DNA from: Fistulifera solaris
Lineage: Eukaryota; Bacillariophyta; Bacillariophyceae; Naviculales; Stauroneidaceae
Direction of reading: 5' to 3'
Length of the DNA stretch: 64,000 nucleotides
Assembly (NCBI GenBank): GCA_030295235.1
Contig: AP026126.1
Location: forward strand, 1,240,001-1,304,000
Shown here: piece by piece, positions 1 through 64,000 of the stretch
How positions within the stretch are numbered: position 1 is the stretch's first letter
How the letters are laid out: every line of letters starts with the position of its first letter
Notes under the pieces: model-generated
What the model saw: the letters and a program-made list of their open reading frames with translations, nothing else
What the model was told of the DNA's origin: nothing
Databases searched by the model: none
Translations under genes and position numbers: made by a program

Positions 1-2
1 CA

Positions 3-1195
3 CAGACGCTTGCTCGATTGGGAGGCGTGTACCGTGACCCTTGGCGCGTTGACCGTGATGCTAGTGCTCTGCTTCGGAGCAGCGTAGGGGCCTATTTAGT
101 ACCTATTATTGCTGATCATTTCGAAGACGACGGAACTGAAGCCCTTGTCCTAGATTTGAAAGGAACGATCGCTACTCATTACCGAGGAAATACCTATCAC
201 ATACTCGTCGAAATGTTCCTTGCGCCGGGCTACCCTGGTCGTCCGCCCATTTGTTTTGTGCGCCTTGCTGAGAACATGTTTTTCAAAGAAAATCACATGC
301 ACGTGGGATCAGATGGAAAGGTCTATCTTCCTTATTTGCATGAATGGAGTAGTCATACACACAATCTTATCGAGTTGGTTGTCGCTATGAGCTCCGTTTT
401 TCCGCAGACCCACCCGTTTTTACTCGAGCACCGACGGAAGGGCCGAACCGCCCGAATGATCCTCCTCTGCCGTTATTCTCTCCCACGACTTCGACGGTAT
501 CAACGTCATCGACTGCTTCTCACCAGAGCCATGATTATCATTTGCAACGGATGCAACAAGAGCAAAGAATGCAGGAGCAACTTCTTGTCGAACAACGGTT
601 AGCCGAATTACGCATCGCGGAACAGCGTGTAGCAGAAGAGGAAGCGCGGGAGCGTCAATTGCAGGCGCAAAGAGAATGGGAAGAACGACGAACGCAGCAA
701 GTGAGACAGGACGTGGCGAAGAAGATCACTTCTCACATTCAAGACTTATCGCAACAGTGCCAGCAAGAGTTACAGAATGACTGGAAGGATCAGCAAAACC
801 TGACGTACTCGGCAGAGCACAAGATTGAGCCACAAATCGAACTCTATAAAAAGAGTATTAATGATATGGAAAAGAGTATGAAAGAGGTTGACCGCAGCAT
901 CAGCGAAATTCAGGTATGGTTGCAACAGGCTGAAGAGCATAAAGAAGAAGACGCGCATATTCCGGTGGATGATTTAGTCCAACCTGCTCACCGTCACCAT
1001 GAGCAAATGTTGAACCTATCCGCTGAAAACGCTGCCATTTCAGACGCACTGTACTTTTTGGACCGTGCTCTCTATCAAGGGAACCTGACCTTGGAAACAC
1101 ATTTGCGTCATGTAAGGAGATTGTCGAAGAGGCAATTCCTCGTTCGTGCGCACTTGCTGAAGATCAGCCAAACTTTCATGGTAATTTCCCGATGA
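3..1195 (+). CDS. TSG101: TSG101/Vps23-like ESCRT-I subunit, 5' partial, one frame break
   Basis: ESCRT-I subunit that binds ubiquitinated cargo and PTAP-type motifs at endosomes. The first ~130 residues form a UEV domain (YRGNTYH, GRPPICFV, VYLPYLHEW). A Pro/Ser/Thr-rich linker follows (~404-540), then a Gln/Glu/Arg-rich coiled coil (~540-950) and a C-terminal steadiness box (~1000-1195; AAISDALYFLDRAL). The frame breaks at a run of five T at 397-401. One extra T joins the UEV to a linker reading SADPPVFTRAP, matching the family's end of the UEV, so this is probably a base-call error. The frame is open to the left edge, so the true start is likely outside the window. The identification is firm; the 5' end is not. 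Confidence 0.88.
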
Positions 1196-1353
1196 TAAAA
1201 TGCAAGTCAAAAACAAGTGTGCAGAAGATAAAAGATTTCAATAGTTAAAGAGTAGGAAACACGTATACTAATACTGACTAAACTCTCTAGGCTAAAGTAC
1301 CTCAAACAAATGATGGTGAGAGGGTGTAATCCTGCGACATCACAAATTCATCT

Positions 1354-1587
1354 TTAAAGCCAGTCGACGGCATCCAAAAGGAACTCTCCGAATTCAGGAT
1401 CGGCTTGCAACTCCGACAAAACAGTATTTTCCGCCTGGTCGAAACAGGGAAACAAGGTGCTGTCAATTGGATCCAAGTTGAGGGTTTCTACCGATGACTG
1501 ACAAGGATCCGGTTCAAGATACGGAGACGGGTCGGGAAGAAGAGGAAGCTGAGATGAGCCAGTGATCTTCACTGCTGGAATGGTGAT
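1354..1587 (-). CDS. Possible acidic C-terminal exon of the bZIP gene
   Basis: An open frame on the bZIP gene's strand encodes an acidic, proline-containing tail ending in FGEFLLDAVDWL, which resembles an activation segment. Splicing from a GTGGGA donor (intron starts at 1851) to a CTAAG acceptor (ends at 1588) keeps phase and would give a 286-aa bZIP protein. The implied 264-bp intron is much longer than the other introns here, and the donor is weak, so this may instead be unrelated. Confidence 0.33.
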   Translation of the reverse strand: MTIPAVKITGSSQLPLLPDPSPYLEPDPCQSSVETLNLDPIDSTLFPCFDQAENTVLSELQADPEFGEFLLDAVDWL

Positions 1588-1809
1588 CTTAGTGTTGTGA
1601 AAGTAGGATGGTATCCATTTTCAGCAACGACAAAACGAGAGCATGATCAGCCTTTAATCTGTCACATTAAGTGGTTGGGTGCAATAGCCATAGTGACATT
1701 TGCTTAGAACAGACGAAAATGACTGAAAAATTCAATCATACGTGCTGTGGGCTGGAACAGATCTACGGGGGTGCTCGAGTCCTGTCTTGTTAAGGTGAAT
1801 GATTCTTGA

Positions 1810-2475
1810 CTAAGCTTGTCGAGAGATCATCTTAGATGGCTCAAATCCCACCTCTTCTTCCACGTCGCTGTCTTCATTCTTTACCATAACCTTGTCTGCA
1901 AAAGAGAGAAACGTAGTTGAAGTGGGTGAGGACCGGGGAGTTACCGTCTTAGCTTCCTGGGGAGGAGGAGTCTCAGATCGTGTCGTTCGTAACAGGATGA
2001 GCTCAGCTGATTCCGAAATGTAATTTCGTCCTTCTTCGTGAGCTTTAATTTTGCTCACGACAGTTTCGTATTTTTCTTTCCATTCTTCTAATTCAGTTTC
2101 TAATTCGTTGATGCGGTCGCGCTGACGTTGGCGACTGGCTGCAGCACTTTCCCTATTACGCTTGCGTCGCTGTTCCCTTCTCCAAGCAGCGGCTTCTTCC
2201 CTTGTCATGGGAATTTCCGGATTGTACTTCATCTGAGGCTTCTTCTCAGCATGTTTCATTCCCTTGTCGAGTACTTCCAGCTTGGGCCGCTTAGTGCCAT
2301 CGTGCGAGCTCGAACAAGAAGATTCATCACTGCTACTGCTGCCGAAGCTACTACGTTGCGTGACAAGAATTTCACGGCGACGCTTTCGCGCTTCACTTGG
2401 AGAATCATTCAGGAATGCAATACCATCCTGAGCGAAAGAAGGAACGAGAAGGGGTTGGGATACTACAGCCGTCAT
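1810..2475 (-). CDS. bZIP transcription factor
   Basis: Nuclear DNA-binding protein of 221 aa as an open frame. The middle (~100-165) has a basic region with the N-x7-R signature (NRESAAASR) followed by a leucine-zipper-like heptad segment (INELETELEEWKEKY). The N-terminus has a Ser-rich stretch and KRRR/KRPK basic clusters that could be nuclear signals; the C-terminus is acidic. There is no PAS or LOV domain, so it is not an aureochrome or bZIP-PAS type. The stop lies just before a possible 264-bp intron leading to an acidic tail at 1354-1587. The upstream region carries two TACGTCAT sites, the kind of half-site such proteins bind. Confidence 0.85.
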   Translation of the reverse strand: MTAVVSQPLLVPSFAQDGIAFLNDSPSEARKRRREILVTQRSSFGSSSSDESSCSSSHDGTKRPKLEVLDKGMKHAEKKPQMKYNPEIPMTREEAAAWRREQRRKRNRESAAASRQRQRDRINELETELEEWKEKYETVVSKIKAHEEGRNYISESAELILLRTTRSETPPPQEAKTVTPRSSPTSTTFLSFADKVMVKNEDSDVEEEVGFEPSKMISRQA

Positions 2476-2988
2476 GGTTGGTTTTGAAACTAAGCAACTA
2501 TCATGCGCCTTTTTGTAAATTAATCAATTCGCAAACAAGTTTGCACTTGGGATTTTTTTAAACTTTGATGGTCAGTTACGCAAGTCTTGCTTGCTTGATC
2601 GATTAAAGCGTCACGAAACGCGAAAACGGAAATGTACGGCTGTTATTCAGTTCTAAATGGGCATCGAATGTAATACCGGGTGCTAAAACTTTCTTTCTGT
2701 TTCATATTCAATAGGAATCTGGTTTAAATTAAAATATACATTTTCAACTTCAACGTTGTTTCATAGGACAAAAGATCTGATGGGAATTGGAATGCTGATG
2801 ATGATGATTCAGTCCCTCTACGTCATTTCACATGCACTTACGTCATCACTCTGGTCACAATGTCACAATTGGGTCACGGGTGTAGGGTCACGGTCACGGG
2901 TAAAGGGTCACTTGTCAATTGTTTTTAGTTTTATCCCCGCACCCGCATGCTACGAAACGACGTGCTAGTGAGCTAGGCACCAAGAATA
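2476..2988. other. Intergenic region upstream of the bZIP gene, with GGTCAC cluster
   Basis: No convincing gene. It holds two TACGTCAT sites (2819-2846) and a cluster of GGTCAC hexamers at 2853, 2872, 2886, 2892 and 2906, all in the same orientation. The flanking genes are both on the minus strand, so this is the promoter side of the bZIP gene and the 3' side of the transporter remnant. Confidence 0.5.
2819..2846. promoter_or_regulatory. Paired TACGTCAT elements, 20 bp apart
   Basis: TACGTCAT occurs at 2819-2826 and again at 2839-2846 in the same orientation, exactly 20 bp apart (about two helical turns), ~345 bp upstream of the bZIP start. ACGTCA is the CRE-type half-site bound by bZIP factors, including the CO2/cAMP elements described in diatoms. 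Autoregulation is an inference. Confidence 0.4.
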
Positions 2989-3660
2989 TCATGTACTAAA
3001 TCTTTCAAACACACCAGATAAATAAGCTGTGTGCATGCTTATGACTAACCAGACGACTTTTGAACGGAGCTTCACATTGCGGTATTCTCCAAAAGGTACA
3101 CATCCCACAACATAGAAACAAGCGGATAGGCCTGAACCATGTCAGACAAAGCATAATCAACAAGCTGCCCTCCCTTGAACTGTAATACATTTCCCAACGC
3201 ACAAACCGCTCCTGCAGCGAAAGCCAGTAGACGATCAATCAACGAGTCTCGGCAAAAGTAAGCTGTCCAAAGCCGTATAGCGTTTGAGCAATTTGTTCTG
3301 CCTTGAAGAGCCAGCCTTTCATGCCACATAAGGAGACCATTTCCGAAAACACTAGCCGAACATAAAAGCTACGCTGAACCAAAAGTTAGCCTCCGCAATC
3401 AATGAATCTTGACTGGCGTTTGAATCATTTGGGTCCATGTTGTTGCTTGCCCATCGAAACGGATCGTTGACGGCGTTGTTGAATGCGGGCGAAAAGAAGC
3501 CAAAGCATATTCCACCTGCAAGTGCTACCACAACAGCCCAACGAGCGTCTTTGTAACCCTCATTTGATTCCTGTGATGAGTTGGGTAGTGAACTGAGCGA
3601 GGTTACATTGGATTGTTCATAAAGCTGGTAAGAAAAATCACGTTCCATTTCCTTTCTGAA
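2989..3660 (-). pseudogene. Ureide-permease-like transporter, C-terminal half, frame-broken
   Basis: Membrane-transporter remnant similar to plant ureide permeases (UPS, drug/metabolite superfamily). In order on the minus strand: a linker (from ~3648), a membrane segment GGICFGFFSPAFNNAVNDPF, a WFSVAFMFG segment, then LLAFAAGAVCALGNVLQF followed by GGQLVDYALSDMVQAYPLVS, which fits the conserved UPS block ending in FGEYR. One extra T near 3070 gives that FGEYR and extends the frame to a TGA at 2989. At least one more frame break lies near 3350. The N-terminal membrane segments are missing from this strand; a candidate lies inverted at 3657-3897. It could be a live gene with errors, but the inversion favours a pseudogene. 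Confidence 0.5.
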
Positions 3661-3897
3661 CTTGCGCCAGCGAAAGCATATTGTTCGGCTACCACAGCTT
3701 CGCTCACTGTCGTTTTAAGCACATTCATTAATTACTGGATCGATCCCTCATTTACTTCCCGTCCCCGTTTGCTGTTTGGTGGTGTCCTGGTCTTTTTTGG
3801 TGGGTATTTCTTTGCTACCCTGGCGCAGATTTTGTATGCACAAGAATGCGGTGAGGCAAATGTCTTTATGACAACCGTTTCACAGAGATGGAGCTAG
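3657..3897 (+). pseudogene. Inverted N-terminal-half fragment of the same transporter family
   Basis: The plus strand encodes a membrane-type segment (TVVLSTFINYWIDPSF, then RLLFGGVLVFFGGYFFATLA) that resembles the UPS region with NYFLDD followed by a glycine-rich helix. It lies head to head with the C-terminal half on the other strand. Inverting about 240 bp would place the two halves in the family's order. The frame is open here because of a T6 run at 3793-3798; the duplicated copy has T5 and shifts. Confidence 0.42.
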
Positions 3898-3957
3898 AGA
3901 GGAGATAGAACTGGACAAAGTTCATCCTCCATCTTGTGGCGGTGAAGAACCTTGATT

Positions 3958-4238
3958 GTCTGTATGAATGAAGTACAACAGGTCCAGAATTACTGGACCG
4001 TCCAAGATTTTCCGTACAAATGAATAACAACTGGTCCAGAATTTCTGGACTATCCCCGATTTTCCGTACAAATGAATAACAATTGGTCCAAAATTTCTGG
4101 ACCGCCCGGATCTTCTGTATGAATGAAATTCAACTGGTCCAGAATTTAGGGACCGTCCCCGATTTTCTGTATGAACGAAATACAACTGGTCCAGAATTTC
4201 TGGACCGTCCGGATTTTCTGTATGAATGAAATTCCCCC
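3958..4238. repeat. 52-bp minisatellite with internal palindrome, five units (copy 1)
   Basis: Five units with starts 51-52 bp apart (GGTCC at 3981, 4033, 4085, 4136, 4188). Each has a near-perfect inverted repeat, best form GGTCCAGAATTTCTGGACC (9-bp arms, 1-nt centre), and a TCTGTATGAATGAA-type spacer. The 52-bp period is not a multiple of three. A 125-codon open frame across it on the minus strand is therefore probably chance. Confidence 0.88.
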
Positions 4239-4550
4239 AATAAGTGTTATCTGGACGCAACCACGACTGCATTCCACTAAAAAATCCATTTTGTCGCAAT
4301 TAGCCAGAATACGAGTCTATGCTCACTAACTTCCACATATTCTTTTAAGAACGGAATATGCTGAACGCAGTTTGGAGTAAGGGTTTTGTAACGATAGCTT
4401 TCCAAATACACAGAGATTAACCATTAGCTTTTTTCTGTCTTGTTGTCTTGGAAATTCATCAAACTTTCGCTGTGAAGTTTTATAACTTGGATGTGGCTCA
4501 GAAACTATGACCCGAAAGCAGCTTGTTACGAATTAGTCTTATTTTCACTG

Positions 4551-5540
4551 TCAAAACTTATTTTGCTTGGCAATATTTCCCGCCCTTACACGGCTAGATT
4601 GCTGAACATCACTTTTGAGTCCATGGCCCCTTTCTTGGCTTACTAAGACCGCTCCTTCAAATGTTCCGTCCTCTCGCTTCCATCCTTCGTTGGCGATGAC
4701 GGCACTATAAACCGGTATATCAAACCAGTTATTGTCAGCCAGCCAAACGTCGATCGGGCCTTGGACAGGTAACTTGTTGAGTAGAATCAGAGCCGCTTGC
4801 TGGGTGATCAGGTACGCATGCGTATGGTAACCATACTCAGGTTGATAAATCTCAACTGTGTACAAGTACTTAGACTTATGCCGGTTTTTATTGTGCATCG
4901 CTTCTACGTAGTGCCGTTCTCCTCGGCCAGAAAATCCCAAGTAGAGAATGCCCCAGTCACTCGGAACGTTGTCCAGAGCTTGCGCCAACACATCTACAAA
5001 TCGAGATCTACCAGCTACTGACGAGAAGACGGCATCATCTTCCAACACCATCATTACTGGATTTTCGCTTGACGATTCCGTTGAAGTAAGAATTTTCCAT
5101 AGTTCGACATGCGACAAAGCACAACCAACTTCCCCAGCCGTCATCGTTTTAGTACCTGGACGTGCTCTCGAACTGTATTTTGCATTTATTGATGCATCCC
5201 ATACTAGCTTAATGCAATCGTCGCTGCATCTACCTTCGCGCAAAACGTGTTTTCCATTGACGGCATCGAACCTCTTGACCAGCCCGGCGAATTCGCTGTG
5301 GACATTCAGAGCCCTATTCTGGAAAGCACGCCATTTGTCCGGGCGTTCCGATAGATTGATGCAATAATAGAGCGTGATTTGACCAAAATCAGGGGGTAGT
5401 TGCGTGGTTCTATTGTAGGCTAATGAACCATAATTTTCTTTGCAAGGAGTACGCTTGTTGGAATTTAATGGAGGTTTATTGCTCTCGTTGCAGCCTTCCC
5501 CTTCTTTTGAACGTCGCTTGTGCGGCGGGACATAGGCCAT
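4551..5540 (-). CDS. GT25-family glycosyltransferase (copy 1)
   Basis: Predicted glycosyltransferase of 329 aa, related to family 25 (bacterial LPS and animal collagen galactosyltransferases), using a UDP-sugar donor. The N-terminus (~1-50) is basic and polar (MAYVPPHKRR). The catalytic fold starts at ~55 with LYYCINLSERPDKW. TAGEVGCALSHVELWK and MMVLEDDAVF (acidic motif for metal/donor) follow, then WGILYLGFSGRG, YGYHTHAYLIT and GPIDVWLAD. No signal peptide or membrane helix is visible, so whether it works in the secretory path is unclear. The frame is intact, unlike most neighbours. The acceptor is unknown. The copy at 7848-8837 has the same translation. Confidence 0.85.
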   Translation of the reverse strand: MAYVPPHKRRSKEGEGCNESNKPPLNSNKRTPCKENYGSLAYNRTTQLPPDFGQITLYYCINLSERPDKWRAFQNRALNVHSEFAGLVKRFDAVNGKHVLREGRCSDDCIKLVWDASINAKYSSRARPGTKTMTAGEVGCALSHVELWKILTSTESSSENPVMMVLEDDAVFSSVAGRSRFVDVLAQALDNVPSDWGILYLGFSGRGERHYVEAMHNKNRHKSKYLYTVEIYQPEYGYHTHAYLITQQAALILLNKLPVQGPIDVWLADNNWFDIPVYSAVIANEGWKREDGTFEGAVLVSQERGHGLKSDVQQSSRVRAGNIAKQNKF

Positions 5541-5599
5541 CGCCTAGGAACACTGTTTTGCGGCAACCGGATCAAAAACAATATAATCATTAATCAGCA

Positions 5600-5848
5600 T
5601 CACAAATGCTTTCCTTGCAGCTTCGGTTTTGGAACGGAAACGACGGAAAACGGAAACAAAAGGTCGCAGTATTTCAAGTTCGCGAGTCCCGACATTGCAA
5701 AATCTTTTGCTTTAGTCACGGATCCTGTTCCTGTTGAAAAGCCCACTGCGACAAGATCCAAAACCACATGCGTTCTTGGTTCTACATGCCTTCTTGGTTC
5801 TTGGGCCAAGAAAGGCCGCATTTCTTCGATAAAAAAAATCGATGACAT
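5600..5848 (-). CDS. Small hypothetical open frame, 82 aa (copy 1)
   Basis: A small open frame 59 bp upstream of the GT25 start on the same strand, beginning MSSIFFIEEMRPF. I recognise no domain or membrane segment. It may be 5' leader of the GT25 transcript. The matching frame in copy 2 starts at 9145 and can be extended upstream only because a T run there is one base longer. Weak support as a gene. Confidence 0.2.
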   Translation of the reverse strand: MSSIFFIEEMRPFLAQEPRRHVEPRTHVVLDLVAVGFSTGTGSVTKAKDFAMSGLANLKYCDLLFPFSVVSVPKPKLQGKHL

Positions 5849-6707
5849 TTTAAATTTTTGTTATCTTTCCAGTTTGTAGCACTTTCTACATTACTACAGT
5901 ACAAAGTTAAAACCAAGCGAATTATACTGATACTACGTATTTATTCCTAATTTCCTCAAGTCAGAATGCAAAATTTGATGTTCATTATTTATAAATATAA
6001 AAGAAAGAAATAAAGCGGGAGCTGGAGATTACGCGAAAGTCGCTTAAAATTCTGTGAAACTACCATTTTTCATGACGGTGTTGCGTCCGAAGTTGTTGTT
6101 ACAAAGCAACGACGCTCAATGCGAATCACATAAGGCTTCAAATGGGTTACATTTCGGTTGAATTATGGTCAATTAGGTCCTTTGCAACCGTGTGAGCTTC
6201 ACCTGTCATTAAATAAGTGACTTCACACCCCGGAGATGCTGCTGTGGTTGTGGTTCTCCGAGTGAAGTCTTTCGTTTGAGGTCTTGCCAGCCCGTCAAAT
6301 GAGCGACGTCTTTCACTTTATATAGCCCATCACATGCACTGAATCTGGAGATACATGTTTTGCGTGGGTCACAGGACTTTTGTGCATAAAATTCTGGTAC
6401 TGATTATATTTTCGGTCTTCATAACGTGATGATGATTCGATCCACGTTGTGCATGTTGCTGTTTTGGTGCTGCTGTAGCTACGCGGATCCGAAATAATCG
6501 GAAGACGTTTGTCCCTTCATGACGCAAGGGAATTACCCATGATCTACTCACGGCTATACGTCATTGCAAAACAAAACACAAGCACAAGTCCCGATGCCGC
6601 TGCAAAGCCGTAATGCTACGGGTTCTTGCTGCCATTAGATTTACGGCGTTTAAAGACTTTTACATTGTACAAACATTATTTAGAAGTGTACTCCTCGAAA
6701 TACACAC
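5849..6707. other. Non-coding stretch upstream of GT25 (copy 1)
   Basis: No supported gene. It is AT-rich near 5850-6020 and has short poly-A/T runs. It holds the intergenic sequence between the GT25 gene and the 3' end of the SBF2-domain gene. Confidence 0.5.
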
Positions 6708-6797
6708 CTATTTATCGGCTTGATCTTGCAATAGCTTTCGTTGCGCTTCGAGCAAATGTTGAAGAAGCATCGTTCGATGGTTACTTGGTAACTGGTT
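6708..6797 (-). pseudogene. Truncated 3' end of the SBF2-domain gene
   Basis: Ninety bases identical to the last 30 codons of the gene at 10006-12836 (ending LLEAQRKLLQDQADK). They were left at the end of copy 1 by the duplication and have no upstream coding sequence of their own. Confidence 0.85.
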
Positions 6798-6958
6798 CCA
6801 AAGCATATTCCACCTGCAAGTGCTACCACAACAGCCCAACGAGCGTCTTTGTAACCCTCATTTGATTCCTGTGATGAGTTGGGTAGTGAACTGAGCGAGG
6901 TTACATTGGATTGTTCATAAAGCTGGTAAGAAAAATCACGTTCCATTTCCTTTCTGAA
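6798..6958 (-). pseudogene. Truncated transporter fragment at the duplication junction
   Basis: The duplicated 5' part of the C-terminal transporter half is cut after GGICFG. Reading continues out of frame into the SBF2 gene fragment, giving a chimeric 88-codon open frame (6680-6946) with no membrane block. Confidence 0.75.
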
Positions 6959-7195
6959 CTTGCGCCAGCGAAAGCATATTGTTCGGCTACCACAGCTTCG
7001 CTCACTGTCGTTTTAAGCACATTCATTAATTACTGGATCGATCCCTCATTTACTTCCCGTCCCCGTTTGCTGTTTGGTGGTGTCCTGGTCTTTTTGGTGG
7101 GTATTTCTTTGCTACCCTGGCGCAGATTTTGTATGCACAAGAATGCGGTGAGGCAAATGTCTTTATGACAACCGTTTCACAGAGATGGAGCTAGA
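6955..7195 (+). pseudogene. Inverted transporter fragment (copy 2)
   Basis: Copy of 3657-3897. A T5 run at ~7091-7095 instead of T6 shifts the frame after RLLFGGVLVF. Confidence 0.42.
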
Positions 7196-7255
7196 GAGGA
7201 GATAGAACTGGACAAAGTTCATCCTCCATCTTGTGGCGGTGAAGAACCTTGATTG

Positions 7256-7535
7256 TCTGTATGAATGAAGTACAACAGGTCCAGAATTACTGGACCGTCC
7301 AAGATTTTCCGTACAAATGAATAACAACTGGTCCAGAATTTCTGGACTATCCCCGATTTTCCGTACAAATGAATAACAATTGGTCCAAAATTTCTGGACC
7401 GCCCGGATCTTCTGTATGAATGAAATTCAACTGGTCCAGAATTTAGGGACCGTCCCCGATTTTCTGTATGAACGAAATACAACTGGTCCAGAATTTCTGG
7501 ACCGTCCGGATTTTCTGTATGAATGAAATTCCCCC
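7256..7535. repeat. 52-bp palindromic minisatellite, copy 2
   Basis: Second copy of the same five-unit array, inside the duplicated 3.3-kb unit. Unit number and the open frame across it are unchanged from copy 1. Confidence 0.88.
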
Positions 7536-7847
7536 AATAAGTGTTATCTGGACGCAACCACGACTGCATTCCACTAAAAAATCCATTTTGTCGCAATTAG
7601 CCAGAATACGAGTCTATGCTCACTAACTTCCACATATTCTTTTAAGAACGGAATATGCTGAACGCAGTTTGGAGTAAGGGTTTTGTAACGATAGCTTTCC
7701 AAATACACAGAGATTAACCATTAGCTTTTTTCTGTCTTGTTGTCTTGGAAATTCATCAAACTTTCGCTGTGAAGTTTTATAACTTGGATGTGGCTCAGAA
7801 ACTATGACCCGAAAGCAGCTTGTTACGAATTAGTCTTATTTTCACTG

Positions 7848-8837
7848 TCAAAACTTATTTTGCTTGGCAATATTTCCCGCCCTTACACGGCTAGATTGCT
7901 GAACATCACTTTTGAGTCCATGGCCCCTTTCTTGGCTTACTAAGACCGCTCCTTCAAATGTTCCGTCCTCTCGCTTCCATCCTTCGTTGGCGATGACGGC
8001 ACTATAAACCGGTATATCAAACCAGTTATTGTCAGCCAGCCAAACGTCGATCGGGCCTTGGACAGGTAACTTGTTGAGTAGAATCAGAGCCGCTTGCTGG
8101 GTGATCAGGTACGCATGCGTATGGTAACCATACTCAGGTTGATAAATCTCAACTGTGTACAAGTACTTAGACTTATGCCGGTTTTTATTGTGCATCGCTT
8201 CTACGTAGTGCCGTTCTCCTCGGCCAGAAAATCCCAAGTAGAGAATGCCCCAGTCACTCGGAACGTTGTCCAGAGCTTGCGCCAACACATCTACAAATCG
8301 AGATCTACCAGCTACTGACGAGAAGACGGCATCATCTTCCAACACCATCATTACTGGATTTTCGCTTGACGATTCCGTTGAAGTAAGAATTTTCCATAGT
8401 TCGACATGCGACAAAGCACAACCAACTTCCCCAGCCGTCATCGTTTTAGTACCTGGACGTGCTCTCGAACTGTATTTTGCATTTATTGATGCATCCCATA
8501 CTAGCTTAATGCAATCGTCGCTGCATCTACCTTCGCGCAAAACGTGTTTTCCATTGACGGCATCGAACCTCTTGACCAGCCCGGCGAATTCGCTGTGGAC
8601 ATTCAGAGCCCTATTCTGGAAAGCACGCCATTTGTCCGGGCGTTCCGATAGATTGATGCAATAATAGAGCGTGATTTGACCAAAATCAGGGGGTAGTTGC
8701 GTGGTTCTATTGTAGGCTAATGAACCATAATTTTCTTTGCAAGGAGTACGCTTGTTGGAATTTAATGGAGGTTTATTGCTCTCGTTGCAGCCTTCCCCTT
8801 CTTTTGAACGTCGCTTGTGCGGCGGGACATAGGCCAT
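7848..8837 (-). CDS. GT25-family glycosyltransferase (copy 2)
   Basis: Same 329-aa translation as the gene at 4551-5540, inside the second copy of the tandem duplication. About 970 bp upstream is also duplicated, so both copies may be expressed from the same promoter sequence, doubling gene dosage. If the duplication is an assembly artefact there is only one gene. Confidence 0.82.
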   Translation of the reverse strand: MAYVPPHKRRSKEGEGCNESNKPPLNSNKRTPCKENYGSLAYNRTTQLPPDFGQITLYYCINLSERPDKWRAFQNRALNVHSEFAGLVKRFDAVNGKHVLREGRCSDDCIKLVWDASINAKYSSRARPGTKTMTAGEVGCALSHVELWKILTSTESSSENPVMMVLEDDAVFSSVAGRSRFVDVLAQALDNVPSDWGILYLGFSGRGERHYVEAMHNKNRHKSKYLYTVEIYQPEYGYHTHAYLITQQAALILLNKLPVQGPIDVWLADNNWFDIPVYSAVIANEGWKREDGTFEGAVLVSQERGHGLKSDVQQSSRVRAGNIAKQNKF

Positions 8838-8896
8838 CGCCTAGGAACACTGTTTTGCGGCAACCGGATCAAAAACAATATAATCATTAATCAGCA

Positions 8897-9145
8897 TCAC
8901 AAATGCTTTCCTTGCAGCTTCGGTTTTGGAACGGAAACGACGGAAAACGGAAACAAAAGGTCGCAGTATTTCAAGTTCGCGAGTCCCGACATTGCAAAAT
9001 CTTTTGCTTTAGTCACGGATCCTGTTCCTGTTGAAAAGCCCACTGCGACAAGATCCAAAACCACATGCGTTCTTGGTTCTACATGCCTTCTTGGTTCTTG
9101 GGCCAAGAAAGGCCGCATTTCTTCGATAAAAAAAATCGATGACAT
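8897..9145 (-). CDS. Small hypothetical open frame, 82 aa (copy 2)
   Basis: Same translation as the frame at 5600-5848, upstream of the second GT25 copy. An in-frame extension to ~9214 exists only in this copy because of a one-base T-run difference. No recognised function. Confidence 0.2.
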   Translation of the reverse strand: MSSIFFIEEMRPFLAQEPRRHVEPRTHVVLDLVAVGFSTGTGSVTKAKDFAMSGLANLKYCDLLFPFSVVSVPKPKLQGKHL

Positions 9146-10005
9146 TTTAAATTTTTTGTTATCTTTCCAGTTTGTAGCACTTTCTACATTACTACAGTAC
9201 AAAGTTAAAACCAAGCGAATTATACTGATACTACGTATTTATTCCTAATTTCCTCAAGTCAGAATGCAAAATTTGATGTTCATTATTTATAAATATAAAA
9301 GAAAGAAATAAAGCGGGAGCTGGAGATTACGCGAAAGTCGCTTAAAATTCTGTGAAACTACCATTTTTCATGACGGTGTTGCGTCCGAAGTTGTTGTTAC
9401 AAAGCAACGACGCTCAATGCGAATCACATAAGGCTTCAAATGGGTTACATTTCGGTTGAATTATGGTCAATTAGGTCCTTTGCAACCGTGTGAGCTTCAC
9501 CTGTCATTAAATAAGTGACTTCACACCCCGGAGATGCTGCTGTGGTTGTGGTTCTCCGAGTGAAGTCTTTCGTTTGAGGTCTTGCCAGCCCGTCAAATGA
9601 GCGACGTCTTTCACTTTATATAGCCCATCACATGCACTGAATCTGGAGATACATGTTTTGCGTGGGTCACAGGACTTTTGTGCATAAAATTCTGGTACTG
9701 ATTATATTTTCGGTCTTCATAACGTGATGATGATTCGATCCACGTTGTGCATGTTGCTGTTTTGGTGCTGCTGTAGCTACGCGGATCCGAAATAATCGGA
9801 AGACGTTTGTCCCTTCATGACGCAAGGGAATTACCCATGATCTACTCACGGCTATACGTCATTGCAAAACAAAACACAAGCACAAGTCCCGATGCCGCTG
9901 CAAAGCCGTAATGCTACGGGTTCTTGCTGCCATTAGATTTACGGCGTTTAAAGACTTTTACATTGTACAAACATTATTTAGAAGTGTACTCCTCGAAATA
10001 CACAC
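9146..10005. other. Non-coding stretch upstream of GT25 (copy 2)
   Basis: Copy of 5849-6707. No supported gene. Here it ends at the stop codon of the complete SBF2-domain gene. Confidence 0.5.
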
Positions 10006-12836
10006 CTATTTATCGGCTTGATCTTGCAATAGCTTTCGTTGCGCTTCGAGCAAATGTTGAAGAAGCATCGTTCGATGGTTACTTGGTAACTGGTTCCGAA
10101 TAGACGATCTCCGGACAAATGCGCTCGCACGTTCCAATCCACAGCCAAATTCCATCATGGAATGGGCTAAGGAGCCAAGCTGGGCGAACACGATTGCGTG
10201 AACCTGCGACGCGGCTTCTACCCGCTCGACTGAATTCAGATCGTGCCATTTGGTTTTTCGAACCTGGCCCCACTCACTATTTTGTCGAATCTGACGGGCT
10301 CTCGATATCTTTTGTTTCTCGAAATTCGCCATCACTCCGCTTTGAGTCATTGCCTCGTCAATTTGTTGATTCAGGGCTTCGTCCCAGAACTCATCTTTGG
10401 ACCAAATTGGATGACCAAGTAACTTGTTCCGAATGTATATGCGTTCACTTCGTGAAATCGAAACGTCAAGGGAATGTTCACATGAATCGGATTCGATCAT
10501 GTAGAATGTTTGCGTCAACATGATGCATATCTTTGCATTCGATATTCCCCCTTCCTCATTCGCGCATCCGGTCAAAATGGCAGAGAAAATTTCGCAGAGA
10601 CCATCGAATTGAAGTTTCGTCAGCACATGGGCATTGTCGCTCCTTTTAAATTCAAAGCATAGCACAAAGCTGACCGCGATGATTTTCCTTGGTGGGCAGT
10701 TTGGCATAGAAACGATACTGTACTATCGAACTCATCGCGAATTCTCGCTGTGTCGTCGTTCATAAGCAAATCTTGCTGCAATTCTGATGTTGTAGCGAAC
10801 AACTTTTGAATGGAATCGTTGATTTTTTCTATTGACGACTCAAAAACAGCTTCATTCATTTCCGGGATCACCGATGGTGCTTGATCGGTACTGGTACCGT
10901 CAACGCGCTTCGAGGACTCCTGATGAGAGCCACCTGTCATGGCCTCTACGTGACTACTAAGTGTAGCAAGCGCCGAAGCCACTCCGCCATCATCATCGTC
11001 ACCGAGATGACTGGAGCCACCGGGGCTCCTCTTGTCGGCCTCTATGTAGAAATCCAAGTCGCGTCGCACATCTATCGCATCGATCGACTCTTCTACCGCA
11101 GCAAGTGATGTCAACCGATCTTCCAGAGACGCTCGTTCCAGCTCAATCCAGAATTTCAAGCATCGTGCCTGAGCGTTTCCTGCGGCAAGAAGACAAGCTT
11201 CAGCCGCTGTTCGAGCCGAACGACGCGTAGTATCTAAAGTAGACAGAAGATTCAGTAAATCTCGAGCGGCGTCTTCAATATCTTCATCAGCTTGTAGTGC
11301 TGTCTTTCTCAAATCCGGTAGACCAACGTAATGTTCAATTTGTTCACGTGATGCTGTGGGTCCGACAAGCTGGTCGTTAAATTCATCATCTCCTTCATCT
11401 CCATTGAAAGTAGCTTGGTCTTGTGGAAGTGAGAAAGGGGCGCTGGGTAGATCCATCGGTTCAAAACTACCATCTTCCATCATATCTGCGACACCTTTGG
11501 CTATATCAGAGATCTCCTCCGACGTTGTACCGAGAATGGCCGCCGACTGTCCGTCTTTTTGCTTTTTTAACTTATCCAGACGCAATCTCTGACGATCCAT
11601 ACTTCTTTGTTTTAAAGCTTGTTCCATCTTCTTTTGGCACTTTAACTCAGCGTTGTAAACATTTTCCCAACATCGATCAGCGTTCTGCTTAAGCTGCGAG
11701 ACCCTCTCTTCCATAATTCGTACACGTTTCAATATTTCGGTCAAAGCTTGTTGCCTTCCGGCAACGCGTTGTGCAGTTTTATCCATTGCAGCCCTGTATG
11801 CGGTCAAAAATCCTTCATACGACGAATCGCTCTGGGTCACTGCCGAGAAGCTATTGCGGAGTTTGCCATGATCTGTAGCGGCCGATGCCTTTTGTAATCG
11901 TTGAAGATCCGCTTCGGCCATAGATAAGTGATATTGTTCCAACGCCTGAATGGCTTGATACACCGTACTTGTGGACGGTGACAGGAGAGGTCCTACGCGT
12001 TCTGTCGTTTCTTCAAAATCCACTGCTCGTGGATCAAGAAGTTCCCAGTCCGACGACACCGTCCTGCCACGGCCTGAGTACCAGGCACTGCCGGTTCCAT
12101 TTGAAGTTACAACAGAAGGATGCGTCTGTCGCCATCGTTGACATAATTTGCTTACATCTGCACATATCTGCTGTTTGCTGGCCGTCAAAACATCATGGCA
12201 GAAGCTCCCCAGATGCTGCATGGACTGTTCTGTCTGATACAAGGCATGCGATGTCGCCGGTATAGACCATCCTTTGGCGCTAAATCCATTAAAATGCTGA
12301 TCCTTTTGCAAATCATTCCCCAAAAAGATTGCCGATTCGTAATCTTCTTTTCCTTGCGCGATAAGTTGTGAAAACAAGGTCAAAGCATCTTCATCTCGTT
12401 CCGGGTTCACATCCTCGCCATTGTTTTCTGAAACACCCTCCATACGATTGCCAGTTTTCTTCCACTGCGACGCAACTGTCTGACTGTTCACTAGTAGTAG
12501 ATCCCCGTCTGGTGAGACTAAAACCGAACAATCCATGAGACCCGATTGGGGATCTTTCCGAGCCGCCAGAACGGTATTTTCTTTCCGCAATCCGGAGGCA
12601 GCACCGAGGGCATCGGCGGCGTGAACACACGCATCAAATGTAGCGAGACCCGCCATTTTCTTGTTATCAGCATTCGTCCATCTCTTCTTTGGTGCTTTCT
12701 TTTCATTGAAACGAGCTTTGGGTGAGTTTGGCGCAGGAGACTGTTCCGTTGAAAGAACAAGTTCACCGTTGTCGTCTTTGTCGACTTTGCCGCCGCTATT
12801 CTCTTTCGAGAATTGGCGTTTCAGAGCGCGGATCAT
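10006..12836 (-). CDS. SBF2-domain (KIAA0513-like) protein, one frame break
   Basis: Large cytosolic protein whose C-terminal ~235 residues match the SBF2 domain of myotubularin-related proteins and KIAA0513 (LTQTFYMIES, LLGHPIWSKDEFWDEAL, AHSMMEFGCGLERASAFVRR). The first ~700 residues are mostly polar: a Lys-rich start, segments of predicted coiled coil (~330-420), and acidic linkers. The frame breaks at TT 10634-10635 on the plus strand; one added base joins GAT to NAHVLTKLQFDGL and gives 943 aa exactly. The last 90 bp are duplicated at 6708-6797. A role in membrane traffic or phosphoinositide signalling is inferred only from the domain's relatives. Confidence 0.75.
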
Positions 12837-13275
12837 TGTGTGAAAGCTCTGTTGTGTTTTTAAGCGCTCTTTTGTCTCCCACGGTGTCTATGCTGTTTCA
12901 CCGAAGATCATATAACATCCGCGAAGTCGGTAGTCCAGCGAACCGAAAGAATAGAAAAGGATGAAAAAGCATGCGTTGGCTTTTATTGCGGATGACTTTT
13001 TCACGTTTCTCAGTCCGATGACGTTTCATAGTATAAGAGTGGAACAGGTATTCTTTAATAATTGAAAGTCTTTGGTACCGGTACGTCATTCAGTGTTGCA
13101 GGTGCATTTTTTGACGTGTTCGTTATCCTTTTGACCACATCGCAAAACGACAAAATGAATTTCGTTGCCTTCTTTTTCCTCGTTCTCTCTCCGCGACGCC
13201 CAAAGCCTTCATCTTTCGTCATACGTGACTATTTGCTACATGATGGTAGCAAGACATTTATCGGCGATTAACAGG
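12837..13275. promoter_or_regulatory. Divergent promoter region, SBF2 gene / Nudix gene
   Basis: Spacer between the minus-strand SBF2 gene and the plus-strand Nudix gene. It could hold both promoters. An in-frame upstream ATG for the Nudix gene lies at 13165, but the later ATG gives a better presequence. Confidence 0.45.
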
Positions 13276-14280
13276 ATGCGTTATCTTCGATTGGTGGGAA
13301 CGATCTCGGGCTTGGTAGCATTTCCCCCTTTCGTTCATTCCTTTGCGCTGCCAACTGTAGTACAGGACGGACAGAAACCAACCGTTTTCAAAAGATTCTT
13401 CGCATTGTCATCTCGAGCATCCTCTGAAATGGAAACAATGGCTGGATGTGACGATAGATGGAGTGACATTCTTCCGTTTGAAACAGGTAGTCACAATTCT
13501 GCCAAAATAATCATTCCTTCCGCATTTTCTAGCAATGACCCCTTTCTTTCACAAAACATTACAAATTTATTCCAATCGACGGTTCTAGCCTGCAAGATGA
13601 ATGATAAATCGAGTATATGGGTGCACGTTCCCATGACGCGAAGTTCTATCATCGAGGCCGGTCAATTGTACGAGTTGGGATTTCGTTTTCACCACGCCAT
13701 AGACGACGTTTCCGTATTGAATTTATGGCTCCGTAACAGTGAAAGCAAAGTCCCCAATTTTTCGACACATAATGTGGGAGTGGGTGCCTTTGTTGTGAAC
13801 AGCCAGAATCAAGTTTTGTGTGTTCGCGAACTACGGAAAAATTATATGCCGTGGAAAACGCCCACAGGAACCTCGGAATTGGGAGAATCGATCGAAGATG
13901 CCGCAATCCGAGAAGTGTTCGAAGAAACAGGGATCCGAACGACGTTTCATAGTATTCTTGGGTTTCGTCAAACGCATGGTATGGCTCACGGGAGATCCGA
14001 CCTGTACTTTGTTTGCCGTCTCGATCCGATCGAAGAACAGGACGACAGGGGCAATGTCGTCATTCCTACACCTTGTGCTCAAGCATGTGAAATAGAAACT
14101 GCCGAATGGGTCCCTTTCGATGATTACAAGCGAATGGTCGACGGAGAAGGTTCTCAAAAAGGTCATCCGATGATGTCTCATGTAGTTCACGCTTACGAGA
14201 TGGGTCGGATAATCGAAAAGAAAGTGGTGGCAAGTGTAGTTCCTGGTCGCCTACCCAATGATGTCTACTTTCCTCGATAA
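13276..14280 (+). CDS. Nudix hydrolase, NUDT6-like, probably plastid-targeted
   Basis: Nudix-family pyrophosphohydrolase of 334 aa. From ~125 there is a pre-Nudix domain as in NUDT6 and plant NUDT2/10 types (WVHVPMTRSSIIEAGQLYEL, then NVGVGAFVVNSQNQVLCVRE). The Nudix box is complete (GTSELGESIEDAA then IREVFEETGI). Family members hydrolyse ADP-ribose, NADH or related nucleotides; the substrate here is unknown. I chose the ATG at 13276 because it gives a signal-peptide-like start (MRYLRLVGTISGLVAF) followed by HSFALP, close to the diatom plastid ASAF motif. An ATG at 13165 is also in frame. No introns and no frame break. Confidence 0.85.
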   Translation: MRYLRLVGTISGLVAFPPFVHSFALPTVVQDGQKPTVFKRFFALSSRASSEMETMAGCDDRWSDILPFETGSHNSAKIIIPSAFSSNDPFLSQNITNLFQSTVLACKMNDKSSIWVHVPMTRSSIIEAGQLYELGFRFHHAIDDVSVLNLWLRNSESKVPNFSTHNVGVGAFVVNSQNQVLCVRELRKNYMPWKTPTGTSELGESIEDAAIREVFEETGIRTTFHSILGFRQTHGMAHGRSDLYFVCRLDPIEEQDDRGNVVIPTPCAQACEIETAEWVPFDDYKRMVDGEGSQKGHPMMSHVVHAYEMGRIIEKKVVASVVPGRLPNDVYFPR

Positions 14281-14408
14281 ATCTACGATTTTGAAGTCTT
14301 AAGAACTACTCTAGATATTGTCAAGTATATAGAAGGTCTCATCTGGTACTATGCATTATGGGGCTCCGCCCTGTGAGTAAACAGAAAAGGTTCCTCCTGT
14401 CAAGCGCC

Positions 14409-14696
14409 TTAACGGGCCCGTTGACGCATCTTACGACGCTTGCGTCTGAGACGACGCATGCGCTTTTTGCGCCACTTGGGACGCATACCGGCCTGAACTT
14501 CCAAAGCCATGGCGAGTTCGTCCTCTTCTTCGACACCGTTGGCAGCCAAAGTGCCACCCTCGAGGATATCACTGCCGCGCATGAGGCGGATCTGACCAGA
14601 AGGAACAAATTCCTTGTTCTCAATGGCGAGTTTGAGCGACTCAACCGAGTCGGTGGCGTCCACGTTGTACGCCGTAGCACCTACGAAAATCTGCAT
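14409..14696 (-). CDS. Ubiquitin-like / ribosomal protein eL41 fusion
   Basis: A single 95-codon open frame. Residues 1-70 are a ubiquitin-like fold: MQIFVGATAYNVDATD start, LKLAIENKEFVPSGQIRLM core, GSDILEGGTLAANGV. It is closer to FUBI than to ubiquitin, and ends ...LEVQAG. Residues 71-95 are a complete eL41 ribosomal protein (MRPKWRKKRMRRLRRKRRK, then MRQRAR) including its own Met. Ubiquitin or UBL fusions are known for eS31, eL40 and eS30; I do not know of one for eL41. Cleavage after AG, not the usual GG, would release a normal 25-aa eL41. The gene is convergent with the Nudix gene, 128 bp from its stop. The frame is uninterrupted and the eL41 part abuts the UBL exactly, so an error-made fusion is unlikely. 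Confidence 0.9.
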   Translation of the reverse strand: MQIFVGATAYNVDATDSVESLKLAIENKEFVPSGQIRLMRGSDILEGGTLAANGVEEEDELAMALEVQAGMRPKWRKKRMRRLRRKRRKMRQRAR

Positions 14697-15298
14697 GATT
14701 GCTGTTTTTAGACAACTGGTTGCTCAGACCTAACAGCACGAGTATGAATGGTAAGATATATAGCTCATAAGAATGAGTGAAATAATAAAAAGGCTCATTT
14801 TGGTAATTCCACGCTATGAAACCTTCACGATTTCAAGTCACAACGCCTTAAAGGCGTCAAGCGGGCACATAAATCGTGACATGCTTCAATCGCTGCAACC
14901 GCGCCTCTTGCAAAGCACCGACTGGCTCTCAATACCAATCCAGGACAAGCTATATTCACGAAGGAACGAAATGATAGAAAATAACATATTTATCGAACAT
15001 ACCTTATTACAAGGGAACAGACTGCAGTTATGAGTGTTTCGTTGAAAGGCTGCGGTGGAGGGAGGCTCAACAGCACTGCGTACCTCTAGTAGCGGTCCGT
15101 ACATTTTGTACGCAAAAGGAGCACAGCCTGAAAATTGGAGGACGAGAAGGCATCGAAAACAAAGTAGCGGACGACGAGAAGACGGTCCTTCAGATATGTA
15201 GACATCGATTTATGGTGTGACACAATCCTACAGTATGAGTGAGTGAAGAAGTGCCGCAGTCCCATCCCCTTTCGCACGTTCGTCGCGAATGCAGCGTG
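14697..15298. promoter_or_regulatory. Divergent promoter region, UBL-eL41 / SF3B1
   Basis: About 0.6 kb between the divergent starts. No supported gene. A small plus-strand open frame at 14773-15033 has no recognisable features. Confidence 0.4.
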
Positions 15299-18200
15299 AT
15301 GAAAGCAGCAAACAGCACGATAGAAAGGCTCATTAACAAGAAAACAATCCATAAAAATTGCAACAACAAAATGACTCCAGTAGGAAAGAACATAGAAGAC
15401 ATGAAAGAAGATGACCGAGGCATTCGATTCGGCGAGGGTGTAGGCTATGATGATGGATACGGTGACAACGATGAAGAGTTTGTTTCCGAATTGCCCACTG
15501 CGGAAGAAGAAAATGCGGTCGAAGATGAAGAAATTGATGAAGGTAATGCACGTAGCCATCCCAGTAGTATTATCGGTCGATCGTCGGTAGGTACTCACAC
15601 GTTGCTCCTCTTTGTTTCCCCATTCCGTACAATTTCTCACAGCACTTTGTTCTTCCAGACTGAAGAAGGAGGAGAAAATACAGATCCTTTCAAAGGACGA
15701 TCTTCTGGTTCTGGACTTGTAAACACGAGAATTGCCGATCGAGAATCGGATTATCAGAGACGTAGACACGATAGGGTACTTCGTGAAGAAGGTGTCTCGT
15801 TCAAAGATGCGATGAAACAGGCTAATATGGAGAAAGAGGAAGATGAACTGCATCGAGATTTGGCCAAGCTGCAAAAGAGGCTGCTGAAGCTGCGGATATG
15901 GCAGACGACGGTGGCGAGAATGGTTCCCGAAGGCGTAAGAGACGGTGGGATGCCACGGGGCGGATCCTACACCCGACAATAAGGAGGACTCGGCACTTAT
16001 TTCGGATAATGAATCAATTGTGTCTTCACAAAACAAATGGGATGTAGACCCTGCCGCAGAGCGATCGTCTTCAAGTCGTCGAAAGAAACGTTGGGATGAG
16101 ACTCCTGTTATTAGTGCTTCTGGTGTAGCGGCGACACCAATGGTTGCATCAGGTGTATCAAAATGGGATCAGACCCCGCTTGTGGCGTCGGGGGCGCAAG
16201 TTGGTGCCACTCCTGTTGTCGGCGCCTCTGCGGGTCGAAATCGATGGGACGCGACACCGCTCACAACGACAACTACGACGACTGGTGTCCCACAAACCCC
16301 ATCCGGTGGACTCGTCTCTAAGGCAGCGGCCTTGCAGCAAGAAATGGAATCGAGGAACCGACCGTGGACTGATACGGCCTTGGATGCTATTTTGCCTTCG
16401 GAAGGGTATACTATTTTGCGTCCACCGGCTAATTACATTCCTCTTCGGACACCAGGTCGTAAACTGCTAGCGACACCCACACCTCTTTCCATGACTCCGG
16501 CTGGGTTTCAGATGGAAATCCCTATCGAACAGCGGGTGGATGCATCGATTCAGGAAATTCGTGCCGCTTACGGTGTACCAGTCGGTCCTGAAACCGATCA
16601 GTCGGGGCTTCCTTCTTCTTTGCCTAACATAAAACCCGAAGATATGCAATATTTTGGACGTCTTCTTGAAGATGCCGACGAAGACAAATTATCTAAAGAT
16701 GAGCAGAAGGAACGCCAGATTATGGCTTTGCTGCTGAAGATCAAGAGCGGCACCCCACCGCAACGCAAGACTGCAATGCGACAGATCACCGACCGGGCTC
16801 GATTTTTCGGGGCCGGTCCACTTTTAATCAGATATTGCCACTTCTCATGAGTCCTTCTTTGGAAGATCAAGAGCGACACCTGCTTGTCAAAGTGATTGAT
16901 CGGGTTCTCTACAAATTGGACGATCTCGTGCGGCCATTTGTTCATCGCATTCTGGCTGTTATCGAGCCCCTTTTGATTGACGAGGACTACTACGCCCGAG
17001 TAGAAGGAAGAGAGATTATCAGCAATCTGGCCAAGGCCGCTGGGCTCCCAACGATGATCGCGACTATGCGCCCCGACATTGACAGCCCCGATGAGTATGT
17101 TCGAAACACTACTTCTAGAGCGTTTGCGGTTGTTGCCAGTGCGCTTGGAGTATCTGCTTTGCTTCCTTTTCTCAAAGCCGTTTGTCAATCACGAAAATCA
17201 TGGCAAGCTCGCCACACCGGTATTAAGATCGTGCAACAGATTGCGCTTTTAATGGGAATTGCTGTTCTCCCTTATCTTCGAGAACTTGTTGAAATTGTGA
17301 GTCATGGATTGGAGGACGACATGCTCAAAGTCCGAATCATAACGGCTCTCACCTGTGCAGCGTTGGCCGAAGCGTCCCATCCTTTTGGTGCGGAAAGCTT
17401 CGATGTGGCTATCCGTCCCCTTTGGAAAGGAGCTATGGAGCAGAACGGCAAATCCTTAGCTGCTTTTCTGAAAGCCATTGGATTCATCATCCCCCTGATG
17501 GAAGAAAATTATGCGAGCCACTACACTCGCCTGGTTATGCCGATTCTTCTCCGAGAGTTTCACTCTCCTGACGAAGAAATGAAACGAATTGTTCTTAAAG
17601 TTATACAGCAATGTGTTGCAACGGCTGGTGTCGAGCCTGACTACATCCGTCAAGAAATTCTTCCGGAGTTCTTCAAAAACTTTTGGATTCGTCGAATGGC
17701 ATTGGACCGACGAAACTACAAACAAGTAGTTGAAACGACCGAAGAGCTTGCCAATAAAGTTGGGTGCTCTGACATTGTCGTTCGGATCGTTGATGACCTG
17801 AAAGATGATTCCGAACCATACCGAAGAATGGTCATGGAAACGGTCAAAAAGTGATTGAAAATTTGGGTGGAAGTGATATCGATGATCGTCTAGAAGAAAG
17901 ATTAATTGACGGAATTCTATACGCTTTCCAAGAGCAGGCCGTTGACGCAAGTAACACTGGAGCGAACAGCTTTGGCAGAGAAAGTCAGACCATGTTGGAA
18001 GGTTTCGGAACTGTGGTGAACGCGCTAGGAGAGCGATGCAAGCCTTATTTGAAACAGATTGCAGCTACAATCAAGTGGCGTCTAAACAATAAAGCCTCTA
18101 CCGTCCGGATGCAAGCGGCTGATTTGATTGGCCGCATTGCAGTTGTTATGAAGGCATGCGGAGAAGATCAGCTGATGGGGCATTTAGGAGTTGTTCTCTA

Positions 18201-19179
18201 TGAATACCTGGGCGAAGAATACCCAGAAGTCTTGGGATCCATCCTCGGAGCCCTACGTTCAATCGTGTCATCGATCGGAATGACTAAGATGCAGCCTCCT
18301 ATTCGAGATCTATTGCCGCGACTCACACCAATTCTTCGCAATCGTCACGAGAAAGTTCAAGAAAATGTTATTGATCTTGTGGGGCGCATTGCCGACAGGG
18401 GCGCTGAATTTGTGTCTGCCAAAGAATGGATGAGAATCTGTTTTGAGTTGCTTGAGATGTTGAAAGCGCAGAAGAAGGCTATTCGTAGAGCAGCCGTGAG
18501 TACGTTTGGTTTCATTGCCAAGGCCATCGGACCCCAAGATGTCTTGCATACACTTCTGAACAACTTAAAGGTCCAAGATCGACAGATGCGTGTGTGCACT
18601 ACTGTAGCAATAGCTATTGTCGCTGAAACGTGTGGGCCGTTTACAGTTCTCCCTGCTTTAATGAACGAATACAGAGTTCCTGAGCTAAATATCCAAAATG
18701 GAGTACTGAAGGCGATGAGTTTTATGTTCGAGTACATCGGAGATATGGGCAAGGATTATATCTATGCCGTTTGTCCGCTCTTGGAAGATGCCCTAATGGA
18801 GCGCGATCCCGTCCATCGACAAACTGCTTGTTCGACAGTCAAGCATCTTGCGCTTGGAGTCGCTGGATGTGGATGCGAAGACGCGTTGATCCACCTGCTG
18901 AACTTTGTTTGGCCAAACATCTTCGAGGAAAGTCCGCACGTGATCCAAGCCGTTATGGACGCTATCCAAGGCTTGATGGTTGCCCTTGGACCGAACATAA
19001 TTCTACAGTACACTATTCAGGGGTTGTATCACCCGGCACGAAAAGTGCGTGAAGTCTATTGGAGGATCTATAATTCTCTTTACATTTATAATGCTGACGC
19101 GCTTGTTGCGGCGTACCCGCTGATCGAAGATGAAGGGGGAAATACCTACTCTCGTACAGCTCTTGAGCTTTTCATTTAA
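15299..19179 (+). CDS. SF3B1: Splicing factor 3B subunit 1 (SF3b155), four frame breaks
   Basis: U2 snRNP subunit that grips the branch point. The N-terminus is acidic, with [14 protein letters not shown], then several RWDxTP-type repeats (RWDETP, KWDQTP, RWDATP) that are phosphorylation and SF1/U2AF-binding motifs. From ~16640 the HEAT-repeat superhelix follows, very close to the animal protein ([51 protein letters not shown]). One 72-bp intron, 15587-15658. Frame breaks lie at AA 15866, GGGG 15957, TTTT 16822 and AAAAA 17846; one extra base at each restores the family sequence and a 1270-aa protein. The start could also be the ATG at 15371. The drug- and disease-relevant HEAT region is present. 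Confidence 0.95.
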
Positions 19180-19279
19180 ACAACTTTGCAGTACAAGCAA
19201 AAAATTAATTCTTATAAAAAGTTTCGTCACATCGTGTAATATTGTGCGGCAAAAGCTGAGAATAATTATTGTCCCAATC

Positions 19280-20086
19280 CTAAAGAATGGACTTCAAATC
19301 AGCTGCAAGCAATTGCCACAATCTCATCTTCGTCTGAAGTTCGGCTAGACGAGATTCGTCCGAATCTTTACTACTATCTCGTTGCATTGTTGTGTCTTGG
19401 TAACTAGCACCATTCAACAAGAGATGGAGTTTCTTTTGTTCCTCGCTCGCGATTGCCTGTTTCAAAACTGACACTTCTTGACCAAGACCGGATATGAGTT
19501 GTTCGGCTGCGCTCAGCAGAGGTTTCAAAGCATGTTTCTGATGATTATAAACATCTTTGAAAAATCGAGCCTCCTTGCCGAGAAGTTGCGCAATGATGAA
19601 AAAGGAGTTATCTCGAAGCGGATGCGGTTCCGATAGGGAAATTGGACTAGAGGTTGCAAATTTGGAATGAAATACGCTAGATCGAGGGGTCAATCCAATA
19701 CGTCCAGGTGTCTGCTTCGCCGGCGATCGAGCTTTAGTATTCGCTTTGAGCTGCATTGCCTCTCGCCTAATATTATTCCAGAGAACGGCTTCCTTCTTTG
19801 CGCTGCTTATGCTAGGGCGATTGACGAGGAAATCTCCGATCTTGGTCCAAATGTCGTCGTCTATTTTGTCACCGCTAACGTCGCTAACGTCGCAATGACT
19901 CTGAACTGCATCTGACAAGTTTGATTTTCCATCGTAAAGAGATCTCAGCATCTTGAAATGAAAGTCGACAAAGCGAAACTTGGAAGCAAGTTCGACGGCA
20001 GCTTCTTCGCTGTCATCGCTCAACCGAGCACGCTTGCGAGACTGATCATCCACATCCTCCGCTTGGTCTCGAATATCCTTGTTCAT
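19280..20086 (-). CDS. Hypothetical protein, 268 aa, nuclear-type
   Basis: Not recognised. It has an N-terminal KRAR basic patch after an acidic stretch, a helical block with FRFVDFHFKMLRSLYDG, a basic Ser/Pro-rich linker (KARSPAKQTPGRIGLTPR), and a helical C-terminal third ending KMRLWQLLAADLKSIL. The layout resembles coiled-coil scaffold proteins such as kinetochore subunits, but I cannot name a family. The frame is intact. It is convergent with SF3B1, with 100 bp between stops. Confidence 0.7.
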   Translation of the reverse strand: MNKDIRDQAEDVDDQSRKRARLSDDSEEAAVELASKFRFVDFHFKMLRSLYDGKSNLSDAVQSHCDVSDVSGDKIDDDIWTKIGDFLVNRPSISSAKKEAVLWNNIRREAMQLKANTKARSPAKQTPGRIGLTPRSSVFHSKFATSSPISLSEPHPLRDNSFFIIAQLLGKEARFFKDVYNHQKHALKPLLSAAEQLISGLGQEVSVLKQAIASEEQKKLHLLLNGASYQDTTMQRDSSKDSDESRLAELQTKMRLWQLLAADLKSIL

Positions 20087-20520
20087 ATTATGTCAAGATC
20101 GTAGACGGTCTGGTCAAAAGTCAAACGTAATGCGGTGCAGCAACAACACCTACCTGCGACCTTGACTGCATAACCAGCACGGCATCACAGAGTAATTACC
20201 AGTATAACTCTCATCTCTCATGGCAAAAAGCAATGCGTTGCTTCTCTGCTGAGGTTAAGGTTAATTCTCGACGGAGGGGGTACCCGGATATGAAAGAATT
20301 TTACGACCCTCTACCTGGTACGGTACTTGTACCCGTACCAGGAAACGGCGTTAAAATTCTGCCTCGTCGTGGACAATACGTAGAAATCTTGTACTGTACT
20401 GGGAGGCAGAATTTTAACGTCCTTTCCAGGTGCCATGCTATCCACCAGGTACTTGGTATAATTAATTGCAACAAGTACAGTACCTGGTAAAGATGAATAC
20501 CATTATAAATTTGCATCAAA
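20087..20520. other. Intergenic region with inverted repeat and TACCTGGTA motifs
   Basis: Divergent spacer between the orphan gene and the TANGO6-like gene. It contains TACCTGGTA at 20312 and 20481, a GTACC-rich stretch, and an inverted repeat at 20349-20419. No gene seen. Confidence 0.5.
20349..20419. repeat. Inverted repeat, 17-bp perfect arms
   Basis: CGTTAAAATTCTGCCTC (20349-20365) and its reverse complement (20403-20419) are separated by 37 bp. This could form a hairpin or be the ends of a tiny mobile element. It lies 100-170 bp upstream of the TANGO6-like start. Confidence 0.75.
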
Positions 20521-23500
20521 ATGGAAACAGATGATATTCATTTCGTTAAGATGGCGGAGGATGTGGCACAAAAAGCAGTAACAATCATCACACATTGTCT
20601 GGATGAGTTGCGTGATACAGAAGTCATCACCGCGTTCCGGACGGAGCACCTTCTTCTGCCAGTCTCCGACGTGCTTCAACAAGCACGTGCACTCCATGGC
20701 GATGCAACAAATGATAAAGGTCAAACAATTGTTGCCAATTCAGTGCGCCAAGTAATTGTTTTCGGCATTTTTGTACCTTTATTCGAGGCACTCACGTGTG
20801 CTTACAGAGTTCTCGACCGCATTCCCGAACCTCCTGTGATCAAGGGAGTCAAACCCAAGCCTCCTCCGGGGATGCTATCGCTACGAAATTACACCGATGT
20901 GGCTTGTGCAACGGAATGTGCAGTTCTTTTAGGTATTCTCCCTCATTTAGAACCGAATGTGCTGCTTGCCTCACTCGAACGATTGCGGTACAGCTTACCC
21001 AAATCCTTGGCGGGGCGATTGCCACGCCGACTGCTGTTGCAATCAAAAATGGTTGTAGATTTAGACTCTCGCGTGGCTGAGCTGGATGCCGTTGCTCGAG
21101 CCATTGGAAATTTAATTTCGCTGGATCGCTTTCGGCCCATGTTGCTGCCACGACATGTCGCAGACTTATACGCGGCTTTGCTACAAGCCAACCACGAGTC
21201 GCCCACAACTACACGGGGCTTACCCTGGTTATTTCAATCTACAGTGCCTACTCTTTTGCAAGCCAAAACATTTCAAATGTTATTGCTTTTTTGGTACGAA
21301 AGGACCTCTGTGGTTACGACAAGCCGTCTCCATCTATCTGACCGATCTCGCGGTACAAGATTTGTCAGCTATTGTTCAAGTCTTTGTCATGCCCGACATA
21401 AATTCTTCCTGCAGCTGCCATTCGTTTAGCCAAGACACTTCAAGTCAGTCGTCGAAAAGAGGACGACGAGGAATTCCACTATTTTTCTTCCTTGTTGCAC
21501 CAATGTTTTTCTTTCTTGTCTCACCTAGAGAACCAAGAGGCATCAAAAGTGCAATCCGTCGTACATACCGCGTGGGCGATTCTGGACATCATCCCCGTGG
21601 ATTGTTGGCGAAAATCAGTGCATTTCGATGCCACTTCTCCCATAGTCTTGTCACAATTTCTCAATCTATTTTCGTCGAGTACCACCGTCGAGCGATGCTC
21701 GACGTGTCATTGAATGGCTATGGGAAAGTATCGGAGAAGAGCCCAGTATCTGGTGCCTGTGGTGGCGACTGGCAGCTCATTCGGAAGTTTTACATGTACC
21801 AGTCGTTGAGAAAGTAAAACAATTGCTTCGTCTCGTGACTGTTATTTGGCTAGAACACGCTAAGAAGAACACAATCCAAAGGCGTGACAGGCTAGTGTTC
21901 CATTTGCTGCACGCACTTGCTCCGATTCCATGGGACGAAACTAAGTATTTACATATTGATCAACAAAGTATCCGAATCGAAGAACGAGAATCTAATTTAG
22001 CTGATCTCTCTGAAATGGCTCGTTTGGTCGAAAAAGGACTCTTGTTATGATTCATACCGTTTTGAAGAGCGATGATAATGAAGTGAGACTACTAGCTTCC
22101 TCTTTCTTTGCCTTGATTTTGAAGCTGTATCTCTCCTCCAATGGACTTGCTAAATCCTCTTTCCGATTAGTTCCCCTTGTTGCACTACCTCTTCTCTGCG
22201 AAGAGCTATCTCTCGAACCACTGTTGATCAGCAATGATAACAATGGAATTTTTGAGATGATGAAGTTCGCATTTGGTTGCATGGTAAAGCATTTCAGAGG
22301 AGAAAAGGAGATTGTTGCCGATTCGCTTTTCAGCTTAGACGAAAAGCGATTGTTAGAGGACCTGACGAGGTTGGGATCATCGCAAAGCATCCAAGAGTTT
22401 GCCATTGAACTGAGTCCAGAGACGCTGCTCTCAGTAGGGTCGCTTCTTCTTGGTATGCTAATCAGTATTTTGGAGTTAGGAGCTCAGGAGAGATCGATTG
22501 CCGATGAAGAAGTTCTGCAATCATTTATCGGACCACTCCAGACGTTCGCTCGGGTCACGGCTGACAGCGACGACATTTCATCGTCAACAAAGGTGGAGAT
22601 AGGAGAAATGTCCAGTCACGTTGTTGCTTTACTTGCTTCTAGAAAGGTTATAGAGCCGCAACAGAAGAACGCAACTGCTCAAAGTTTTGTTGACAAGGTT
22701 GCACAAATTGAGCAAGATCTGAAATCTTCCGAGCCACCTATTCGTGCACGCGGAGTCGTCACACTGCGCCATTTGGCTGGTGCTGTCGATGGTGCGACGG
22801 ATCGCACGGAATTTCTTTCGATTTTAAAATTGGCCGTTTCTGCCTTGGCGGACAAGGAATCGTACGTTTATTTGGCCGCTATACATACTCTTGCTGCTGT
22901 TGCAGATATTGTACCACCGATCGTGATTCCTATGATGGGTAGAGCAGTTGCTATTGGAACACTAAACTATGAAAGGTTGTCGGAGGAACAACGGATTAAA
23001 CTAGCGGAAGCATTGATTGCTGTGATTCGACGCAAGGCAGCTATCGATGAGTACTCCCCGTTTTTAATTGAGTATATGCTTTGGGGCTCCCCCAGCAATA
23101 AAACAACGGCAACACTATCACATGCGAAAACGATACAGCAGCAGACTCACGAATATTTTGTTGGGCCAGGAGATGATGAAGCAGAAGAAGACAAAAGCTT
23201 TGAAGAGCAAATGATTCGGCTCAACACAGGCGGCCCGCTGTTTAAAAACGAAGAAAGTGACATTCTTCAAGCTAGTTTCCTTCAGATTGTATCCGAACTT
23301 TGGGGATCTATTCGATCGGATGCTTACATCGGAAGTGTGATGCATGCTTGTAGACTTTCCGTGTCTCTGGATTCAGGTCGGCCTGTCAGACGTGCTGGTG
23401 CTCTTTTAGCACGACAAATGTATTCCAGGCTTTTGGAGCGAGGTGACCTAGACGAAGCGCGTTCTATGGTTGCTGCTAATGAGGAAGGCTTATACGCGTC

Positions 23501-23750
23501 TCTAGTTCGATGTTACAGTCTCAAGGATCTTAAAGACTTGGAAAGTGAAAGGTTATATGACCCTGCTACGGAAGCTCGCTGTCGAGAGGCACTTGATTTG
23601 CGGCAAGAAGCGATCGAGCTTCTCAAGATGGGAAATCTAGCTTGGTCGGTCCAGAAACAAGAAGACGCGAATCCGATCATTCATTTACTGAAACAGAGCA
23701 ATGTAGCTACAAAAATTCCAAAAAGCTTTTTGATCAAAGAGATTGACTAA
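20521..23750 (+). CDS. TANGO6/RTP1-like HEAT-repeat protein, four frame breaks
   Basis: Long alpha-solenoid protein related to animal TANGO6 (TMCO7) and yeast Rtp1, which help RNA polymerase II assembly and nuclear import and affect Golgi organisation. The C-terminal part (22700-23600) carries the RTP1_C-type repeats (ARGVVTLRHLAGAVDG, KESYVYLAAIHTLAAVADIV, SVSLDSGRPVRRAGALL). Frame breaks lie near 21287-21292 (T6, one too many), ~21406, ~21690 and ~22045. Correcting three by removing and one by adding a base gives an exact 1075-aa frame. No introns needed. The N-terminal half is less conserved, so the family call rests mainly on the C-terminal half. Confidence 0.7.
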
Positions 23751-24272
23751 TCATAGTCTATAAACTATTAAGGCCGACAAAGCCGGTCCTCCTTGGCCAC
23801 CATATCTTCTGTCTTCTTTCTTCAATTTTCTATCTAGTCAGAGCGCGACGCTATCCATAATTGATGTTAAGATTATTGTTGAACGGAAATGGAAGGTTTG
23901 CCTTGAATTTGAGTAGCGCCTAGTCTGTTACCAGCGAGATCCACAAATGAGACAAGCGAAAATCGCACATAAACATTCGACATAGTCGCTCTATTGCCAA
24001 TTGATATATGGAAGCAATAAAGCCAGCAATAGCTTTTTACTTGTACGTTAAATGATACGGAGTACTCCAGTACCTAGTATATGATCGATGATGTAGCAAG
24101 AAATCTGTTCTGTATCATGACTGAGATTCAGTCTTGTTAGCTGGGAGCCTACACTTTAGCCTACAGTGGCGTCCTATCATTCGTGACAAAAGGCTTGCGT
24201 TGTGTACTAACAAAAACCCATCATCATCATTCTTAAAACACAGACAGCAACCATTCACTTCTTACACTGAAA
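23751..24272. other. Intergenic, no gene seen
   Basis: Spacer between TANGO6-like and LarB-like genes on the same strand. Unremarkable apart from a short AGTACTCCAGTACCTAG palindromic-looking stretch near 24062. Confidence 0.5.
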
Positions 24273-25232
24273 ATGTTCCCTCTACAGTCCATCATAGGCT
24301 TAGGAGTACGTGCTAACTCCAGAACCGCGGTTCGATGTCAAAGTAATCTCATCGATATTCTCGAGCAAGTCAGCAAGGGACAACTTGAGCCCCAGGAGGC
24401 TGCAAAGCTTTTTCCGGAAGCAAGCCAAGATGAAACGTTAAAAAATTCGCAAATCTTGACCATCACCGCTCCTTACGTGTCGGATTTCCGGAGGCTATTT
24501 TCGCACAAGGCAAAACAGCACAGCAAGTGGCTCGGATACTGGATGATATGGCGTTTCAACAGAATGAAGCCGTCGACACTACCACGGTGGCGAAAACGGC
24601 CATTCTCGCGACAAGGTAAGAAAGTTGCTAAGAAATTCTCATGATTGACCACTAATGGTTCTTGGTCTCAGAACTGTGATTATAAAAAAATTAGAGTCGA
24701 TCAAGAAATGTACGAAACGCTTTCCGAATACAACTTTCGGCACGGTGTTATTGACTACTATAAGGACGCCCGCATTGTTTCAATGAAAGCATCAGGGACA
24801 ACAGAGCTTCCTGTCCTTCCTAAAACACGTGTAGTAGTCGTTACAGCCGGCACAACTGACATTCCTGTGGCTGAGGAAGCCGCTGTCACACTGGAGGCAA
24901 CCCACGGTTGTCATGTCGACCGCGTCAACGACGCTGGTGTTGCTGGTTTACATCGGATTTTGCGCGCACTCCCTACACTGACTCATCCGGATGTTGGTTG
25001 CGTGATTGTTTGTGCCGGAATGGATGGTGCTCTTCCTAGTGTGGTCGGAGGACTGGTTAGCGTTCCTGTAATCGCCGTACCAACATCAATCGGATACGGA
25101 GCCTCCTTTGGCGGTATAAGTGCCATGCTAACTATGATGAATTCATGTAGTCCAGGAGTAGGGGTTGTGAATATTGATAACGGCTTTGGAGCAGCAGCGA
25201 TGGCATACAAATTTGTCCGTCGCCTCGGGTGA
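24273..25232 (+). CDS. LarB-like / AIR-carboxylase-family protein, two frame breaks
   Basis: Relative of LarB (pyridinium-3,5-biscarboxylate mononucleotide synthase), which carboxylates and hydrolyses NaAD in nickel-pincer cofactor synthesis; the family is also called CpmA/NCAIR mutase-like. Seen: [19 protein letters not shown], then [72 protein letters not shown] and [14 protein letters not shown], all typical of the PurE-like fold. One 56-bp intron, 24616-24671. Frame breaks at A6 24440-24445 and A7 24684-24690, each one A short; corrected length 301 aa. The N-terminus has a possible organelle presequence. Whether diatoms make the Ni-pincer cofactor is unknown to me. Confidence 0.85.
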
Positions 25233-25545
25233 GACCGAAATTGCTATTATTTTCAAAGACTAAGACACAAACATTTTGTCCATTTGATCGACTTTTACAT
25301 ATTACTCTTTAAACAAAGGAGAAAGAGCTCCCAAGCCAACACCTAGCCCCAGCACCCAGTCACAAAGGAATCAGGACTTGCCGGTGGTACCGGTCCGATG
25401 TGTAGGCAGTGTACCTTTACTGACGTGTTCATGAACAAGGTGTCACATCGTGCCAACTCTCCAAGATTTCATCACACAAATTCTAGTCGAACAACACATT
25501 CACTCCGATAAACATCGTGTTGAAAAATTCAAATAGTTTGCTAAG
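25233..25545. other. Intergenic, no gene seen
   Basis: About 310 bp between LarB-like and FKBP genes, likely the FKBP promoter. Contains a GGTACCGGTCC stretch near 25386. Confidence 0.45.
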
Positions 25546-26090
25546 ATGCGCGCAATTAGCCTTTCCCTTATCAGTATCGCTTTGTCGCTTTCCCAGACAT
25601 CGGCGTTCTCGGTTGGCGACAACTCACGAAGGGCGTTTCTAGCACAAACAGCCGGGTCGGCGGCAGCTCTTCTGGGAGCTCAAACCGCTTTCGCCGCCCC
25701 TGAAGTGATTACTACACCTAGCGGAATCAAATATGTGGTTACGAAGCCGCCAAAAGAAGCGCCAAAATCGATCAAGGGTGACATCATCGCCATTGAGTAC
25801 ACTGGCTATTTGCCGAACGGACAAATTTTTGATGCTACCCATGCCGAGGGCAAAAGAACGCTCTTATGTTTGAACTCGGTGGTAACGCAGTAATTGATGG
25901 GATCAATGAAATGGTGGCAGATATGGGCGTTGGTGAAAAACGCCAGGTAATCGTCCCAGCTTCCTTGGCTTTCAAGGACAAAGGCATTTGTGTCGAAAAA
26001 GAGGGAGGGGAGAACGAATGTCTAATCAAACCCGGCCAGACTCTCGTTTACGACATTAGCCTTAAACGGACATCCATTCCACCACCATAA
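25546..26090 (+). CDS. FKBP-type peptidyl-prolyl isomerase, thylakoid lumen, one frame break
   Basis: FK506-binding-protein fold that isomerises Xaa-Pro bonds. The presequence is tripartite: a signal peptide with SQTSAF (diatom plastid motif, ~20), then twin arginine SRRAFLAQTAGSAAALLGA ending AFAAP, as in Tat substrates of the lumen. The FKBP core has GDIIAIEYTGYLPNGQIFDA, MFELGGNAVIDGINEMVADM and VGEKRQVIVPASLAF. The frame breaks at TT 25864-25865; one T more joins the parts into 181 aa. It is likely to act on photosystem or lumenal protein folding; the exact member is unknown. Confidence 0.88.
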
Positions 26091-26247
26091 TTCCGAAGAG
26101 CAGCGTGTACGTCTAAAATGATCCAAATTCTTTTTCGGCGACTAAGATCAGACCAGAATCATGAAACACAACCTACATGCAGGTCGCCTTTCCACGTCGA
26201 TGTTAACTGAAAAAAATATAGAAGAATAACTAAGTTATAATTTACAT

Positions 26248-28478
26248 CTACCAGCTTCCATTCTCAATGCTAAGTGCGCGCGATCTCTTTAACGTGTTCG
26301 CCCACGTTTCATGTAAAGATGCTCGTTTAACATCAAAACTTGGCTCCTTGAAAACGGATGATTCCGCCGATTTGTTTGACATATCCGAAGCATTGGATTC
26401 ATAACTCATTGGTTCAAAAGAACGGACGTCATCTCCTTCATGGTCGCGAAGAGAATCGTTGTCACTGGCGTCGCCATCGCTTTCGTCGTCACTGTCGGAT
26501 GAGTCTTCTTCGAGAACTTTGTCCTGCTCTCTATCAGCGCTTTCTTCGTTATTATCATCATCCGAAACCGAAGGCAGCAAGGGCTCTTCCCAGTGACCAT
26601 AGAAAGGTTCAACATGTTTACTTGATCGGTGTAATAAGTATGGATCAAAGGAAAGAACGAATCCAAAGGATTCATACCATGGCCCATACCTCCAACACCT
26701 CCTGTTTGGCGCTCCTTTTCCAAAGTAGCCGGAGTCGAAATTGTAGAGCGACGTTTCTTTCGTTGTTTCCCGGCCTCGGACGCCAGGCGTTTCTCTTCGG
26801 CGACTAGTTGACTCAGAACTTGTTCGCTTATCAAATCAAAATTCTTTGAGATCACTAAAAACTCGGATCGGACACTTTCAAGGCAATATCGAAGCGGTTG
26901 CAGTGGATGTTCGCACAACCTAGTCCATCGCTCGGCGCTAATATCGATTCGAGACGGCTCGTAGTAAGGAGAGTCCGACGAAGAAAGAGCATCGCGGTGG
27001 AATTCAAGTGCCTCGACACCACGGAAACACATGATGTAAAAGCTAGACTGGCAGACCGTGTAAAGAGTGAATGCAAGCTGCACTGATTCCGTATGTCCAC
27101 TGCATAAACAGCAGATGACTGCAATGTTGCGACATACGCTTCCGCCCACCGTAGTAAGGCGGAAACGGCCTCGCAGATTGTTTCTGCACAAACGTACGTA
27201 GCGCGGCTGACGAAGGAGGCCAAGTAGCAAGCCGCGCATTGTCGGATGGCAATAGCACGGTACGGATCTAACACGATTTCGATTAGCTTTGACGCATACT
27301 CTCGGTAGAGAAGAGATGCCTCCGTATCATCTTTCATCTGTATGCTTTCCAATCCGCACAAATGTAGAATAAGAAACTGCACGAACTTGGACTTGTGCGT
27401 TATTAAAATTGACTTCTCAAACGATCGCAACAGAGTATTGAAAATTTTGTACGCATTGGAAAGATCTTGTTCGCACCGACTTTCAATGTACTCAAAAAGT
27501 ATTTTCATGATAGAATCCAGTCGGTCCGCCATTTCATCCACAGTCGCGTCTTCCGGAAGGATCTCCTTAGGTTTTTCTTCTAAGTCCAACTGGAAGATAC
27601 CAGGATCATCGCAATCGCGATCAATCGACACTTCTCCTCCATCATTTATCTTTATTTCGACATCCATTTCCAAACAACGATCAATCATCAGTGCGATAAG
27701 TTCGCCTTCCATTGATGGAATGTACTCCAAGACATCGAGACAATTCTTGTAGTACCATCTAAGAGAAGACTCCTCTTTCTTCCGAAATGGTGTATTAGAA
27801 GACACAATGGGAAACATTTCCATTTTCCCCGTAGGACACATGAACATGATGGTAGCTAAGGCCGCATGCACGCGATACCATCTCTCTACGGATGCGTCTT
27901 CTTGAGATATAACAAGCTTCCACAGAGCGGAGATAGTAGGGACCAGCAATGTCGAATTCGCTGAAACAAGAACAACCAGCAAATTAAAATGAGCATCGAC
28001 TAAGGTGAAGTCAATGACTTTGTTGTTACCGTCCCCTTCCTCGGAACTCTGAGCGAACGGATCAAATCGCACAATCATGTGTATTAATCTCGCATGCTTT
28101 TTCGAAATGCTAGTCAGGCAATGCACCGTATTCTGACTAGTCCTCATGGCGAGCATAATCTTTTCAATAGCGGTAAATCGTGTTTGAGTCGAAACGCATC
28201 GGTCAAAGCTTTGTAACTCTTGTTGGGAGGAAGATCTGGACCTTGTTCGTGCTGTTCTTGCACGGCTTTGGATACGAACGACTCAATCGGACCGAATTCA
28301 CTTGGAGGAGGAAGTTCGCATTTAGGAAGGACAAATTTTGATTCTGGTTGAACAAGACTGGCGTCCATGCTTTCATGCAGCGGAACCATCAACTGTTCTG
28401 TTTGGTTTTTTTTCTATTCTGATCCATTTTGACATCCATTTCGACGCTAACTTCGGCTGCTAAGTCTGCGTCTGTCAT
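26248..28478 (-). CDS. RRN3: RRN3/TIF-IA RNA polymerase I initiation factor, four frame breaks
   Basis: Bridges RNA polymerase I to the rDNA promoter. Family blocks seen: LIDRCLEMDVEI-type helix (ALMIDRCLEMDVEIKI), DEMADRLDSIMKILFEYIES, SKFVQFLILHLCGLES, AACYLASFVSRATYV, SSFYIMCFR, NPLDSFFPFDPYLL. The C-terminus is an acidic Ser/Asp-rich tail. I start at the ATG at 28478, since an added A in the T8/A8 run (28406-28413) joins MTDADLAAEV to MVPLHESMDA. Other breaks: 28175-28177, 27062-27064 and 26647-26649, each one base short. With these corrected the frame is exactly 744 aa, no introns. Convergent with the FKBP gene. Confidence 0.9.
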
Positions 28479-29184
28479 TCTCTTGTATATTGGTAAAAAG
28501 ATAAGTGTACTTGATCAATAAATGGCTAATTTTGCCACAATAATGATAAGGTCGCTAACAATATAGAACGAGAAAATAATAGTGATGGTGGAGGAGAAAA
28601 GCACGGTGCACGGTTTCTGGCTGGGTGGTAGAGATTTGGCCGTGTACCCCCTACTACTTGTACCTCTGTCCCCACGACGACCGGGACATCGGCAGACGCC
28701 CAAGGCACAGACACGACGGTTTTTCCAGTAAAGGAAGTATTACATCACCTCCAAGAAATTCGATTGGTGATTTCTAATGATCACATTGTTAGACGATATA
28801 TTAGCATCCACGGATCGAACAATGTGCTAAGTGCGTACGTAGTGCTGCATGGAAATGATAATGTCGATTGTATCCGGGACTGCGATTCAGTGGAGTCGGA
28901 AATCGTTCAAACCACTTTCTAAGCTACAATAAATGCCTTGCATGTATTTTTTGTTTTCGATATATACAGTTCAAAGCGTGCCGGTTTTCATTTCCTTTAA
29001 TTTTAATTTGTCTTCTTCCTGCTTGTTAAGTCCCCGGTCTACATTAACCTTTATACTATTTTTTATCTGGTATTGCATCAAGGAACGCTTCGTCGCAAGT
29101 TTCGCTCGTTCCTTTCCCATGTTACCAGCCGTCATTTTCGACGGCGACCTCTTTCGAAGGAACAAAAATCATCAAGAGACAACC
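28479..29184. promoter_or_regulatory. Divergent promoter region, RRN3 / U-box gene
   Basis: About 0.7 kb with no supported gene. An open frame runs upstream of the U-box gene from ~28933 but has no conserved features before the ATG at 29185. Confidence 0.45.
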
Positions 29185-30928
29185 ATGGCGGACCCGGGTG
29201 AAGACCCGGGTGTGGCACGGCTGCCAAATGAGGAACAAGTTGATACGGATGCCTATGAAAATTTAGAATTATCGTTCGATGATATCGAAGGCGAAGATCT
29301 GATGGCTCGAATTGATCCTCCCAGAACGACGCACGAACCCGACGACCTGAAAAAGAAAGCATTCGATGATTTTGGTGGATTTCCCGACTCGGGAATGGGT
29401 GAGGATTACATATTAGGGACACTTATAGTCAGGGTGGTAGCTGCTAGAGGTTTAGAATCGGTTGGCGGGGAGGATTTGGAAAGCTTTTGTTTGGCGGCGA
29501 TGCACGCAATCCTCGATCCTCCGGGGGACGACAGGCTGCGCGAAAGGCGGGCTCTCCTAATCCGTATGCGAGCGTTCGCTTTGGCACAACAACTCAACGC
29601 ACTTCGGAAGTGTACAATACTGTAGATCCGATCTGGCCGAGAGGTGAATCTATGTACATGGATGTTGTGCAACCGAAATGGGAACAATTGACGGGAGAAA
29701 GTTCGGATGTCAAGTCCAGTTTCTCTTCCGATGACAGTTTGGGAAAACAATCGAACAAAATACATTATGGAAAGACTTCGCGAGAAATCGTACAAAAACA
29801 CAGAGAAATGGCGAAACCCATATTGACGGTGGCTGTTTTTCACGCCAGTGAAGGAGGGAAAACTCTCAAATTTCCCGACAAAAGTCAAGCGAGCGGCGAC
29901 AGTGATGACAAATTCCTCGGCATGACTGCTATTGACCTTACTGAATTAATAACGGGCAAAATCAGATCGTACGATGAATGGTTGTCACTGAACGGGTCGA
30001 AATCAGATCGTGCTGAAATCCGAATCTATTGTGAGTACGAACCCAGCGATGGACGAATTCAAGCTGGTGACATGGTTCGATTTACCGATTACTGTCATCC
30101 GGCCGATATCTACCCGCTTTTGGCGGGACAGAAGTACAAAGTTGCTGAAGTAGAAGGAGACGACGTGATTGTGTCGCACGTCACTCCAGAGGGGTGGATG
30201 ACTTCCTTTGTGCCCACCGGAACATGCTGATTTGTGAGGAACGTCACGTGGACGCCATTGATGTGGCACATGATGAGCTAGCCTCGATTACCGCTAGGTT
30301 AGCTCATTCACCACTAATGGAAACGCTTAGTCAAACCGTGCAACGCCTCCCAGATGAAGGGCTAGTAAATGTCGGTGTCGATGCTGTTCGTGGTGGTGCT
30401 CACTTGCTGACACGATGGCTGGAAAATGGTTTGGGTACGGCTCTTGGGGATATTGCGTACGCCACCAACTGGGACGGACGTTTCAATCCGGATATTGCAG
30501 ATACTCTTTCCACCACATCTTTGGAAGAAGACGATGCTTCAAGTCGACGGCAAGAATCACTGTTTGAAGATAGGAAACTTCCAGCGGCTGAAGTTGTACT
30601 TGATACTCCAGATATTGAACCGCTACCGAATATGCCAGCTTGCCCGATCACGGGAGAACCCATGCGCGAACCAGTGGTTGCTGCAGACGGACACACTTAT
30701 GAGAGAAGTGCGATCGCGAGGTGGCTTCAAGCGAGTGACAAGAGTCCTCTGACTGGTTCGGTCCTGTTGCACAAAAATCTTGTTCCAAATTACATGTTAC
30801 TTTCCAGTCTACAGGAAGCAAATGATGGTAGGTCTAGTGCAACCTGCGAGGAGGTCGTTGCGGCATCTGTGAAGCGATTACCCGATGACAGCTTGGACGA
30901 AGCCACAGCAGAAGTGAACATTGACTAA
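29185..30928 (+). CDS. C2-domain and U-box E3 ubiquitin ligase-like protein, two frame breaks
   Basis: Probable E3 ubiquitin ligase. The acidic N-terminus leads to a C2-like domain in two blocks: GTLIVRVVAARGLES (~80) and PNPYASVRFG, then LTVAVFHASEGGK and FLGMTAIDLTELI. A middle region YCHPADIYPLLAGQKYKV follows. The C-terminal U-box is clear: CPITGEPMREPVVAADGHTY, ERSAIARWL, SPLT, LVPNYML. The start ATG at 29185 (in CAACCATGG) fits. Frame breaks at TTT 29490-29492 and AA 30221-30222, each one base short; corrected 581 aa. The C2 could recruit it to membranes in a calcium-dependent way, but several acidic loop residues are not evident. Confidence 0.82.
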
Positions 30929-30933
30929 ATCGA

Positions 30934-31807
30934 TCATCTGTTAGACCTTATTCTTTTGTACACCAAAGTTTCGTACGCAACTCCTACATCCCCCTTTGTT
31001 GAGACGTGTTTGTCTCGCGAGACAAGTCGATATGTATTATCCCATCGATAACGGGATGGAAATCGTGAGTACTTCCGGATACCTGTAATCGTTACGGGTT
31101 TATCGACCAAAGTCAAATGCAACCATTCCGCCGACGGATGCTGAAGTGCCTCTTGATACAGTCGCTCTCCGCCCGCAATCCAGCAATGCAAATTGTCACA
31201 ATCGTTGTCGGTATCCGCGTTCAGTGTCTTGGCAAGCGTATTGGCCATTTGCAACGCCTGATCGAAGGAAGGAACTACATGCAACGAATCTCCAGCTAAG
31301 TTGGTCAGAGCGTTGGAAACAACAATGCTGTGGGCAGAATGAGAAATATGTCGCTGATTCTTTTCTTCTTCAAATGTTCGTCGACCAATGACTAGTATTT
31401 TGTTGCGTGTCAAAGCCTTGAACATTTCTCGTTCTTCGGGTAAATCCCAAGGCAAGATCCCGTCAACTCCGATCACATTGTTTTCTCGTGCCGCGGCAGC
31501 CACAATACCGAATCGAAAGTCTGTGAGTTTTCTTTCGTTGTTCGTCTACTTGTTCAGAATTTAAAAAGTGAGCCAATGATTTGAAGCGTCCTTCTCGTGA
31601 TGGTGACGGCCGACTTACTCTTTCATCGTCCGAGTTGTTGCGCGTGTTTTCGCGTCGTTTCTTGTTCGGTGACTCGGATGGCGCACACCAGGAAAGTTCT
31701 TTCACAGAAAGTTGTCGTGATTGATTCCATAGTTTCTTCTCTAATGCGCTTCGAAAACTTGTGTGACGCAATGAAACGAATGACATGGCGAATGAGAAGC
31801 TGGTCAT
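30934..31807 (-). CDS. Dihydrofolate reductase, stand-alone, one frame break
   Basis: Reduces dihydrofolate with NADPH. Motifs: FGIVAAAARENNVIGVDG, LPWDLPEEREMFKALT (Glu in the catalytic acid position), ILVIGRRTFEE, SIVVSN, CWIAGGERLYQEAL. About 110 residues precede the domain and include basic/Ser-rich sequence that may be an organelle presequence. No thymidylate synthase follows; the frame ends at VYKRIRSNR. Many protists instead have DHFR-TS fusions. A frame break at T4 31528-31531 (one base too many) joins the N-terminus; corrected length 290 aa. The ATG at 31807 is the best start. Only 5 bp separate its stop from that of the U-box gene. Confidence 0.82.
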
Positions 31808-32226
31808 AAAAAAATCAAATATCACGCTTGTTGTTTACACCGCGAGCGTCAAATGTGCAAGGTTGATTCGCAGCTCGCAGCCTCTAATTGTTAGAAAACG
31901 GTAGTTTATATTTGTGTTGTTAGTTATGCTACCAGGTAAGCATGCTAAAAAAGTGATGCATTTATCATTTTTTTTTTCTCGATCGACGAAGAGGCCGTCA
32001 GTGTCTGACCGCCAGCCGACCCTCGCTTTCTTAAACAATAACCATGTACAAAAATACTCTGTACTTTCTTCCAACAAGACGAAGCTCGCATTACCCATTA
32101 CTCACTCATTGTGTCGTTCAAGATAAAGGCAACCAAAAAGCGCGTGAAACATACGAGTAAATACACTCCTAAAAACGTAGTGCCATCGTCAATCATAGAT
32201 AGATCTTATATAAAAGTGCTGAACAG
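31808..32226. promoter_or_regulatory. Divergent promoter region, DHFR / TOM22-like
   Basis: About 420 bp between divergent starts. No gene seen. A T-rich run occurs at 31967-31978. Confidence 0.45.
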
Positions 32227-32620
32227 ATGGTGGATGCGAAAAAGTCGGGTGGCCTAAAAGGCATTCTTCAACGAACCGGAAAGTTCTTTTACTCTGGTGG
32301 CCTTTACGCCTACCAGTTCGCGAAAGTAGGATATGTTTACGGTGGAAAGGTCGCATTCTCTGTGGCTACGACTTCCATGATTGTTCTAATGCCTCTTTTA
32401 TTTGAAATTGCGAGGGAGGGTCAGGTACGTGTTCAAGCGGCAACATAAGCCTCGTAATGAATCAATCTTATCGTCTTTATCGCAACAGATGATTGAAACA
32501 GAACGCGCCCAGATTAAGGATCTTAAGAGTAAAGGTTACTCGGAACGACAGCTTCAGGAAATGGGATTTAGTGAATCTGCTTTGTTTCAACCGTCCGTCG
32601 CTTCCCTTCAAGCTAAGTAG
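32227..32620 (+). CDS. TOM22-like mitochondrial import receptor
   Basis: Small tail-anchored-type protein of 109 aa with one intron (32425-32488, 64 bp, phase 0). Exon 1 holds a helix GGLYAYQFAKVGYVYGGKVA, then a membrane segment VATTSMIVLMPLLFEIAREGQ, in which the Pro in the membrane segment is typical of Tom22. Exon 2 holds the inter-membrane-space part, LKSKGYSERQLQEMGFSES, a motif recurrent in protist Tom22/Tom9 proteins. It would be part of the TOM translocase in the mitochondrial outer membrane. The call rests on short motifs and size. Confidence 0.68.
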
Positions 32621-34107
32621 ACAGACAGATGATTTTCTGGATCGATGATTCACCTACTTTGCCCCAATTATGATTTGCAACGGGCAGTATCAATGCGTCT
32701 ATTGTTATGCCGCAGGCTATTCAAAAAGCCGGCTCAGCAACCCTATATACCCTAAAAAATGTTTTCGATACAAAGCATGACTACTCAAACTTATCGCTCT
32801 TACGTATGCGTTAGACAGCAACTATGTCGTTTTGAAATCAAAGCTTTCTGAATCATTATCATCGCTAGCTGCATCGTCGTGATGTGTTTGCACGTCGGAT
32901 CGCGCTTCGCGACAGCGAGTTAAAGAAATGAGATCACAACGATCTGGTTGGCATCAAGAAGTGAGGTATAACAAACAAACACTGGTGGCAGTAATTTGTT
33001 CGTATTAAAGACACTTGTAACTTGTAGCTTACCAGGCTAGCAAAACAATAGCTGTGTACATCGTAGTCCGGCTTGTGAATGTGTTGATTCATGACTGAAA
33101 TGCAGTCGTGGTGCTAAACGAACGACGAACGACACCTTCGTTATACAATTACTTGTAATTCGCATGACAACGATCTGCACGAAAAGTCGGCATCAAGAAG
33201 CGACATATGCATAATAAGCATTGATGGCGTAGTAAAAGAATAGGTCTGTAAATCGTAGTTTGGATTTTTTTAAATTGGGGTTCAGCGCCGTCGCTGCGAA
33301 GTCTTAAGACGATCGGTTGTCCCCGGTTGTGTCTGAATCAGTCAGGAGCCCCTTTCGCCGTCACCAGTGACCTGGCAACAGTTTGGGTGTGTGTGACTAT
33401 GTAAGGATTACTGGTAATGGATAAAAAACGGGTCCTAAATGTGTTTGGTGGATTTCATCCGCAGTCACATCCACTTGGTCCGTTGTGTTTGTACCTGGTA
33501 TTAGGGACTCGGTTCTCTTGTAGGTTGTAGGGATAGTCTGCATTCTGCATAAGGTTACTTTGCAGTAAGCCATTTTTGTTTTAATTATTTCATTTTGGTT
33601 GCGGTTTGGTTTTCTGTACCGGATGACAATGACGGATGGCGGCTGGCGGTTTGGACGTTTGGACACTCATTTTTATTATACGAGTTGATCCGGCATTGAA
33701 GTTTCTGGGAGATGGTGTCATGAATCTGTTCCCATCTACCAGCTGTTGCCATCTGTTCACATTTTGTTCGCCGATTCAAATTTCTACCTGGTACAGACTT
33801 GCGCTACCGTGCGATATTTGCGCGCAAACTGCGTGCAAACGATGATTCGGTGAGGATGAGGAGGATGTTTTGATAAGCTCGTGGTAAGACTTGTCCGCTT
33901 TACCAACAACAATACACAATCAAGAGTCTATTGCATGATAATTACACAACAGCAATATTGGAGGTATCCAAAACAATTAGCAAGACAAAGAGTGGACTAG
34001 ATACTAGGTATTTCATCCTATTGACTCTTTTTATCGCATAAGTAACTGAGCCGAAGAATATTTGACATCGAGTTTTTGACCTGTTCACGTTGGCGGGAAA
34101 GTGAACG
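32621..34107. other. Long intergenic region with degenerate repeats
   Basis: About 1.5 kb without a supported gene. It has a degenerate direct repeat (GGCATCAAGAAG followed by similar sequence) at ~32938-32995 and ~33170-33232, and TACCTGGTA at 33492 and 33785. Likely promoter of the bZIP-PAS gene and old repeat remains. Confidence 0.45.
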
Positions 34108-36336
34108 ATGGACCATCATCAACTATCTGAGAAAGGTAAGGAAGGTTTATCATTTGTGTATAAGGAGCATCATCGAAACCTTCGTTTGAAACTCGATTAC
34201 TAATACCTGTCGCACAGGAGAGTCGTATAAAGGAAGTAGGCAAGGACTTGCATCTGCTCCAGTCTCCAGTCTACTACCCCCAATTCCAAGCAGTATACCA
34301 GCGCCTAGTTTACAGGCCCAGCTACTAGCTTTTGTTGCTAACAAAGTATATGCAGCACCCACTCCTCGGTCGTCTGCAGAAGAGGCTGTAGCTAACCTTC
34401 TTACTGCAGCAACAGCTGGAGGTCTAACCGGAGGTAGCCAACCATTCCATTCCCTCACGCAAGCGCAACCAACGACAATACGCGACTGGACAGTCGAAAA
34501 ACTTGGTAAGTGGTCACCAACGAAGTGAAAGGCTGTTGCCTTTATCAATGACGCTGATCCTGATTATCTTTGTTTCAGAGAAACATGTCAAGTTACTCAC
34601 GCAATTGCAACAGCCAGTGCCACCGAATATCTCGATCATGCTTTCGGAGATGAAGCGTCGAGAAGAGAAGAAGCACGCGAAACGATTGGCGAATAGAAAG
34701 TCGGCTAGTACTTCCAGAGCTAGGAAGAAGGCGCTTGTTCAAGAAATGACAGAGCTCAATACTCGGCTGAAACGCCAAGCGCTTATCCTCTCTCTCTTAC
34801 CAGATCTTGTGATCGTTGTAAATCTTGATGGAGTAGTTACTTTTTGCAATGAGCAAGTTGAACGAGTTCTCAGTCATAAAGGTGCTGATTTGGTTGGTAC
34901 GAAGCTCGTAAATATTCTTGTGCCTTCGTCGAGACGGAGATTGGAAAACCTGATGAAGACGTTGTCAAAATCTATTCACCGCGAAGCAATTTCGGAGACT
35001 GCTCTTAATGAACGCAATGAAAGCACTAGACCGGGCCCTAATCTGAACTGTGCTGAAGAGGCAGGTGCGTCGCAGGAAGTTGCCGAAATATCATCTAGTG
35101 ACGTAGCAGCTTGTGCTGCAGGGCAGTCCATATTCCCATTATCTGTAGTCCAAGTTGCTACTCATCCGCAGGAAGGATCTTCATCTTCTGGTGGTGGATT
35201 GGATGAAAATGAGAATTCTGACGAAAGCGGTGGTAATGCGGAGGGAAAAGACAGCAAACAGGCATCGTCGTTGACAAATAGCGGAACGATATCGGGATCG
35301 TCATCGCTGCGGCCTCAATTGTCATCTTGCCTAGATAATAATGGTTTCGATAGTGTGTCTATGATGAAAGATAAGCCAGCTAGTGACTCTGCCATTGGTG
35401 CGAAGGTTAAGTCTTCCAAAGACTCAGCGAGCTGTGACATCTCTAATACGAGCTCCTTGTCGACCTTAAAAAAGTTACGAAATGCAAATGACAACTTGAT
35501 CATAAACGTACGGTGGCATAATCGAAATATCAAGGACAACAAGAAGGCAGGGACATTTAAAGACGACGTCACAGGAGATGATGTGACAGCGAACAATGCC
35601 TCTGCGAGACTTTCTTCCTTGCGGCATCATAGGGAGTCTTCATCTGAAGAAGATTCCGGTTACAGAGAGTCTAACGAGTCTCGAGAGGAAACATCATCCT
35701 CTACCAGTGATCTTTCGGATTCAAACGGTAAGTAGTTATGAAGCCTCAATGTGTGCCATAGTGTTACCATAGCTCACATCATAACTTCTAGGTCGACGCA
35801 AGCCTGTTGCGCCAACCTGCAACTTATGTCTCATCAGGGCAGACATGTCGACAATTCGATGCGAAGTGACTTCGTCTATACAATCCCGTTACGTAGACGA
35901 CGATCTCGATGACGACATGAAGTCAAAAAAAGCCTTTTCTGGGAGTGACACAGATACCGCCCATGAAATAAAGAGCGAATCTTCAGCGTCGAAGGAACCG
36001 ATCGTAGAGATCCTGCTCTGCATCCGACCCATTCGTGACGGGACCGTCCGTGTCGGTAAAAAGCAGGGAATGAAGAAGGTTCGTCTAGACCGTGAAGGTA
36101 CGGCAAAAACGGTCTCCGATTCTAATATGGGGGAAGGAACTAGTCAAGATACTAGTAATAGCTCACAGGAATCGTCTAGAAAGCAGTCGCATTCCCAAAA
36201 GAAGCGATTACTTGAAGAAGTTTCAACTGAGTCTGATCAGTTGGGGAAGAAAGGCAAGCTTTCGAGTGAACCAGAAGCTCCCAACAACGACGCCGTAGAG
36301 TCCCTCATGTCGATGTCTTGCACGAAAACATTGTAG
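34108..36336 (+). CDS. bZIP-PAS transcription factor
   Basis: Nuclear regulator of the stramenopile bZIP-PAS class. Four exons joined by introns 34136-34217, 34506-34578 and 35728-35791, all GT-AG, giving an exact 669 aa. Order: a low-complexity N-terminus (~1-105), a basic region (KKHAKRLANRKSASTSRARK, ~130) and zipper, then a PAS domain (~165-235; LSLLPDLVIVVNLDGVVTFC, LVGTKLVNILVPSS). A long Ser/Asp-rich linker follows, then a second PAS-like part with a CNLCLI ... CEVTSSI cysteine block and IVEILLCIRPIRDG. The basic region has N-x7-R (NRKSASTSR). The ligand of the PAS domains is not known. The frame is intact. Confidence 0.9.
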
Positions 36337-36460
36337 GAGGTTTGTGCTGCTGATAATGTATAGTCTAGAGTTACTATCGATAAACACTCTAACATAGATG
36401 AGACTGAAGATGACAGTACTCTGCGCCAAGGATCTCCGGGAATGGTTCGCTTTGGTGGGT

Positions 36461-37987
36461 TCAACTAAAATCCCTGTTGGGGAATAGACGAGGGGCAATC
36501 AGCGTCCACACGTAAAGCGATAGAACGAGCCATTGCGAGGCAATTATCATCCACATGCTGATTCTCCCAGTCGAAGAGTCTACTATAGTTCCGTCGCCTG
36601 ATATTTCTCCCCAGCGTGTCAGGACCACACTTTTCCAGCATGTAACAGAAGCGAGCACAAAGTTTAGACGCCAAGAATTTGAGAATTTTCTTGGGTCTCC
36701 GTCGCCCTGTGTTGAGGTGCCTTCATCGTTGTTCTTCTCCGTCTCGTCGTCTCCCGTCACCACGCCCGTTACATTCCGTCGCTCTCCTTCTGATCCCGTG
36801 TTTCCAGTATTTTCGGGCAACTTATTCTTGTCGCCTCGACTAGTATTCCTATCAGGATTGAACTTATCTTCTGCCGTGTAAGACCATCCCGCCCAAGCTA
36901 AGCTGATGAAAGTGACAATCACACCAAGGAATATTGTCAATGTTTCGTCCTGTCCGAGATTGGGATTGCATGCTTCATTCGGGTTTCGTGCCACAGCACT
37001 GTAGCACAAAAAGCAAGACCATGCCATGAGGAGGCTGCTTGACAGTAAACTCCCTTCATCTCCCGACAACTGGGCGGCGTGGACCATGACCGATAGAATC
37101 AACGTCATCGCAATAAACGCGTTGTTGCTGGGACAGCCGGTAAATTCCATAAACATGTAAATCAACATCCCGAATGAAAACACATAATTGATGCCACACG
37201 CACAAAGAATAGCCCTTAGCCAATTTTTCCCAGTACCAGCTTGTTCGGCCTCCGCTTCGTTCGATTTGGTGACCCAACTGTCATTCCAATTGTACGCCAT
37301 ATCAAGAATGATAAGCTGTTGTGCAATGATGAAGATGACACCACCAACTGATTAAGTTGAGTTTATAACGTCAGATAAACTCGCAAGAACTTTGTGAGCA
37401 CCACACCATGCAACTTACTGCGTGCTACATTGAGAAAGATGGAAGCAAAGAGTGGTTCATTCGGAATGAAAGCGGAAATGAGAACCATGAATAGATAAAG
37501 AGTATATTTTGCAGGCCAAGCTTCTCGATTCGCGGTCGGCTTCAGAACTGCGGCAACACCAGCTAGGCAGAAGAATATGAAAGTAGCACATGATACTCGG
37601 AAATTCCCATTGTTGCCTACGCAAACTTTTTCAAGATCGGTGGATAGACCCTCACAACCGTCCAGCCAGGCATCGGTAAGCAGATTATTCGCGGTTGAAC
37701 TCACTATTTGGTCCGCTATACCATATTGGAAGGCTAATGACAAACCAATGGAAAGAATCAGTAGCGCTACCGATCGTTTGCGTCCTGAAGTTGCACTCGG
37801 AGGAACCGTGGATAGCTTATCATTTCCGCAGCAAGATGAAAACAGCGAAGAACAAGCTTGACAGAAGCACCACGAAACGGATGTGGTTAAACAAACAGCG
37901 ATAGTTGCCTAAGAAAAATAAAAATACATAAGGCTCGAATCCGTTGAATCAAGCAATGACGACAAGCAGAGCATTCGGTCTTACCAT
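36461..37987 (-). CDS. SERINC/TMS1 family membrane protein with a one-codon first exon
   Basis: Polytopic membrane protein of the serine incorporator family, linked in other eukaryotes to serine-containing lipids. Exons on the minus strand: 37987-37985 (ATG only), 37908-37419, 37347-36461; introns 37984-37909 and 37418-37348. This joins to exactly 459 aa. Family features: Cys-rich start (CQACSSLFSSCCG), IIAQQLIILDMAYNWNDSWV, a SYTAED segment, and the C-terminal signature VWTLIAPRLFPNRDFS. About ten hydrophobic helices are visible. An acidic/Asn-rich loop (~320-380) is longer than usual. The acceptor after the ATG exon (TTTTTCTTAG) and GTAAGA donor look normal. Confidence 0.88.
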
Positions 37988-39373
37988 CGCTACAATCTGT
38001 CGTCACGAAAGTGATGAATGCCAATTTAGTGTATTCGAACAAGAAGTAATCGAAAGAAGGATATTATCAACAGAATTGCGCGAAATTAAATCATTGATTC
38101 ACCTTCAATCATCAATCGCATCACTTTTCATCATTCGTTCAAAATTTGTCCATCATGCAGTCACGCGAAGAAGCACGAATAAAACGTCGTCTTGGGTCTC
38201 GGAGCTAGGAGATTGGTGATTGACAAATTGAAAGGGTTAAGGTTAGATTTAAGCTGAGGTGGTTGTCGGATCTAATCCGTCGCCCACTTTGCCCCAAGTT
38301 TATCCAAAGGAGTATATTTACTTTTTTGGTTTATCTAAAGATAGCTGGTGAACCGCTTCTATTCGACGAATAGATTGAAGGCCCCGGGTTTTAGAAGATC
38401 AAACCTCTCACGATAGTTTTGGCACAATTAAAATCTAGAAGCCAAATCCTTGGTTTTTATGCGTCACCGTCTTGTAAAGGTGGTTACTCCGAAATCGGAA
38501 TTTTCTCAGCGCAAAAAATGCGGAGAATTCTCAAATTCTCATGCATTCCCAACTCCCTTCAAATCCCTAAGAGGAAAGAATGTATCTTGACACCGTCACA
38601 TAAGACTGGTATATAGGTAAAACAGTGGATATCACCCGAAGCGAATGATACATGTTCTCTTCTAGCTTAGAGTTTGGGGCACGTGTGAATGGTGATGTCT
38701 GTCGCTGTGACACTGTGACACCGCCATCAAGGTCTGATTGCTCGACTGTTTTGTTTGCCGTTAGTGCAAGTATTTCCACACATAGATGGATAGTCCAATG
38801 AGATCGCTGACGGCATGCGGCTGGGTGAACCTATGGTAACCTTTTTACGTGGAGTTACTCGTGTCGATCCTACACATTCCCGCATAGAAAACCGTATTCA
38901 TTTGTCGTCTGGTAAAGGCGATCTGAGCAAGAACTGGGCATAAAACCGCAAAAGCGAGACTACCTGGTACTTAGTGTTTGTAGCTTGTACCAGGCATTTG
39001 CTCGAAACTCTCAAAAGAATTGCGGCTCACTGCTTGTCTGCAAATCGTTATCTTTTGTTCTTTGTTGTTTCTATTTGAACGAAGTGACTCTTTTGGATAT
39101 CGTTTTGCTTTGTCTGTGGTCAAGGGCGCCGTTGCCGCAGTCAAAGATCTTGAGCTCCTATTCCGAGAACAACGCCAAAAGATCGCCTTGTTCGATCCGT
39201 TAACCTGTCTATATCGTGGCATATCAACTAACTTCTGCGCGTGCTCTTCAAATATCACCCCGATCAGGGTGATACGTTTTACAACGAAGGCATAGCCGCT
39301 TCTAATTGATCAGAAGTCCCGATCGTGCGTCATACACGTTTCTAATCTTCCGGATACGATCACATCTGGCACG
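37988..39373. other. Long intergenic region, no convincing gene
   Basis: About 1.4 kb. A plus-strand open frame at 39020-39295 begins with a hydrophobic stretch but lacks family features. TACCTGGTA occurs at 38961 and an inverse form near 38987. Confidence 0.45.
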
Positions 39374-41640
39374 ATGGTGAGCATGGATCAACGCGAAGCT
39401 TCACAAAGAGGAACGGACATCAAAATTTACGTTCGCGATGTTCGTGACCCTGAACAGAAAAAACGAGCCCTGACTGTTCGCTCGTGGTCTACAATCAAGG
39501 ACGTAAAAGACGTTTTAAAAGATTTGATCCACGTCCCACCCAGTGCGCAACGTCTTTATTACGGGCCTTTGCTTACTTCGAAAGGAGAATTACCAAATCA
39601 TCGAAGTCTTAACGATGCTGGAATCTACCGATCAGGAGAGACTCTCTTGCTCGACATCAAACAGAGCCATTCAACTGCGACAACACATTATTCTTCGATC
39701 GTTTCATTGCATCAATCCAACGATATTTGTGTTTCTTCTTCGGTATTTGACATCACACCGAAACCTTTGCGGGCCTTAGTTCAGAAAGCCCGCCGTGCCT
39801 TCACAATCGGTTTGAAGCCAGAATTCATCATGGATGGTTCTGGTGGATCGTACTTTATTCACGATGCCCGCAAGAGTCGCCTTGCAGTTTTCAAGCCAGC
39901 TGACGAAGAGCCTTACGCGGAAAATAACCCCCGCAGGTACATTCAACAAGGCAATCAACAACTCTCGCTACGTGATGGGATTGTTCCTGGAGAGTCTTGC
40001 CTTCGCGAGGTCGCAGCTTATCTTCTGGATCACGATCATTTTAGTTCGGTTCCTATGACTACCCTGGTGGAAGCACGTCATCCTGCATTTAATACAAACG
40101 GGGCCAGATTAACAGTCGCCGAAGGAGGCGCTAGTGTTGGGAGACATTCTTTGAGTCCTAATGCAAGTGTCAGCTCACCAACGATGAAAAAAAGCTGGTT
40201 CATTTCAAGAGTTCGTTCGTTGCGAGTGCACAATGGATGATATCAGTCCAAGCATGATCTCTGTCGAAGAAGTTCACAAAATTGCGATTCTCGACATACG
40301 AATCATGAACGCGGATCGAAACGCAGCCAATCTTTTGATACGTCGACGAGTGGATAATTCCTTGGAGCTCGTTCCCATCGATCATGGATACTGCTTGCGG
40401 TCTGTTGGCGATGTGTCGTGGATGGACTGGTGCTGGCTGGACTGGCCTCAACTTAAGAAGGTAAGTCTCAATGTTGGCTGGAATCAATGTGGTACTACTA
40501 TCTTCGCTAACGTTTTTGTGTTGCAGCCTTTGAGTGATCGCCATAAAAAGTACATTGCCGCGTTGGACATTGAGAAGGACGCCGAAATGCTTCGTAGTAG
40601 ACTTGGTATTGGTCAAGAAGCAATCGATTACTTTCGCGCATCGACTGCCTTGCTCAAAGCAGGCGTAAATGCAGGTCTTAATCTGTATGAAATCGCGATC
40701 TTATGTTGCCGCAACGACAACCTTGCTGAGATACCATCCATGATGGAGAAATTATTCTCCATGGCTTCTGACTTGGCACACAAGGCAGTTGAGAATGAGC
40801 GATGGCACCATGCTGCTGCTTCGTTGGCTATTGAAGAAAAGTTGACTTTACGTCGTTCTACGATGGCGGCATCGCAGCTGCGTCTAGAATCTTCTGGCTA
40901 TAAGATTCGCAAGTCCGCATCTTCGCTCGGCTTCCATTCTCTTGAGTCGGCATCTGGTGGGTCTTTTTTACGAAAGCGACGGCCTCAATGGCCGTGATTC
41001 GCCAGGAATGGTTCAGTCATCGGCGTCGGACTCAAGCTCCGATGGGGATGTAGCTGAGCAAGAAGAATGTGAAGAGTGGGCTATGAATGCCATTGCAGAT
41101 GCTACAGCTGGGAACCTTGTGGAAACTTATCAGGGTCGCCCCGAGCGTTCGTGTTCGGTTGCTTCGGACGATTGTTCGAACGGTTCGCGGGAAGGCTTTT
41201 GGACTGTGGCGCCTGGAAGTGTCGTCGTTCCTACTGAACCATCCGATGACGGTTCGTTCACTTGGAGCCCACACCCCTCTCCGCGAACAGATAGTGTACA
41301 GGTTTTGTCACCCCCGTCAAGCCCGAAATCATTGAAAGTTAGCTTTACGACGAAACTTCCTTCCGGTCCGTTCATTCCTCCTTCGACTGTGGCGGTGTCT
41401 AAAGATTCTTTCGAACTTGATAATCCCTACTTACTTCGCTCCGAAAGTGGCATGACAAGAAGCAAGAGTTATTCGTCGATTCCTCGGGAGTCATCCTCCT
41501 ACAGTGGTGCTTCGCGTGATAGCCGTACGCTGAAGCCTTATTCGGAAGCTTACGAGAATTATCGCAAGTATTTTCACAAGTTCATTGACCTTGTCATTGT
41601 TCGTGAAACTACTACTGCAGCTTTACAATCCAAAAACTGA
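39374..41640 (+). CDS. Ubiquitin-like-domain phosphatidylinositol 4-kinase (type II gamma-like), two frame breaks
   Basis: Lipid-kinase-fold protein like plant PI4K-gamma. An N-terminal UBL (~15-95; IKIYVRDV..., [19 protein letters not shown]) precedes the kinase: [69 protein letters not shown] Ser-rich C-terminal tail ends with a FIDLVIVRE helix. One 66-bp intron, 40461-40526. Frame breaks at A7 40187-40193 and T6 40964-40969, each one base too long; corrected 732 aa. Plant relatives can act as protein kinases on UBL-bound partners, so lipid activity is not certain. Confidence 0.86.
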
Positions 41641-41773
41641 TCACTGCATTGAACATTTCATCATTATCTATTGTACAGGTGCCCCCGAGTGCCATTCCAT
41701 ACAATTCTACTTGCTTCATTAACACCCAATGAAAATAACATAAAAATGTATTTCTAATTTAATCATTATCCTT

Positions 41774-42583
41774 TTAGTCCAATAACTTCGACAAACGCAA
41801 AAGCGACATTGCGACTGTGGCTGTCCACTTGATTTCAAGAAACTTGCCTGCCAGGACAGCCGACTGAAGATCGTTAAGGCTAATAGTCGTCAGATCTTGG
41901 TATTCTGTATCAGGCGCGCCCACTTCATTTTCTTTTCCAGATCCTTCTTCGATGAATACTCCTGGCTTGCAGTCTAAGGCCAAGTAGGTAAACGTCCATC
42001 CAGCCCCACGGTTCACGTCGGCTCGAAATCGTCCGAGGAGATGGAAATTGTCGCAAATGACGTGCATTTCCTCACTTACTTCTCGTCGCGCCGCAGTTTC
42101 CGGGTTTTCGTTCGGCTCAACGATACCTCCCACGACGGCTAGTGATAAGCGATCTTCTAGGGCGTACTTTGTCTGCTCAAAAACATAAAAATGTGGTTCT
42201 GTCCATGATTCTTGGTGGGGGGCCTGAACGAGAACATTAATCTGGTCGTGATAGTCCATAAAGAGCCAATCGGGAATGATCGAACCTTCGATTTGCACAG
42301 CATGCTGTTGTATTTTCATAAACTTGCTTTCTATTAAGCACTTCGGTGTTCCTCTCGTAGAAGATGATCTGTATTCTATACCCCCATAATGTCCTAATGA
42401 AATGTCGCATTTAGTCAACGAGTCCCAAGAAGACGTTATATTCGAGTAAAGAGTCGACACGAAGATGCCGAGTACAAAGCAACCGACCATTGCTGCATGA
42501 TTCAACTTGTATTCTCTCCAAATCATTGCTTTGGACCCATCGTCGGAGCCCATGGTCGTTCCACAATTTGTTGCACCTTGCAA
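41774..42583 (-). CDS. Membrane-anchored Nudix hydrolase
   Basis: Nudix-fold protein of 269 aa. A membrane segment lies near the start (MVGCFVLGIFVSTLYS), then the domain from ~90. The Nudix box reads VEPNENPETAARREVSEEMH: the ExxxxxxxREVSEE core is kept, but the usual Gly after EEx is His. Downstream GRFRADVNRGAGWTFTYLAL and EYQDLTTISLNDL suggest an ADP-sugar pyrophosphatase type. The substrate is not known. Two in-frame Met near the start are possible. The frame is intact. Confidence 0.8.
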   Translation of the reverse strand: MQGATNCGTTMGSDDGSKAMIWREYKLNHAAMVGCFVLGIFVSTLYSNITSSWDSLTKCDISLGHYGGIEYRSSSTRGTPKCLIESKFMKIQQHAVQIEGSIIPDWLFMDYHDQINVLVQAPHQESWTEPHFYVFEQTKYALEDRLSLAVVGGIVEPNENPETAARREVSEEMHVICDNFHLLGRFRADVNRGAGWTFTYLALDCKPGVFIEEGSGKENEVGAPDTEYQDLTTISLNDLQSAVLAGKFLEIKWTATVAMSLLRLSKLLD

Positions 42584-42939
42584 AAGGGCGACGAGGAAAA
42601 AAATTCATCTGGTCATCGTCAAAATAAAATAGTAATTTTAAGTAAATAAATTTGCACAGGCCAAGCAGGAACGACCATACTACGATGACAGCACCGCTTC
42701 CCGTCTGCTCAGCGAAGTTAATCATCGTCAGGCCCGGTTAGTACTACGGTGGGGGACCACGTTGGAATCCCGGGTGTTGTTCTTTGATTTTCCAAATCAA
42801 GCGTCTGCACGTCGGCAATCATTTTTGCGTATGTCACGTCATTTGGAGGATGGCGGTTTCCAGTTCTAAGGTTTCCCATTTTGCACGAATTCATTCTAGA
42901 GAACTCACCCATATTCATATCCGAGCGTTATAACAAAGG
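42584..42939. promoter_or_regulatory. Divergent promoter region, Nudix / cpSRP54
   Basis: About 360 bp between divergent starts; no gene seen. Confidence 0.45.
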
Positions 42940-44740
42940 ATGCGGCTCACATTCTGCGTCTACGCCGCTTTGGCTTTATCGTCGGAAGCATGGATGAGTC
43001 CATCATCCTTGCGTCAGACTTCCTTCCTTCAGCCCATGACGCAATCAACCCGTCCCATCCCCACCAGCTCAACTTCGTTACACATGATGTTTGATCAGCT
43101 CTCGTCAGCCATTTCCGAGGTCGCGAAAATTTCGGCCCCAAACGGCGGATTTCGGAGAAGTCGATCCAATCGGCTCTACGACAAGTCAGAAGGGCTTTAC
43201 TTGATGCCGATGTGAACGTAGACGTGGCAGATACACTGGTAGAAGGTGTGCGGGCGAGAAGTTTGGGAAGTGAGATTTTGGACGGTGTCACTGCGGATCA
43301 ACAGTTCATCAAAGCTGTAAGTGGGTAGTACGGGTACCGGTACCTTTATTTGTTTGGTTGTGTTTGTTTGCTTGAAATTTTTGCTGATGATACACGTGCA
43401 GATGTACGACGAACTCTTGGATCTGATGGGAGGCGATTCCACTCTTTCTCCTCTAGCGTCCCAGCAAGCGAAATCGGTTCCCGCCGCGACGTTAGCTGTT
43501 GGTACGCCGGAAAATCCAGCTGTCATTCTGCTCGCCGGTTTGCAGGGTGCGGGAAAGACGACGGCTGGGGCGAAACTTGCTTTGTACTTGAAAGAAAGGG
43601 AAGTTAACTATGATATGGTGGATAAGGATCTCGATTCGGCAAAAATGCTAGCAAGTCGTCTCCCAACTCGAAATCGGAACGTTTTATTGGTGGCTGCGGA
43701 TGTCTATCGACCAGCTGCAATTCAGCAGCTTGAAATTCTCGGAAAAAGCATCGGAATCGAAGTATTTAGTAAGGGTACGGAAGCTGACCCTGTGGATATC
43801 GTCACTGAAGCTATTGCGAAGGCGAAAGCAGAGGGCTTTGATACTGTCATCGTTGATACTGCGGGTCGACAAGTAATTGATGTCGACCTTATGAATGAAC
43901 TCAAAAACATCAAAAAAGTGTCGAATCCCTCAGAAACTTTGCTGATCGTTGATGCGATGACGGGACAAGAAGCAGCTTCGCTCACAGCCGCTTTCAATGA
44001 TGCCGTCGGGCTTACGGGTGCCATTCTCACGAAAATGGACGGTGACTCGAGAGGTGGTGCAGCCGTGTCGGTGCGCGGCGTTAGTGGCAAACCCATCAAA
44101 TTTATTGGTATAGGAGAAAAGGTAGCAGATCTGGAACCGTTTTATCCCGACCGCATGGCGAGCAGGATTCTAGGTATGGGAGATGTGATCAGTCTAGTTG
44201 AAAAGGCAGCGGCACAGGTCTCGGATGAAGACGCACTCAAGATGCAAAAGAAAATGAGGGAAGCAACTTTTGATTTTGATGATTTTACGAAGCAGTCCGA
44301 GCTTGTCTCCAAAATGGGAAACTTGGCTGGCATTGCCAAGATGATGCCCGGTGTAGGAAACCAGCTCAACATGAACCAAATCCGCGATGTCGAAGCGCGT
44401 TTAAAGAAAAAACAAAGCCATGATCAATAGTATGACCAAGAAAGAACGAATGAGCCCGGAGTTGCTGATCACAGATAGTACTGCCCGGTCCCGATTGATG
44501 CGTATCACCAAAGGCTCGGGTTGTCGCTTTGAAGAAGGGCTTCAATTTATGAGCGAATTCCAGAAGATGCGAACGATGATGAGTCGCATGCAAAAATCGA
44601 TGGGATCAGCGATGGATCCGTCTCTTGCCGGAAGCGATGGCGAAATGATGCCCGCTATGGCTCAAGGCAATCGGGCAATGAGAAGGGCATCTAAGAAGAA
44701 GACTAACACGGGACGCGGAGGGGGGAGTGGTTTCGGATAA
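42940..44740 (+). CDS. cpSRP54: Plastid signal recognition particle GTPase cpSRP54, two frame breaks
   Basis: Targets proteins to the thylakoid translocase with cpFtsY and ALB3. Presequence: signal peptide to SSEAW, then a transit-type stretch (to ~50). The N domain (MFDQLSSAISEV..., LLDADVNVDVADTLV) precedes the G domain: LLAGLQGAGKTTAGAKLA (P-loop), DTAGRQ, TKMDGDSRGGAA. The M domain is Met-rich and ends in a basic tail RASKKKTNTGRGGG. One 85-bp intron, 43317-43401. Frame breaks: A4 43126-43129 (one short) and A6 44407-44412 (one too many); corrected 571 aa exactly. The lack of an obvious SRP RNA-binding loop fits the plastid type but was not checked in detail. Confidence 0.93.
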
Positions 44741-45108
44741 CGTATAGTTTTCTTGATAAAAAAATTATCCGTCCTTTGTGATCGATTTGTAAGCTACGCT
44801 CATGTATACTCCGGAGTATTGTTTATGTGGTTTGGTAAGTGTAGTTGAAGTAATGATCGACCCTAAATCAATGCTGGTGCGACATAATTTTCTCAGTCCG
44901 CCGCAGCACGACAATGAAGATCGACCTCTTCTAAGACCTAGAAGAAAAGCCGACCTTGTATTAGTTGCCTCGTTTTCATCAAGCATCTACACCTCGTAAT
45001 CGCCATACAATCACTAGGTGAGACTATAAGGTATTTGAATTGCCCCTCCAGGCGATCGATCGGTTCTATTTTGGTAAAGATCTCGCGTAAGAACGTATCG
45101 GCGTGACA
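44741..45108. other. Intergenic, no gene seen
   Basis: About 370 bp between cpSRP54 and ADA3-like genes on the same strand, probably promoter of the latter. Confidence 0.45.
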
Positions 45109-47401
45109 ATGGCCCGAACGAGCAAAGGAAGCACTCCTGCAGCTGCAAACGTGCAAGCTCTTGATAATCTGAACTTGGATGACATGTTCGATGAAGGAGG
45201 AGATGACCTCTTCGACGGCCTTGACATTGATCTGGGAAACATGGATGACATCACGGGGAGCGGTGGCCGATTGACTGCCGATTCGATAGCAGAACCGTTG
45301 CCTATACCCGGCGAAGAGCCTGCATCACCGGAAGGCTCTTCTCCTCAGCCACGAAAAACCAAGAGAAAACCGAAAGCCCCATTGATGTACGAAGACAATG
45401 ATGATGATCTCGCAGCAGAACCGCCAAAGAAGAAGAGAAAAGGAGCAAAGTCAGCGACGAAAGGAAAAACAGACGGTATCGCAATGAATGACAATTCAAT
45501 AAGAAGTAGTCAAGTCGGTACAAAAGTAAAAAAGGGAAAGGGATCATCATCTGCTCCAGGGGCGACGGTACGAACTGGTTCCGCGGAGAGCACAGTGGCA
45601 GCGGCTGGACAATTTGGAAGGCGGACAGGGTCTTTTACGCTGCCCAAGGTAAAGTCAAAACCACCCGCTCGCCCCGATCCAAAGTCAAAATGTCTTCGCC
45701 ATCCCATGGCGGGGTGCAAGATACGGCAAATGTTGCTTCCGCAACTCTTTCGGCTCTTAGACAAGTATTAGCTTCTCATCCCGCCTTGAAGCCAAACACA
45801 TCCTGTGGTCTGTCACCAAGCAGCACCGTATTTTATCCTTTTCTGCCATCGTTACCATCCGAACTTGCTATGAAAAGCCGAAAGGTGTATGTTTTCTTGG
45901 AAAAGATACAGTCTGCTTTTGTCAGCATGCATGGTAAAGGCTCCACGGATACCGTTAATGCAGCTCTTGAATCGGACGCTATTTTCAAACTGGTTCAGGA
46001 AGCCTTCCGGGAACCGGCTCAATCTTCTGATGCTGCTACCATGGACACTACTTCAGGTCGAGCCGACATAGTCGGGAATGCTATCGGGGCGATTAGACAA
46101 ACTGTTGCTAGCTTTGATAAGACGAAATTTGCGGGCGACTTGTATGCCATGTGTGAATTACTGAAGCGACAACATGATTTTTTGAAACAAAACTTGGACA
46201 ATATGGAGAAATGGTGCAAAAACAATTTTGCTAAAGAAGACTATGCGTCAGTGTATCTTCCTCCTAAGTCAAAGAAGCGAAAAGCTAGTGAAATATCTGA
46301 TGAAACGATTCTGAGAAGTTTCAAAAGAGACTCCTCAAGGTCCGCGTCACATGCGTAGGATTCAGAGAATCCAAAACCACGACGCTACAAGCTGTGTTAC
46401 CTATACAATTTGGGCCAGTCGGTCAAGAAGCCCCTACGAATACATCATCTCCAAAGTCAAAGAAGAAGAAAGCAGCGAATGAGACGACTAAGCCAGTGAA
46501 AAGTGGGTCCGGCTTGCCTGTTGTCAACGAAAAGACACTCCCTTACGCAGACTGCAAGCCATTGAAACGGCGTAAGTTAGTTGCCGATATTTTGTCTTGT
46601 ACTGCCCGCGAACTTGAGATGCGATTCCAGCGGCGCATTGACGATCGCGATCAACTAGTCCGACGCCAAGAGACAGAATTGAAAAAAGTAGTTGATGAGG
46701 ACGAAATTCCTATTGTCCACAGTGCAGGCATGTGGCGTTGGGTGGAAAAATCTGGATTATTTGCGCCTTTTACTCATAAGGACGTCGTGGATCGACTGAG
46801 TGTACTAACTCAACAACCGCTTTCTTCTGAGAAATCGTCACAACGTACCCCGTTGTCGGAGAGAAGTGATATAAAGATCCAATCGTCCATGGATAGGCTC
46901 AGTTCACTTCTAGTCGAAGAAAATATCTCTGATGATGAAGGCAACGACTTCGAACCGGAATATTCGTCGGATGACGAGTTTACAAACAACGAACCCTCGC
47001 TTGACATTTCATCTCTCTCATTTGCAGAACGATCATTGATACATCTTGAAATGCTGGGGTTGAGAGCGACTTCTGGATCCCTGTCAACTCGAACGCACTT
47101 TCTGTCACCCGATGCTGAATGTGATAATTTGAAGGGAGAACCTGATTGCGACGTAGAAAGCGTTATTCTTCAAATGACCGCAGATCTAAATAATTTGGAA
47201 TCTATGAATGTCAGGCGTGCCGCCTTTTTGGAATCACTCGCACTCTCCGCAGATAATTTGTCAGAAGGAATGAAGAGAAGAAGAGACGAGGAAGCAGCGA
47301 TGATTACAAAATGTCAGCAACTGTTAAAGAAGAATCGCGAACATAAGTTAAAGCCAGCAAAAGCAAAGGCCGCACAAGATGACCTTGCACTTCCCTGGTA
47401 A
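45109..47401 (+). CDS. ADA3/NGG1-like chromatin adaptor, two frame breaks
   Basis: Probable subunit of a SAGA/ADA-type histone acetyltransferase complex. The N-terminal half is acidic then Lys-rich, with nuclear-type clusters (PPKKKRKG). A middle region has KQNLDNMEKWCKNNF. The C-terminal third fits ADA3: SSMDRLSSLLVEENIS, then an acidic gap, SFAERSLIHLEMLGL, and a coiled coil VILQMTADLNNLESMNVRR. Frame breaks at A4 45687-45690 and AA 46337-46338, each one base short; corrected 764 aa exactly. The start ATG at 45109 is the first in frame. The family call is by motif order with plant ADA3, so moderate. Confidence 0.62.
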
Positions 47402-47522
47402 CGCTTTGTAGACTCGGTTATACAGCGTCAGCTGAGGCTCTTGCTAAGAAGCCAACTCAAATCGAGTAAAGGGCAGCTTAAGTTTTGTCTATACTTAGAA
47501 GGTGCTATCAGTATGTAAATTA

Positions 47523-50500
47523 TTAGCTCATGTTAAATCGCTTGTGAACCTGGCTGTTTAGCCCTGCATTCGGCATTTCGCCGAAACCCATTAAGCTTAT
47601 CGCCTCGATATCAACTTCAGCAACGGAGTTATCTTGGAAAAGCCCTACACCAAGATTTTCAAGAACGCCGGCAACTATATCGTCCCCAACTTCTTCTTCA
47701 CCGTTATCAACGAGTTCGAATAGTCTTCCTCTACGAGAAGCAATGCCATTCATATCATGCGGTGAGAAAGGTTGAGGTATACTTTCACCCCCGATCGCCC
47801 CGTATTCGTGGCTTGTTGAATGTCGGTTAACGGCGTTCGATGCTAAGCCACGTAGGAAAGAGTGAGAAGCTTCACCCTCAGTGTAAAGTTCATTCTGGAA
47901 TCCCGAAGACGACATTTTTATTGTGCCAACCAAATTGGAAAATGCTGCATCTGGAAGTTTAGACGTTGCCCTCGCGTAGCTGTTCTGTAATACAAATAGT
48001 AGCGACGTTGTATTGCAAACCTTCGAAACGCCAGACTCGCTCCCTGAATAAAAAGCGTGCTGTCCGGCTGGGAGGCATTCAATCAAACGGACAAGATCTT
48101 GATGCTCTCGATACAGGCGGGGATCAAGATGATATAGATCGGACGGTGTATTTGCGCTGTCATGAAAGCAGTTTGAATGCGCAACAACAAAAAAGGAAAT
48201 CGGAATATTAGAAACCTCGGGACAAATGAGAATGTCAACCATGTGCTGTGTATATTTCGCCGCTACAAGTGGGTCAAGTGGCAAAAACGCAAGTATCAGC
48301 GATCCAAGCTGTTGGTAGATGTCGCGAGAAGGATATTTTGGAAAAACATTAAAGCCGCCGAACAATCTGTCAACGACTTCGAACGTCCCCCAAAATGCAC
48401 ATCCTGGTTCAGTACAAAACGGATCGGAGAACACTTCTGCGACCTTAGCTATACCCAGTGCAAGTTGTTTTGTCTGTGGAGGAAATCGATACCCCATGGC
48501 TGTGTCGTCGGTAATGATAGTCCTTGTGTCGTACCACAGTTTAGCCATGAAAACTGCGGCAAGAAATCGACTTTTAAGACCAATGAATCTCTCTTTCAAC
48601 TGAGAAAAGACGTGACAAGAAATTTGAACTTGTGCCCGGTTCGCCCAAGAAATAATTGTGACAGGGCCTTCATTATGACGACCATTCTCGGACACAGTCA
48701 TTCCCAACTCTGCATCAGTCCAGTGACCAGGGAGATGGCTTTCAATCTGATGCCGGAATTGATCAAGCTCACGGGCGAGATTAATACAGTACATGGCCAT
48801 CGAAGCTCCAGAATCCTTGAGGACTTCTATGCTCAATGGAGCTGAACCAGATTTTCGATTTTCAGCGATGAGCTGTCTTTGAAAGAAGGTCACAACCTGG
48901 TCATGATCATCCCAGCTTGGAATGATTGGATCCAAGAATGGGGATGAGTCGTGTGAAGCTCGAATCATCCAGCGGTAGATGACGCTCTTGACAAGAGAGC
49001 CGTCAACTGCAGCAAGAAGCTGAGTGCATCGGGTTATCATTCTTAAAACTTTATCTCGCCTATACAGGCAGATAGCCGGATGCTCTATCACGAGATGGGA
49101 TGAAAGATCCTGTGATCGGGAGGTTGTACGGTGACTATGGTCATTCGTAACGAACTGATGCAGTCCATGGGCGCGTCCAGAACTCTCCCATGTTCTAGAC
49201 AGGGGAAGTTGAGTTGAATGCCACTTTCCATTCTCTGGTTGTGAATGACAGTCATCCCTGTGAATTGCCGAAGCTTCCGGTTGGTCAGAGTTTATACTTT
49301 GCTGACTGGATGGGGAACCAGATATTTCATGCTTTTCCCAGCGACGATTTGGCGCACTTGATGGCCCATCCGCAGCACTTGTAGAAGTTGCCAGAGCGAG
49401 CTGCTTTGATTTTAATCGTTGCGTGCGAAGATCGCTCTTTGAAGTTGCCTCTTCCTTCTTCTGTTTCTCCATTTTTTCTTCTGTTCTCGTTCCTGTTGCT
49501 GCCGTTCACGTTGCTGTCTTTCTTCTCGCTCTTTGCGTTTCGCGGCTAAAATCTTTTCCCGTTCAAGTTGTTCCTTCTGCTCTTGCTGTTTCTGCTTCAA
49601 TAACAAGAGCTCACGCTCTCTTTTCTCTTTTTCTTTCTTTTGTCGATCTCGTTCTAAGCGTTCTTTTTCTTCCTTCTCGCGTAAAGCTTGTTCAATCTTA
49701 AGTTTCTCCTGTCGATCCCTTTCCTTTTTCTCTTTCTTCTTTTGACGTTTGTTATTAGCTTCTGCTCTCTCTTTCATCGCCTTGCTTTCTTCCATTTCTA
49801 ATTCTAAAAGTAACGCTTCCTCGGCGGCGCGAGCTTTTTCCTCGGCTGATTCGCTTGGTGCCTTTTTATCTCGCTTGTTTTTCTTAGCGGTGGCGGAAAG
49901 AGGAGTCTGTAGGCCTGATCCACACGCGTGTTCTCCATCTCCATCGTGACTGTCATTTAAATCGTGCTTCTGATCATCACCATCTGAAGTATCTCCTGAA
50001 GGGTTTCCTGTATTTCTGCTCTCGAGTTGCTTCATGCGCAAATTAATCAAAAGCCGAGCCCGCTGTACTTTCTTTCTATCTCTTGAACAACGCGGTATGC
50101 TAGCATTGTGTAGAGTCACCATCTCCACAGCAGCATCGATTAAATTTTGTTCAACGAGAATTGAAAGTGCCGTATCGCCCTTTTTCGTAGTGACGGTATG
50201 ATCGGCTCCGTGCTTGAGCAAAAGTGCCACTGTATCGGGAAGTCCTTTCGTCGCAGCTTGCAGAAGGGCACTGAGGGTTGGATCCTCTTCCTCGGTTGGT
50301 GCCCCTTCTTCAAGAAGCAGCTTTACTACATCGTCGTGCCCCTTATATGAGGCGATTGATAAAGGCGACCATCCTGTATCAGTGCACTTACACGGGTCGG
50401 CACCAGCTTGCAAGAGAACGTCGACAGCTCCAGCTTGCCCATGATTTGCAGCAGTCAGCAGTGGCGTTTCCCTCCATTTATTTAAAGCATGCACGTCCGC

Positions 50501-51901
50501 CCCTTTAGCCAGCAACGCTTTTACAGAAGCTAAGTGTCCTGGTTTTGCTCCTGCGCACGCTTTGTGTAGCGGTGTACTTGCATCTTCGGTCACTGGGCAG
50601 TTCACGGGAGCTCCAGCTCGAAGTAGTAAAGACACGATATCATCGTAGCCCTTCGCGTAGAAATGCCGCCGTATTAGTTGATCAAGTGGGCAAATGACGA
50701 CGCACAACTGCAATCTTACCTTATGAGCCGCGAACGTGAGAGCACTCCAACCTGCTTCGCTGCATAAGCTTGGATTTGCACCATGTTTAAGTAACGCTTC
50801 AACAGCTGCACGGTGCCCATTATTAGCAGCTATCAAGAGCGGGGTTTCTTTCCACTTATTGCAGGCATTTCCATCCGCACCTTCCTCTAACAAGAAATTG
50901 AGCACTTCCATCGAACCGTTACTACTCCCCGACGAACAAGCCGTATGGAGTGGAGTGTAAAGGTCATCTTTGAACTTGCAATTCACGGAAGCTCCATGCT
51001 CTAGGCAAAGTTTAACTGCTTCTACGTCCCCTTCTTCTACGGCACATTTCAAGTAAAGTTCAGCGTCCTCTTCATCTACACTTACTGATGATGACTTCAC
51101 CGTTACCGATGCCCGAACGATCAACGAATCATCTGCCACGAAACCTTCTTGTTGAATCCGATCCGCTGTGATGAACTGCGACCAGCCCCAATCAATAGCT
51201 TTGGGGCACAATTTAAACGTCTTATCAGGGTTTCTCTTTGCGTAGCATAATGTCGGTCCTTTAGGATGTTCTAGTGTCAGAACGTAACTCACCGCCTTCT
51301 TCCAGCCGAAAGGTAAGTCCTCCGCATCTGCTACCTGCAAAAACAAACTCAAGTGATGATTGCTTGCTCTCCCGTTACCGTTAACGTAGACGATCAATCG
51401 CCATTGATTGCCGTACTCATCGACCGTTGTGGGTGAATATTCTGCTTTCTTACAACCGGATTCTCTCTTTGATGCATAATCTTTGATGGTGTGTGTGAAT
51501 TCGCAGGTAGAATGAACATTTTGAGGAAGCCATGGTATAGGTGGATCTTCCGCGTGGTCTCCGCCGTCGTCTTCCCCTACATCGCTCTCTGTGGACGGAC
51601 TCCTTTGATTGTTGTCATCGTCAGAATTCCCTGAAACACTATCCGGTAAGTCATTCAAATCATTGCTGATTTCGTACTTTTTCTCTTCTTCATGCAATAA
51701 TGGCAATTGCAGCTGATCATCCCGATCATGATGTAAATGACGGTGGGGATCATCGACGGACGAAGACGTGGCCGTCAGAATGTCTGGGTCGTCCGTCTCC
51801 AGTTTCGACGCGAGTAGCATCGTATTTTGTAATGTAGTTTCGTGAGTCGCCTTATCGCTTGAATCTGCCGAAGAGCTCTTCTCTACTCCCCAGCGGAGCA
51901 T
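47523..51901 (-). CDS. MATH-ankyrin-coiled coil-PCIF1-like protein, one frame break
   Basis: One very large protein (1436 aa corrected). An acidic N-terminus (~1-125) leads to a MATH/TRAF-like domain (~128-270: FTHTIKDYAS, NQWRLIVYVNGNGRASNHHL, LSLFLQVADAEDLPFGWKKA, DWGWSQFI). Then come about eight ankyrin repeats (~280-630; TPLHTACSSG, TPLLIAANNGHRAAVEALLK). A very long Lys/Glu/Arg coiled coil follows (~690-850). The last ~600 aa contain a domain like the PCIF1 cap-m6Am methyltransferase: LARELDQFRHQIE, SRFLAAVFMAKLWYDT, EVFSDPFCTEPGCAFWGTFE, ISFFVVAHSN, RLYREHQDLVRLIECLPAGQ. The catalytic NPPF position seems to read LDPL. One 69-bp intron, 50651-50719. A T6 run at 49472-49477 is one base short. 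PCIF1-like call is moderate; MATH and ankyrin are firm. Confidence 0.8.
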
Positions 51902-52868
51902 TCTTCTTCACCTTTATCGTCGTTGGTAAATACGAGCTCTGTAAAAGGATTATTTGAAAACCGAAGCGAGGAGCGACACAAGGAATGGATAAGTCACAAC
52001 GGGTGAGAGGCACTACTTCTTGTCGCAATATTTTACAGGTTTCAAAGCAACAAAGCGAAGAATTTCATTTGATTTCATATTTGACCGTCGTTTTTGAAAA
52101 GATCAGATTCTGGAAGTGACAGGACTGCATACTTGATAAACGTAGCTCGCTACGTGCTCAGAATCCAGGAACATGAAATTGAAGCCTTTTTTTTGCATCG
52201 ACAAATTCCCGCCAGTGTTCCTTCGCGGCGATTGCAGCCACGACACATGGCACCTTGTTCTTCCTCATTGCATAAATCAAAAAGAAAACAGCAAAGAGCC
52301 TTACCTGATGCTGAAGTTTCATACAAAACGAGTTCAATTTTAATGGATGTGGAACGGGGCAAAAAATAATACTGCACTTCTCGTCTTCTTGCGTCGAATG
52401 GAGTGGTTTGATCGCCGTTCGTCTGACATCGCTCGATATCGGAGGTGGCGGGAAATGGGTTCCCACAAAAAGTACTTGTACTCGTCAACAGCTTTCGGGA
52501 TAGTCATGAATTCTGCGTCGGTCTTGGTTCGTCTTCTCCTCCAACCGGGACTGAAGTTGGCGAATGACCGTGACTCTTTGAAAACGCATGACGCATGACT
52601 GACCTTTGACTGTCGGAAGACCGAAGTTGAAAAGTCTCCCCGACTCCAACCGACACGGCGACGAGCCGAAGGAAGATCGATGATCATCAAACAAACGCTT
52701 TGAACTTTCACTTGCATTTAGACGCTCTATCAAAGATCTATAAAATCATTGTGAATAAGCTTGAAAGGTCGTGTCAAAGTGGCGAGCTAACGAAAGCAAT
52801 TGGAAAAGAAAAGAACTCGCTACCCACTCCGTTTTCCTAAGCCCGTATATTGATTCCTTTTTTCCACC
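51902..52868. other. Intergenic region upstream of the syntaxin gene, no gene seen
   Basis: Nearly 1 kb between divergent genes. Short open frames on both strands overlap each other and show no domain. Likely two promoters. Confidence 0.45.
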
Positions 52869-53844
52869 ATGAATGACCGATTAGGTGATCTTCCCACTTG
52901 GGCAGCCGACAGTGACGATGAAGATGAGCCGACAAAGGGTGATATCGAAATGGGAGAAACTACGAAACAAGCAAAACATATGGATCATTTCTTTCGAGAA
53001 GTAGAATCGATCAAACGCGACATTGAAGCTATTACAAAAGCCACCAAATCGATCGGCAACATCAATGACAGAGCCCTGCAAGCCACATCTACAGAAGAAG
53101 AGAACGAATTGAGTAGGAAGCTTCGTCCGCTTGTAGATCAAACCAACAAACAGGCGAAACGCACTAAAACTTTGTTAGGTCTCTTGAAAGAAGAGACACA
53201 GAAGCTTCAGGAAAACAAGCAAATTAAGCAAAGCGATCTTCGGTACGTACTTCGTTGTGCAAAGTGCTTCCTACATCAACACTACTTTGATCTCAACGCA
53301 TCATTTTTCATTCTAGCGTCCGTGAGAATCTATGTAACACTCTCACTCGTAAATTCATTGACGAAATGAAGGCCTACCAGGCAGCGCAACAAAAGTATAA
53401 GACAGATATCAAAAGAAAGTAGCCAGACAAGTACAGATTGTAAAACCCGACGCCACGGACGAAGATATTGATGCTGTTATGCGAAGCGAAGGCGGTCGTG
53501 ATGCACTTTATCGGGAGCAAATATTGGCAGGTGGAGTGAACGACCAGGTAAAAACAACCTATGAGAAGGTGGCAGGAAAGTATCAGGATGTTTTGGCTTT
53601 GGAACATAGTGTTGCGGAACTGCACCAGATGTTCTTGGATTTTGCCTTACTGACAGAGCAACAAGGAGAATTGTTGGATCAGATTGAGTTCCAAGTGAAA
53701 CAGGCCGGAGACTACGTGGAAGAGGCCAACGTGGACGTGTATGAAGCCATTGAATATCAACGAAAAATTCGAAAGAAGCAGTGTTGGATTTTACTCATCG
53801 TTGTGGTGGTCATGGTCGTCATTGTGGTGTTTGTCCTCGGTTAA
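52869..53844 (+). CDS. Syntaxin-type Qa-SNARE, one frame break
   Basis: Membrane-fusion SNARE of the plasma-membrane syntaxin type, 300 aa corrected. Acidic start, Habc helices (MDHFFREVESIKRDIEAITK, ... LLGLLKEETQKL), then RKFIDEMKAYQAAQQKYK, a SNARE motif centred on LLDQIEFQVKQAGDYVEEAN (Gln zero-layer region), and a C-terminal membrane anchor WILLIVVVVMVVIVVFVLG. One 74-bp intron, 53243-53316 (phase 2). A frame break at A4 53411-53414 is one A short. Convergent with DOHH. Confidence 0.92.
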
Positions 53845-53944
53845 CGGATGAATATAACGTGTAGTGAAGTTACGAGCAAATAACTTAACGCCATGCTAAA
53901 GAACACGACCCTTTGCCATCTAACAAATCATTTAATTGCATATA

Positions 53945-54992
53945 CTAAGAAACCTGCGCGATATTAAAATGGTTCGCGAGAATTTTTCCGTCATCAGCCT
54001 TATGCTGCGCAAACGATATCCTGCCTTCTTCGTCCCCGGTTTCGACTTTCTCCCCTCGCCCCCAATAATCAGCCGCATCCAGAGCAACCAAACAGCTTTC
54101 ACGAACCGCATCAATATCACTTTCGTCGTTGGCGAATCGCTGCAGAATTCGTTCAACTTCTTCCCATCGTCCATCGATTGCCCCCAAAGCTTCCGCACTT
54201 TCGTGTCGCACCATGACGTGCTCGTCACGTCGTTTCAGTGTTTTCCTCGAGCGCTTCCACCGAAGCGGGATGTTGCATTTGTCCCAAAACATACGCGACT
54301 TCGTGCCGCAAGAGAGGCGAACTGGTGTCTTGGGTGAGTGCTCGGCACAACTGTAGTACCGATGCTTCTCCCCCGCGATTCCGCAGCGAAAACATGGCCC
54401 GATACCGCTCAAAGAGAGGCAATGCAGCGTCGTAGAGAATGTCTCCCAGTTCTTGGAATGATTTGCTTTGATGTGCCGGATGTGGTGGTGCAGGATCGAC
54501 CGTGGAATAGGGATTCAACATGCAGGCACAGACGGCCGGCACATTCTCCGGATCTTCACCCGCGGCCCGCCATTCCATTATATTGAGTGCGAGCTGGCAC
54601 GTATCCGACAATTCTGGAAGATCGGGATTCGATTCTCCTACGGATTTTAAAATAGGTTCGGATCGGGCTGCTCCGATCGCACCGAGAGCTTCGGCGGCTT
54701 CGTGACGAACCATCACGCAATCGTTCGCATCCTGTAAGATTTCTTCCAAGCAATCGCAGCATCGTTCATCGCGCAATTGTCCCATAACGTAAGCAAATTC
54801 ATGACGCATGAGTGATCCGTGTTGCGTCTCATGTAGGCCTTTGGCGAGGACTCTTACAACATCATTCTGAAGTTCCATCTCGTTGGCGTGGAGTTGACGC
54901 AGAAAGTAAGCAGCTCGCATGCGCATGCCGATGGGATTTTGAGGATTTTCGAGCGACTTTTCAAGGTCAGAGAACGATGGTATTTCCCACAT
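53945..54992 (-). CDS. DOHH: Deoxyhypusine hydroxylase, one frame break
   Basis: Di-iron HEAT-repeat enzyme that completes hypusine on eIF5A. Four His-Glu metal motifs are present in the expected repeats: [56 protein letters not shown]. The N-terminus is [20 protein letters not shown]. The T4 run at 54241-54244 is one base too long; removing one T joins the two halves into exactly 348 aa. No introns or presequence. A strong call. Confidence 0.95.
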
Positions 54993-55369
54993 GTTGTAGT
55001 TAGAATAAAATGTAGTGCTTTCGTGTTACGGATTACGGAGTGTCTGTTATGGCTATAATGATCAATGACGATGATGAGTAAATGACAAGAATGCCGAAAG
55101 GAGGCGAAAATTCGAGTGCAAGACGGATGGTCACCACGGCAAATTCTAAAACCTACCGGTACCGTACCGTTACTACCGGAGTACCGTATATTTTTTTACA
55201 AGCTAGCCCCGTGCTGGATGAAAATTACTTTGTAGTTTAGGGAGTGCTACTCGAGGTACTTGAACCGGTAGTTAGTTGAGGGCGAGTCCTGAGTCCTGAA
55301 CCCGTTTCCCCATGAGGGGAGAATCTCCGTGTTGCGTTTTCCATACTTCTGTTGGTAAATTTTTTTACC

Positions 55370-55452
55370 AGTACGAGGCCTACCAGGTATGACATTATTT
55401 TCACGTAGATATTCGAAGCGTTGTGTTTTTGCTTATTTCTGTGTTTGATGTT
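55370..55452. repeat. Direct repeat, left copy
   Basis: Imperfect ~83-bp unit (CAGTACGAGGCCTACCAGG start, TTTTCACGTAGATATTCGAA core, TGTGTTTGATGTTCC end). The right copy at ~55608-55686 differs by a short internal deletion and a few bases. Confidence 0.72.
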
Positions 55453-55607
55453 CCAAGTAATGACAATTCTTGTTAAGAAGCTCTACAAATGTATGTTGAT
55501 GAATGTTTTGAGCTTCGATGAGATGGCATAACTTTTAGCAAACGTTTTCCATAGCTGCCAGGTACCGTAGCTGCCAGCTACCGCAGGTTCCATGTCGTAC
55601 CAGTACC

Positions 55608-55686
55608 AGTACGCGGCCTACGAGATTTTCACGTAGACATTCGAAGCGTTGTTTTTTTTTTTGCTTTTTTCTGTGTTTGATGTTCC
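55608..55686. repeat. Direct repeat, right copy
   Basis: Second copy of the unit at 55370-55452, 238 bp later. It ends about 70 bp before the mPGES2-like start, so the shared TTTTCACGTAGA core could be a promoter element. Confidence 0.72.
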
Positions 55687-55756
55687 TTGTTACCAGGTAA
55701 TCATCTATCATCCTGTTCATTGTCGTTATAACGATTATAACGAGACGATTTGCATC

Positions 55757-56771
55757 ATGTTTGCATCAATCATCACTAGGCGCGTTGCTTCTTCTCAATC
55801 CACATTTTCCGGCCAGAATAGTAAGTCGATCGCGCGACGATTCCTCTTCGCCGAACCCCACAACATAGAACTGTACGAATATGCGATCTGCCCTTTCTGC
55901 AACCGTGTCAAAGCATTTCTAGATTATGCTGGGTTGAAGTATTCACAGATAGAAGTGAACCCACTCACAAAAAAGGAAATCAAATGGTGAGTCGTCTATA
56001 TCACCCACACTCTCTTGCCACGGTCGTCGTTGGCCGAGTGCTCATCCACTTCATCGTTGCACAGGTCCAAAGATTACAGAAAGGTACCAATTGTTAAATT
56101 AGATCAAAAGCCACTTCTGGGATCTGATTCCATACTTGAAGCTCTGTTGCAACAACCAATTGTTCAAGAAAATCTGGAAAGTAAATGGGAAGGATCCAAC
56201 ATGAGCATGGATGAATTTGCAACGTCGGAGTTGAGTCAAAGATGGACGAAATTCGCTACAGATGAACTCGCATACTTACTCTATCCGAATATTTGTCGTA
56301 CGCTCAGCGATTCGTATCGTGCATTTGCGTATGTCGAAACAACGGACAGCTTCGGTACCTTGGAAAAACTATCGATTCGTGGCTTTGGGGTCGCTGGCCA
56401 TGTACATGGCAGCAAGTCGTGTGAAAAGTGAGTCCATAAGTTGAATCTTTTCATGCATTTCGCGTTGCTCTTGTAACTCATATACCTCTTATCGAAAAAT
56501 TCGATAATTTTCAGAGAAACGAAACATTACAGATGAACGAGCGGCACTTCATCAAGCCTTGGTCCAGTTGGAACAGGACGGTTTGCGCGATCACGATTTC
56601 GTGTCGGGTAACGACAAACCCAACTTGGGTGACATAACACTCTTTGGTACGTTGCGTTCCATCGAAGGCCTACCCGCTCACAAGAAGGCTATAGAATCGC
56701 GTGATGGACCGCTCCGGGCATGGTATGAACGAATGAGTGCAGAAGTAGTCTCCTCCAAGAAACAAGTATAA
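55757..56771 (+). CDS. Prostaglandin E synthase 2-like (glutaredoxin/GST fold), one frame break
   Basis: Membrane-associated mPGES2-type protein with glutaredoxin and GST-C parts. An organelle-type presequence (MFASIITRRVASSQ) leads to LYEYAICPFCNRVKAFLDYA with the CPFC motif, then YRKVPIV and SDSILEAL. The C-domain has WTKFATDELAYLLYPNICRT, a short helix LGSLAMYMAASRVK, and PNLGDITLFGTLRSIEGL. Introns 55987-56064 and 56428-56514. The A5 run at 56364-56368 is one base too long; corrected protein 282 aa. It may be a redox/heme-binding protein more than a prostaglandin enzyme in algae. Confidence 0.87.
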
Positions 56772-56841
56772 TTATAGCTAGATCGCAACCAAATAAAATA
56801 AAATTTCACGGAGCATACTGAATTAAAGTATTTATAGGAAC

Positions 56842-57579
56842 TTAAAGCGCCCCACCTTCACCAAAATCGGCAATCAATTCATTGAGTCGAGGTTGCACCT
56901 TGCGTCGTCCTTCTTCGTCCAGTCGATCAATGTACACGGTTCCATCCAAATGATCGTACTCGTGTTGGAAAATTCTCGCCTCCCAGTCTGTAAATTTCCG
57001 TTTAATCTTTTTCCCTTTCATATTCATGGCTTCTACTTTGATCCACTTGGATCGCTCCACTGGCCCGTCCATTCCTGGAAAACTAAGACACCCTTCTGTC
57101 TCGACGTTGCGCGCTTCGCTGGATTCCACAATGGTTGGATTAACCATAATAACTTCATCGAGCCACTTTTTCGGGTCTCCAGATTGATTGTATACCATTA
57201 AGCGCTTATTCACGCCGACTTGGGGTGCTGCCAAACCCACTCCGGCAGCCGCGTACATGACCATGAACATTTCCTTGGCAAGCTTGGCGATCGATCCATC
57301 CTTTAATTCTTCTAGTGTAACTAGTTCATTTGGTTTGCGTAAAGCGGGATGCGGGTATTTTACAATTCGCAAATCCGTTCCTTCTACAACTCCTGGGTCG
57401 ACTTCTTCTTGCAATGAGGCGAGTAGGGAGGGAGAAGGTAGAACTCTATGAAATGCGGTTCGGCTCAGTCGTGTCAAGTAGCCCGCCCTTTGAAACGCCA
57501 TTGTTGAATCAGTCAGAAGAAGAAGAAGAAGGCCAAGAATCAATGGTAAATATTCTTTAATGAATGAAGGCGTTGCCAT
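56842..57579 (-). CDS. Peptide deformylase, plastid-type
   Basis: Removes the formyl group from organelle-made proteins. Metal-enzyme motifs are intact: GVGLAAPQVG, EGCLSFPG and QHEYDHLDG (residues Cys, His, His and Glu). The N-terminus has a hydrophobic signal (LILGLLLLLL) then TMAFQRA, a plastid-type cleavage site, so targeting to the plastid is likely. I start at the ATG at 57579 (245 aa); an ATG at 57645 is also in frame but adds no signal. No introns. It is convergent with the mPGES2-like gene, 70 bp from stop to stop. Confidence 0.93.
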   Translation of the reverse strand: MATPSFIKEYLPLILGLLLLLLTDSTMAFQRAGYLTRLSRTAFHRVLPSPSLLASLQEEVDPGVVEGTDLRIVKYPHPALRKPNELVTLEELKDGSIAKLAKEMFMVMYAAAGVGLAAPQVGVNKRLMVYNQSGDPKKWLDEVIMVNPTIVESSEARNVETEGCLSFPGMDGPVERSKWIKVEAMNMKGKKIKRKFTDWEARIFQHEYDHLDGTVYIDRLDEEGRRKVQPRLNELIADFGEGGAL

Positions 57580-57911
57580 GGTAGAATTACAGCACTCAAT
57601 TGTCGTATGACTAGAAATGAAACAGTATATGGATTCGAACACCACACGATAAAAAAAGAAAAGCCAAGAGCCACGAATGCAACACTTTAAATGTCTACGT
57701 GAAAAGTTTCACGTAGCCCCCAGTAGCAGGTATAGGGAAATTGATTGAGAGAGGGGGTACCCGGATATGCGTGTGAGAATCAGAAAGGCCGCACATTTTC
57801 TTGATGCATTTTATTATTTGATTTTGGCAAACAAAGAGTTTTTCCCTTCGTTCCATTCATAACATCCCTCACCCCCTTGTAAATTGGAAAGGCTGGCATA
57901 TTCTGGAGACC
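57580..57911. promoter_or_regulatory. Divergent promoter region, deformylase / methyltransferase
   Basis: About 330 bp. Contains a 22-bp palindrome (57695-57716) and a GAGGGGGTACCCGGATATG stretch at 57751 also found at 20274. Confidence 0.5.
57695..57716. promoter_or_regulatory. Perfect palindrome CTACGTGAAA-AG-TTTCACGTAG
   Basis: Two 10-bp arms with a 2-bp centre, 116 bp upstream of the deformylase start and 195 bp upstream of the methyltransferase start. The core ACGTG is a bZIP/bHLH-type site. The TTTCACGTAG half also occurs in the repeats at ~55400 and ~55630. Confidence 0.6.
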
Positions 57912-58711
57912 ATGACGAAACGGGACGTCCAAACGAAATCGCATTATGAAGGCCACAGTTCTACTTCATACGAAAACGCCTTTTTCTACGAACCCGGTGT
58001 GTATCAAGAGTATTTGCGAGATAAGGTCCGAGCCAGTCTCCACCTTACTTCTGAATCGAAGCACAAATTAATAGATATAGGTGGTGGAACGGGCAACTTT
58101 ACTAGGGCTATCATTGAAAGCACCCAAGTTACAGCTATTGTCGTTGACCCGTTTCTGGGGGATTCGTCGGACGACAACAACTCGCCATCGGTGCAGTTTG
58201 TCAAAGCCTCAGCAGAAGATTACAAACAACCACCTAGTGCAAACAGTTGGAGAACTGGATACAGTCAAGTACTCTTAAAAGAAGTAATTCATCATATTGC
58301 AACAGCGGACCGAGTTGCCGTTCTTCGCGGCATCCGTCAAGGGATGTCTAGCAATTCTGCGATAAAGCCGGCTATTCTCATCATCACTCGTCCACAACGT
58401 GATATCGACTATCCGCTCTGGAACGATGCAAAAGAAGTTTGGGCTCAAAATCAGCCGTCACTGGAAGAATTGGTCAACGATTTGAAGAAAGCTGGTTTTC
58501 AAAATGTTGAACATACCGTCGAGGCGTACAAGTGCCAAATCCCAATCGCACGGTGGAAAGATATGGTGAAAGCACGTTTCTGGAGTTTTCGAGCTTCTCC
58601 GATAGTGAGCTGGAAAAGGCGTGTGATATGATCGAGCAAAATGAAGCAAGGCGCACGGTGAATGGGGTCATTTCCTTTGAGGATAGATTACTGTTCATCA
58701 AAGCCGATTAG
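57912..58711 (+). CDS. SAM-dependent methyltransferase (class I), one frame break
   Basis: Small-molecule methyltransferase-like protein of 266 aa corrected. Motif I LIDIGGGTGNFTRAIIE (~58-75) and an acidic end of strand two (VVDPF) are clear; VLLKEVIHHIATADRVAVLR is the motif IV-V region. No substrate features recognised. The T3 run at 58577-58579 is one base short; with one T more the C-terminus reads RFLEFSSFSDSELEKA and ends at a TAG 58709-58711. That stop overlaps the stop of the convergent neighbour by four bases. Confidence 0.82.
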
Positions 58712-60599
58712 GCCCTCTCGATGATGCTTGCATTCTCGCGACGTGCGATACAGTCGGCTGATTTATCCCAGCTGCAGCATGTTCGGAATTGAGGGTTTGC
58801 GTGAGTTTGGAGGCATTGGAAAACGTGGTCGTGGTAGGCACCACAACCTTCGGACAGGATATCTTTCAGCATGAGATGGAAACTAGAACAGCAATTGCCC
58901 AGCGTGAATCGCGGATAGAGTTGTAACCGTAAGGATGCCATTGCCGATAAAATAGCTTCATCTGTGCCTTTGTCGTATGTGTTTTCTATTGGAGAGGGCT
59001 TGAAGTATCCGGTATTCTGTGTTACATCAAGATGGTTGACCACGAGTGCTGACACAAAGTCAGTAGCGTTTGTCCGCTTTAGTAAGTTCATTTCATCTTT
59101 GATCTTTTGGGACTCTGTAGTAACGATAGTAAAGGGTTGCTGGCTCTGGGCATGGTCAAACGCTTGCCAAGATTCTTGCGCTGCATCTAAATGATTCGCA
59201 AAGGACATGCACTCCATTTCAATATCGCATTTATCAGACGCTGTCGACAAATAGCAGTGAATCAGAAACAACACAAAATCAATAACAACTGGCGAACGTC
59301 ACAAGAGACTTACCTCGAATCGGCAGACCGATACTTTTCCTTGATTCAAAGGAGGGCGGCAGAACCGACTTTACGATATCATCTATCCGATGCAACGCGC
59401 GTGGATTTGGTCGCAAAGCATACAACAATAGTCCATGAAAAGTGGTGAGTCCATCCCATAATAGCTGAAGGACTCATTTTGTGGTATATTGTCATCCTTT
59501 TGGAGCTGATCGGCCGCTTTGAACAGCGTCTGTTGGAGGTCAGGATCGTTGGTCATACTGCGAATTAGAGGCAAAATAGTTGTGTGAACTTTGCCTCTCA
59601 GATTTTGCGGAATGCGCTGCGCTCGGAACGGGAGCTGCAAGAGTAGCACGCGATCATCCTGTCGATCTTTTGGAAGAGTCCCCGTCCGAAATAAATGACG
59701 CCTTTCTATCTTTTGCAATGAATACGCCTCTTCTATTTCATAATGCGTCAAAGCACACGGACTCGACGGCAAAAGAAGCACTGAGCATCGCGACGATCAC
59801 ATGTGACTTGGGACCACGGCTGTTGCAAGAATGGAGGACCTACTGGAGAGTTATTGATGAATAGCACCACTCGGTCCGTCGCGAGACCCGCCATCAAAGC
59901 GGGGACGGCTGCATACCTCATGTTGGCTCCAATGCCGTTGTTGTAAAATCGCACGACCAGGAATTTGGCGCTGGCACATTCGAAATCAAAGGGTCCGATA
60001 CCAGCTTCTTGGCGCTCGAGTATGCACTGAGAATCCATGTTTTGTGCTTCGGTAAAAGCATGTCGGTGCTGATGGTAATGAACATACATGTAAACGAGCC
60101 GAACGACCCAATGCCGCAATTCCGATTCGGCATCTTTTGTAGGCTGTCTTTGCACAAATATAGAGTTCTGCTCGCAAATGCTCTTCTGTAAGAGTATGGG
60201 TAGATTGTCGTTGCTCCAGTGAACTGCTGATATGATCAAATATTTCCCCAAAGAATCGTCCATTCCAAAAGAGTGGTTGGCGTTGCCGAGGCGAGGACCA
60301 CGAAGCCAAGCATGTGAGTTGAATTGCAAGCAGCGTTTGTTGGGAGTAGCTGCAGCCGCACCATCATTGGGAATAGATTTGCCATGCCGAGGTGAATCAT
60401 TTGGGGCGAAGGATACCCTTGCGAAGACAGTAGCAATGATCTCATTGCGATCAGTCTCGCGATGATTCAGCGCCCATGCGTTGGATATCGCCAACCAAAC
60501 CGAGTATACGATGGGTATTGAGATAGTTAGAATTCGGACTTTTTGTAAAAGAAAGCACTTTCTCTTCCTCTTTTCCTTCACTACCGTTGTCATGGTCAT
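58708..60599 (-). CDS. Type II membrane glycosyltransferase-like orphan, two frame breaks
   Basis: Predicted Golgi/ER type II protein: a short basic cytosolic end, then a membrane helix (ILTISIPIVYSVWLAIS, ~25-42) and a large lumenal part. Seen: FNNGIGANMRYAA-type start (VVRFYNNGIGANMRYAAVPA), GLATDRVVLFIN, RALHRIDDIVKSVLPP, IGLPIRASDKC and LGNCCSSFHLML. The layout resembles GT-B fucosyltransferase-like enzymes (IGLPIRxSDKC is like the nucleotide-binding HxRxxD site), but I cannot assign a CAZy family. One intron, 59241-59313 (73 bp). Frame breaks at A4 59771-59774 and T3 59406-59408, each one base short; 606 aa exactly. A diatom-wide family is my recollection, not a search result. Confidence 0.65.
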
Positions 60600-61111
60600 T
60601 TTTTCTGAGTGACAAGTGAGAAAAGAAAAGTGCTACGTAGTAATACACAAATTTTCTGGGTACGTGAAAACACCAAACGCCCATATTTTCTGGATACGTC
60701 ACAACACCACACGCCCACATTTTCTGGGTACGTGAAAACACCACACTCCCACATTTTCTGGGTACGTGAAAACACCACACGCCCATCGTTTCTGGGTACG
60801 TGAAAACACCAAACCTCCAGATTTTCTGGGGACGTGAAAAGACCAACGAGTTATGGCTAATAACTCAATGGAAAAATAAGACCACAACATTCCCTGTTTT
60901 CTGGTGACGACTTGACGGCTCCTCCTCGGAGACTGAGGAGTCCCGGAACGGATTAATACGTCACCAGGGTGAACATCACCATTTTTGCGTTTTTCCGCTT
61001 TCATTGTGATGACGACGGAAAGGGACTCCTTAAAGAAAAGACGCTGTATCATTTATTCTAAAGGCGAACGCATAGTTAGATATGGAAAGGACTACTCCTA
61101 TCTCCCATCCA
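60600..61111. promoter_or_regulatory. Divergent promoter region with the 34-bp array
   Basis: About 0.5 kb. Apart from the minisatellite no gene is seen. The array could give many copies of a TACGTGAAAA site to both promoters. Confidence 0.45.
60652..60855. repeat. 34-bp minisatellite, six units
   Basis: Six units exactly 34 bp apart (starts 60652, 60686, 60720, 60754, 60788, 60822), consensus TTTTCTGGGTACGTGAAAAC followed by ACCACACGCCCACA. Each unit has a TACGTGAAAA core. It lies in the spacer between the divergent GT-like and lipase-like genes. No unique spacers, so not CRISPR. Confidence 0.92.
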
Positions 61112-62209
61112 ATGAGAATTTTTGTATATCTAATCGGCTTGGCTACTTTGTGTCCCGCGATAATCGGTTTCACTCCCTTTGTCATAATTGGTCGATCGCC
61201 GCTGCATGGTCATCGCATACGTACTTGTACCGTTTTAGCTGCTCCAAGCGAGCCCCCTACTACCGCAGTTGTTACACCCCTCGGCTCAAATGTTGATTCT
61301 ACCCTTCAATCAGATGATAATTCGACAAAACAACGTCGTCGAGTTTCCGTACTCCTCTGTCCAGCCCAATTTTGCGTTCCCGATGATTATTCGGACTTTT
61401 TGGATCGCTTGTCACTTTTATCGCAGACGGATCCGTCCATGAGCGAAATCGGAACCTGCCGTGTGGCACCTTTGCCTCGGACCGAATGGATCAAGGTGGC
61501 AAAGCAGTTACCAACACAAGAGTTCTTCGAGGCTCGGCTCAATGTACCCAAAACGTTGGATTGGTACTTTCAGGCAATTGAAAAGGATTGGCGGAAATTT
61601 TTACCGAAGAGGGACCGGATGCAAACATTTGCTTTGTGGGACATTCGATCGGGAGGTTGGGTGGCACGTGCTTACTTAGGAGGAATGAGCGAGTCGTCAT
61701 CGTCCGTGTCGCGTCTTGCGAATCAGCGGTGCACGTCGTTGATCACCTTGGGAACACCGCATGTGGCTCCAGAAACAGCACTGGTGGATCAAACCCGGGG
61801 TTTGATTCGATCTATTGACAGCCAGCAAGAATGCAGCTCGCAGGCACTGGCCGATAGAGGCATTGCTGTCACCTGTGTGTGTTCGTCCAGTATGAAAGCA
61901 AACTTTTTCTCAGTTAACGTTGAAGATATCGTGGCGGCTGCATCGTATCTGCCACTGTTGGGTCGCTTGGATGCTTCGGTTCGAGGAGACGGGATTGTTC
62001 CTTTGGATTTGGCGTTCCTGGAAGAACCGGCTCGACGAGTGATTATTGACCAGTGTCCTTTGACTAACGAGAAAGTACGCCATTCACATGTTGTTCCAAC
62101 ACCGTGGAACCTTTGGGATGGATATGCTTCTTCTATACGATTACCTTCCTCGTTTCCTTCCTACACGTCAGATGGTGTTGTGCCAATGTGGGCGAAATAT
62201 ATATTATAA
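61112..62209 (+). CDS. PGAP1/lipase-like alpha-beta hydrolase, plastid presequence, two compensating frame breaks
   Basis: Serine-hydrolase-like protein of 365 aa. A signal peptide (MRIFVYLIGLATL...) ends near IIGFTP, a plastid-type motif. Core: VSVLLCPAQFCVPDDYSDF, TLDWYFQAIEKDW, then the nucleophile elbow, LITLGTPHVAPE and VRGDGIVPLDLAFLE (catalytic Asp region). The visible frame near 61600-61650 reads WDIRSGGW; the +1 frame reads FVGHSIG. Adding one T at T5 61598-61602 and removing one G at GGG 61651-61653 gives GHSIGGWVARAY, the classic GxSxG. So the elbow is hidden by two errors. Lipid acyl hydrolase is likely; the substrate is unknown. Confidence 0.8.
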   Translation: MRIFVYLIGLATLCPAIIGFTPFVIIGRSPLHGHRIRTCTVLAAPSEPPTTAVVTPLGSNVDSTLQSDDNSTKQRRRVSVLLCPAQFCVPDDYSDFLDRLSLLSQTDPSMSEIGTCRVAPLPRTEWIKVAKQLPTQEFFEARLNVPKTLDWYFQAIEKDWRKFLPKRDRMQTFALWDIRSGGWVARAYLGGMSESSSSVSRLANQRCTSLITLGTPHVAPETALVDQTRGLIRSIDSQQECSSQALADRGIAVTCVCSSSMKANFFSVNVEDIVAAASYLPLLGRLDASVRGDGIVPLDLAFLEEPARRVIIDQCPLTNEKVRHSHVVPTPWNLWDGYASSIRLPSSFPSYTSDGVVPMWAKYIL

Positions 62210-62343
62210 GCTCCGGAAAATAGAAGCAAAATTGGGGTGTAAACTACGAGTGGTTCGTTACGTTTTCGTGTTTCGCGATGTGTTGTACTCGGCATACCTC
62301 GCAAGTCGGATGGATGGAAAACATATGTTAATAGTTTAGATGA

Positions 62344-63737
62344 TCAATATTCAATGCCAGCTTCCTTTAGTTTCTCTTCCAAATACTGAATTCGTTCATT
62401 TGCTTCGGCCAAACTCTTTTGGGTCTTATCCAGATCTTCCTGAGCTGTCTCAAGACTCTTTGTCTTTTCATCCAAGTCTTTTGTGCCCCTTCCAATTCTT
62501 TCTGTACGGCAGCCGCCGGTTTGAATGTTTTGGTGGGCTTGGAGACGGCGGCCGCTGTCTTGCCTCCATCCTTGGGGTCCAGCGACATTTTGACCGGCTC
62601 CTTCGACGATCCCTCCAGCCACTCCGCGAATGAGTGCGATGGCACCGCGGCTGCCGTATCGGGGAAGATGTCGTCTTGGAAGGCGTCCGACTTGCGTGGG
62701 ACTGTGAAGCTGAGAGGATGTACACCGGTGCTATTCGTTACCTTCAAAATACGTGTTGTTTCACAGTTCATGATTTTCAACCCACGTTTCGGCACCATGC
62801 AGTATCCCTTACCCGGAATGTTCGAGCGGAATCCATCATTTAGCTTGAAAATGAAAGGACTCTTGTCTTCGTACTCATACAAACGAACGATACCATCTCC
62901 CTTACCGCAAAGGTAAAGAACGTTGGTGTCTCCGTCCCAGAGAGGAATCATGGCACCCGCGGCTGTATCCACAGGTTCCGTGTGAATCGGCTTGTCAAAG
63001 TTTCGGATATCAAAGACTTTGATTTCTCGTGTGGATTGTTTGGAAGCACCAAAGAGAAGAGCTTACCCGAGTCGTTCGCATACACCACTTTGACACTTTT
63101 CGCTCCGTCATGCCCCAAAGTCTCAGCGGCCGTTTCCGCCGATCGCGGGTCGACGAGTCGAATTTGCTTGTCTTTACAAGTAACCGCGAACATGTCACCC
63201 GTATAATCCCATACAATGTCGTGAATGATATTGTCACATCCGGAATACTTGCGAGCTTCCGAGCCGGTCTCGACGTCCCAGATTCGGACCGTGTAGTCTC
63301 CACTGCTACTCATGAGTGAGTTGGCGGCCGTGGGATGGAATCGCAGCAACGTGACCTTCTTTCGGTGTCCGACAAGATCCACCACGCTTTCACTGAGTCC
63401 TTGTCCGGCTTTCTGTACACCATTCTCGTCGGTGGGTTCCCAAGTTTCCGGAATTTGCCAGATTTTAATTTTGGTGTCTTCACTACCGGTGGCCATCATG
63501 CTGTCATCAAAGGGATTCCAATCAAAGTCATTGACTGCACCTTCGTGTCCATGAACATATGGCCCATCGGCGACATCGAAACGACCGGGACGGTCGAGTC
63601 GATTGACGTAGACAGGGCCACCTCCGCCGGCCATGCCGACGGCAAAGTATTGGCGGATGCCTTGATATACTGTTGATCACCCGTGACGGTCGAGAGACGG
63701 AACTCTGTGAAAGTTTCCTGAAAAGAAGAAGAAGAAG

Positions 63738-63769
<32 letters not shown>

Positions 63770-63895
63770 GTAGTGTAAGCGACCGTTTCTGTGAAACAAA
63801 GCTCAATCTTGAAAGGAAGCTATACAAGTACTCACTTCTACTTTCGGCTGGTCACAGAAAACATGACGATATTTGGATGTGCGGATTTTAAACAT
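62344..63895 (-). CDS. CORO: Coronin, three frame breaks
   Basis: Actin-binding WD40 protein. Exon 1 encodes MFKIRTSKYRHVFCDQPKVE (63895-63836); then a 118-bp intron (63718-63835) and the rest. Beta-propeller signs: GHEGAVNDFDWNPFDD, MMATGSEDTKIKIWQIPE, SSSGDYTVRIWDVETGS, WDYTGDMFAVTCKDKQIRL, REIKVFDIRNFDKP. The coronin-specific region follows (VLYLCGKGDGIVRLYEYED), then a linker and a C-terminal coiled coil DEKTKSLETAQEDLDKTQ. Frame breaks at TT 63650, AA 63057 and T4 62479-62482, each one base short; 478 aa exactly. Confidence 0.93.
63725..63766. repeat. (GAA)14 microsatellite in the coronin intron
   Basis: Fourteen GAA units on the plus strand, so (TTC)14 in the sense of coronin. It lies just before the TTCTTTTCAG acceptor and makes up most of the intron's pyrimidine tract. 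Confidence 0.95.
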
Positions 63896-64000
63896 GGTGT
63901 GAAGATTGGTTAGATCAAATGACACAAAAGAGCAACGTCTATGTTGTACCAGGTATATTCTTTGAATGAATGAGTTGCCGAAGTGACTTGTGACTTCGAA
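63896..64000 (-). promoter_or_regulatory. Coronin upstream region
   Basis: The 105 bases upstream of the coronin start, cut by the window edge. Contains TACCAGGTAT at 63947-63956. Confidence 0.4.

Follow-up and report, generated by a model that had tools for sequence, protein, structure and literature searches.

Why so few ribosomal proteins carry ubiquitin-like fusions has been called a mystery (PMC8122580). In the two standard cases, ubiquitin-eS31 and ubiquitin-eL40, an N-terminal ubiquitin-fold domain abuts the ribosomal protein without a linker, the domain is canonical ubiquitin, and the junction is GG. According to PMC8122580, the ubiquitin-eS31 of Giardia departs from this pattern by an extra alanine between the glycines, and all ribosomes reportedly keep the uncleaved protein. 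In FUBI-eS30 (FAU), a small basic ribosomal protein located close to the decoding centre instead follows directly on a diverged ubiquitin-like domain (UBL), 36% identical to ubiquitin, with a conserved RXLGG tail and a beta1-beta2 region two residues shorter than that of ubiquitin (PMC10611586). For eL41, PMC8122580 lists a few ubiquitin fusions among Pfam proteins, alongside fusions to eS8, eS19 or uL1, and PMC11354881 repeats the statement on ubiquitin-eL41. The selection described in PMC8122580 takes domains with at least 80% identity to yeast ubiquitin.

The gene described here, from the diatom Fistulifera solaris, joins the same two protein families as the ubiquitin-eL41 entries of PMC8122580 (Table S2), but its UBL matches the diatom's own ubiquitin at 25 of 70 residues, so that a selection requiring at least 80% identity, as that paper describes its own, would discard it. 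The preliminary description of the locus had held that no eL41 fusion was known. This does not stand for near-canonical ubiquitin-eL41, some of which PMC8122580 lists; it may stand for a diverged UBL on eL41, or for any such fusion in diatoms, of which we found no description in the open-licence literature searched. The gene is thus not the first ubiquitin fusion to eL41, and it is the diverged-UBL version that appears to be new. With FUBI-eS30 it shares a diverged UBL, about equally far from ubiquitin, that has lost most of the ubiquitin lysines and directly precedes a small basic protein of the decoding-centre region; it differs in its partner (eL41 in place of eS30), in its tail (EVQAG), and in a beta1-beta2 region that is shorter than that of ubiquitin by five residues. 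Like Giardia ubiquitin-eS31, it has a junction in which alanine is involved, on a different partner, and it shares the linker-free arrangement of ubiquitin-eS31 and ubiquitin-eL40.

Frame, domains and junction of the fusion gene

The window, meaning the whole 64-kb stretch of DNA that was analysed, is C6:1240001-1304000, and the genome searched comprises 51.7 Mb in 61 contigs. On the minus strand of the window, from 14696 to 14409, a single uninterrupted frame of 95 codons plus a TAA stop (14409..14696) encodes a 70-residue UBL (MQIFVGATAYNV...ALEVQAG; 14487..14696, minus strand) and then a complete 25-residue eL41 including its own Met (14412..14486, minus strand), with no stop between the two parts. 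The same frame is present in the homoeologous gene on C5, the partner contig of C6. Translation together with Pfam domain assignment agrees with the earlier proposal of a UBL and eL41 in one 95-codon frame, and the frame translation likewise upholds the AG in place of GG that it had pointed out at the junction (14484..14501, minus strand): the diglycine is absent, and EVQAG, to which the ubiquitin tail RLRGG aligns, stands immediately before the Met of eL41. All three ATGs within the UBL part are in frame. The UBL ATG has an A at -3 and adjoins a 37-base leader (14697..14733, minus strand) that is identical in both homoeologs, and a TATA-like stretch of putative function, CTATATATC in the window and CTTTATAAAT in the homoeolog, lies about 60 bases upstream of it (14755..14763, minus strand). 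The internal ATG of eL41 has a G at -3. A NUDIX hydrolase gene at 13240-14280 on the plus strand (Pfam NUDIX, 6.3e-19) converges with the fusion gene, its end lying about 130 bases away.

Within the fusion protein, the eL41 part matches the Pfam family Ribosomal_L41 (PF05162) over its full length with 32.2 bits against a cut-off of 22.3 (E 4.7e-9), and the 25-mer alone scores 36.5 bits over profile positions 1-24 of 25. Within residues 1-24, the best PDB chain differs from the 25-mer at two positions, 3 and 24 (E 4.4e-6); in some PDB entries eL41 bears the name eS32. When the 25-residue sequence was used as a query against the genome, both matches obtained were the fusion gene and its homoeolog, and the same two genes accounted for both matches to the exact pattern WRKKRMR. 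Searching the genome with the C-terminal half as a pattern, one mismatch allowed, gave four matches, two of which were again this pair; the further matches, on C1 and C2, were rejected as eL41, being lysine/arginine-rich stretches. Neither the full query nor the partial patterns found a second eL41, including an intron-split one, at the sensitivity of patterns that introns falling inside them would defeat. On this sequence evidence, the fusion gene seems to be the cell's only way of making eL41.

By alignment, the UBL is homologous to ubiquitin. It starts with MQIFV as ubiquitin does, its final Gly aligns with ubiquitin G76, and it keeps lysines aligned with K27 and K33, while a glutamate takes the place of R72 and an alanine that of G75. 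Against PF00240 the UBL scores 20.5 bits, or 21.7 when the domain is scanned by itself, below the gathering score of 25.4. It is also missing from the 92 ubiquitin places that the Pfam scan located in this genome, and the NCBIfam library, which is prokaryotic, gave no match. The alignment score is 97 against ubiquitin and 64 against FUBI, to which it is identical at 21 of 70 residues, and a 13-row tree did not resolve the question of ubiquitin or FUBI parentage. We weighed whether FUBI had moved from eS30 to eL41, because eS30 appears bare in this genome (see below); this is not supported, as the alignment favours ubiquitin and the tree came without resolution. A captured ubiquitin unit, independent of FUBI-eS30, is the best explanation of the UBL.

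Constraint and codon usage in two homoeologs

F. solaris is described as an allopolyploid with 42 homoeologous chromosome pairs and 75% overall homology (PMC5935921), which fits the paired contigs seen here. A 25-nt primer published for gene g510 of this species (PMC13276009) has a single, exact match in the genome, against no match for a control pattern. The C6 and C5 regions are 84.1% identical over a 3,355-column alignment in which gaps are scored as differences. Within the fusion CDS there are six differences, of which five are synonymous and one is a replacement (A7 by S). Over the whole CDS this amounts to 5 synonymous changes in 65.2 sites versus 1 non-synonymous change in 219.8 sites (Fisher p 0.003), and when six changes were placed at random, 0.3% of 20,000 trials yielded one replacement or none. 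The UBL part taken alone shows three synonymous changes versus one non-synonymous change (Fisher p 0.04); for the eL41 part alone, the corresponding p is 0.05.

Codon usage was scored with weights taken from the ribosomal parts only of the eS31, eL40, eS30, eS21, eL37 and eS27 genes. With these weights, both homoeologs have a UBL codon adaptation of 0.65, which exceeds all 139 background chunks of 70 codons (median 0.49, maximum 0.644) cut from the 36 non-overlapping ORFs of more than 150 aa in the window; these ORFs were picked mechanically, so that some may not be genes, and the scores partly reflect amino-acid make-up. The eL41 part scores 0.58 on C6 and 0.70 on C5, and the 11 reference CDS range from 0.64 to 0.82 with weights that they themselves supplied. 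In a less strict version, whose reference included ubiquitin and whose background contained overlapping ORFs, the UBL stands above 158 of 159 chunks. From the substitution pattern between the homoeologs and the codon usage, we conclude that the UBL is translated and under constraint, and translation is probably at a high level. The same two lines of evidence, a C5 homoeolog with mostly synonymous change and the codon usage of the UBL, bear out the earlier judgement that an artefact was unlikely.

The conservation evidence spans the two homoeologs of one genome, and the outside collections searched were viral and prokaryotic. The fusion protein gave 28 candidate stretches in viral contigs and 249 in prokaryotic genome contigs, none of which was confirmed in either collection, a result that says little on diatoms. 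There were also no matches to the exact eL41 DNA pattern in viral contigs, nor to the eL41 DNA pattern with a Gly codon before the Met in prokaryotic genome contigs.

Other ubiquitin fusions and eS30 in the genome

Both standard fusions are present in canonical form and in two copies each, ubiquitin-eS31 with RLRGG joined to GKKRKKK and ubiquitin-eL40 with RLRGG joined to VYDPTLA. The eS30 protein, MGKVHGSLARAGKVKGQ..., begins with its own ATG (loci L011 and L012), and in the C2 copy this ATG is preceded, two codons upstream, by an in-frame TAA, and no AG lies in between. No Pfam ubiquitin match, of the 92 places in the genome, falls within 25 kb of eS30, in a scan that also missed the UBL of eL41. 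Judged from sequence, eS30 appears to be a stand-alone, unfused gene. A diverged domain encoded on a distant exon and spliced in within the first few codons is conceivable, because the same scan passed over the UBL of eL41. A bare eS30 in a diatom would agree with PMC8354635, where FUBI-eS30 is described for humans and other holozoans.

In both homoeologs, the sequence TCACGATT occurs at two sites upstream of the UBL-eL41 gene (window positions 14825 and 14872) and at one site, -66, ahead of eS30; the whole 64-kb window holds four such sites, two of them those upstream of UBL-eL41. We do not propose it as a shared ribosomal promoter motif, since it is absent from up to 400 bases upstream of the eS31, eL40, eS21, eS27 and eL37 copies examined. 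The polyubiquitin entry of that comparison, L017, started within the array, and nothing here is based on it.

The searches also brought up further ubiquitin-like genes. At L024 (C20), L026 (C9) and L027 (C19), ubiquitin that is intact from residue 2 is followed by a nickel superoxide dismutase (NiSOD) domain that starts with HCQVPCG; L024, the locus that was scanned, matches Pfam Sod_Ni at 1.5e-14. PMC8122580 mentions ubiquitin-NiSOD fusions for algae. A cluster of diverged ubiquitin-like units at C45:268112-281180 includes L035, where such a unit precedes a NiSOD-resembling stretch with an altered start (RGICDD in place of HCQVPCG), and the cluster looks as if a ubiquitin-NiSOD gene had been multiplied and had then decayed. 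At C27:44585-47683 and C29:31922-35020, open frames of 1450 and 1189 residues contain many diverged ubiquitin-like tandem repeats.

Proposed expression, removal and fate of the UBL

We think it likely that this is a genuine precursor gene in which the UBL aids expression and is then removed after G70, and that it arose by a capture of ubiquitin separate from the one in FUBI-eS30. A promoter immediately ahead of the UBL ATG would give rise to one mRNA, which would be translated into a 95-residue protein with a ubiquitin-derived, strongly diverged domain ahead of eL41. The UBL would most likely serve as a cis-acting folding or expression aid, in the manner of a chaperone, for an extremely basic 25-residue peptide. 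In yeast, eL40 production is helped by ubiquitin, for which SUMO partly substitutes (PMC6721733), and by analogy the eL41 helix, mostly arginine, lysine and methionine, could plausibly benefit from such an aid. A deubiquitinase or UBL protease would then cut after G70, and the UBL would be taken off before or during 40S assembly. The genome has 55 PF00443 matches to USP-type deubiquitinases, with exons and homoeologs counted apart. In the FUBI case, 40S maturation requires that the domain be taken off eS30 (PMC8354635). We infer removal of the diatom UBL because the rRNA cavity ahead of the eL41 helix would not hold a folded 70-residue domain. This argument is carried over from an archaeal 30S structure, where h27, h44 and h45 enclose the residues preceding the helix in the neighbourhood of the P site (PMC7005279).

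The junction bears on whether this cut would take place. In human cells, FUBI-eS30 becomes non-cleavable once both glycines are replaced by alanine (G73,74A; PMC8354635). For a single change of the G75 type, we found no literature on cleavage. The AG is not in itself a bar to cleavage, since a single glycine precedes the processing site of both UFM1 and ATG8.

A more far-reaching form of the proposal, which we put forward tentatively and regard as rather unlikely, is that decoding-centre licensing gated by a UBL evolved twice, with FUBI on eS30 near the A site in holozoans and a different ubiquitin-derived UBL on eL41 near the P site in the diatom, whose eS30 appears bare and where only a dedicated protease would cut at AG. 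If true, removal of the UBL would make new 40S subunits competent.

It is improbable, in our estimate, that the UBL instead stays on, so that every ribosome, or a subset of ribosomes, carries UBL-eL41 as those of Giardia are reported to carry ubiquitin-eS31. We keep this form as a rival because both G73,74A FUBI-eS30 in human cells and the Giardia protein, with its extra alanine at the junction (PMC8122580), stay uncut, and the AG of the diatom junction is in line with it. The PDB yielded 27 matching eL41 sequences, 10 of which have 33-41 residues, with at most 16 before the eL41 core; these count in favour of an extended eL41, but the extensions are far shorter than 70 residues, and the archaeal cavity of h27, h44 and h45 ahead of the helix (PMC7005279) argues against a retained domain. 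In Giardia itself, a longer eL41 annotation was shortened on structural evidence (PMC8860606).

We assign the same small likelihood to a released UBL that is conjugated as a new modifier, is produced in step with ribosomes and acts on targets of its own. Its terminal Gly aligned with G76, its lysines aligned with K27 and K33, and the single-glycine processing of UFM1 and ATG8 are consistent with such a role, but Ala at the G75 position and Glu at the R72 position are not what it would lead one to expect. R72 is the residue read by the ubiquitin E1, and the Glu in its place speaks against an ordinary ubiquitin-type fate of the released domain.

Production of eL41 from its own internal Met, with the UBL as a separate role of the same mRNA, is very unlikely: eL41 has its Met and a G at -3 of its ATG, but ribosomes would have to scan past three AUGs in the same frame, of which the first has A at -3, and with no stop between the parts initiation at the UBL would yield the fusion protein as well. 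An assembly or frame artefact, or a meaningless upstream open frame, may draw on the ubiquitin match below the Pfam cut-off and missed in the genome scan, but it is largely refuted by the homoeolog comparison and the codon usage of the UBL, and we give it practically no weight.

If the gene is, as we favour, a precursor whose UBL aids expression and is then removed, its junction offers a natural departure from GG as material for the study of protease specificity, and genome editing exists for F. solaris (PMC13276009). The UBL-eL41 gene is an independent experiment of nature, an extra fusion beside the two standard ones, with FUBI-like divergence and as the only detected source of eL41, and as such it can help to tell apart the chaperone, supply and licensing explanations of ubiquitin-like fusions to ribosomal proteins.
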